Assembly (NCBI GenBank): GCA_009928645.1
Contig: SACH01000026.1
Coordinates: forward strand, 1-40,018
DNA: 40,018 nt
Source: Gammaproteobacteria bacterium
GTDB taxonomy: Bacteria > Pseudomonadota > Gammaproteobacteria > Chromatiales > Chromatiaceae
Reading direction: 5' to 3'
Made by a program: the position numbers and the translations under genes. The first letter of the stretch is position 1; each line of letters opens with the position of its first letter. The notes under the pieces were generated by a model, which saw only the letters and a list, made by a program, of their open reading frames with translations, ran no database searches and was not told the DNA's origin. Shown piece after piece: positions 1-40,018 of the stretch.

Positions 1-1226
<1,226 letters not shown>

Positions 1227-1249
1227 GGGGATAAATACCTGCAAGGTTG

Positions 1250-1290
1250 CGATCGCCCGCGGCGATCGTTGGGGTGGAGTGGGGTGGAGT
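1250..1290. repeat. Hairpin plus tandem 10-bp repeat upstream of htpG
   Basis: Bases 1250-1257 (CGATCGCC) and 1261-1268 (GGCGATCG) form a perfect 8-bp inverted repeat with a 3-base loop. Immediately beyond, GGGGTGGAGT occurs twice in tandem at 1271-1280 and 1281-1290. Both lie in the htpG leader or promoter, about 25-65 bases upstream of its start codon. A leader hairpin affecting htpG translation or mRNA stability is possible, but nothing proves a role. Confidence 0.5.
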
Positions 1291-1347
1291 GATGTCAGGG
1301 CCGGCGCCGGGGCGCTACAATGGGCAATACAACCGTGGCCAGCCTGA

Positions 1348-3229
<1,882 letters not shown>

Positions 3230-3242
3230 AGCTAGTCCGCTG

Positions 3243-4157
3243 ATGAGCGCCAACCTCAGTCGTCGTGATTTCCTGCGTCATCTGGCCTTTGGCGCCACGG
3301 GCTATCTCCTGGCGCCCCTGGCCCTGATCCCCTCCCACCCCACCCTCGCCGCAGGCAGCAGCCTCCAGACCCGGGTAGCAAATCACATCGCCAATCTGCG
3401 CGCCCAGGGCCAGATCGGAGCCAAGGACAAGGTCTCTTGGTCGGTCTATGACTTCACCACGCGACAAAAGCTAGTGGCCATCAACGAGGATGTCTCTCGC
3501 CAGGCGGCCAGCATGATCAAGCCCTTCGTCTGCCAGGCCTGGTTCTTCCAGGCCAACCAATCGAAGCAGATCGACTATACGCCTGAGATCCGCAGGTCCA
3601 TGCAGCGCATGATCCGCTCCAGCTGCAATGACTCCACCAACAAGATCATGAAGCTGGTGACCCAGAACGCCGGCGGCAAGGGCCCCGGCGACGTCGAACG
3701 GGTCCTGAAACGGCACGGGCCAGGCATCTTTCAGGACACCCATATCGTCGAGTACATCCCCAAGGGCGGCAGGACCTACCGCAACCGGGCCTCCGCCGGC
3801 GACTATCATCGCTTTCTGGAGGCCATGTGGCTAAGCAAATTGCCCTACGCGGATGAGATGCGCGCCCTGCTCGCCCTGTCCAATCGCGACCGCATGGTCG
3901 ATGGCGTGGCTGCCATGCCCGATAACGTTAGGGTCTATGACAAGACCGGTTCCACCGCCATGCTGTGCGGCGACATGGGCATCATCGTCGCGCCGGGGGA
4001 ACGGGGTGGCAGCTACCCCTATACCTTCATCGCCATCATCGAAAGCCCGGTCCGCGTCAAGGGCTACGCTGCCTGGATGAAAAAGCGGGGAGATGCCATC
4101 CGCTCCGTCTCCAACCTGGTCTATCAGGACATGAAGGGCCGGCATGCGCTGGCCTGA
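3243..4157 (+). CDS. Tat-exported serine hydrolase, class A beta-lactamase/penicillin-binding fold
   Basis: A 304-residue exported enzyme of the penicillin-recognising serine hydrolase group. It begins with a twin-arginine signal (SRRDFL at 6-11, hydrophobic stretch to about 33, likely cut after LAA near 37), so it should fold before export. The three class A elements are in order: SMIK at 90-93 (nucleophile Ser90, Lys93), SCN at 127-129 (the SDN position) and KTG at 234-236. I could not place the Glu166 deacylation residue of true beta-lactamases, so a peptidoglycan-directed role fits at least as well as drug resistance. The start has GGAG 11 bases upstream. Fold confident, substrate unknown. 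Confidence 0.82.
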   Translation: MSANLSRRDFLRHLAFGATGYLLAPLALIPSHPTLAAGSSLQTRVANHIANLRAQGQIGAKDKVSWSVYDFTTRQKLVAINEDVSRQAASMIKPFVCQAWFFQANQSKQIDYTPEIRRSMQRMIRSSCNDSTNKIMKLVTQNAGGKGPGDVERVLKRHGPGIFQDTHIVEYIPKGGRTYRNRASAGDYHRFLEAMWLSKLPYADEMRALLALSNRDRMVDGVAAMPDNVRVYDKTGSTAMLCGDMGIIVAPGERGGSYPYTFIAIIESPVRVKGYAAWMKKRGDAIRSVSNLVYQDMKGRHALA

Positions 4158-4185
4158 GGACCAGAGGGTACTCAAGGCCACCAGA

Positions 4186-4203
4186 TACCTTTTATCCAAG
4201 GTA
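4186..4203. other. Small hairpin between convergent genes
   Basis: TACCTT (4186-4191) and AAGGTA (4198-4203) form a perfect 6-bp stem with a 6-base loop in the 50-bp gap between the hydrolase gene and the convergent activator gene. It may slow transcription from both sides, but there is no U-run, so it is not a convincing intrinsic terminator. Confidence 0.3.
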
Positions 4204-4207
4204 ACCG

Positions 4208-5938
4208 TCAGGGTTTATCGACCATTTTGAAGGGCGTCCGGCTGATGCCCAGCTTGCGCATCCGCGACCGCAGGGTATCGGGATTGACCGCAAGCAGACG
4301 GGCGGCGCCGAATGGCCCCTCCACCCGACCATAACACTGGGCCAGGGCCCGCTCGATGTGGTGCCGGATGGCTTCTTCCAAGGGTTCGATGTCCTGGGAA
4401 TGCTCGCTGGTCGGCATCGGCCCGGCGGTTGGCTGGGCAGCGGGCATCGTGGGCGGAACCTTGGGCAGGAGGGGACCGGTCCCTAAGGCCCGTTCCACCT
4501 CCAGCCCCTGGCCATCGCCGAGGATGGCAGCGCGCTCGATGACCGCCGCCAGTTCCCGGACGTTGCCTGGCCAGGGATAGACCCGCAGCAGGGCCAGGTC
4601 GTCTGGGGTGGGGAGTTGGAGGGCCAAGCCGAGCCGCACCGCCGCCTTTTCGGCGAAGTGGTTGGCCAGGGCGGAGATGTCCTCCGGCCTGTCGCGCAGG
4701 GCGGGCAGGTGGAGAGGGAAGACGTTGATGCGATACCAGAGATCGGCGCGGAATCGGCCATCCCGGACCATGGCCTGCAGGTCGCGATGGGTGGCGGCGA
4801 TCAGGCGTACGTCGACGCGCAGGGTCTGCTGCCCTCCTACCCGCTCAAAGCTACCATCCTGGAGGATGCGCAGTAACCGTACCTGGATAGCCGGCGAGAG
4901 TTCGCCGATCTCGTCCAGGAAGAGGGTGCCGCGGTCGGCACGCTCGAACCAGCCCAGACGCCGGGCCCCCGCACCGGTAAAACTGCCTTTCTCATGACCG
5001 AAAAGCTCCGAATCCACGAGATCCGGCGGGATGGCCCCGCAGTTGACGCGCAGGAAGGGGCCCTGGGCCCGGGCGGAACGGCTATGGATGGCGCGGGCGA
5101 TGACCTCCTTACCTGAGCCCGTTTCCCCCAGGATCAGCACCGGTGCCGTCGCCGGGGCGACCAGTGCCACGCCACGCATGACCTCCCGCAGGCCGGCGTC
5201 GGCGCCGATCAGGGTATCCGTGAGTTCCCGCCGACCCAGCCGGGCCAGGAGGGAGCGGCGATCCGCCTCCGCCGCCTCCCGCAGGGCCAGTAGCTCCCGC
5301 AATCGCTGGTGGTTGCGCAGAGCGAGGGCCATGGGTTCCCGCCGGGCCAGCATCCGGCTCCCTGCCTGCTCATCCAGGGTGCCGGGTGGGTCAATGCCGA
5401 GAAGCAGGATACCCAGTGGTTCCTGGTCCAGGGTCAAGCCCAGGACCAGAATCTCCCCGGGCCAAGAGGCGGGCACGAGACCCGGCACTTGCTCCCGGAG
5501 CGCCGCCACCCCGCCCTGCATGACCCGCCCCTCCTGGCACCAGGCCCGCAGCCTGGCCATGGGGTTGGCGTAAAAGTCACGGAAAATCTCTTTATTTTCT
5601 GTAGTTTGTCGCGACCCCTCATGATAGTTAGCAGCTACCGTTCCGGCAGTGGTAGCAGGTGAAGGACTGGTTGCGGACCTGGTCTGGACCGAAGGCAGGG
5701 TCGGCAAATTGCTGCCGGGGACGACGGTGGGCGAGCACTCGGCACCCGTGGCGGCCAGGCCCCAATGGGCGACAGAGGTGAGGCCGGTCTCGCCGGGGGT
5801 GAATTCCAGCACCAGTAACCGTTGAAAGTCCAGGTTCCGCCCCAGCTCCGCCGCGATGGCGGCGATGCTGTCGTCCAGCCGCCAGTGCTGGGCGGCCAGA
5901 CGCCAGAGGGTTAGCAGGCTTTGATGCAACTCGTCCAT
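4208..5938 (-). CDS. Sigma-54-dependent transcriptional activator, GAF-like N-terminus, Fis-type HTH (FhlA/NorR class)
   Basis: A 576-residue bacterial enhancer-binding protein. The N-terminal 1-225 region looks like a GAF sensor. The AAA+ domain has Walker A GETGSGKE at 271-278, the sigma-54 contact loop GSFTGA at 318-323 (Ser for the usual Ala), Walker B LFLDEIGE at 339-346 and an arginine-finger region around FRADLWYR. The C-terminal Fis HTH follows a Pro-rich linker (AARLLAVNPDTLRSRMRKLG). The domain order matches FhlA and NorR; the ligand is not evident. Residues about 103-124 are encoded by a dispersed DNA repeat. The gene is divergent from a TauE/SafE exporter gene with a sigma-54-like promoter, its likely target. 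A palindrome just upstream could serve autoregulation. Confidence 0.9.
   Translation of the reverse strand: MDELHQSLLTLWRLAAQHWRLDDSIAAIAAELGRNLDFQRLLVLEFTPGETGLTSVAHWGLAATGAECSPTVVPGSNLPTLPSVQTRSATSPSPATTAGTVAANYHEGSRQTTENKEIFRDFYANPMARLRAWCQEGRVMQGGVAALREQVPGLVPASWPGEILVLGLTLDQEPLGILLLGIDPPGTLDEQAGSRMLARREPMALALRNHQRLRELLALREAAEADRRSLLARLGRRELTDTLIGADAGLREVMRGVALVAPATAPVLILGETGSGKEVIARAIHSRSARAQGPFLRVNCGAIPPDLVDSELFGHEKGSFTGAGARRLGWFERADRGTLFLDEIGELSPAIQVRLLRILQDGSFERVGGQQTLRVDVRLIAATHRDLQAMVRDGRFRADLWYRINVFPLHLPALRDRPEDISALANHFAEKAAVRLGLALQLPTPDDLALLRVYPWPGNVRELAAVIERAAILGDGQGLEVERALGTGPLLPKVPPTMPAAQPTAGPMPTSEHSQDIEPLEEAIRHHIERALAQCYGRVEGPFGAARLLAVNPDTLRSRMRKLGISRTPFKMVDKP
5568..5632 (-). 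repeat. Dispersed repeat copy A, inside the activator gene
   Basis: This 65-bp stretch matches 7363-7423 with mismatches and small gaps. Read on the minus strand, both start GCTAACT-TCATGAGGGG, continue through a GAAAAT-AAG block, and end in a CGTGA-TTT-ACGC block. Here the repeat is in frame and encodes residues about 103-124, between two parts of the GAF-like region. The other copy is intergenic. The layout suggests a small mobile or palindromic repeat tolerated in an inter-domain linker. Confidence 0.6.
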
Positions 5939-5951
5939 GACGTCTATCTTA

Positions 5952-6007
5952 ACGGATAATCCGTGCTATTTAACGGTCATGGCGTTTTATTTCCCGGGTG
6001 ACGTCAC
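5952..6007. promoter_or_regulatory. Two palindromes in the divergent spacer, candidate enhancer sites
   Basis: ACGGATAATCCGT at 5952-5964 is a perfect 6-1-6 palindrome, 14 bases from the activator start codon. Its AACGG half recurs at 5972, 21 bases (two helical turns) further on. GTGACGTCAC at 5998-6007 is a perfect 10-bp palindrome. They lie about 130-185 bases upstream of the candidate -24/-12 promoter, the normal distance for sigma-54 enhancer sites. Which one is bound, if either, is unknown. Confidence 0.45.
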
Positions 6008-6093
6008 TTGCCACCTCGGCTCGTTAGCCTTGGGCGGAGAATGGCCCCGACCCCTATTCATTCGCGAGGAGCCAGGCATAATATATCTATATT

Positions 6094-6106
6094 TATCAAT
6101 TATATA
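6094..6106 (+). promoter_or_regulatory. IHF-like site
   Basis: TATCAATTATATA fits the IHF consensus WATCAANNNNTTR at all but one defined position. It sits in a sharply AT-rich block (6078-6110) of an otherwise GC-rich region, 30 bases upstream of the -24/-12 element. That is where IHF usually bends DNA between an enhancer and a sigma-54 promoter. Confidence 0.5.
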
Positions 6107-6134
6107 AATGAAAAGGGAAATCCAAGGGCAAGAT

Positions 6135-6150
6135 CTGGCATAGTTATTGA
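6135..6150 (+). promoter_or_regulatory. Sigma-54 (-24/-12) promoter candidate for the TauE/SafE gene
   Basis: CTGGCATAGTTATTGA matches the -24/-12 consensus YTGGCACRNNNNTTGC with correct spacing. The deviations are T for C in the -24 box and A for C in the -12 box. The predicted start of transcription is near 6161, giving a leader of about 30 bases. The case rests mainly on context: a sigma-54 activator gene is divergently transcribed next door, with an IHF-like site and palindromes between. Confidence 0.5.
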
Positions 6151-6190
6151 GAAGCTTCAGACAGGACAACCCTTCTACCTGGAGCCTCCC

Positions 6191-7105
6191 ATGCTGCGCC
6201 AAGCCCTGCTCTCCCTGGAGACCTTCTATAACTGGCATCGCACCCGCCTGTTGTTCCTGGCTAGTCTAATCGGTCTCACCTTGGCGGCCTTCGCCACCCT
6301 GGGCGTCCTGCGGGACCTGGGCTGGGTGGCGGCGCCGGAGGCCAACTGGACGACCGGAACCCTGCTGATCATCTTTCTGGCGGCCCTGGGTTGTGAGTAC
6401 CTGGATTCAAGCCTGGGCATGGGCTACGGCACGACCCTGACCCCCCTCCTGATGCTCGCCGGCTATGAGCCCCTGCAGATCGTCCCCGCCATACTTCTGT
6501 CGGAACTGCTCACCGGCCTGGCCGCGGGTGCTATGCACCACCGCGATGGCAACATCGACCTACGCAACGACCCGGCGGCCCGCCGTACCTTTGGTCTGCT
6601 GGCCCTCCTCAGTGCCCTGGGGGCCATCGTGGCGGTGATGCTGGCGGTCAAGATCTCCGCCCAGTGGTTTTCGCTGCTGATCGCGGTCATCGTCCTGGCC
6701 ATGGGCCTGATCACCCTGGTCACCGCCCGCCGGCAGATCCGTTATCACCGCGGCGGCATTCTCACCATCGGCCTGGTCGCGGCCTTCAACAAGGGCCTCA
6801 GCGGCGGTGGCTACGGCCCCCTGGTGACTTCCGGTCAGGTGGTGTCCGGGGTGCCTGCCCGCCAGGCGGTGGCCATCACTTCCATGGCCGAGGCCCTGAC
6901 CTGCGCGGTCGGCCTCGGGGCCTACCTCTTTTTCAAGAGCGGCATCGATTGGTCCCTCACCCTGCCCCTGGTGGCCGGCGCCCTGCTCTCCGTGCCGCTC
7001 GCCACCGCCACGGTCAGCCACCTGCCGGAGACCGGTATCCGCCGCGGGGTCGGCCTCTTCACCCTGATTCTGGGCGTCCTCCTCCTCAGTCGCCTCATGG
7101 CCTGA
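6191..7105 (+). CDS. TauE/SafE-family membrane transporter (sulfite or organosulfonate exporter type)
   Basis: A 304-residue inner-membrane protein with about eight hydrophobic segments. It contains both half-motifs of the TauE/SafE (DUF81) family: a first half around LGMGYGTTLTPLLMLAGYEP and a second half around NKGLSGGGYGPLVTSGQV. Members move sulfite, sulfoacetate or related anions; the substrate here cannot be read from sequence. ATG 6191 is chosen over an upstream in-frame start because GGAG lies 6 bases before it, family homology begins there, and the upstream 61 codons are AT-rich and would contain the promoter. Control by the divergent sigma-54 activator is inferred. Confidence 0.87.
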   Translation: MLRQALLSLETFYNWHRTRLLFLASLIGLTLAAFATLGVLRDLGWVAAPEANWTTGTLLIIFLAALGCEYLDSSLGMGYGTTLTPLLMLAGYEPLQIVPAILLSELLTGLAAGAMHHRDGNIDLRNDPAARRTFGLLALLSALGAIVAVMLAVKISAQWFSLLIAVIVLAMGLITLVTARRQIRYHRGGILTIGLVAAFNKGLSGGGYGPLVTSGQVVSGVPARQAVAITSMAEALTCAVGLGAYLFFKSGIDWSLTLPLVAGALLSVPLATATVSHLPETGIRRGVGLFTLILGVLLLSRLMA

Positions 7106-7443
7106 CAACGGGTGGGCACATCCAATCCCAGAGCACCAATAGGGGCTTAGGTGGCAATCAAGGTAAGACCAGGGATGGTCGGGTGGCGTGCGGGGAGGGG
7201 GTAGCGTCGGTTGGGGTGATAATCACCGGGAGGCGGTGATCAAGACTAAAGGGAGTTCTTCACGGCTTTCCCGCCAGCCGCCACCAGACCCGGGAGAACT
7301 GAAAATTGAATTGCCATGTGAAGTCCCACCAGCCAACCAATCCCGACCAGGTCCCTCATTCAGCGTGAAAATCACGACAAAGCCTTTCATTTTCAGGGGG
7401 GTGCCCCCCTCATGACAGTTAGCGGAATTACTTCCAAGATCAG
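7106..7443. other. Intergenic spacer with a palindrome and a dispersed repeat
   Basis: This 338-bp gap separates two convergent genes and holds no convincing gene. It contains GGTGATAATCACC (7215-7227), a perfect 6-1-6 palindrome sharing the central GATAATC with the palindrome at 5952. It also holds dispersed repeat copy B at 7363-7423. In between is a GC-rich stretch with no recognised signal. Confidence 0.6.
7363..7423 (-). repeat. Dispersed repeat copy B, intergenic
   Basis: This is the intergenic counterpart of the repeat inside the activator gene at 5568-5632, in the same orientation. It carries a GGGGGG/CCCCCC inverted repeat around 7396-7410 that copy A lacks, so the two differ mainly in the centre. 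It ends 20 bases before the stop codon of the membrane-protein gene and could act as its 3' hairpin. Confidence 0.6.
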
Positions 7444-8727
7444 TCAGGGGACTGGACGGGCCAGGAAGGCCCGGGATGCCCGCCGGTAGCGCAGGACCAC
7501 GCTGACCAGCAGTCCTTCCAGCACTAACCCGGCCAGGACCAGCACCAGGCCGGCCGGGCGCGCCAGGACCGGGACGAAGACGGCCGCCATCACCAAAAGC
7601 AATGCCAGCAGATGAAGGCCAAACTGGAGTCGCGCCCAGCCCACCGCTAGCAGGCTGCCCATGTGGGGAATGCGCAGATCGAACCGACCAGACTGCAACT
7701 GGCGATGCTGAAGATGAAACCAGGCGAGGAAGGGCAGAATCTTGAATAGCATACCCGCGGGTAACCCCAGCCCGACACCAACGAGCAGCAGGATACCGAC
7801 GAGCATCGGCGACGCTCCCACGGCCCAGGCTGGGAGCGCCACGACCAGGGCCAACATGGCGGCCCCCCAGTGCAGCAGGGTGGGGTCGAGACGGCGCCGA
7901 CGGCGCCTGGCCAGGAGCCACAAGGTCAGCAGGGCGAAAAGGGCGAAGCCCGCGCCGGCCGTTCCCAGAGCCAGGTAGGCGGCCAGGTCCCAACCCCTCA
8001 CCTCGGCGAGACTGGCGAGGATGATCATCGCCAGCAGCAGGGGCACCAGCCAGGCCCGGGCCAGGGCGGGATAGGGCGGGGTGACAAAGAACAGCGGAAT
8101 CACCTGGATGGCGACCCCGATCACCAGCAAGCCCACCCAACCCAGCAACCCCCACATGACATGGGCATTGACCCAGCGGGTCAAGGCCGCCAGGGGGACC
8201 AGGCCCAGCAGAAAGGCGCTCAGCACCAGCCCAAGCAGCAGGGTGGCGAGCAAGGCCAGGGTGGCGGCGCGCAGGGCCCGCCGGGTCCCCGGCTCACCTT
8301 GCGCTCGCCATAGGGCCAGGGCGACCGGCACCAGGAAGCAGAGAAACCCCAAGGCACTGGCCAGCCCCCCCCAGGCGAGGGCCCAAGGCAGGCCGTAGCC
8401 CAGGCCACCGGCCAGGAACAAGGCACCGAAGCTGAGCAAGGGATGAGACAGATTACCCACCCAGCGCACCGCGGGCACCGGCACCCCCAGGACCACCGGC
8501 AACAGTTGCAGCAGGGCGCCGCACATCATTAGGCCCAGGTAGCCGATGGCGATCAGGTGGGTCGCCGCCAGAGCCAGCGGCAGCCAGCGCGAGGCCAGCA
8601 GCGTTGGACCTTCCCAGAGCAGCACAAGACCCGCCAGCAGGACAAACAAGGGCGCCGTGAGAAAGAAGCGCGCCGGGACATGAAAAGGCGGCGCCTGCTC
8701 CAGGCTGAGGCTGCGGGTGTCGATCAT
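7444..8727 (-). CDS. Polytopic membrane protein, NnrS/heme-copper-oxidase-subunit-like
   Basis: A 427-residue integral membrane protein with roughly 12 hydrophobic segments. It carries several histidines in or near membrane segments (ATHLIAIGY about 56, LSHPLL about 94, NAHVMWGLLGW about 190, and WFHLQH about 338). The pattern recalls NnrS and distant heme-copper oxidase subunit I relatives, which bind heme or copper, but I cannot assign it to a named family with certainty. It is the last gene of a three-gene unit; its ATG overlaps the stop of the DUF2249 gene by 4 bases. With hemerythrin and an FNR/Dnr-like box upstream, a role in NO or oxygen stress is inferred. Confidence 0.72.
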   Translation of the reverse strand: MIDTRSLSLEQAPPFHVPARFFLTAPLFVLLAGLVLLWEGPTLLASRWLPLALAATHLIAIGYLGLMMCGALLQLLPVVLGVPVPAVRWVGNLSHPLLSFGALFLAGGLGYGLPWALAWGGLASALGFLCFLVPVALALWRAQGEPGTRRALRAATLALLATLLLGLVLSAFLLGLVPLAALTRWVNAHVMWGLLGWVGLLVIGVAIQVIPLFFVTPPYPALARAWLVPLLLAMIILASLAEVRGWDLAAYLALGTAGAGFALFALLTLWLLARRRRRRLDPTLLHWGAAMLALVVALPAWAVGASPMLVGILLLVGVGLGLPAGMLFKILPFLAWFHLQHRQLQSGRFDLRIPHMGSLLAVGWARLQFGLHLLALLLVMAAVFVPVLARPAGLVLVLAGLVLEGLLVSVVLRYRRASRAFLARPVP

Positions 8728-8942
8728 TCGTCAATCGGCCAGATTAGAATGTGGTATCCCCCCTCTTCGCCCGCCGCCTCATAGCGATGGCCCATGCGCC
8801 GTAGCAGGTCAAAGAGCGGATAGGGCAGGCGGCGGTGCCTGACGACGAGACGCTCCCCCGGTCTGAGCTCCATGAGGGCATCCAGGATCCGCTCCAGGGG
8901 TTCCGGTGGTTCCAGATCACTGACATCCAGTTCCCTGTCCAT
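8724..8942 (-). CDS. DUF2249 domain protein
   Basis: A 72-residue protein matching the DUF2249 pattern. It has LDVSDLEPPEPLERILDAL near the start, then a basic-hydrophobic strand (RLVVRHRRLPYPLF) and a C-terminal strand (GGYHILIW). The fold is TusA-like, but the CPxP cysteine of sulfur carriers is absent. Such proteins are often found next to hemerythrins and nitrosative-stress genes; the biochemical role is not established. It starts 3 bases after the hemerythrin stop codon and overlaps the next gene by ATGA, so it is co-translated. Confidence 0.8.
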   Translation of the reverse strand: MDRELDVSDLEPPEPLERILDALMELRPGERLVVRHRRLPYPLFDLLRRMGHRYEAAGEEGGYHILIWPIDE

Positions 8943-8945
8943 GAC

Positions 8946-9383
8946 TCAGAACGCCTGGAGTTGCGCCACCAGCTCCTCCGCCTGGGTGGCCAGGCCTTGG
9001 TCCGCCAGGGGATAGAGGATGCCCTCCTCCTTGGCATTATGCTGCTGAATGAGAAAATGCAGCGTCTCAGTCAGACCGAGACAGGCCGTTGCGTCCCGGC
9101 CGCCAACTGACTCCTGCAGTTCATCGAGCAGAGCGCGCATCTGGCGATGTTCCATAGTCATGACCTGGACCGGCCCCCCGGCGCGCGGGTCGACGGCCAG
9201 TAGATCAGGGAACAACTTTTCCTCCTCACGAGCGAAATGGGTCAGGAGGGCCCCCCGCAAGCCCTGGCCTGAGGTGCCGGCCAGTTCCCATTCACTTCGG
9301 TCCACGGCTTGTTCAAAGCTTGCAAGATATTGATCACAATGCCGGTGGTCCGCGCTCATATAGGAGGAAATGGTGTTGCTCAT
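8946..9383 (-). CDS. Hemerythrin HHE domain protein
   Basis: A 145-residue single-domain protein with a di-iron four-helix pattern: H13/H15 (HRHCD), H49 with E53 (HFAREEEKLFP), H79 (EHRQMR), and H109/H115 with E119 (HFLIQQHNAKEEGILYPL). Bacterial proteins of this type bind O2 or NO or help repair iron-sulfur centres. It is the first gene of the operon with DUF2249 and a membrane protein. An FNR/Dnr-like box is centred about 64 bases upstream of the start codon. The start has a modest GAGAAG ribosome site. The domain is clear; the ligand is inferred. Confidence 0.88.
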   Translation of the reverse strand: MSNTISSYMSADHRHCDQYLASFEQAVDRSEWELAGTSGQGLRGALLTHFAREEEKLFPDLLAVDPRAGGPVQVMTMEHRQMRALLDELQESVGGRDATACLGLTETLHFLIQQHNAKEEGILYPLADQGLATQAEELVAQLQAF

Positions 9384-9440
9384 GATAGCTTCTCGGTAGG
9401 AAAGGGGTGATCAGGTTCGCCGGTGGCTGAAGAAGATGCC

Positions 9441-9454
9441 TTGACCTCGATCAG
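9441..9454 (-). promoter_or_regulatory. FNR/Dnr-type box upstream of the hemerythrin operon
   Basis: TTGACCTCGATCAG matches the FNR/Dnr/Nnr consensus TTGATNNNNATCAA at 8 of 10 defined positions, with the correct 4-base spacer. If it is centred at -41.5, transcription would start near 9406 with a leader of about 23 bases. The -10 region is not clear. The box suggests induction under low oxygen or NO, which fits the operon content. Confidence 0.5.
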
Positions 9455-9548
9455 ATCTTGTCGGAGGCATACCCCTCGCAAAGATTGCGGATTATCCCCG
9501 GGGCGAAAACCGAGCAGCGGCCCGCTTCCTGCGCTGGAATCCCGACGC

Positions 9549-9585
9549 AAAAAAAACCGGCCACTTGATTGTGGCCGGTTTTTTT
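9549..9585. terminator. Bidirectional intrinsic terminator
   Basis: CCGGCCAC (9557-9564) and GTGGCCGG (9571-9578) form a perfect 8-bp GC-rich stem with loop TTGATT, flanked by A8 on one side and T7 on the other. On the minus strand it follows the OmpA-family stop codon by about 45 bases and is that gene's terminator. It also insulates the divergent hemerythrin promoter. Confidence 0.93.
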
Positions 9586-9628
9586 AGCCGGTCAGGCAGG
9601 GGGCATCCCCTGCGGCCGACAAACTCAA

Positions 9629-10219
9629 CTACTTGAGATCGGTTTTGGTCAGCACGACACGGCGCTGCTCGAGGGAATCCGGCGGGTAATTGGGCAGCAG
9701 GTCACGCTTGCCCATGGACTTGGCGGGGGCCACGTGCTGGGCAGGATAGCCCTGCTCAATGATATAACTACGTACGGCATCGGCACGGCGCTGGCCCAAG
9801 GCCATGTTGTAAGCATCGGAGCCCACGGCATCGGTGTGGCCCACGACGGTTACCACCTCGGTCTCGGGAGTCGATTGGATGTCCGCGATGTACTTGTCGA
9901 TCAGCGCAATTTCCTGCTTGTTCACAACGTTAGTCGGAACATGGTACTTATCGAACTCAAAATTCAGGCGAACAGTCACCTCCTCGGCGACAACCACCTT
10001 GGGAGCAGCGCAGGGGGGCAGGTTGTTGGGTCCATCCGGATAGGCGCTCTGCCAGCACTCACCGGCGCTGTTGACCCAGGCCTGGCCTTTGGGAAGGGAT
10101 GCATCGCCGGAGGCGAACCAGAAGCTGTCCTGCTCAACCGCTTGAGCGGCGGGAGCCATCAGAGTGACGGCCAGCGCGATCGGCGCCACACGGCCTAGGA
10201 TCTTCGTTGCTTTGTACAT
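9629..10219 (-). CDS. OmpA-family peptidoglycan-associated protein
   Basis: A 196-residue exported protein. The signal peptide spans about residues 1-27 (APAAQA before VEQ). A short unique region with two cysteines (GECW, PPCAAP) follows, then an OmpA C-terminal domain. That domain begins at LNFEFDK and has the peptidoglycan-binding signature GHTDAVGSDAYNMALGQRRADAV, with the Asp and Arg that contact diaminopimelate. There is no beta-barrel, so the protein is probably periplasmic or anchored by partners. It stands alone between a strong terminator and a long leader. Family assignment firm. Confidence 0.9.
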   Translation of the reverse strand: MYKATKILGRVAPIALAVTLMAPAAQAVEQDSFWFASGDASLPKGQAWVNSAGECWQSAYPDGPNNLPPCAAPKVVVAEEVTVRLNFEFDKYHVPTNVVNKQEIALIDKYIADIQSTPETEVVTVVGHTDAVGSDAYNMALGQRRADAVRSYIIEQGYPAQHVAPAKSMGKRDLLPNYPPDSLEQRRVVLTKTDLK

Positions 10220-10904
10220 GTTCTCTTATCCTCTGTTCAGGTTAGAAGGACTTGGTTTAGAAATCGGCGTATCGGCCTAGGCCAGAAATTATACATTAGA
10301 CGAAAGACAACAACGATGCTGGCACCCTCTCCCGAAGCCTGGCGGCGGAAATCGCCCCAATGAAGCCACGGGTAACCGCAGGTGTTGCGCTTAATCGTCC
10401 GTCGTTCCTAATTGTAGCGTAAAACACAGGCCAAAGTGCAACCTTTTTCCCCTACCGACAAATTCGCAACGACTTCAGGTCGGTGCATTTTCAACCGCTT
10501 GATTTACTTGATAACTAAAATCCCAGAAGAGGCGTCACAGCCTTGCTACTGTGTATTTATTACCACATAACAGCCCTAGGCAAGTCCCACGACACCTGGG
10601 CGGCACCCCCTGAGGGGGTGATCAACCTGAATGCCTGTCACCTTGTCCGCCGTCAGCAAGAGGACGCCTAGCTGCTCGCGGGCGATGTGGTACCAAAGCG
10701 GCAGGAGTGATTTTTGCGACATACACAGGGGGGGGTCCTTGGCGCGAGCGGCCGCTCGTACCCCCATCAGGCTCTGGCAAGAAGCCGTGCCGCGCCCAGC
10801 CGCTTCCCATCAGCCATGACCAATCCACTTTTGGCTTTCCTGGGTCGGGCGGCGCCCCGCCCGACCAGCGGGGTTCGCCGTACCTTCTTCACAGGGCTTG
10901 ACAG
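10220..10904. other. Long spacer between OmpA-family gene and purL
   Basis: This 685-bp spacer is AT-richer than its surroundings in its left half (about 10260-10570) and holds no supported gene. It contains a possible promoter for the OmpA-family gene. It also has two strong hairpins: CACCCCC/GGGGGTG at 10604-10620 with loop TGA, and GGTCGGGCG/CGCCCGACC at 10843-10866. The latter could stall transcription near the purL 3' end but has no U-run. Short open frames around 10576-10767 show no family resemblance I can name. Confidence 0.5.
10411..10441 (-). promoter_or_regulatory. Possible sigma-70 promoter of the OmpA-family gene
   Basis: On the minus strand TTGCAC (10441-10436) and TACAAT (10416-10411) resemble -35 and -10 boxes, but the 19-bp spacing is longer than ideal. 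The leader would be about 185 bases. This is a low-confidence suggestion. Confidence 0.28.
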
Positions 10905-13900
10905 TTAACTTACCCAGACGCGGGCATTGCGGAAGAGACGCATCCAGGGACCATCATCCCCCCACCCGTCGGGACGCCAGCTATGCTGGACGGCACGGAA
11001 CACCCGCTCGGGATGGGGCATCATAATGGTGACCCGGCCGTCCTTACTGGCCAGACCGGCGATGCCCAGGGGGGAGCCGTTGGGGTTGGCGGGATAGCGC
11101 TCGGCAATGCCACCGGCATTTTCGACGTAGCGCAGGGCCACCCGACTGCCCGCGGAGCGCAGGTGATCGCCATCACGGAACTCAGCACGGCCCTCACCAT
11201 GGGCGACGGCGATAGGCATCCGAGAACCGGCCATACCGGCGAGCAGCAGGGAGTGGGTCTCCAGGACCTCGACCATGAGGGTGCGGGCCTCGAACTGCTC
11301 CGAGCGGTTGCGCACGAAATGCGGCCAGTGCTCGGCGCCGGGGATGAGTTCCCGCAGATTGGAGAGCATCTGGCAGCCGTTGCATACCCCCAGGGCGAAG
11401 GTATCGGGGCGGGCGAAGAAGGCCTGGAACTGGTCGCGGGCGCGGGGGTTGAAGAGGATTGACTTGGCCCAGCCCTCCCCGGCCCCCAGGACGTCGCCAT
11501 AGGAAAAACCACCGCAGGCGACCAGGCCCCGGAAGTCCTCCAACCCGATCCGGCCGGCGATGAGGTCGGACATATGGATATCGACGCAGGCGAAGCCGGC
11601 CTGATGGAAGGCCGCGGCCATCTCCACCTGGCCATTGACCCCCTGCTCGCGCAGCACCGCCAGCCGTGGCCGGGTGCCGGCGAGGATGAAGGGGGCAGCG
11701 ATGTCCTCCTCGGGATCGAAGCCCAGCCTGGCGTGGAGGCCGGGGTCGCGGCTATCGGCGATGCGGGCATGTTCCTCGGCGGCGCAGTCCGGGTGGTCGC
11801 GCAGGGACTGGAGGGCGAAGGTCGTCTCGGACCAGGCGCGCTGAAACTCGACCCGTGAGCCTACCAGGACCGGGGTGCCATGGCGCAGGAAGCGGATGGG
11901 CCCCTGGCCAAGGCCGCCGTTACCACCACCGCCCCCCGCACCGGCCACCCCTCCCCCGGCGGTCGGTTCCGCCGCCCCCGCCGGGAGGTACCCATTGGCG
12001 CCCAGGGGGGAGCCAATGACGAAGGACAGGGTGCCCAGGCCTAAATCATGGAGGACCTTGAGGGCATCGTCCGTATCGGTATGCCGCACCTGGATGACGG
12101 CGCCCAGTTCTTCATTGAATAGGGCACCCAGGAGATCGTCGCCACCCAGGGCATCCAGGTCGATCTCCAGCCCGCAGCGACCGGCGAAGGCCATTTCGCA
12201 GAGGGTGACGAAGAGGCCGCCATCCGAGCGGTCGTGGTAGGCCAGGATCAACCCCTCCCCCGCCAGTTCGCGGATGGCGGCGAAGAAACGCCTAAGGCTC
12301 TCGGGATGCTCCAGGTCCGGCCCCTGGCTGCCGACCTGACCATAGACCTGGGCCAGGCAGGAGCCCCCCAGCCGATTGCGCCCCGCCCCCAGGTCGATGA
12401 GGATCAGATCGCTATCGCCCAGGTCCAGCCGCAACTGGGGCGTGAGGGTGCGGCGGACATCGGTCACCGGGGCGAAGGCGGAGACGATGAGCGACAGAGG
12501 GGCGGTCATGGTCCGGTGTTCGCCGTCCTGTTCCCAGACCGTCTTCATGCTCATGGAATCCTTGCCCACCGGGATGGCGATCCCCAAGGCCGGGCACAGC
12601 TCCAGCCCCACCGCCTTGACCGTCTCGTAAAGCCGGGCATCCTCGCCGGGGTGACCGGCAGCAGCCATCCAGTTGGCGGACAGCTTGATGTCACCCAGGG
12701 CGGCGATATCCGCCGCCGCCAGATTGGTGATGGCCTCCCCCACCGCCAGGCGCCCGGAGGCAGCGGCGTCGATCAGGGCCAGGGGGGTGCGCTCGCCCAG
12801 GGCCATGGCCTCGCCGGTAACGCCGAAGCAGTCGCTGGTGGTCACCGCTACGTCCGCCACCGGCACCTGCCAGGGGCCGACCATCTGGTCGCGCGCCACC
12901 ATGCCGGTGATGCTGCGATCGCCGATGGTGATGAGGAAGGTCTTATCCGCCACTGTCGGCAGGCGCAGGACGCGCAGGGCTGCCTCCTTGAGGTCAATCC
13001 CGGCCAGGTCCAGAGCCGGCTTGTGGAAGGGGTGATGGCGGACCTCCCGCAGCATGCGCGGCGGCTTGCCGAACAGCAGAGGCATGGGCATGTCGATGGG
13101 GGTGTTACTGAAGTGGGCGTCCCCCAGCAGCAGATGCTCCTCCGCCGTGGTCTCGCCGACCACCGCGTAGGGGCAGCGCTCGCGCTCGCAGATCGCCTTG
13201 AACTCCTCCAAACGCTCGGCGGCGATGGCCAGGACATAACGCTCCTGGGACTCGTTACACCAGATCTCCATGGGCGACATGCCGGGGTCGTCGTTGGGCA
13301 CCGCCCGCAGTTCGAAGCGGCCACCGCGGCCGGCGTCATGGACCAGCTCCGGCAGGGCATTGGACAGGCCGCCGGCGCCGACATCGTGGATGAAGAGGAT
13401 GGGGCTGTCTTCACCCCGGGCGCAGCAGCGGTCGATAACCTCCTGGCAGCGGCGCTGCATCTCCGGGTTGGCGCGCTGGACGGAGGCGAAGTCGAGATCC
13501 TCCGCCGAGGCCCCGGAGGCCATGCTGGAGGCGGCGCCGCCCCCCAGGCCGATGAGCATGGCCGGCCCGCCCAGCACCACCAAGGGCGAGCCCGCCGGGA
13601 AGGGGCGCTTGGTGACATGATCGGGGCGGATGTTGCCCAGGCCGCCGGCGATCATGATCGGCTTGTGGTAACCGCGCAGCTCGCTGCCGCCCGGACCGGG
13701 GACCGCCTGCTCGTAGGTGCGGAAATAGCCGCACAGATTGGGCCGGCCATATTCGTTATTAAAAGCGGCAGCGCCGATGGGGCCCTCCAGCATGATGTCC
13801 AGGGCCGAGACGATGCGCCCCGGCCGGCCATGGTCCCGTTCCCAGGGCCGCTCCCGGCCGGGGATACGCAGGTTGGAGACGGAAAAACCGCACAGCCCGG

Positions 13901-14975
13901 CCTTGGGCTTGGAGCCACGCCCGGTGGCGCCCTCGTCGCGGATCTCACCGCCGGCCCCGGTGGCGGCACCCGGGTCCGGGGCGATAGCGGTGGGATGGTT
14001 GTGGGTCTCCACCTTCATGAGGATGTGGATGTCCTCGGCGTGTTCGCCGTAGACCCCGTCCTCGGCTGTCGGCATCAGGCGCCGCCCCTCCCAGCCCTGG
14101 ATGACCGCGGCATTGTCGCGGTAGGCGGAAAGCACCTTGTCGGGCGCCTGCTCGCTGGTATGGCGGATCATGCCAAACAGGGAGTAGCGTTGGGGCTGGC
14201 CGTCGATGACCCAGGAGGCGTTGAAGATTTTGTGCCGGCAATGCTCGGAATTGGCCTGGGCAAACATCATCAGCTCAACATCCGTGGGATTGCGGCGCAG
14301 ACCGGTGAAGCTGTCGACCAGGTAGTCAATCTCGTCCTCCGACAGGGCCAGGCCCAGCTCGCCGTTGGCCTGGACCAGGGCGGCGCGCCCACCCGCCAGC
14401 AGGTCCACGGCGCGGCAGGGCCGCGGCTCGGCCTGGAGGAAGAGGCAGGCGGCGTCCTCCTCGTCGCACAGTACCCGCTGGGTCATGCGATCGTGGAGGA
14501 TGGCCATGGCCGCCCGGCGCTGGGCATGGGTCAGGGGCTCGGGTGGATTCACGTCATGAACAACACCATTGCGCCCTAACTCTACGGGGCCCATACCGCC
14601 AGTGACCTTGCCAAGTATCTCTTCCGGCCGGGTATCCAGCCAGTAGGCGATGCCCCGCTCAATGCGACGGATCTTGGCCAGGCCACAGTTGTGGGCGATA
14701 TCGGTCGCCTTGGACGACCAGGGGGAGATGGTCCCCCCCCGGGGGACCACCAGCAGGAGTTCACCGGCTGGCTCGTGGCTGAAGAGCCGGGGGCCATAGC
14801 GCAGCAAACGCTCCAGGGTGGCGAGTTCCCCCTCGTCCAGGGCCTGCTCTAACTCGACGAAATGCCTGAACTCGGCATAAAGCTGTAACTCCCGGCCGGT
14901 CGCGGCCACCAGGCGTCGCTCAAGCTTACGCAGACGAAAATCGGAGAGGGCAGGGGCGCCACGTAAGACCAGCAT
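10905..14975 (-). CDS. purL: Phosphoribosylformylglycinamidine synthase (large single-chain PurL)
   Basis: Converts FGAR, glutamine and ATP to FGAM in purine synthesis. It is the one-chain proteobacterial form, 1356 residues against about 1295 in E. coli. The order is an N-terminal PurS-like part ([12 protein letters not shown]), two ATP-binding halves (with [21 protein letters not shown] and [15 protein letters not shown]), then a C-terminal class I amidotransferase with nucleophile Cys in GVCNGCQM and a late His in HGEGRAEF. A Gly-rich insertion of about 30 residues (around 11900-12010) accounts for part of the extra length. The start at 14975 is set by alignment (MLVLRGAP) and a GGAG 9 bases upstream; 83 further in-frame upstream codons are unlike the family. 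Confidence 0.97.
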
Positions 14976-15281
14976 GGGCGAGGACTCCGGCGGAAAGACA
15001 AGGTCTGGCCATGATATACCAGACGCAATCCAGTTTTTGGGGTGGAGGGTGAGGGTCAGGTGCCCCCATGAAGGGCGGGAAATGGTCACAACATCGGGAG
15101 GGTTGGGAATCAGGCAATCATGCCGACCCGCAGGCTTGGACGCGGCCGCATCCCGCCTAGACCTGGACCTATCTGTTCCCTCATGCAACTGGCCATCAGT
15201 TGTTTCCCGAATTGAGCCAGCCACCCCGGGGACAGATCGGGAACCAGAAAATGGAGCTTTATAATTCCGTTACGCCGCCCC
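14976..15281. other. purL upstream region
   Basis: This 306-bp gap lies between the phosphatase gene and purL, both on the minus strand. It is probably the purL promoter and leader. No PurR-like palindrome was found. The open frame that runs through part of it into purL has no family resemblance. No other gene or clear terminator is visible. Confidence 0.45.
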
Positions 15282-15920
15282 TTAAATGGAGCAAATCCAG
15301 GGCACGTCAATGATTCCGTCGCGGACGAAACCCGAGGGCTGACCGAGTTCGTCGTAGCGCAAACAGTTATCGTCCTGAAACTGGAAGTCGCCGATATAGC
15401 GGTGGGAGACCTTGCGCCGCAGATGGTCAACCAGGTCGAGTCCGAGAAAGTGGCAGACCAGGGCGCGGATCACCCCGGCATGGGCGACCAGTAAAAGCGT
15501 GCGCTCCGGGTGCCGGTTGGCCAGTTCCAGCACCTGAGCGCAACACCGGGCCTGCATCTGGCGAAAACTTTCCCCCCCGGGGAAGACGTAATCCGGATCG
15601 GTCTTGAACTGGGGATAGGCGGTGCTGGCGCTGTCCTTATCGAGACCAAAGAGGTCGCCATAGTTGACCTCATTGAAGGCCAAGTGGCTCTCTACCCCCG
15701 CCAGTCCCCGCCGCCGGGCAAAATAGCGGGCGGTTTCCCGGGCCCGCCCCAGGTCACTGGAGAAGATGGCATCGATGACCAGGTGCTGCTGCTCCAGACA
15801 CTGATCGACCGCACGCAGATCCTCCTCCCAGTTCTTGGCCGGGGGGGCGTCGCCCCAGCCCATGATGCGTTGCGCCTCGTTACTTTGGGTGCGGAAATGG
15901 CGGACCAGGATCAGACGCAT
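15282..15920 (-). CDS. Histidine phosphatase superfamily protein with an RHF variant of the RHG motif
   Basis: A 212-residue member of the phosphoglycerate-mutase-like histidine phosphatases. The phosphoacceptor is H8 in LVRHFRT; the usual RHG glycine is Phe here. The second catalytic His is in VAHAGVIRALVCH, and an acidic segment NEVNYGDLFGLD lies where E/D acts as proton donor. The superfamily includes mutases, sugar and nucleotide phosphatases and SixA-type phosphohistidine phosphatases; the substrate cannot be decided. It follows the response regulator gene by 19 bases as the last gene of the kinase/two-component operon, so its substrate may be linked to that system. Confidence 0.82.
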   Translation of the reverse strand: MRLILVRHFRTQSNEAQRIMGWGDAPPAKNWEEDLRAVDQCLEQQHLVIDAIFSSDLGRARETARYFARRRGLAGVESHLAFNEVNYGDLFGLDKDSASTAYPQFKTDPDYVFPGGESFRQMQARCCAQVLELANRHPERTLLLVAHAGVIRALVCHFLGLDLVDHLRRKVSHRYIGDFQFQDDNCLRYDELGQPSGFVRDGIIDVPWICSI

Positions 15921-15939
15921 GCGTGGCTCCCCCCTGCCC

Positions 15940-16365
15940 TCATTCAGCGGTGAGGCTGAACAGATCGTCGATCACCGTCTGGATGGCCGTGGTGAATTGC
16001 TCGAAGGAGTGGGGCTTGACGATGTAATCCTCCGCCTCGTAGCGGAACGCGGCGGCGCGGTCATTGGGCTCGTTGGACGAGGTCAGCACGATCACCCGCA
16101 GATCCCGCAGGGCCGGGTCGGCCCGCAGGGCCTTGAGGAACTCGATCCCGCTCATGCGCGGCAGGTTGAGGTCCAGCAGGATCAGTTCCGGACGGGAAGG
16201 GAACTGGACCTCACCTTCGCCCCGCAACAGAGCAAGGGCCTCGGTGGCGGTGCGGGCTACATGCAAGGGGATGGTGATCGCGCGGCGCTTGAGGGCACGC
16301 TGCACCGTCATGACATCGACGCGATCATCCTCCACGAGCAGGATGCCGCCGTTAGGGTCACTCAT
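15940..16365 (-). CDS. Single-domain response regulator (Rcp1/CheY type)
   Basis: A 141-residue stand-alone receiver domain. It has the acidic pair D13-D14, phosphoacceptor D65 (LLDLNLPRMSG), T95 (VLTSSNEP) and K117 (YIVKPHS). The EDD start and the SSNEPND insert are typical of the Rcp1-like group that partners phytochrome-type kinases. There is no output domain, so it acts by protein-protein contact or as a phosphate relay. Its ATG overlaps the stop of the histidine kinase gene by 4 bases, so the two are a cognate pair. Confidence 0.92.
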   Translation of the reverse strand: MSDPNGGILLVEDDRVDVMTVQRALKRRAITIPLHVARTATEALALLRGEGEVQFPSRPELILLDLNLPRMSGIEFLKALRADPALRDLRVIVLTSSNEPNDRAAAFRYEAEDYIVKPHSFEQFTTAIQTVIDDLFSLTAE

Positions 16366-18368
16366 CTCGATGCCTCTTGTTGAGTTGTTATCTGGTCTGC
16401 GCCGTCTTCCGCGGCTTGTTCCTGCCGAGGCCAGGAAAACACGAACCGGCTGCCACGCCGGCCATCCTGCCTGAGATCGGCATCCTCGATGTGAATGGTG
16501 CCGCCATGCTCTTCCACCAGTTTCTTGACCAGGGCCAAGCCGATACCGGTATTGACGCCGTAGTCCTTGACCGCCAGGGTCTGAAACATCAAAAAAATCT
16601 TGTGCCGGAACTCGGGGGGGATGCCGGGCCCGTCGTCCTCGACGCTGAAGACCCAGCGTTCGCCCTCCGCGCGGCCAGCGATCCTGACCAGGCCCGCCTC
16701 ACGATCATGGTGACGGATGGCGTTGGTGATGAGATTGGCGAACACCTGGGACAGGTGCAGCCGGTCCGTGTGCAAGGTCGGCAGGTCCGGGGCGATCTCC
16801 ACCTGGAAGTCCGGCGGTGGATCCAGGGAATCCACGACCTCCCGCACCAGCTGACCAACATCCACCGTCTCCAGGCTCCCCGCCGCCCGGCCGATCCGGG
16901 AGTAGGCCAGGAGCCCCTCGATCAGGGCGTTCATCCGCGCCACGCGGTCGCGCAACAGATCGAGCTGCTCCTGGGTCTCCGGGGTCAGCCGCTCCTGAAG
17001 GTCCTCCTTGAGCCATTCGGAGAGATTGGCGATCCCGCGCAGGGGCGCCTTGAGGTCATGGGAGGCAACGTAGGCGAACTGCTCCAGATCCCGGGCGCGT
17101 CGTTCCGATTCAGCGGTGCGGCGCTCCACCCGCTGTTCCAGGGTGATATTGAGGTACTGCAGGGCCTCTTCCGCCCGGCGGCGGTCGGCGATCTCCTTGT
17201 TCAGGGCCTCGTTGGTGTGGGATAGCTCCAGCGTCCGTTCCGCCACCAGCCGCCGCACCTGGCGATCACGGCCGATCAGGGCGAAGAAGTAGATGCAGGT
17301 GAGAAAGGTAAAGGCCAGCCCCCCGACCAAGACCAGGGACCCGCCCCAGCCCTCGGCGCTAAAGGCCCCCGGTACCGGCGCGCAGACCAGGGTCCAGGTC
17401 TGGTCTCCGACCCGTACCTGGCCCTCATAGGTCGCGGCAATGGGTTGGCTGTCCCCTGGCCAGTCCGCCCCGTCCCGGGCACGGGAGCGATGGACATGGA
17501 ACAGCCGCCGCTCCCCACCCTCACCTGCGGTCCAAAAGGCGATATCCACCCCGCTGGGCCCCAGGCTGGCCAAGGCCTGATCGATAAGGGAGCCAAAGCG
17601 AAAGACGCCGACGGCAAAGCCCCGTACCTCCCGTTCCTCGATGGATCCCGGTTCGAGATCGGTCTCCCCCGGCGCCTCCAGCCCCTCCAGGTCCTCGACC
17701 CGGGAAAAGACCGGGCGATAGACCGCGAAGTGACTACCCTCGGGTTTGTCGTCCTGGCCCTCCGGTTCACCCACCACCAGGGTCCGGCGCTCAACCGCCA
17801 GGTTGAGCAGTTCGAGCACCTGTGGCTCGGCGGCCAGATCCAGACCGAGGAGCGGGGTGTTTTCCGGATAGGGCTGGACGAAGAGGATGGGAAAGTGTAC
17901 CGGCCGGTCGGGCGCCGGGCGCCGGTCACCACCGGGGAGCGGATCCTGAATCTGGAAGCGAGGGATGCCCAGGCGCACCTTGGCGGCGAAGTCCCGCCGC
18001 TCCTCCCGCGTCACCCGCGGCGCCCATTGCAGGGACTGGATGGCGCGATTGCGCTTGAGGGTCGGGGCGACGAACTCCCGAAACTGACGCCGTGTCACCC
18101 GCGAGGCGGCGTCGAAGAAGCCCCCCAGGTCCTGGACCAAACCCAGGGCATAGTCCATTTCCCGTTGCACCACCAGCAGCCGATCCCGGGCCGCCTCGGA
18201 GAAACTGGCAAAGCGCCGCTGATGCTCCAGTTCGCCGATGCGCGCCGAGACCAACCATGAAGCCAGGACCCCGAGCAGGGCGACCAGAAAGATCGGTGTA
18301 TAGCTCCAGAGGGTAGCGGGCGCTTCCGCCTGCCGCCCTAACCGCCAGCGGCTGAGCAGCCAGGTCAC
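16362..18368 (-). CDS. Membrane sensor histidine kinase with periplasmic CHASE domain
   Basis: A 668-residue sensor. TM1 is about 24-42, a CHASE-type periplasmic domain about 75-290, TM2 about 344-364, a coiled coil about 370-425, then HisKA with phosphoacceptor H437 (YVASHDLKAPL) and HATPase with N box (NLITNAIRH), G1 (EDDGPGIP), F region (FLMFQTL) and G2 (GIGLALVKKLVEEHGG). The CHASE ligand is unknown. The kinase core is of the class that works with Rcp1-like regulators, matching the next gene. It overlaps both neighbours by 4 bases, so kinase-like protein, sensor and regulator are translationally coupled. Confidence 0.93.
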   Translation of the reverse strand: MTWLLSRWRLGRQAEAPATLWSYTPIFLVALLGVLASWLVSARIGELEHQRRFASFSEAARDRLLVVQREMDYALGLVQDLGGFFDAASRVTRRQFREFVAPTLKRNRAIQSLQWAPRVTREERRDFAAKVRLGIPRFQIQDPLPGGDRRPAPDRPVHFPILFVQPYPENTPLLGLDLAAEPQVLELLNLAVERRTLVVGEPEGQDDKPEGSHFAVYRPVFSRVEDLEGLEAPGETDLEPGSIEEREVRGFAVGVFRFGSLIDQALASLGPSGVDIAFWTAGEGGERRLFHVHRSRARDGADWPGDSQPIAATYEGQVRVGDQTWTLVCAPVPGAFSAEGWGGSLVLVGGLAFTFLTCIYFFALIGRDRQVRRLVAERTLELSHTNEALNKEIADRRRAEEALQYLNITLEQRVERRTAESERRARDLEQFAYVASHDLKAPLRGIANLSEWLKEDLQERLTPETQEQLDLLRDRVARMNALIEGLLAYSRIGRAAGSLETVDVGQLVREVVDSLDPPPDFQVEIAPDLPTLHTDRLHLSQVFANLITNAIRHHDREAGLVRIAGRAEGERWVFSVEDDGPGIPPEFRHKIFLMFQTLAVKDYGVNTGIGLALVKKLVEEHGGTIHIEDADLRQDGRRGSRFVFSWPRQEQAAEDGADQITTQQEASR

Positions 18369-19546
18369 TCCAGGGCCTCCTGGTCCGGCGGGAAGCGCGC
18401 GACGATGTGGCGCATGACCTCATCCATGACCTGATTGATGGTTTCATCCAGTTCCCAGTTGACGATGACCGGGATATCCGCCTTTTCCGCCTGATCCACC
18501 ATGAAGTTCTGCAGGGTCCAGATCTCGGACAGCATCTCGCGATGGCGCACCGAGTCCCGGTCCGGGGCCTCCCGGCTGCGGCGCTGGAATTGCTCGTCCA
18601 GCCGGGCCCGGGTCGAGACCGCCAGGATCAGGGGGACCACTACCGCCTTCTCCCGGATCTCCGTCAGGTCCAGATGGGTCGGTAGCACATGGACCCCATC
18701 GACGATCAGATCCGTCCGCTCCTTGACCGCCCGGGCGATCGTCGCCTCCAGGGCCACGCGCACCGTACCGAACTGGGCCAGAAAGCCGGCAATCACCGGG
18801 TCCTGGGAGCCCTTGCCGGACCCCTCGACCCGGGGCAGGCCCCGCCAGGCATCGAAACTCGAATAGCCCAGGGTGGGTGCCACGTGGGGCACCAGGTAAC
18901 AGCGGATGATCTCGCGCATCAGGTCGGTGGACTGGGTGCGGACGATGTCGAGCAGATAGGCCAGCCGGGTCGCCACCGTGCTTTTGCCGGCCCCGGTGGC
19001 CCCGCCGATGAGGATGACCAGGGGCAGGCCGCTGTCATTGAAACGGCAGCGCGAGAGGAAGCGATTGGCGGCGGCCTTCATGCCCGCGCCCTTGAGGGTC
19101 GCGTAAATGATTTTACGCAGTTCCTTGTGCCCGACCTGGACCAGACCCTGCTCGCGCAGGCTGGCATGGACCAGAGCGGCCCCGCGGGCGGCCACCGCGG
19201 CGCGGATGCCGCAACCCTCCAGATGCCGGGCCAGGAAGCCGGTGGAGAAGGGCTCGACACCGCCCGCGCGTTTGACCAGGACGCGATTGATGCCACCGCC
19301 GGCATCGTAGTCGGTGCGGGCCTCGCTCCCCAGCCGCCGTTCCACTTCCTCCCCGACCAAGCGGCGCAGTTCCGCCGTCGTCAGGACCTCGGCATCCCCC
19401 ACCAATTGGTTACGCACCCGCTTAGCGATGGCATAGGCTTCGGTAAAGGCCAGACCCGCGTCCACCAATGACTGCACCAGGATACCGCGCAGGAAGGGCA
19501 CGCGTTCCCCGGTCACCGACTCCACCATAAAGGCCTTGCTCGCCAT
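18365..19546 (-). CDS. ATP-cone plus P-loop kinase, 2-phosphoglycerate-kinase-like
   Basis: A 393-residue protein. Residues about 1-155 hold two ATP-cone-like repeats (VPFLRGILVQSLVDAGL and VEPFSTGFLARHLEGCGI, each followed by a helical ELR segment). From about 175 there is a P-loop kinase with Walker A GGATGAGKST at 181-190, a Walker-B-like LIVDGVHVLP, and an Arg-rich lid (RRSREAPDRDSVRHRE). This layout matches archaeal 2-phosphoglycerate kinase, which makes 2,3-bisphosphoglycerate, and its bacterial relatives. The bacterial substrate is not established. It is the first gene of a coupled operon with a CHASE kinase, a regulator and a histidine phosphatase. The start ATG follows no strong ribosome site. 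Confidence 0.82.
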   Translation of the reverse strand: MASKAFMVESVTGERVPFLRGILVQSLVDAGLAFTEAYAIAKRVRNQLVGDAEVLTTAELRRLVGEEVERRLGSEARTDYDAGGGINRVLVKRAGGVEPFSTGFLARHLEGCGIRAAVAARGAALVHASLREQGLVQVGHKELRKIIYATLKGAGMKAAANRFLSRCRFNDSGLPLVILIGGATGAGKSTVATRLAYLLDIVRTQSTDLMREIIRCYLVPHVAPTLGYSSFDAWRGLPRVEGSGKGSQDPVIAGFLAQFGTVRVALEATIARAVKERTDLIVDGVHVLPTHLDLTEIREKAVVVPLILAVSTRARLDEQFQRRSREAPDRDSVRHREMLSEIWTLQNFMVDQAEKADIPVIVNWELDETINQVMDEVMRHIVARFPPDQEALE

Positions 19547-19576
19547 GATATTAGGGTTACCTTAGGCCGCCGGCGC

Positions 19577-19942
19577 TCACCGCCCGGGTACTTGGTCGAG
19601 TTGCGCGAAGATGCACTTCAGCGCGTCCTGGTTGTCGCCGGGAAGGAAGGTATTGAGGTTAGAAGCATAGCCCTGACGATCGATGCGCCCGAAATAGAGC
19701 TTGGAGGTCTGATCGATGAAATAGATGTTGGCGTCGCCGGTCTCGACCTGGACCAGGTAGTTCAAGGGCTGCCGGCCAAGCTCCCGCTTCCCGCACGCCT
19801 TGACGAGCTGGTCGACGAAGGCCTCATCACCCGCATCCTCGACCAGGGAATCGGGGGCTACGAGGGTGCCGCCACAACCGGCCAGCGCCAGGAGGGTCAG
19901 CGAGGCCAGGAGCATGGCCAGGATGCTGTTCGGAGGGGACAT
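19577..19942 (-). CDS. Small lipoprotein of unknown function
   Basis: 121 residues with a lipoprotein signal: hydrophobic stretch then LALAGC, lipidated at Cys of the AGC box. The mature part has two further cysteines (KACGK, LKCIF) and no recognised domain. I chose ATG 19942 over one 39 bases upstream because GGAG lies about 11 bases before it and the signal peptide then begins properly (MSPPNSILAM). It lies 30 bases upstream of the kinase-like gene on the same strand and could be the first gene of that operon. Confidence 0.72.
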   Translation of the reverse strand: MSPPNSILAMLLASLTLLALAGCGGTLVAPDSLVEDAGDEAFVDQLVKACGKRELGRQPLNYLVQVETGDANIYFIDQTSKLYFGRIDRQGYASNLNTFLPGDNQDALKCIFAQLDQVPGR

Positions 19943-20020
19943 GGCAGGAAGATCTCCAGGCGGGTTGAGGTTGGCCATCATTCTATACGTAAGGCCTGTC
20001 AGTTTTCAGTTGGGGAAAGG

Positions 20021-20125
20021 GCGGGTCGGGAGGCGTCTGACGGGGGCGTCGACCGCAAGGATGCGGTCGTCAAAGCCGCCAGGGATGAATTCACGGCGTC
20101 CCCCGCCAGACGACCCCCGACCCGC
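20021..20125. repeat. 105-bp imperfect palindromic element
   Basis: The arms 20021-20050 and 20095-20125 are near-perfect inverted repeats of about 30 bases (starting GCGGGTCGGG and ending CCCGACCCGC, with a few mismatches). Inside, CGACCGCA (20050-20057) and TGCGGTCG (20062-20069) form a perfect 8-bp hairpin with a 4-base loop, and a weaker GCCG/CGGC stem follows. The layout, a long outer stem with two inner hairpins, looks like a REP/MITE-type intergenic element. It lies between divergent genes at 19942 and 20285. Confidence 0.7.
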
Positions 20126-20284
20126 AAAGGAAGCGCAAATTGAGTTGCGAGCGTTATCGCACTCCCCGGCATAGAGAGGGCTAGCATTCCGGACCCGGCC
20201 GGCCTAATCTTGCCAGTGCGCCCGCGCTTTCTTGGCTGCCGGGACGCCCGCACCCGCGTTCCTTCGCCGTCAACCGGTGCTCCG

Positions 20285-20719
20285 ATGTCCAACCTGGTCA
20301 AACTGCTCTACGACATGGCCGCCCTCAAGGCCGATTATCAGCGGCTGCACGACGAGATCTTCGGACTTTCTGCGCGGCGGCTGCTGTTCCTGCTGCGCCC
20401 AAAGGCGCGCCGGGGGGTGGAAGACCGGATTAATCTCCTGATCAGCCGCCTGGATGCCCTCGGGGAGGACATGCGGGGCCTGACCGCGGAGGATCTCGCC
20501 ATCCGCCGGGGCCAGGAATTGCGCCAGGCCCTGGAGGTCTTCGCCCAGGCCCTGGGGGAGACCCTCAGACAGCTGGAGGCGCTACGCCTTGCCCGCACCC
20601 CCTCCGCCACCGCAGCCGCACCGACCACGGGCCGGAGCCCCCTCGCCACCTACGACGACGCCCTGCAACACCAACGGCAATTGGGGGCGCGTCTTAACGA
20701 ACTGATCGTCGACCTCTGA
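20285..20719 (+). CDS. Hypothetical helical protein
   Basis: 144 residues, strongly helical and charged, with heptad-like Leu spacing (LLISRLDALGEDMRGL, ALGETLRQLEALRLA), an Ala/Thr-rich linker near 112-123 and a C-terminal LGARLNELIVDL. No signal peptide or membrane segment. The start at 20285 is chosen over an in-frame start at 20210, because the extra 25 residues are Pro/Arg-rich and unlike a domain. No family was recognised. Confidence 0.6.
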   Translation: MSNLVKLLYDMAALKADYQRLHDEIFGLSARRLLFLLRPKARRGVEDRINLLISRLDALGEDMRGLTAEDLAIRRGQELRQALEVFAQALGETLRQLEALRLARTPSATAAAPTTGRSPLATYDDALQHQRQLGARLNELIVDL

Positions 20720-20850
20720 ACCCCATCCAACCCCTGCCGCCATCCCCACGGCGGCAAAGTTGTCCACCAACCGCATCACCGCGGTCGATACGCCGCCAGA
20801 CGCCTCTGGACCTCCCGCCCGCACGCGACAGAAAACCGCAAGGCATTGGG

Positions 20851-20874
20851 TATACTTGAGTCAGGACCCTGACT
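20851..20874 (+). promoter_or_regulatory. Possible -10 box and hairpin upstream of the pcm-like gene
   Basis: TATACT at 20851-20856 resembles a -10 box; no good -35 box was found. It is followed directly by a perfect 6-bp hairpin, AGTCAG (20859-20864) and CTGACT (20869-20874) with loop GACC. The hairpin would be near the 5' end of the transcript of the gene at 20983. Confidence 0.3.
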
Positions 20875-20982
20875 GACCCTCCGGACCAACCCGCTGTCGG
20901 CCGGTGCCGTCAACCTTCGCGGTCCGGGCCCGCTCCGCCTGGCTATTGCCCGGGATCATCTGCTTCTGAGGGGGTTGTCATC

Positions 20983-21726
20983 ATGCCGCGCCCGTTCCTG
21001 CTGCCCGCCTTGCTCTGCCTGCTCATGGCGCAGATGGCCTGCACCGACACCTTTGCCGACGCCTACGCTCGCGAGCGGCAACGGCTGATGACGGCGATTG
21101 CCGACCTGGCCACCGAGACGCTCAGTGAAACCGGTCGCCCGGCCTTCTCCGCCGCCGTCATGGCCGCCTTGACCAAGGTGCCGCGCCACCGCTTCGTACC
21201 CGCCGACCAGGTCCCCTACGCCTACGACAACCGTCCGCTGGCCATCGGTCATGGCCAGACCATCTCCCAGCCCTACATCGTGGCCCTGATGACCGACCTC
21301 ATCGACCCGCGGACCGACCAGACCGTCCTCGAGATTGGCACCGGCTCCGGCTATCAGGCGGCGGTATTGGCGGAACTGGTCGCCCAGGTCTACAGCATCG
21401 AGATCATCGCCCCCCTGGCCACGGAAGCCGCCAACCGCATCCGGGAACTGGGCTATGCCAACATCCAGACCCGCACCGGTGACGGCTATTACGGCTGGGA
21501 GGAGGCCGGTCCCTTCGATGCCATCCTCGTCACCGCCGCCGCCAGTCATGTCCCCCCGCCCCTGATCCGCCAGCTCAAACCCGGCGGCCGCATGGTCATC
21601 CCGGTCGGCGCCCACTTCATGGCCCAGTACCTGCTACTGGTGGAAAAGGACGAGGACGGCCAGGTCAGTACGCGCCAGATCCTCCCGGTCAGCTTCGTGC
21701 CCCTGACCGGCGGCGGGAAGGACTGA
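20983..21726 (+). CDS. pcm: Protein-L-isoaspartate O-methyltransferase with an export signal
   Basis: SAM-dependent repair methyltransferase acting on L-isoaspartyl residues. Family motifs are clear: PRHRFVP, GQTISQPYIVALM, SAM motif I VLEIGTGSGYQAAVLAEL, the DAILVTAAASHVP region and LKPGGRMVIPVG. The 247 residues exceed the usual 208-215 because of an N-terminal hydrophobic signal (LLPALLCLLMAQMAC) that predicts export, perhaps as a lipoprotein at Cys20, although the box is not canonical. Exported relatives exist, but how they obtain SAM is unclear. It precedes a membrane spermidine-synthase-like gene by about 120 bases. Confidence 0.9.
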   Translation: MPRPFLLPALLCLLMAQMACTDTFADAYARERQRLMTAIADLATETLSETGRPAFSAAVMAALTKVPRHRFVPADQVPYAYDNRPLAIGHGQTISQPYIVALMTDLIDPRTDQTVLEIGTGSGYQAAVLAELVAQVYSIEIIAPLATEAANRIRELGYANIQTRTGDGYYGWEEAGPFDAILVTAAASHVPPPLIRQLKPGGRMVIPVGAHFMAQYLLLVEKDEDGQVSTRQILPVSFVPLTGGGKD

Positions 21727-21846
21727 ACGGATAGCGGAAGACTGCTCCAGATCCGTCCCTTCCAGTCCAGTCCAGGATGTGTCCCGCTCCAGACCCAGCT
21801 TGCCACCCGTTCAATACCCCATTCAATTTGATCCCACCTCCGCGCC

Positions 21847-24297
21847 ATGGCCGCTCAGCGTCCGCCCTATGCCGCCATCTTCCTGCTCTCAGCCGCGGTC
21901 CTGAGCTACGAGGTGCTGCTGATGCGGCTCTTCTCGCTCATCCAGTGGCACCACTTCGCCTATATGATGATCAGCGTCGCCCTGCTCGGTTATGGGGCGG
22001 CGGGGGGCCTGGTGACTCTGGCCCAGACCCCCCTCAAGGCGCATTTCGATGACGCCTTCGCCATCGCCGCCGGGCTCTTCGGGGTGACCGCACTCCTGGC
22101 CTTTCTCTCCGCCCAGCGGGTCGGTTTCAATGCCTTGGAGATCCTCTGGGACCCCTCCCAGCTGGCTCGGCTGGGGCTGATCTATGGCCTGCTGCTCGTC
22201 CCCTTCCTGTGCGCCGCCACCGCCCTCTGCCTGAGTTTCACCCGCTTCCCGGACCGGATTCCGCGCCTTTATGCCGCCGACATCCTCGGTGCCGCCGCCG
22301 GCGGGCTCGGCGCCATCGGCCTGCTGCTGCTCCTGTCGCCGGCTATCGCCCTGCGGGGTAGCGTGGCCCTGGGGCTGATGGCCGGGGCACTGGCGGTCTG
22401 GACCCCCGGCCGGCGGGCCATCGCCAGCACCCTGGGGCTGATCGCCATCGGCATCCTCGCCCTGCCCCCGGCCTGGACCGCCCTCCACCCCTCCCCTTAC
22501 AAGGAACTGTCCCAGACCCTCCACATCACCGGCACCCGGGTCCTGGCGGAGATCTCCAGCCCCTTGGGGGTGGTCACCGCCGTGGACAGCCCCCAGGTGC
22601 CCTTTCGCCACGCCCCGGGCCTGAGCCTGCTGGCGACCGCCGAACCGCCACCTCAGATCGCCCTCTTTACGGACGGTGACGGGCTGACCGCCATCAACCG
22701 CTTCGATGGCGACTGGGCTGACCAGGGCTATCTGGACTTCCTCACCTCCGCCCTGCCCTACCACCTGCTCCAGGAGCCCGCCGTGCTGGTCCTGGGCGCG
22801 GGCGGTGGCACGGACCTGCTCCAGGCCCTGGCCCTGGGGGCGCGGACGGTGGACGCCGTGGAGTTGAATCCCCAGGTGGTGGCCTTGGTGCAGGAGACCT
22901 TCGGTGACTTCTCCGGCCACCCCTACAACCTCCCCGGCGTGCGGCTGCACCTGGCCGAGGCCCGGGGGTTCGTCGAAGGTCATGCCCAGCGCTACGATCT
23001 CATCCAGGTCGCCCTGCTCGACGCCTTCTCCGCCGCCGCCGCCGGCCTGCACGGCCTGGCGGAGACCTATCTCTACACGGTGGAGGCCCTGGGGACCTAC
23101 CTGGACCATCTGACACCCGGCGGCCTGCTCGCCATCACCCGCTGGGTGAACCTGCCCCCCCGGGACCCCCTCAAGCTGTTCGCCACGGCGGTGGCGGCCC
23201 TGGAGGCCCGGGGTGTTCGGGAACCCGGGGCGCACCTGGTGATGATCCGCGGCTGGAAAACGGCGACCCTGCTGGTGAAACCGACCCCCTTCACCCCGGC
23301 GGAGCTGGCCGCGGTCAAGGCCTTCCGCGAGGCCCGCGCCTTCGATCTGATCTGGCAACCTGGCATGAACCAGGCAGAGGCCAACCGCTTCAACCGCCTC
23401 GACCGGCCCTGGTTTTACGAAGGCGCGGCGGCCTTGCTGTCCGCGGACCGTCAGGACTTCCTCGACCGCTACAAATTCCGGATCGACCCGGCCCGCGATG
23501 ACCGGCCCTACTTCTTCCACTTCTTTCGCTGGGAGAGCCTGACGGAGATCCTCGGCCTCAAGGCCCGGGGCGGCCTCTCGCTCCTCGAATGGGGCTATCC
23601 GGTGCTGATCGCCACCCTGGCCCAGGCCCTGGTCTTCGGTGCCCTCCTGACCCTCCTGCCCCTGTGGCTTTTTCTGCGGCGACGCGCGGTTGCCCGTTCA
23701 CCGCGGGATGGACGTGAGGATCAGCAGTCCATAAGCAGCCCAGCCCCCGGCGCCGGCCGGGTCCTGACTTATTTCACCGCCCTGGGGCTGGCCTTCATGC
23801 TGGTGGAGATCGCCTTCATCCAGAAATTCATCCTCTTCCTCAGCCACCCGGTCTACGCGGTCTCCCTGGTCTTGACTACCTTCCTGCTCTGCGCCGGCCT
23901 GGGCAGCCGCCTATCCGACCGCTTTCAGTCACGGGGGCGGGCGGTACGACTGGCGGCCCTGGCCATCGGGGGGCTGACGTTGACTTACATCCTCACCCTG
24001 CCCGCCCTTTTTCAACCACTGATGGGGCTGGCGATCAGCACCAAGATGACCCTGGCCGCGGCGCTGATCGCCCCCCTGGGTCTAGCCATGGGCATGCCCT
24101 TCCCCCTGGGTCTGGCCAGCCTCGGCGCCTGTCGCCCGGCCCTGGTGCCCTGGGCCTGGGCGGTAAACGGCTTCGCCTCGGTGGTGGCGGCGGTCCTGGC
24201 CACGGTGCTGGCCATCCACTGGGGTTTCACGGCGGTGGTGATCCTGGCCGCCCTCCTCTACCTGCTCGCCGCCGGCACCTTTCCCGGTGACCGGTAG
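21847..24297 (+). CDS. Membrane-embedded spermidine-synthase-like protein
   Basis: 816 residues in three parts. About 1-210 has 6-7 hydrophobic segments. About 210-560 is a soluble spermidine-synthase/SAM-methyltransferase-like domain with nucleotide motif VLVLGAGGGTDLLQAL, acidic VDAVELNPQV, a DLIQVALLDAF strand and LTPGGLLAITRW. About 580-816 is a second membrane block of 6-7 segments. The GGGTD glycine loop is the polyamine-synthase type, but I cannot show aminopropyl-transfer activity; such fusions are usually annotated only by similarity. The potFGHI putrescine transporter is 2.4 kb away, which is suggestive but not evidence of a shared pathway. Confidence 0.82.
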   Translation: MAAQRPPYAAIFLLSAAVLSYEVLLMRLFSLIQWHHFAYMMISVALLGYGAAGGLVTLAQTPLKAHFDDAFAIAAGLFGVTALLAFLSAQRVGFNALEILWDPSQLARLGLIYGLLLVPFLCAATALCLSFTRFPDRIPRLYAADILGAAAGGLGAIGLLLLLSPAIALRGSVALGLMAGALAVWTPGRRAIASTLGLIAIGILALPPAWTALHPSPYKELSQTLHITGTRVLAEISSPLGVVTAVDSPQVPFRHAPGLSLLATAEPPPQIALFTDGDGLTAINRFDGDWADQGYLDFLTSALPYHLLQEPAVLVLGAGGGTDLLQALALGARTVDAVELNPQVVALVQETFGDFSGHPYNLPGVRLHLAEARGFVEGHAQRYDLIQVALLDAFSAAAAGLHGLAETYLYTVEALGTYLDHLTPGGLLAITRWVNLPPRDPLKLFATAVAALEARGVREPGAHLVMIRGWKTATLLVKPTPFTPAELAAVKAFREARAFDLIWQPGMNQAEANRFNRLDRPWFYEGAAALLSADRQDFLDRYKFRIDPARDDRPYFFHFFRWESLTEILGLKARGGLSLLEWGYPVLIATLAQALVFGALLTLLPLWLFLRRRAVARSPRDGREDQQSISSPAPGAGRVLTYFTALGLAFMLVEIAFIQKFILFLSHPVYAVSLVLTTFLLCAGLGSRLSDRFQSRGRAVRLAALAIGGLTLTYILTLPALFQPLMGLAISTKMTLAAALIAPLGLAMGMPFPLGLASLGACRPALVPWAWAVNGFASVVAAVLATVLAIHWGFTAVVILAALLYLLAAGTFPGDR

Positions 24298-24515
24298 AGC
24301 GAACCGCTCGGGGGCCCCTGGCGAGAGTCAACCTGATTCACCCCCGACAGGCCCAGCACAGTCATCCCCCTGCACACACCCGCCGAAGACCACCCGAACC
24401 TGGAAAACCGCGCATGACGTGATGAAGGGATCCGTTACCCCGTGACAATGACACCGTCAGGCCCCGCCTACGATGGCGCGTCAGGCCCTATCGCCGGGGA
24501 ACGGCTGGCCAGGGT

Positions 24516-25040
24516 TTATTGCACCCCAAACACCTCGGCGCAACGCGACAGGCTCAAGCCGGCGCCATCGGTATCCTGGGTCACGCGCAGCGCCGTGATG
24601 GTGCCCTGGGGATTCACGGTGATCTGCGCCTCGCAGAAGAGGGCGACATCCCGTGGCGGCGAGACCATCACCTGCTGGGGAAGGCTGATGCCCGAGCTGA
24701 AGCTTTTTGTCTTGGTCTCGGTGACCGTCTGACCAGGACCGGGATGGGACGTATGGGTGGTCGTCTTGGTCGTGGTGCTACCCAGGCCAGCCGCTGTGGG
24801 GGTGATGGTCTGATACTGGGCAGGCTGATGGTAGACGGTCTGACCGCCGCGCCAGGTATAGAGGGTATTGCCGTTGTGCATGGGGAAGGACGATTGGGGT
24901 GCACCGTAACTGCTGAAGAAAGCATCGCTCGATTGACCGATGAAGCGCGAGGCCATGGCCCGTTCCGCCTCCTGGGTGGTGACACAGCCGGCCGTGAGGA
25001 CCAACACGGCCAGGGTGGCGATAACCTTGCTTGAAGACAT
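24516..25040 (-). CDS. Lipoprotein of unknown function with Thr-rich segment
   Basis: 174 residues. Lipoprotein signal MSSSKVIATLAVLVLTAGC with lipidated Cys19. The mature part has FFSSYGAPQSSFPMHNGNTLYTWRG, reminiscent of SmpA/BamE-like outer-membrane lipoproteins, then a Thr-rich low-complexity stretch (TTTKTTTHTS) and a C-terminal part with two cysteines (LFCEAQ, LSRCAE) that may pair. The start at 25040 is supported by GGAG 8 bases upstream; longer in-frame starts at 25055 and 25118 lack this. Convergent with the spermidine-synthase-like gene. Confidence 0.72.
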   Translation of the reverse strand: MSSSKVIATLAVLVLTAGCVTTQEAERAMASRFIGQSSDAFFSSYGAPQSSFPMHNGNTLYTWRGGQTVYHQPAQYQTITPTAAGLGSTTTKTTTHTSHPGPGQTVTETKTKSFSSGISLPQQVMVSPPRDVALFCEAQITVNPQGTITALRVTQDTDGAGLSLSRCAEVFGVQ

Positions 25041-25265
25041 GATGCTTACTCCCATGATTTCGATAGACCTCGGGGCGTTAGCACCTTTCTGGGAGCACAC
25101 ACCCGGGGACCTGTCCATGACAGGTGTCGACTAGAATAAAGGCAAAGGCCAGACTTGTTGAGAAGAGGTCTGGCCCGTGGCGAATCGAGAGTAATACAGG
25201 TCCTACCCCTTGTGTCCGGCCTTGGCCATCGTCCTCAACGCATTCTCTCCCCCTGGAGGTCCCTG

Positions 25266-25934
25266 ATGACGAAGTTCGTCAAGCAATTGCAACCCGGGCA
25301 GGTGGTGCCATGGTCCGGCATTCTGCAGATCAATCTGGCTGGCTACCTGCCCGGTTTGCTGATGGTGGCAGCCCTTGGCCCTTCCCTCGCCAGCCAGTCG
25401 GCGGCTGCCGGCGAGCCCTGGAGGGCGCCATTGGCGGGAGGCGGGCAGGTACAGATCGACCCCCGCACCCATCAACCCCTTTTCAGCCGGGACGGCCGCC
25501 AGACCCAGCTCTGGGACGGCGTGCATCGTCTGGAGGACGGCTCCGTGGTCCTGGTACAGGAAGGGCGCGTGGTGCCCAGGCAGGACATGCTCAATCCGCC
25601 CGCGGTGACCAAAGAGGCGGAGGGCACCGCCACCCCCGACTCATCCGTGACGAGTCCCGCCACATCCATCGCCCCCGCCAACTCGCTGCAGGCAGGCCCC
25701 CTTGCGGGAACGCCGCCCTGCGAGCAACTGGTCCAAAAGGTCTGCGGCCAGGTGATCGCATGCTGGGAGAAACCCGCCTGCACCCTGGCGCGCCAGCTTC
25801 GTTCGCTGGATCATGATGAAATGCTTGCCGGTTTCAACCCAGCCCAGGGTACTCAGACCGGCAAGCAGTGCCTGGAGGCCCTGAGCAATGGTATTTTTGC
25901 GCCCTGTCCCGCTCCCCCCCCGCCGCCGCAATAA
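25266..25934 (+). CDS. Exported Cys-containing protein of unknown function
   Basis: 222 residues. GGAGG lies 6 bases before ATG 25266, which decides the start over an in-frame upstream codon. An unusually long N-terminal region (about 20 polar residues before the hydrophobic GYLPGLLMVAALGPSLAS) suggests an export signal. A short repeated-strand part (LFSRDGRQTQLWDGVHRL, VVLVQEGRVVPR) follows, then a C-terminal domain with six cysteines (PPCEQ, KVCGQ, IACWE, PACTL, KQCLE, APCPA), probably disulfide-bonded in the periplasm, and a Pro-rich tail. No family recognised. Confidence 0.62.
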   Translation: MTKFVKQLQPGQVVPWSGILQINLAGYLPGLLMVAALGPSLASQSAAAGEPWRAPLAGGGQVQIDPRTHQPLFSRDGRQTQLWDGVHRLEDGSVVLVQEGRVVPRQDMLNPPAVTKEAEGTATPDSSVTSPATSIAPANSLQAGPLAGTPPCEQLVQKVCGQVIACWEKPACTLARQLRSLDHDEMLAGFNPAQGTQTGKQCLEALSNGIFAPCPAPPPPPQ

Positions 25935-26206
25935 GCCTAACCAACAACCGTGCCGGCGAACCGCTTGCATGCTACCGCCAATCCACCACCAAGCTGGTGG
26001 ACGGTTGGATCGTGGCTGAGCGCTTGATCTCCATCGTCCTTCCCACCGGCTAAAATAACGTTCGCTCCGAGGTCCCCCGAGGTCCCTTCCAGGCACCAGC
26101 GTCCTCGTATTTCCCATCCCACTCCGCGGATTATCCCCATGAATCTCCCCGCCCAGAGGTTGCCTAACTTACCCGGCTGGCCTGCGGCGGCCTAAGCACT
26201 CGCCCT

Positions 26207-26608
26207 TCAGGCCAGGGTCTGGTCGATTCGCCACTCCCCGGGGCCGAAGCTCAGGTGGGCGAGGGCACCATTGATCAGCATGAGCTGCGGCGGTAGATGG
26301 CCGATGTCGAGGTCGTAAAGGACGGGAATGTCCAGGTCGCCCAAGGCGTTGAGGAGGGCATCGCGCTGGGAGAAGCCCTCGACGGACTCCGCGGCCGTAC
26401 GACCGATGAGGACGGCATTGGCGGCATCGAACCAGCCGGCTAGGCGCAGGTGATGGAGGGCCCGGCAATACTGGGCGGTGTTGTAGTCGCAGTTGTCGAG
26501 ATAAACCAGCAGCCCCTCATGGGCATGGGTGCTGGCGAAGCGCCGAAGGTCCCCATAGGCCGAGCCGGCCAGCATGCCGATCACGTCCAGATTGCCTTCT
26601 ATCCAGCG
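26207..26608 (-). pseudogene. 3' remnant of an S66 LD-carboxypeptidase (LdcA/MccF-like) gene
   Basis: About 130 codons match the C-terminal half of peptidase family S66: a GNLDVIGML strand, a YLDNCDYN segment at the catalytic Glu-strand position (Asp here), RALHHLRLAGWF, VLIGR, and the terminal GHLPPQLMLINGALAHLSF. The first half, with the catalytic Ser, is missing: upstream the frame meets a stop at 26609-26611 and homology ends at about 26608. No good start codon or ribosome site belongs to the remnant (GTG 26584 lies inside the conserved GNLDVIGM motif). Probably a deletion or insertion relic. Confidence 0.72.
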
Positions 26609-26661
26609 TCACCCATCAACTCCAAAGCAATGAGGTCAGCGCCACGTTCAGCGTGTGACAT
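26599..26661 (-). CDS. 20-codon open frame with strong ribosome site at the pseudogene junction
   Basis: ATG 26661 is preceded by GGAGG at an ideal 6-base spacing, and the frame encodes MSHAERGADLIALELMGDAG before TAG at 26599. Its end falls exactly where S66 homology begins, in another frame. It is most likely the 5' end of a different gene joined to the S66 remnant by a deletion; a small peptide gene is less likely. Confidence 0.35.
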   Translation of the reverse strand: MSHAERGADLIALELMGDAG

Positions 26662-26731
26662 GAGCAACCTCCGGCCCCCGGCTCAGATTTCGATCAACGA
26701 ATTCAACCCACTAGGCCGAAGCCGCCTCACC

Positions 26732-27529
26732 TCAATCCCGCTTCCGCGCCATGGCCAGGCCGGCGACGATCACCGCCAGGGAGACGAAGAGCAGGATCAG
26801 GGAGGCCAGGGCATTGATCTGGGGCGAGACGCCCAGGCGCACGCTGGAATAGACCACCATGGGCAGGGTGGTGGAGGCGGGACCGGCGACGAAGCTGGCG
26901 ATGACCAGGTCGTCCAGGGACAGGGTGAAGGCCAGCAGCCAGGCGGAGAGCAGGGCCGGGGCGATGAGCGGCAGGGTGATGCGCAGGTAGACCACGATGG
27001 GCCGGGCGCCCAGGTCCATGGCCGCCTCCTCCAGGGAGCGATCCATCTGCGCCAGGCGGGCGCGGATGACCACCGTAGCGTAGGCCATGCTGAAGGTGAT
27101 GTGGGCGATGGTGATGGTGGTGAAGCCGCGGCCATCGGGCCAGCCGATGCTGTGCTGCATGGCGACGAACAGCAGCAACAAGGACAGGCCGACGATGACC
27201 TCGGGCATGACCAGGGGGGCGGTGAGGAGCAACTCGAAGCCCCCGCGACCCCGGAAGCGTCCGCCCCGCACCAGGGCCATGGCCGCCAGGGTACCCAGGA
27301 CCGTCGCCAGGGTGGCGTTGACGGTGGCGATGCGGACGCTCAGCCAGGCGGCATCGAGGATCTGGGTGTTGTTCAGCAGCTCGCCGTACCAGTGGGTGGA
27401 GAAACCACCCCAGACGGTCACCAGGCGCGAGGCGTTGAAGGAGTAGACGACCAGCAGCAGCACCGGCACGTAGAGAAAGGCGTAGCCGAAGGCCAGCAGG
27501 CTGTAGAGGGGCCAGCGCCGGGTCTTCAT
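26732..27529 (-). CDS. potI: Putrescine ABC transporter permease PotI
   Basis: 265-residue inner-membrane permease with six hydrophobic segments. It matches PotI closely (LLVVYSFNASRLVTVWGGFS, TAPLVMPEVIVGLSLLLLFVA, SLDDLVIASFVAGP). The ABC-coupling loop EEAAMDLGARP is at about 167-177. It pairs with PotH to form the channel. Last gene of potFGHI; its start overlaps the potH stop by 4 bases. Downstream lies the S66 remnant, with no clear terminator. Confidence 0.95.
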   Translation of the reverse strand: MKTRRWPLYSLLAFGYAFLYVPVLLLVVYSFNASRLVTVWGGFSTHWYGELLNNTQILDAAWLSVRIATVNATLATVLGTLAAMALVRGGRFRGRGGFELLLTAPLVMPEVIVGLSLLLLFVAMQHSIGWPDGRGFTTITIAHITFSMAYATVVIRARLAQMDRSLEEAAMDLGARPIVVYLRITLPLIAPALLSAWLLAFTLSLDDLVIASFVAGPASTTLPMVVYSSVRLGVSPQINALASLILLFVSLAVIVAGLAMARKRD

Positions 27530-28503
27530 CGCTCACCCTCCAGGCGCGATTGCCAGCGTTGCAGGGCGACGAAGGGCACCACCAGCAGGGCCAGCAGGAC
27601 CAGGGCCAGGGCCGAGGCCAGGGGCCAGTCCTTGTTGGAGAAGAACTCGGTCCAGAGCATGCGCCCGACCATGAGGGAATCCGGCCCGCCCAGGAGATCG
27701 GGGATGACGAACTCGCCCACCACCGGGATGAAGACCAGCAGGCTGCCGGCCAGGATGCCCGGCAGGGACAGGGGCAGGGTGACGCGCAGGAAGGCCCGCC
27801 AGGGCCGACAGCCCAGGTCCGCCGCCGCCTCCAGCAGGGTCATGTCCAGCCGGCTGAGGTTGGCGTAGAGGGGCAGGACCATGAAGGGCAGATAGGAATA
27901 GACCACGCCGATGTAGACCGCCGTCTGGGTGTGGAGGATGGCCAGGGGTTCGTCGATCAGCCCCAGGGCCAGCAGAAAGTTGTTGAGCAAGCCGTTGCCC
28001 TTGAGGATGCCGATCCAGGCGTAGACGCGGATCAGGAAGGAGGTCCAGAAGGGCAGGATGATCATCATCAGCAAGGGCACCCGCCAGCGTTCCGGCGCGG
28101 TGGCGATGGCGTAGGCCATAGGGTAGCCGATGAGCAGGCAGCCCAGGGTACAGACCAGGCCGACCCAGAGGGAATTGAGGAAGGCCGCCCGATAAAGCTC
28201 GTCCTCCACCACCAGGGCGTAGTTGCCGAGGTTGAGGCGGACCTGGAGCACCGCCTCGTCCACCCATTCCAGCAGGGCCGTATAGGGCGGTTGGGCAATC
28301 TGGGGCTCCGCCAGGCTGATCTGGAAGACGATGATGAAGGGCAGAAAGAAGAACAGCAGCAGCCAGAAATAGGGCAGGCCGACAGTCACCCAGCGCCCGG
28401 GCCGCCAGCGCGAACCCAGCCAATGGCGTAGGCGGTTATCGCTGTAGGCCGGTGCCTGGCTGTCGGCCTTGATTTCTTCAGCCGCCGTCTGGTTCATGCT
28501 CAT
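27526..28503 (-). CDS. potH: Putrescine ABC transporter permease PotH
   Basis: 325-residue permease, partner of PotI. A polar N-terminal 35 residues precede the first membrane segment (LPYFWLLLFFFLPFIIVFQISLA); the coupling loop is EAAADLGCRP, and VVGEFVIPDLLGG is typical of PotB/PotH. The start at 28503 follows GGAG by 5 bases and is preferred over one 21 bases upstream. The gap to potG is 66 bases, longer than elsewhere in the operon, with no terminator seen. Confidence 0.94.
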   Translation of the reverse strand: MSMNQTAAEEIKADSQAPAYSDNRLRHWLGSRWRPGRWVTVGLPYFWLLLFFFLPFIIVFQISLAEPQIAQPPYTALLEWVDEAVLQVRLNLGNYALVVEDELYRAAFLNSLWVGLVCTLGCLLIGYPMAYAIATAPERWRVPLLMMIILPFWTSFLIRVYAWIGILKGNGLLNNFLLALGLIDEPLAILHTQTAVYIGVVYSYLPFMVLPLYANLSRLDMTLLEAAADLGCRPWRAFLRVTLPLSLPGILAGSLLVFIPVVGEFVIPDLLGGPDSLMVGRMLWTEFFSNKDWPLASALALVLLALLVVPFVALQRWQSRLEGER

Positions 28504-28569
28504 CCCCTCTCCTGCTCTGGTCACCGGCCTCGCGGGACCATCGGTTGGACTCCTGGCCCAACCATCGGG

Positions 28570-29739
28570 CTACTCCGTCAACACCACACCGCAGCTCGGG
28601 GACCAGGTCATGGTCACCTCCTGGTCCCAGGTCAGCATCTGCTCGGTGCGGGGTTGCATGTTGGCCAGGGTCATGGTCACCACCTGCGTCGGCGAGACGC
28701 GGACGTGGTAGATGGAGACATTGCCCAGGTAGGCGATGTCCTCCACCCGGCCCGTGACCCGGTTATCACCCGGGCCCTGGCACTCGGGGCACAGACGCAT
28801 CTTCTCCGGGCGGACGGCGACGGTGACCGGCGTGCCCAGGGACAGGGGTTGCAGGCACCGCAGGCGCATGACCAGGAAATCATCCCCCGCCACCAGGATG
28901 TCGTTGTCCTCGCGGCCGAAGACCTTGCCCTCGAAGAGATTCACCGAGCCGATGAAACTCGCCACCATCCGGCAGTTGGGATACTCATAGATAGCCCCCG
29001 GTGTGTCGACCTGGATGATCTGGCCGGCATCCATGACCGCGATGCGGCTGGACATGGTCATGGCCTCTTCCTGGTCGTGGGTGACGGTGACGAAGGTGAT
29101 GCCGATGCGTTCCTGGAGCTTAACCAGTTCGAACTGGGTGTGGGTGCGCAGCTTCTTGTCCAGCGCCCCCAGGGGCTCGTCCAGCAGCAGCAGCTTGGGG
29201 TGCTTGGCCAGGGACCGGGCCAGGGCGACGCGCTGGCGCTGACCGCCGGAGAGCTGATCCGGCCGCCGCTTGCGCAGCTCACCGATGTGCAGCAGGTCGA
29301 GCATCTCGCCCACCCGCTCGGCGCGCTCGGCCTTGGGCATCCGCTCCTGACGCAGACCGAACTCGACGTTGGCCTCGACGGTCATGTGCGGAAAGAGGGC
29401 GTAGGACTGGAACATCATGTTCACCGGCCGCCGGTAGGCGGGGATGTCGGTGACGTCCACCCCGTCGATCCAGATGCGCCCACGGGTGGGGGTGTCCAGG
29501 CCGGCGAGCAGCCGCAGCAGGGTCGACTTGCCACACCCTGAACCCCCCAGGAGGGAGAAGAATTCCCCCTGGTAAATATCCAGGCTCACATCATTGAGGG
29601 CGTGGACCTCGCCAAAGTGGCGGCTCACGCCGGCGATGCGCACATAGGGCTTGGCGGTCGGGTCCTGCCAGGCCGCCAGACCCTCCTGGGCGCCCTGCCC
29701 GGTGTGCCCGCTCTGGCCCTCGGCAACGAGACTGGCCAT
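28570..29739 (-). CDS. potG: Putrescine ABC transporter ATP-binding protein PotG
   Basis: 389-residue ABC ATPase energising PotHI. Walker A GGSGCGKST, Q-loop MMFQSYALFPH, signature LSGGQRQRVALARSL, Walker B LLLLDEPLGALD, and switch His VTHDQEEA are all intact. The C-terminal TOBE part (VTVAVRPEKMRLCPEC onward) is present, so length and organisation match PotG/PotA. It starts 20 bases after potF ends. Confidence 0.95.
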   Translation of the reverse strand: MASLVAEGQSGHTGQGAQEGLAAWQDPTAKPYVRIAGVSRHFGEVHALNDVSLDIYQGEFFSLLGGSGCGKSTLLRLLAGLDTPTRGRIWIDGVDVTDIPAYRRPVNMMFQSYALFPHMTVEANVEFGLRQERMPKAERAERVGEMLDLLHIGELRKRRPDQLSGGQRQRVALARSLAKHPKLLLLDEPLGALDKKLRTHTQFELVKLQERIGITFVTVTHDQEEAMTMSSRIAVMDAGQIIQVDTPGAIYEYPNCRMVASFIGSVNLFEGKVFGREDNDILVAGDDFLVMRLRCLQPLSLGTPVTVAVRPEKMRLCPECQGPGDNRVTGRVEDIAYLGNVSIYHVRVSPTQVVTMTLANMQPRTEQMLTWDQEVTMTWSPSCGVVLTE

Positions 29740-29759
29740 CAGGTCAGCTCAGCGCCGCG

Positions 29760-30863
29760 TCAGCGATTGGCCTTGAGGCGGGTCCAGATGCGGTTGAGCT
29801 CACGCATCTCCTTGTCGCTGGGCTCCTTGAGGGTGAAGAGCCGGGCACGGGTCTCCGGGGAGGGGTAGACACCGGGGTCCTGACGCACCGCCTCGTCGAG
29901 GAACTCGGTCGCCGCCAGATTGGGATTAGCGTAGTTGACATAGTTGGAGGCGGCGGCAATGACCTGGGGATCGAGCAGGTATTCGATGAAGGCCAGGCCT
30001 TGGGCCGGATTGGGGGCATCCTTGGGGATGGCCATGACATCGACCCAGAGCACGGCGCCCTCTTTAGGTACCAGGTAGGCCACCTTGACCCCGTTACCCG
30101 CCTCCACAGCCTTGTCCCGGGCTTGCAGGACATCGCCGGAATAGCCCATGGCGACGCAGGTGTCGCCATTGGCCAGGTCGCTGATGACCTGGGAGGTATG
30201 GAAATAGCGGATGTAGGGGTGCACGGCCTTGATCAGATTCTGCACGGCCTCCAGGTCCTTTTTGTCGCGGCTGTTGGGGTCCTTGCCCAAATAGGTCAGG
30301 GCGGCGGCGAAGACCTCAGTGGGATCGTCGAAGAGGGTTAGACCACAGCCGGCGAGCTTCTTGGCCTTTTCCGGATCGAAGACCAGGGCCCAGCTGGCCT
30401 CCGGCTCCTCACCCAGGGCGGCCTTGACCTTGTCGACGTTGATGCCCAGGCCGGTGGTGCCCCACATGTAGGGGACAAGGTACTGGTTACCCGGGTCGAC
30501 TGCCTGCAGGGATTTGAGGATCTCCGGATCGAGATGCTTCAGGCCCGGCAGCTTGGACTTGTCGAGGGGCTGATAGATGCCGGCCCTGATCTGGCGGGCG
30601 GCGAAGGGCAGCGCCGTGGGAAAGACCAGGTCGTAACCGCTGGAGCCCGCCAGCAGCTTGGCGTCGAGGATCTCGTTGCTGTCGTAGAGGTCGAGCACCG
30701 CCCGCACGCCGGTGCGCCCCTGGAAGCCGGACAAGGTGTCCTCGGCAAAGTAGTCATTCCAGTTATAGAGATGGACGACCTCTTCCGCCGCGCCCGCCGC
30801 CAGGGGGGCGGCCAGGGAGGGGAGAAGCGCGGCCCAGGCGAACGACTTGACGAATTGACGCAT
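29760..30863 (-). CDS. potF: Periplasmic putrescine-binding protein PotF
   Basis: 367-residue solute-binding protein. The signal peptide ends near AAGAAEEVVH (about residue 26). Family motifs: LYNWNDYFAEDTLSGF at the mature N-terminus, ydVV-like DLVFPTALPF, YMWGTTGLGINVDKV and the ligand-site region IPKDAPNP. Aromatic and acidic residues expected for diamine binding are present (W and D of NWNDY). ATG 30863 is preferred over TTG 30878, with GGGGA about 9 bases upstream. An intrinsic terminator lies only 32 bases before the start codon, suggesting attenuation control of the operon. Confidence 0.94.
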   Translation of the reverse strand: MRQFVKSFAWAALLPSLAAPLAAGAAEEVVHLYNWNDYFAEDTLSGFQGRTGVRAVLDLYDSNEILDAKLLAGSSGYDLVFPTALPFAARQIRAGIYQPLDKSKLPGLKHLDPEILKSLQAVDPGNQYLVPYMWGTTGLGINVDKVKAALGEEPEASWALVFDPEKAKKLAGCGLTLFDDPTEVFAAALTYLGKDPNSRDKKDLEAVQNLIKAVHPYIRYFHTSQVISDLANGDTCVAMGYSGDVLQARDKAVEAGNGVKVAYLVPKEGAVLWVDVMAIPKDAPNPAQGLAFIEYLLDPQVIAAASNYVNYANPNLAATEFLDEAVRQDPGVYPSPETRARLFTLKEPSDKEMRELNRIWTRLKANR

Positions 30864-30894
30864 GGCGATGATCCCCAATTTAGCCTGCTGAGAA

Positions 30895-30922
30895 TAAAAA
30901 CCGCCCCAACCGGCAAGGGCGG
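30895..30922 (-). terminator. Intrinsic terminator in the potF leader (candidate attenuator)
   Basis: On the minus strand CCGCCC (30922-30917) and GGGCGG (30906-30901) form a 6-bp GC stem with a 10-base loop, followed by UUUUUA. No minus-strand gene lies upstream for it to terminate. It therefore lies inside the potFGHI leader if the promoter is further upstream, as the short 32-base remainder implies. On the plus strand there is no U-run. Confidence 0.6.
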
Positions 30923-30967
30923 AGCGGCCTCTAAAAATGTGGATGGATACACCTGAATATTCTGCCT

Positions 30968-31092
30968 GGCGGCGGGGGCTCTGTCATCAGCCACGCCGCC
31001 ACAATTTTGCCCGGGGGTGGTATCCCGCTGCCGGGGCCAGACCCTTGGACGCGGATCAATAATCCCTGCCCCGACCTGCGGGCCTTGGGATA
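30968..31092. other. Nested inverted repeats in the potF/OmpA-domain divergent spacer
   Basis: GGCGGCG (30968-30974) pairs with CGCCGCC (30994-31000), with an inner 4-bp GGCT/AGCC-type extension. Further right, three nested stems occur: TATCCC 31021-31026 with GGGATA 31087-31092, CGGGGC 31032-31037 with GCCCCG 31068-31073, and GGAT 31053-31056 with ATCC 31062-31065. Together with the terminator at 30895 they form a structured 200-base leader for potF on the minus strand. I could not match it to a known riboswitch class. No gene is supported in this roughly 300-bp gap. Confidence 0.45.
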
Positions 31093-31163
31093 AACTGTAT
31101 TCCTCCTCCCCATCCAGGGACAAAACCGAATAAATCACGGCAACACCGCCGCGGAGGATGACG

Positions 31164-33098
31164 ATGCCCGAAACCCAGCCCGCCTCGCCCTTGCGTACCT
31201 GGACCCTGATGTTGGCCGTTCTCACCATCGGCCTGATCGCCCTAATGGCCTGGTATTACCAACACACCCAGGCGCGACTCGATGCCCACCAGGCGGAGAT
31301 CCGCGCCAAGGGCGAGGCCCTCACTGCGTCCCAGGTGGCGCATACCGGCCTCCAGGAAAAGCTCGCCACCACGATCGACCAGCATCGGGCACAGGAGGCC
31401 GACCTCAAGGGGCAACTGGCGACCACCATCGACCAGCACAAGGCGCGGGAGACCGCCCTCCTTGGCGACCTCGACCAGGCGGCCAAGGCCCAGGCAGAGA
31501 TTAAGGCGCAAGCCCAGGCCAAGCAGGAGGAACAGGCCGCCACCCAGGCCGAACTTCAGCAACGGCTCCAGGCCGCGGGCCAGGAGATCGAAACCCTCAA
31601 GGGTGAGATCGCCACCCTGCATCAGGCCGCCACCCAGGCCGCCGCCGACCATGAGGCCCACATCCTCCAGGTTACCGATGACCTCACGGCCGAAGTGGTC
31701 AAGTACCGTACCCTGCTGGTGGGCAGTGAGCCGGAAAGGGCGGCCCTGATAGAGACCTACGAGCATCGTCTCCAGGCCGTCAACGGTGAACTGATCAAGA
31801 CCCGCCAGTCCCTGGAGGCCGAACGCCACAATCTGGCTACCCTGGATCAGACCCTGTCCCAGACCAAGTACAAGAGCGAGGAACTGAAGGAAGCCCTGAG
31901 CGCGGCCACCGTCAAGATCCAGACCACCGAGTCCGCCCTGACCGCAGAGCGCGAGGCCCTGGCCAGTCTCCGCCAGGAACATGAGGCCGCCCTCACTGCC
32001 GCCGACGGCAATCTCAAGGACGCCGCCGCCCGCCTGGAGGCCGCCCTGGTTTCCCACAGCACTGACAAGGGTGAGGCCGAGGCCCTGATCGCCCAGCTCA
32101 ACCAGCAGATCGAGGCCAATGCGACCGCTCACGCCGCGGAGATGAGCGAGGCAAAGGCGCTCATGGCCCAACTACAGCAACAGATCGCCCAACTACAGCA
32201 ACAGCATGAGGTGGACGAGACTGCCCTCGCCACCCAGGCCAATGAGCAGACCCAGGCCGAGGTCCTGATCGCTCAGCTCCAGCAACAGCATGAAGCGGAC
32301 GAGGCCGCCCTCGCCGGCCTGCAGGGCGAGCACGAGAACCTCCGCGGCACCCTTGAACATACCCGCATGGCCCACTCCGGGGCTCAAACCGAACTGGATC
32401 GCCTGACCCAAGAGGCGGCCCAGGCCAAGGTTGCCCTGGCTGAGGAACTAGCGGTGGCCCAGGACCGTATCGCCACCCTCAGCGCCGATCTGGACGCTCA
32501 GCGCCAGCAGGCGGCGGAGGCACTGGCCAAGGCCGAGGCCGAACGTCAGCAAGCGACGGCAGAGATGGAGGCCCAGCGCAAAAATCTCGTGACGCAATTG
32601 GCCCAGGCCAAGGCCGAACTGGACAAGCAGCGTAAGCAGGCCGCGGAGGAACTGGCCGCGGCTGGCGCCAGTGCCGACCAGGCCCAGAAACGCCTGCGGG
32701 ACGTCTGGTCCCGGCTGACCGCCCTCGGTGGCCAGGCGACAGACCAAGGCATCCTCCTGGCCCTGGCCGAGAAGGAAGTCCGCTTCCCGGCCGGCAAGGC
32801 CGTGCTCCCGGCTGGCCAGATCCCTAGCCTCGACGGCATCGCCGCCGCGCTGGTCGCCTTCCCCGAACTCAAGGTCCGTATCGAGGGCCATACCGACAGC
32901 TCCGGACGCGACGAGACCAACCTGGCCCTTTCCCAGGCCCGTGCGGAGGCGGTGATGGCGGCCCTGGTTGCCCGTGGCGTTGCCGCAGATCGCCTGACGG
33001 CCGTCGGTCTGGGCAAGGATCGGCCTGTGGCAAGCAATGAGACCGCGGCCGGCCGCAGCCAGAACCGTCGCGTCGAGCTCTACGTCCTGGCGCCCTGA
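31164..33098 (+). CDS. Inner-membrane-anchored coiled-coil protein with C-terminal OmpA domain
   Basis: 644 residues. One membrane segment at about 13-30 is followed by some 480 residues of Ala/Gln/Glu-rich coiled coil with near-repeats (AQLQQQIAQLQQQHEVDE, IAQLQQQHEADE). A C-terminal OmpA peptidoglycan-binding domain from about 535 has the signature EGHTDSSGRDETNLALSQARAEAV and ends NRRVELYV. The layout suggests a tether spanning the periplasm from inner membrane to cell wall. ATG 31164 is preferred over ATG 31158: GGAGG at 31153-31157 is 6 bases from the former and adjacent to the latter. Partner unknown. Confidence 0.85.
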   Translation: MPETQPASPLRTWTLMLAVLTIGLIALMAWYYQHTQARLDAHQAEIRAKGEALTASQVAHTGLQEKLATTIDQHRAQEADLKGQLATTIDQHKARETALLGDLDQAAKAQAEIKAQAQAKQEEQAATQAELQQRLQAAGQEIETLKGEIATLHQAATQAAADHEAHILQVTDDLTAEVVKYRTLLVGSEPERAALIETYEHRLQAVNGELIKTRQSLEAERHNLATLDQTLSQTKYKSEELKEALSAATVKIQTTESALTAEREALASLRQEHEAALTAADGNLKDAAARLEAALVSHSTDKGEAEALIAQLNQQIEANATAHAAEMSEAKALMAQLQQQIAQLQQQHEVDETALATQANEQTQAEVLIAQLQQQHEADEAALAGLQGEHENLRGTLEHTRMAHSGAQTELDRLTQEAAQAKVALAEELAVAQDRIATLSADLDAQRQQAAEALAKAEAERQQATAEMEAQRKNLVTQLAQAKAELDKQRKQAAEELAAAGASADQAQKRLRDVWSRLTALGGQATDQGILLALAEKEVRFPAGKAVLPAGQIPSLDGIAAALVAFPELKVRIEGHTDSSGRDETNLALSQARAEAVMAALVARGVAADRLTAVGLGKDRPVASNETAAGRSQNRRVELYVLAP

Positions 33099-33423
33099 TC
33101 CGGCTGATCCGGCCCCCGGTATCCGCCCCGTCGGGCGTTACCTCGGGTAGCGCCCGCCGCTTCGGGCGGGCCGGGGCGAGATCACCAGCCGCAAACACAT
33201 GTGGTGTTCCGGGTTGGGTGGTGGCGGTTTCCCGGGGGTCGGATGGCGACGGCGGAGAACGCGGTAAAGCAGTCCCGACCGGGTCGCCGATCGGCTCGCC
33301 GACCGCCTCCCCCGCGGTCGCCCCGCCAAACGCCAGCCGACCTGTCATGACCCCACCCATAATTTCCCTATGTTCCCCTCCATGGTCCCCCGGCCGAACG
33401 CCGAGTAACCCGAGTCATCACCC
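33099..33423. other. Spacer with nested GC hairpin after the coiled-coil gene
   Basis: GCCCCG (33125-33130) pairs with CGGGGC (33172-33177), enclosing CGCCCG (33151-33156) and CGGGCG (33163-33168). This may be a 3' hairpin of the upstream gene, but there is no U-run. The rest of the 325-bp gap is GC-rich and without a supported gene, and I saw no cobalamin-riboswitch box before the chelatase-like gene. Confidence 0.4.
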
Positions 33424-34260
33424 GTGCGCGAGATCCTGCTTCTGGACAACGGCTCCCGACGCCCCCAGTCCACCCTAGCCCTGCGGGCCCTGGCCCAGCG
33501 CCTGGCCGAGCACCTGGGCCAGGCCGTGTCGCCAGTCTCCCTGGCCCATTCGGATCAGGTACCCAGCGACCGGCTCGACGGCCGGCCCGCCGCCATCCTG
33601 GAGCCCTGGCTGCGCGCCCGACTCGCGGACGGGGGCCGGGACTTTCTGCTCCTGCCCCTCTTCTTTGGCCTCAGCGCCGCCCTGACAGAGGCCGTGCCGG
33701 CCCTGGCCGCCCAGCTCAGGGCTGAATGCGGCCCCTTCTCCCTGACCATGGCGCCGCCCCTCTGTCCCCTGCCCCAAGGGGAACCCCGGCTGACGACCAT
33801 CCTCCTCGACCGCCTGACCAGCGCGGTGCGGGCGACCGGTCAGCCCCCCCGGCGGGTAGTGATGGTCGACCACGGCTCCCCCAGCGCCCAGGTCAATGCC
33901 ACCCGGCGCTGGCTGGCCGCGGACCTCAAGGACCGGCTTGCCGGTGACAGCCACCTGGAGGAGGCGGCCATGGAGCGTCGCCCCGGCGCCCAATACGACT
34001 TCAACGGCGAACTCCTGATCGAGGTCCTGCGCCGCCTGGCCAGGGAGGATGACCTTAGTCCGCTGTTCGTCCTGCCCGTGTTTCTCTTCGCCGGCCGCCA
34101 CGCCGGCCCCGGGGGCGACCTGGCGGAAATCAGTGCCACCGTTCAGGGGGAATTCCCCACCCTGGCCATCCACCTGACGGGCCTGGTCGGGGACCATCCA
34201 GGGCTGATCCACATCCTCGCCGCGCGCTACCGGGAGGCCAGCCAAAGGGAGAGCCTTTGA
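33424..34260 (+). CDS. Two-domain CbiX-like chelatase family protein, first domain degenerate
   Basis: 278 residues starting with GTG. Two CbiX-like halves are visible. In the first, the metal-site LxxHGSR is LLLDNGSRRP (His replaced by Asn), and the second His position near LPLFFGLSAAL is also lost. In the second half the His is kept in VVMVDHGSPS, with another in the FLFAGRHAGPGGDL loop. CbiX/SirB enzymes insert Co or Fe into sirohydrochlorin-type rings; with one intact site this could still be a chelatase or have a changed role. No other cobalamin or siroheme gene is nearby. The stop overlaps the hrpB TTG start by 4 bases. Confidence 0.75.
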   Translation: MREILLLDNGSRRPQSTLALRALAQRLAEHLGQAVSPVSLAHSDQVPSDRLDGRPAAILEPWLRARLADGGRDFLLLPLFFGLSAALTEAVPALAAQLRAECGPFSLTMAPPLCPLPQGEPRLTTILLDRLTSAVRATGQPPRRVVMVDHGSPSAQVNATRRWLAADLKDRLAGDSHLEEAAMERRPGAQYDFNGELLIEVLRRLAREDDLSPLFVLPVFLFAGRHAGPGGDLAEISATVQGEFPTLAIHLTGLVGDHPGLIHILAARYREASQRESL

Positions 34261-37019
34261 GTCCCCGCCCGACCGCTCCCGCCGCATCCCTCCCCAGCGG
34301 AGTGACCGTAACTGGCGAAGCGACCATACCCAGCGAGGCGCGCCTGCCCAGTGAAGCAACCCTCCCCATCGGCGACGCCCCCCTGCCCGTTGACGCGGTC
34401 CTGGACGAACTCCGCGCCGCCCTGCGCGCCGGTCATGCCCTGTTGCAGGCCCCCACCGGCTCCGGCAAATCCACCCGCGTGCCCCTGGCCCTGCTCGCGG
34501 AGGACTGGCTGGCCGGCCAGCGCCTCCTGCTGCTAGAGCCGCGCCGGGCGGCGGCCCGCCTCACCGCCGCCCGCATGGCGGACCTGCTGGGGGAGCCCCT
34601 GGGCGAGACGGTCGGCTACCAGGTGCGCTTCGAGCGGCGCATCGGCCCCCGCACCCGGATCGAGGTCCTGACCGAGGGGCTCCTCACCCGGCGCCTTCAG
34701 GCCGATCCGACCCTGGCCGGGGTCGGCGCCATCCTCTTCGACGAGTTCCACGAACAGAACCTGGAGGCCGCCCTAGGCCTGGCCCTCACCCTGGACGTGG
34801 TCGCCGGCCTGCGCCCCGACCTGCGCCTCCTGGCCCTGTCCGCCACCCTGGACCCCGGCCCCCTGGCGGACCTCCTGGGTGGCGCCCCCCTCATCCAGGC
34901 CACCGGCCGCAGCTACCCGGTTCAGATCCACTATGCCGACCGCGACCCGGGACCGGACTGGCTGCCGGTCATGGCCACCACCATCCGCCAGGCCCTGGCC
35001 GAGCAGCCAGAGGATATCCTCGCCTTCCTGCCCGGCGCCCGGGAGATCGACCAGCTCGGCGCCCGGCTGGCCGCCGACCGGACCGTGGCCGGGCAGACGG
35101 ACCCCAGGATCCAGATCCTCCCCCTCCACGGCACCCTGTCCCTGGCGGAACAGGAACGGGTCCTGCGGCGGCCACCGGCACCCGAGAAAGCCCACCGCCG
35201 GGTCATATTGGCGACGGACCTGGCCGAGACCAGCCTCACCATCCCCGGCATCGGCGCGGTGGTGGACAGTGGCCTGACCCGCAAGCCCCGCTTCGCCCCC
35301 GCCAGCGGCCTGACCCGCCTGGTCACCATACCCATCCCCCTGGCCTCCGCTGACCAGCGCGCCGGCCGCGCCGGACGGCTGGGACCCGGAGTCTGCTACC
35401 GGCTCTGGACCCCGGCGCGGGAGGTCGGCCGCCCCGCGCACCGTACCCCGGAAATCCTCCAGGCCGACCTCGCCGGCCTGGCCCTGGAAATGGCCCTGTG
35501 GGGGGTGCGCGACCCGGCGGAGCTGCGCTGGCTCCAGGCACCGCCGCGCCCGGCTTGGGAGCAGGCGATCGCCCTGCTCCAGCGCCTGGAGGCCCTGGAC
35601 GATGCGGGACACATCACCCGTCTTGGCCGCGCCATGTCTGGCCTGCCGCTCCATCCCCGCCTGGCCGCCCTGCTGCTGGGGGCGCCGGCGCACCTGACCG
35701 GCACGGCCATCGACCTTTGCGCCCTGCTCAGCGAGCGTGACCCCCTTCTCCGCCAGCCCGGCGTGCCGGTGATGGCGGACCTGGAGACCCGGCTCATTGC
35801 CATGGCGGGCTGGAGGCACTCCGTCACCGGCATGCAGGGCAGCCACCCCACCGGCAAGGCACGATCGGCCATCCATGGGGTGCGGCATCCGGCTTCGGCT
35901 GGTCCAGGCGATGACGGGGCCGTGGCGAAAGACATGGACCCCCGCCGCCTGGCGGCCGTGGACCGTGCCGCCACCCAACTGCACCGCCTGCTCAAGGGCC
36001 TGGCCCGGGAGCCTCGGCTGGGGGTCACCACCCCTGGTGGCCTCCTCGCCCTCGCCTATCCCGACCGCGTCGCCCAGCGGCGCAACGACCGGGAGGGCCG
36101 TTACCGCCTGGCCCAGGGCCCGGGGGCCATCCTGCCCGCAGGCGATCCCTTGGCCCTGCACCCCTACCTGGTCGTCGCCAGCCTCGACGCCACCGGGCGT
36201 GAGGGCCGGATCCAGCTCGCCCTGGCGATCGCTGCCGACGAACTGCTGGCCGTGGGCGAGCATCAGCTCCGGCACGAACGCCTCCTGACCTGGGACGCGG
36301 CGCGGGAGGCCGCCAGCGCCCAGGAGGTCGTCCGCTTCGATGCCCTTACCCTCAGCACCCGACCGGTGCCGCTCCTGGCCAGCGATCCGGTCCAGGAACT
36401 GCTGCTGGCGCGGATCAGCGAGCATCCCGACCAGACCCTGCCCTGGAGCGCGGAGGCCCGCCAGCTCCAGGCCCGTGTCGCCCTGCTGAGTCGGCTGGAA
36501 CCTGAGGCCGACTGGCCGGACCTGTCCCACCCGCGGCTGACCGCGGACCTGGCCGACTGGCTCGGCCCCTGGCTGGCGGGCAAGAGCCGCCTTGCTGACG
36601 TCCGGGACCTGGACCTGGCCGCCGTCCTCGCCGCCGGCCTCGACTGGGATCAACGCCAGCGCCTGGACCAGGAGGCCCCCACCCACCTAATCACCCCCGC
36701 CGGCACCCGGCGCCCCATCGATTATCTGGCCGGCGACATCCCCCTCCTCGCCGTGCCCTTGCAGGAGATGCTGGGCACCCGGGAGACCCCGCACATCGCC
36801 GGGGACCGGGTGGCGCTCCTGGTGCAATTGCTCAGCCCGGCGCGCCGCCCCCTCCAGCTCACCCGTGATCTGCCTGGCTTCTGGGCCGGCAGCTACGCCG
36901 AGGTGCGCAAGGAGATGCGCGGCCGTTATCCCAAGCACCACTGGCCCGAGGACCCGGCCAGCGCCACCCCCCTGGCGCGCAGCCTCAAGCCTCGGCCAAG
37001 CCGGGGGGAAGGCGATTGA
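34257..37019 (+). CDS. hrpB: ATP-dependent helicase HrpB
   Basis: 920-residue DEAH-family RNA helicase. Motifs in order: Walker A QAPTGSGKST, LLEPRRAAA, DEFHEQNLE (DEFH form), LALSATLD, the VILATDLAETSLTIPG motif, QRAGRAGRLGPG, and the HrpB-specific C-terminal KEMRGRYPKHHWPEDP. The start is taken as TTG 34257, overlapping the upstream stop (TTGA) with GGAG 5 bases before; this adds a roughly 45-residue leader containing three 18-bp tandem repeats. A segment around 35810-35940 (GWRHSVTGMQGSHPTG onward) looks like an extra linker relative to the family as I recall it. The cellular role of HrpB is poorly known. Confidence 0.94.
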   Translation: MSPRPTAPAASLPSGVTVTGEATIPSEARLPSEATLPIGDAPLPVDAVLDELRAALRAGHALLQAPTGSGKSTRVPLALLAEDWLAGQRLLLLEPRRAAARLTAARMADLLGEPLGETVGYQVRFERRIGPRTRIEVLTEGLLTRRLQADPTLAGVGAILFDEFHEQNLEAALGLALTLDVVAGLRPDLRLLALSATLDPGPLADLLGGAPLIQATGRSYPVQIHYADRDPGPDWLPVMATTIRQALAEQPEDILAFLPGAREIDQLGARLAADRTVAGQTDPRIQILPLHGTLSLAEQERVLRRPPAPEKAHRRVILATDLAETSLTIPGIGAVVDSGLTRKPRFAPASGLTRLVTIPIPLASADQRAGRAGRLGPGVCYRLWTPAREVGRPAHRTPEILQADLAGLALEMALWGVRDPAELRWLQAPPRPAWEQAIALLQRLEALDDAGHITRLGRAMSGLPLHPRLAALLLGAPAHLTGTAIDLCALLSERDPLLRQPGVPVMADLETRLIAMAGWRHSVTGMQGSHPTGKARSAIHGVRHPASAGPGDDGAVAKDMDPRRLAAVDRAATQLHRLLKGLAREPRLGVTTPGGLLALAYPDRVAQRRNDREGRYRLAQGPGAILPAGDPLALHPYLVVASLDATGREGRIQLALAIAADELLAVGEHQLRHERLLTWDAAREAASAQEVVRFDALTLSTRPVPLLASDPVQELLLARISEHPDQTLPWSAEARQLQARVALLSRLEPEADWPDLSHPRLTADLADWLGPWLAGKSRLADVRDLDLAAVLAAGLDWDQRQRLDQEAPTHLITPAGTRRPIDYLAGDIPLLAVPLQEMLGTRETPHIAGDRVALLVQLLSPARRPLQLTRDLPGFWAGSYAEVRKEMRGRYPKHHWPEDPASATPLARSLKPRPSRGEGD
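34314..34367 (+). repeat. Three 18-bp tandem repeats in the hrpB leader
   Basis: Three in-frame 18-base units encode GEATIP, SEARLP and SEATLP. They lie between the start codon and the conserved helicase N-terminus (LPVDAVLDELRAAL). They are diverged at the third codon positions, so not a recent expansion. Confidence 0.6.
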
Positions 37020-37034
37020 GGGCGTTGCCGTGCA

Positions 37035-37080
37035 GCCCCCTCTCCCCAACCCTCCCCCACGCGGGGGGAGGGAGCAGGAG
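37035..37080. repeat. CCCTCTCCCC-type intergenic repeat after hrpB
   Basis: CCCTCCCCC (37050-37058) and GGGGGAGGG (37064-37072) form a perfect 9-bp stem with a 5-base loop, preceded by CCCCCTCTCCCC. It starts about 16 bases after the hrpB stop and resembles the left part of the insert at 3045-3219, so the two are probably one repeat family. Confidence 0.55.
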
Positions 37081-37162
37081 AATCGTCGGCTTGTGCCCCC
37101 CATGCCAGACCAGGTTGCATGGAGGGGTGAACGATTTCCTGAGGGCTACCCGTTCTTGAAGG

Positions 37163-37498
37163 CTACCAGGGCTTGTATTGCAGTCCGGGCAGGCTCTCCT
37201 TGTCGAAGACCGGGGGCAGGGTCTCGACCAGCTCCACCAGTTCTTCCAGGTTCAGGTAGCGACCCCAGGAGGCCTTGGCGGCCTCGACGGGCAGTTCCAC
37301 CCAGAAGCGTCCCGCCTGGGGCTCGCAGAGGATTTGCAGGACATTGTCGTGCCCGTCAATGAGGCCCAGATAGTCGTCCTCGCCATGGAAACGGCCGAGA
37401 AGCTGGCGGCGGATGTCATGAGCGCTCATCTCCACGGCGCTGGCGGAGGAGATGGCGTCGTTGGAGCGTTCAAAATAGTAGAAAACTTTGTAGTGCAT
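37163..37498 (-). CDS. Small conserved-looking protein of unknown function
   Basis: 111 residues, no signal peptide or membrane segment. It starts MHYKVFYYFERSNDAISSASAVEMSAHD, has a central FHGEDDYLGLIDGHDNVLQIL and an acidic LEELVELVETLPPVF before an aromatic end (YKPW). The even spread of hydrophobic residues and full-length reading on the strand opposite its neighbours support a real gene. No clear ribosome site is present. I do not recognise the family. Confidence 0.62.
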   Translation of the reverse strand: MHYKVFYYFERSNDAISSASAVEMSAHDIRRQLLGRFHGEDDYLGLIDGHDNVLQILCEPQAGRFWVELPVEAAKASWGRYLNLEELVELVETLPPVFDKESLPGLQYKPW

Positions 37499-37770
37499 CT
37501 TGGTGTTATCGCGCTTGCGCCCTGCCTCTCCAGGGGTTGCCGGACCGCTTCCCGCTTGGCCAGGGCCAGGTCCTACCCCGTGTTATGATTTCAGGCCACC
37601 CCTTGGCATGAGCCGCAGGGAGGCCCGGACAACCTTGCCTTATACCCAGTCAGGCCCTCACGGGCAAATTTTTCCCCGTTGGCACGAAGCTTTTCCCCGC
37701 CGGCAGCGCCGGGGTTCACCGGCGCCCCGCGCCTGACCCACCGCTCGTAACCGCCTCAGGCGCGCACCTC

Positions 37771-38472
37771 ATGCTGCATCTGCTCGACCCGCGTGATCCC
37801 CAGGCCCCCTTCCCCGACGTTGAACGGGCCGAGCGGGAACCCGATGGCCTGCTCGCCGTCGGCGGCGACCTGAGCCCGATCCGCCTGCTCAACGCCTACC
37901 GCCACGGCATCTTCCCCTGGTTCAACGCCGGCGACCCCATCCTTTGGTGGTCCCCGGACCCCCGCACCATCCTGATCCCTGATCGGCTCCACATCTCCCG
38001 CAGTCTTGCCAAGACCCTGCGGCGCGGCCCCTTCCAGGTCAGCCTGGACCGGGCCTTCCGCCGGGTGATCGCCGGCTGTGCCGCGCCCCGCCGCCAGGGG
38101 GACGGGACCTGGATCCTGCCCCTGATGGCCCAGGCGTACGAGCGCCTGCATCGCCTGGGCTGGGCCCACTCGGTGGAGGTCTGGCGGGAGGGGGAACTGG
38201 TCGGTGGCCTCTATGGCGTGGCCCTGGGACGGGCCTTCTTCGGCGAATCCATGTTCAGCCGCGCCACCGACGCCTCCAAGGTCGCCTTGGTCCACCTCTG
38301 CCAGACCCTGGAGGCCCGTGGCTTCGGGCTCCTTGACTGCCAGATGCACAGTGACCATCTCCGCCGGATGGGCGCGGTGGCGATCCCGCGCATGACCTTC
38401 ACCGCCCTCCTCGACGTCCTCTGCGCCGAGCCCGGCCGGCCCGGAAGCTGGTGCCAGGAGCCGGGGCCATGA
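37771..38472 (+). CDS. aat: Leucyl/phenylalanyl-tRNA-protein transferase
   Basis: Adds Leu or Phe from tRNA to proteins with N-terminal Lys or Arg, marking them for ClpS/ClpAP. The 233 residues match the family: [21 protein letters not shown], the [10 protein letters not shown] block, WWSPDPR, a [11 protein letters not shown] segment, [25 protein letters not shown], and [11 protein letters not shown]. The first gene of an aat-bpt pair whose stop overlaps the bpt start by 4 bases. Often infA and clpA follow in gammaproteobacteria, but not here. Confidence 0.96.
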
Positions 38473-39251
38473 CTTCGGCGGTTGAGGCGCGGCACCTGCC
38501 CCTCTATCTCACCCCCGGCCGGCCCTGTGCCTACCTGCCGGAGCGAGAGGAACGGGTCCTCTTCGTCGATCCCCACGCCCCCATGTCCGGCGCGGGCTAC
38601 GAATCACTGCTAGCCCGCGGCTACCGCCGCGCCGGGCGCTTCATCTACCGCCCCGCCTGCGGCCAATGCCAGGCCTGCGTGCCGGTACGCCTGGATGTCC
38701 GCCGCTTCGCCCTCAACCGCTCCCAGCGGCGCAACCTGGACCTGAATCGCGACCTCAACCTCCATGACCGGCCCCGGGCCTTCCACGCCGAACATTTCGC
38801 CCTCTACGCCGCTTACCTGCGCCATCGCCACCCCGATGGCGGCATGACCGAGCAACTGACCCCGGAGAGCTATCGGGACTACCTCATCCAGCCCTGGGGC
38901 GGCGAGACCCGCCTGCTGGAGTTGCGCCTGGGTGAGCGCCTGATCGCCCTGGCCGTCACCGACCGCCTGCCCCAGGCCCTGTCCGCCGTCTACACCTGCT
39001 TCGACCCGGACTTCAGTGGGCGAGCCCCGGGGGTCTACGCCATCCTCAGCCAGATCGCCCTGGCCCGCCGCCTGGGGCTGCGCTATCTCTACCTCGGTTA
39101 TTGGCTCCGGGACTGCCGGAAGATGGCCTACAAGGCCCATTACCGCCCGATCCAGGCCCTGATCGGCGCTGAATGGCGGGAATTCAGCCGGGGGGAGCTA
39201 ATCCCGGCGGAGACCAATATCCCTGTCGGTGGTCTCTTCCTGGGGAACTAA
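38469..39251 (+). CDS. bpt: Aspartate/glutamate leucyltransferase (Bpt)
   Basis: Transfers Leu from tRNA to N-terminal Asp or Glu, completing the bacterial N-degron pathway with Aat. 260 residues. The N-terminal Cys cluster GRPCAYLP plus [14 protein letters not shown] is characteristic of the ATE/Bpt fold, followed by [26 protein letters not shown] and the [21 protein letters not shown] motif. ATG 38469 overlaps the aat stop (ATGA) and has AGGAG 8 bases before it; an in-frame upstream codon is not needed. Confidence 0.95.
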
Positions 39252-39300
39252 ATGGCTTGGCGGTTAGGGTGTAGACGACCCTGGAAAAAGCAGGGGTGAA

Positions 39301-39330
39301 TGTCGGAATTTGTCGGATTTTGTCGGAATT
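39301..39330 (+). repeat. Three tandem 10-bp repeats upstream of the MBOAT-type start
   Basis: TGTCGGAATT, TGTCGGATTT and TGTCGGAATT follow one another without gaps. The 10-bp phase puts the TGTCGG cores on one helix face, as for a cooperatively bound regulator. They lie about 104 bases upstream of the start codon at 39434, in an AT-rich gap. The binding protein is unknown. Confidence 0.6.
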
Positions 39331-39433
39331 TCTGCGCTATTTTTGGGGGGTTTTCTTTGCGGAGATAAGGTGATAAAAAATAACTGGAAATAGACAACTA
39401 CCGCTTGGGACTTTCCGTTAGGGGCAAGGCCGC

Positions 39434-40018
39434 ATGCTTTTCAACAGCTACATCTTCATTTTTGTCTTTCTGCCCATCACCCTGCTGGGCTTCCACGTGA
39501 TCGGGTCCCAAGGACGCCACAAGGTGGCCCTGGCCTGGCTCGTCGCCGCTTCCCTTTTCTTCTATGGGTGGTGGAATCCCGCCTACCTCGGCCTGATCCT
39601 GGGCTCGATGCCGGGCGTGGAGTCGCTACGGGTGCAGCAATACTATGCGTTCCGGCACAATGTCTTCTGGCGGATCATGGGCGAAATCTGGGGCTTTGCG
39701 CCGCAGCTGCCCTATGGCGAACGGCTGGCGGTGTTGCGCGCGCACGGCGTGGCATTGTGGGATGTGCTGGCCGATTGCGAGCGGGCCGGGAGTCTGGATA
39801 CGGCCATTGTGCGGCCGGCGCCCAATGATATTCCGGGATTGCTCCGGCAATGTCCCGTCATCGGGAAAATCTGCTGCAACGGCGGCGCTTCCGGGCGTTA
39901 CCTCAAGCGCTTTTTCCCCGATCTCGGGGTGCCGATCGCCGTACTGCCGTCCACCAGTCCCGCGGCGGCGCGGTGGCGCTATGCCGAAAAATTGGCCGCC
40001 TATCGGGAAGCCCTGCTG
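39434..40018 (+). CDS. Open-ended hybrid frame: MBOAT acyltransferase N-terminus joined to hypoxanthine-DNA glycosylase
   Basis: 195 codons to the window edge without a stop. Residues 1-58 are the start of an AlgI-like MBOAT O-acyltransferase: MLFNSYIFIFVFLPITLLGF, then the LVAASLFFYGWWNPAYL helix. From LILGSMPGVES (54-64) the sequence is a DNA-deoxyinosine glycosylase of the UDG superfamily: the active-site loop GSMPG, QQYYAFRHNVFWRIMG, GVALWDVL, CCNGGASGRY and the LPSTSPA motif. Both families naturally have an LILGS-like segment, and the join falls there (39593-39610). Codon use shifts after the join (for example many GCG for Ala). This is probably an assembly chimera; a real fusion is the alternative. 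Confidence 0.8.
   Translation, partial: MLFNSYIFIFVFLPITLLGFHVIGSQGRHKVALAWLVAASLFFYGWWNPAYLGLILGSMPGVESLRVQQYYAFRHNVFWRIMGEIWGFAPQLPYGERLAVLRAHGVALWDVLADCERAGSLDTAIVRPAPNDIPGLLRQCPVIGKICCNGGASGRYLKRFFPDLGVPIAVLPSTSPAAARWRYAEKLAAYREALL

Follow-up and report, generated by a model that had tools for sequence, protein, structure and literature searches.

Four co-directional minus-strand genes lie within a 40,018-nucleotide stretch of gammaproteobacterial DNA (the window), and they raise the question of why a 2-phosphoglycerate-kinase-like protein and a histidine phosphatase should be encoded together with a membrane sensor kinase and its regulator (Table 1). KIN and CHK overlap by 4 bases (GTGA), as do CHK and RR (ATGA), and a 19-base gap separates RR from HP. 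The ORF coordinates, which are those of the preliminary description, and the domain matches agree with the coupled four-gene operon proposed there.

Table 1. Coordinates of the operon, its domains and its upstream neighbour in the window
Feature	Position	Strand	Details
KIN: 2-phosphoglycerate-kinase-like protein	18365..19546	-	393 aa; PRK12337 2.1e-73, PRK04220 7e-72
Tandem ATP-cone-like region of KIN	19037..19534	-	~residues 5-170; Pfam match residues 91-164, ATP-cone 4.8e-5
P-loop kinase domain of KIN	18392..19033	-	residues 172-385; fold search
CHK: membrane CHASE-domain sensor histidine kinase	16362..18368	-	668 aa, GTG start; CHASE, HisKA, HATPase_c
CHASE sensor domain of CHK, predicted periplasmic	17499..18101	-	residues 90-290; PF03924 1.9e-27
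RR: Rcp1-type single-domain response regulator	15940..16365	-	141 aa; Response_reg 1.1e-20
HP: histidine phosphatase (branch 1), KIN-associated subfamily	15282..15920	-	212 aa; His_Phos_1 1.3e-35
Small lipoprotein-like gene	19577..19981	-	hydrophobic N-terminus with LAGC

KIN aligns to 2-phosphoglycerate kinase (2PGK) models over its whole length. Its best NCBIfam match, the Deinococcus/Thermus enzyme PRK12337, spans residues 7-387 and has the same two-part architecture, although the Deinococcus/Thermus protein is longer (492 model positions); the archaeal enzyme (Methanothermus fervidus; PRK04220, COG2074) is likewise matched in full, including the ATP-cone and the P-loop kinase domain. However, KIN scores below the equivalog cut-offs of both models (247.6 against 603 bits for PRK12337, 242.4 against 343 bits for PRK04220) and is therefore named 2PGK-like rather than 2PGK; it further differs from the archaeal kinase in its bacterial occurrence and in its linkage to two-component and histidine phosphatase genes. 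The Deinococcus/Thermus gene is itself of archaeal type and shared with the archaea (PMC1274311). The Walker A motif GGATGAGKST (GxTGxGKST) and the QSTD region are conserved among KINs, and the kinase domain adopts a P-loop kinase fold with Z scores of ~13 to UMP/CMP, adenylate and gluconate kinases; the fold searches returned general P-loop kinases only and do not decide the substrate. The ATP-cone of KIN scores 24.3 bits, slightly under Pfam's 25.8, and is matched in 58 of the 59 KINs scanned (19/20 of those linked to two-component genes, 39/39 of the others), while the structure model matches the ATP-cone ribonucleotide reductases 5im3 and 5olk (Foldseek). A sequence search for a solved structure of a KIN relative found none. 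Assignment as a zeta toxin was rejected, as just the P-loop stretch matches (24 bits), whereas the full-length match is to 2PGK. We know of no two-component linkage for the Deinococcus/Thermus kinase, and of no enzyme activity for any member of the KIN clade.

In CHK, the CHASE domain is flanked by two hydrophobic helices, beginning near residues 26 and 347, and is followed by HisKA (3.3e-12) and HATPase_c (1.7e-24). RR consists of a receiver domain alone, with the phospho-acceptor Asp and the conserved Lys present, which bears out the earlier remark that the regulator carries no output domain. Its best PDB matches are the bacteriophytochrome regulators, RcpA/RcpB and Rcp1 (6xvu, 5te9, 1k68, 1i3c), and no other protein of the operon is as well conserved (mean identity 71%, against 53% for KIN). 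The Cph1-Rcp1 and bacteriophytochrome pairs thus include the closest relatives of RR (Rcp1/RcpA/DrBphP-type), likewise without an output domain, but the input of CHK is CHASE rather than photosensory, and the pair is locked to a metabolite kinase gene.

The operon is carried by sulfur-oxidising bacteria as a conserved unit. The order KIN-CHK-RR is strict in ~20 non-redundant, diverged gammaproteobacterial loci, and on the KIN tree the linked KINs form one clade (support 99/94); the linked form arose once and has clearly been lost once. The full order KIN-CHK-RR-HP, pieced together in part from contigs that share exact overlaps of 127 and 141 bases, is found in the window and in L072, G100 and G132, and recurs in two other genera; G014 is consistent with it. 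A lack of co-occurrence among relatives had been named as grounds for abandoning the unit, and the recurrence in other genera instead establishes it as real. Outside the family, 397 further genomes sampled from the phylum gave no convincing KIN (P-loop noise only), a scan of genome contigs returned a few loci labelled as other phyla, and a plasmid search gave one weak Deinococcus match.

The pairing of KIN with HP is specific. HP belongs to a distinct subfamily with its own motifs, in 21 members of which the catalytic residues R7 and H8 (RH motif), R59 (second Arg), E84 (Glu donor) and H147 (second His) are invariant. Known identities were rejected on score, HP reaching 50.8 bits against a curated cut-off of 81.7 for the cofactor-dependent phosphoglycerate mutase GpmA (TIGR01258), 96.5 against 162.9 for the alpha-ribazole phosphatase CobC (TIGR03162), and likewise falling below the cut-off for PspA. 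The subfamily is present in 21 of the 23 genomes with KIN clade A, the clade of the window, against 3/33 with KIN-B only and 1/137 without KIN; at the genus level the figures are 12/13 against 2/48. This co-occurrence holds even where the two genes are unlinked. Judging from these sequence patterns, it is very probable that one compound is the target of both KIN and HP, and because the co-occurrence is so specific, opposing action on it is the simplest reading.

A physiological context is suggested by the gene neighbourhoods of the wider KIN family. Phosphate transporters or PhoU-type genes lie near 19 of the 38 non-redundant KIN loci, where ~0.8 would be expected. Among loci with two-component genes, G132 continues from CHK-RR-HP into a Na/Pi cotransporter-PhoU gene, Usp and PstB; L037/L079 reads PHO4-PHO4-PhoU_div-KIN-CHK-RR; and L048/L095 reads PhoU_div-PHO4-AAA-metallophosphatase-KIN-CHK-RR-KIN_B-ApgM. 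In the window itself, no phosphate transporter or PhoU gene was found adjacent to the operon or elsewhere, which weighs against a phosphate role for the operon. PHO4-family proteins can carry sulfate too; the Pst and Na/Pi transporters are not accounted for by sulfate transport. We consider the phosphate-transport neighbourhood to be the probable context of the family. The PhoR-PhoB and Pst-PhoU systems resemble the operon and its relatives in combining a membrane histidine kinase with phosphate-transport genes, whereas the operon has a CHASE sensor and a kinase/phosphatase pair and is without a DNA-binding output. The earlier interpretation is supported as to the conserved unit and the kinase-phosphatase pairing but overlooked the phosphate-transport neighbourhood. 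In addition, the sister clade KIN_B adjoins apgM, a phosphoglycerate mutase gene, in 15/63 loci, a linkage that recalls the archaeal kinase of cyclic 2,3-diphosphoglycerate synthesis.

We propose, at what we judge to be even chances, that the operon serves phosphate homeostasis: the KIN/HP pair would act on a soluble organophosphate pool and be tuned by the two-component pair. KIN would use ATP to phosphorylate a small acid that already bears a phosphate, 2-phosphoglycerate being the likeliest, which would yield 2,3-bisphosphoglycerate; HP would take that phosphate off again. Between them, the two enzymes would determine how large this pool is, and the pool in turn would buffer cellular phosphate or report on it. 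The ATP-cones may let KIN sense the adenine nucleotide level. CHK would sense a periplasmic cue through CHASE and phosphorylate RR; CHASE ligands are diverse, and the cue may therefore be other than phosphate. Without a DNA-binding domain, RR would most likely act by binding KIN (or HP), although its target could lie outside the operon. Direct gating of the cycle by RR, through which an outside signal would control the level of a soluble bisphosphorylated metabolite (2,3-bisphosphoglycerate or similar) serving as phosphate store or second messenger, is a tentative suggestion that we hold to be on the doubtful side. 2,3-Bisphosphoglycerate, already guessed at in the preliminary description, is the leading candidate metabolite; the guess gains strength because the sister clade adjoins ApgM, and loses some from the sub-cut-off scores of KIN.

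It is possible, at somewhat under even chances, that KIN phosphorylates something else, be it an inositol phosphate, glycerate, a different sugar acid phosphate or a protein, with HP undoing the reaction. The same sub-cut-off scores allow for it, the relative PRK12339 is a mevalonate-3-phosphate 5-kinase, the fold matches take in nucleotide and gluconate kinases, and plant homologues have been proposed as inositol monophosphate kinases (PMC4844318). The ApgM linkage points instead to phosphoglycerates, and an inositol phosphate is disfavoured by the lack of inositol-1-phosphate synthase in 11 of the 16 KIN-A genomes, including that of the window. By contrast, it is highly improbable that the role of KIN is to prime a cofactor-dependent phosphoglycerate mutase with 2,3-bisphosphoglycerate. 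2PGK chemistry, as established for the archaeal enzyme, yields exactly this compound (PMC1224877), but most KIN genomes encode a cofactor-independent mutase, as does that of the window (GpmI; TIGR01307, 1.9e-183), in which no GpmA exceeds the curated cut-off; in this genome, 92% complete, the cofactor role is largely excluded.

The two-component pair might also be merely co-transcribed, with KIN and HP forming a phosphate-linked enzyme pair and RR targeting something else without controlling either, which we regard as rather unlikely. Single-domain regulators often act elsewhere, and KIN-HP occurs without the two-component genes in L035/L076, L050/L104, L051/L105, L107, L108 and L110. Against this stand the strict KIN-CHK-RR order across the diverged loci, with its single origin and one clear loss, and the high conservation of RR, which suggests a fixed partner besides CHK. 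That unrelated housekeeping and signalling genes came together by chance is barely conceivable: tight packing is common in high-GC genomes, but the order is conserved in other genera and KIN and HP co-occur even when unlinked, and a chance arrangement is therefore ruled out.

The proposed phosphate-homeostasis role has parallels in methanogens, where cyclic 2,3-diphosphoglycerate, made via 2PGK, is a proposed store of carbon and phosphate (PMC1224877), and in plants, where LPA1 influences phosphorus storage. In rice, overexpressing the 2PGK homologue Lpa1 increases both seed phytate and total P; LPA1 is proposed to act in the inositol phosphate pathway (PMC4844318) and has no two-component linkage. 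We found no assigned physiological role for bacterial 2PGK-type proteins, and the repeated position of KINs beside Pst, Na/Pi, PHO4 and PhoU genes, together with a dedicated phosphatase, yields a specific prediction on phosphate handling. The operon thus suggests an undescribed way to store or signal phosphate, and in its two-component-linked form signalling would end in metabolism instead of transcription.

Finally, the single promoter-like site found is within chance expectation and was given no weight, and no Rfam family was found in the window. The small lipoprotein-like gene, overlooked in the preliminary description, gave no family match in domain-model searches. It is co-directional with KIN, 30 bases upstream of it, and is kept in the genus, where it also adjoins the operon in L031/L072 and L032/L073 and is probably the first gene of the transcript.

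The genes for the 2-phosphoglycerate-kinase-like protein (KIN), the CHASE histidine kinase (CHK), the Rcp1-type single-domain response regulator (RR) and the histidine phosphatase (HP) lie where the preliminary description placed them, all on the minus strand, and the 4-base overlaps at KIN/CHK (GTGA) and CHK/RR (ATGA) and the 19-base gap before HP are confirmed. As a lipoprotein-like gene holds the same place before KIN in the closest relatives, the transcript in the window's genus probably comprises five genes, this one included; purL, downstream, is outside the conserved unit. The genome is that of a Candidatus Thiosymbion-like Chromatiaceae bacterium, the nearest record bearing the label Candidatus Thiosymbion.

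Genes of the operon and the gene preceding it
Gene	Position	Strand	Remark
Lipoprotein-like gene	19981-19577		30 bases before KIN
KIN	19546-18365	minus	
CHK	18368-16362	minus	
RR	16365-15940	minus	
HP	15920-15282	minus	

KIN matches 2-phosphoglycerate kinase (2PGK) models over its full length, below their equivalog cut-offs. Its N-terminal part contains two ATP-cone-like repeats, of which Pfam detects one in the window's protein, slightly under threshold; an ATP-cone match is present in 58 of the 59 KINs examined. In a structure search, the model predicted for KIN (mean pLDDT 86.7) matches ATP-cone ribonucleotide reductases, and residues 172–385 form a P-loop small-molecule/nucleotide-monophosphate kinase fold (Z ∼13 to UMP/CMP, adenylate and gluconate kinases), with a conserved Walker A motif and QSTD region. 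CHK has a CHASE domain flanked by two hydrophobic helices, with HisKA and HATPase_c, and RR is a receiver domain only, closest to bacteriophytochrome regulators, RcpA, RcpB and Rcp1. HP belongs to branch 1 of the histidine phosphatases; its catalytic residues are intact, and it is not within the curated cut-offs of mutase, CobC or phosphoserine phosphatase models.

Conservation of the gene order elsewhere, the check proposed initially, is borne out. In the window and at locus L072 the gene after RR is HP; in genomes G100 and G132 the operon is divided between contigs whose exact end overlaps (127 and 141 bases, inside CHK) give KIN-CHK-RR-HP, and G014, in which contig ends share sequence without an exact end overlap, is consistent with the same order. 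This order occurs in three genera, the window's included, and tubeworm symbionts (g21) have HP upstream (HP-KIN-CHK-RR).

Of the 194 genomes sampled in the window's family, 57 carry a KIN homologue; convincing ones are absent from 397 other genomes sampled in the phylum. A tree of 63 non-redundant KINs (90% identity clusters), read with gene context, has two main groups: clade A, which holds the window, and clade B, mostly adjoining the phosphoglycerate mutase gene apgM. Within clade A, a single, well supported group (99/94; 22 rows) gathers the loci bearing the two-component system (TCS; CHK and RR). The TCS is seen in 20; L076 has HP directly after KIN instead, and L075, the G132 locus, ends inside CHK and carries the TCS by contig overlap. 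Given this single group, the TCS would most simply have joined KIN once and been retained while the proteins diverged to ∼45% identity. Within this group RR is the most constrained of the compared proteins, with a mean pairwise identity of 71% versus 53% for KIN and 51% for CHK (CHASE part, 43%). In a Lamellibrachia barhami symbiont (L045, 2112-7182) the CHK-RR pair is tandemly duplicated after KIN, the first CHK copy reading as broken ORFs. Three KIN loci are labelled Halobacteria (L094), Neomarinimicrobiota (L111) and Bacteroidetes (L116); the first two nest among gammaproteobacterial sequences, so their contigs look misbinned, and L116 groups with Rhodothermales.

At an E-value of 1e-30 or lower, members of the HP subfamily are present in 25 of the 194 genomes: 21/23 with clade-A KIN, 3/33 with clade B only and 1/137 without KIN, clade membership being read from the tree for loci included in it and otherwise from percent identity of KIN matches. 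By genus the counts are 12/13 versus 2/48 (Fisher p ∼7e-10, only indicative because the genomes are related). Because many of these HP genes lie away from KIN, the co-occurrence is independent of linkage. KIN-HP without the TCS is found in several lineages. Judged from such comparisons, KIN and HP belong together.

Outside the TCS form, phosphate genes are frequent beside KIN: Na+/Pi cotransporter-PhoU with Usp (L080, L098, L105), PHO4 with PhoU_div (L107, L110, L113, L121, L123, L142, L144) and Pst operons with PhoU (L050, L054, L060, L116-L119, L122). Counting only non-redundant loci with flanks of 2.5 kb or more in each direction, 19 of 38 have such a phosphate gene near KIN; the transporter density measured, with ample room left for Pst, would predict ∼0.8. 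Among TCS-form loci, G132 continues from CHK-RR-HP into a Na/Pi cotransporter-PhoU gene, Usp and PstB; L037/L079 has PHO4-PHO4-PhoU_div upstream on the same strand, with ∼1 kb of uncertain coding between PhoU_div and KIN; and L048/L095 reads PhoU_div-PHO4-AAA-metallophosphatase-KIN-CHK-RR-KIN_B-ApgM. No phosphate transporter gene lies within the window; elsewhere in its genome (G000), phosphate-transport genes form a cluster together with a further CHASE kinase. This cluster (contig C297, 24002-61968; L139, L140) holds two Na/Pi cotransporter genes, five PHO4-family genes, some of which may carry sulfate, several PhoU_div genes, a CHASE-PAS histidine kinase, a sigma-54-type regulator and a sulfate permease. 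CNNM/CorC pairs are also KIN neighbours outside the TCS form, and they recur near clade-A KIN (L090, L093, L096, L097, L099, L100). L142 (4134-12450) and L144 (2007-9555) contain runs of PhoU_div-PHO4-P-loop protein-KIN_B-CNNM-CNNM, the former ending in HP. A small P-loop protein and a ∼490 aa calcineurin-like phosphoesterase are repeatedly found next to PHO4 and KIN (L048, 4786-6850; L143, 2550-6231; G000 C297, 57595-59741).

Beside the gene order, single origin, co-occurrence, neighbourhoods and intact active sites established by sequence and comparison, we propose that KIN would make, and HP remove, 2,3-bisphosphoglycerate (2,3-BPG) or a similar bisphosphorylated acid, the pool storing phosphate or signalling its level, and that CHK and RR might tune KIN or HP on a periplasmic cue. 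Methanogens have been proposed to store carbon and phosphate as cyclic 2,3-diphosphoglycerate, made via 2PGK (PMC1224877), and overexpression of a rice 2PGK homologue raised phytate and total seed phosphorus (PMC4844318). The literature searched, covering few subscription papers, yielded none joining bacterial 2PGK to phosphate transport or a two-component system. The operon is real, conserved and, as far as could be searched, undescribed; its parts are of known kinds, and what is new is their combination and the phosphate link.

As to substrate, clade-B KIN adjoins ApgM in 15/63 loci, and ApgM over the cut-off lies beside KIN in most genomes having it. ApgM interconverts 3- and 2-phosphoglycerate, so clade-B KIN very probably works on 2-phosphoglycerate; by homology, clade-A KIN may do likewise. 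A 2,3-BPG product serving as mutase cofactor was rejected, since the window's genome has a cofactor-independent mutase, with no cofactor-dependent mutase and no ApgM over the cut-off. An inositol phosphate role, as proposed for plant relatives, is disfavoured by the absence of inositol-1-phosphate synthase from 11 of 16 genomes tested, the window's among them. In G080 (C1, 2433961-2436343; L067) KIN_B and ApgM are both in fragments, which suggests decay or sequencing errors.
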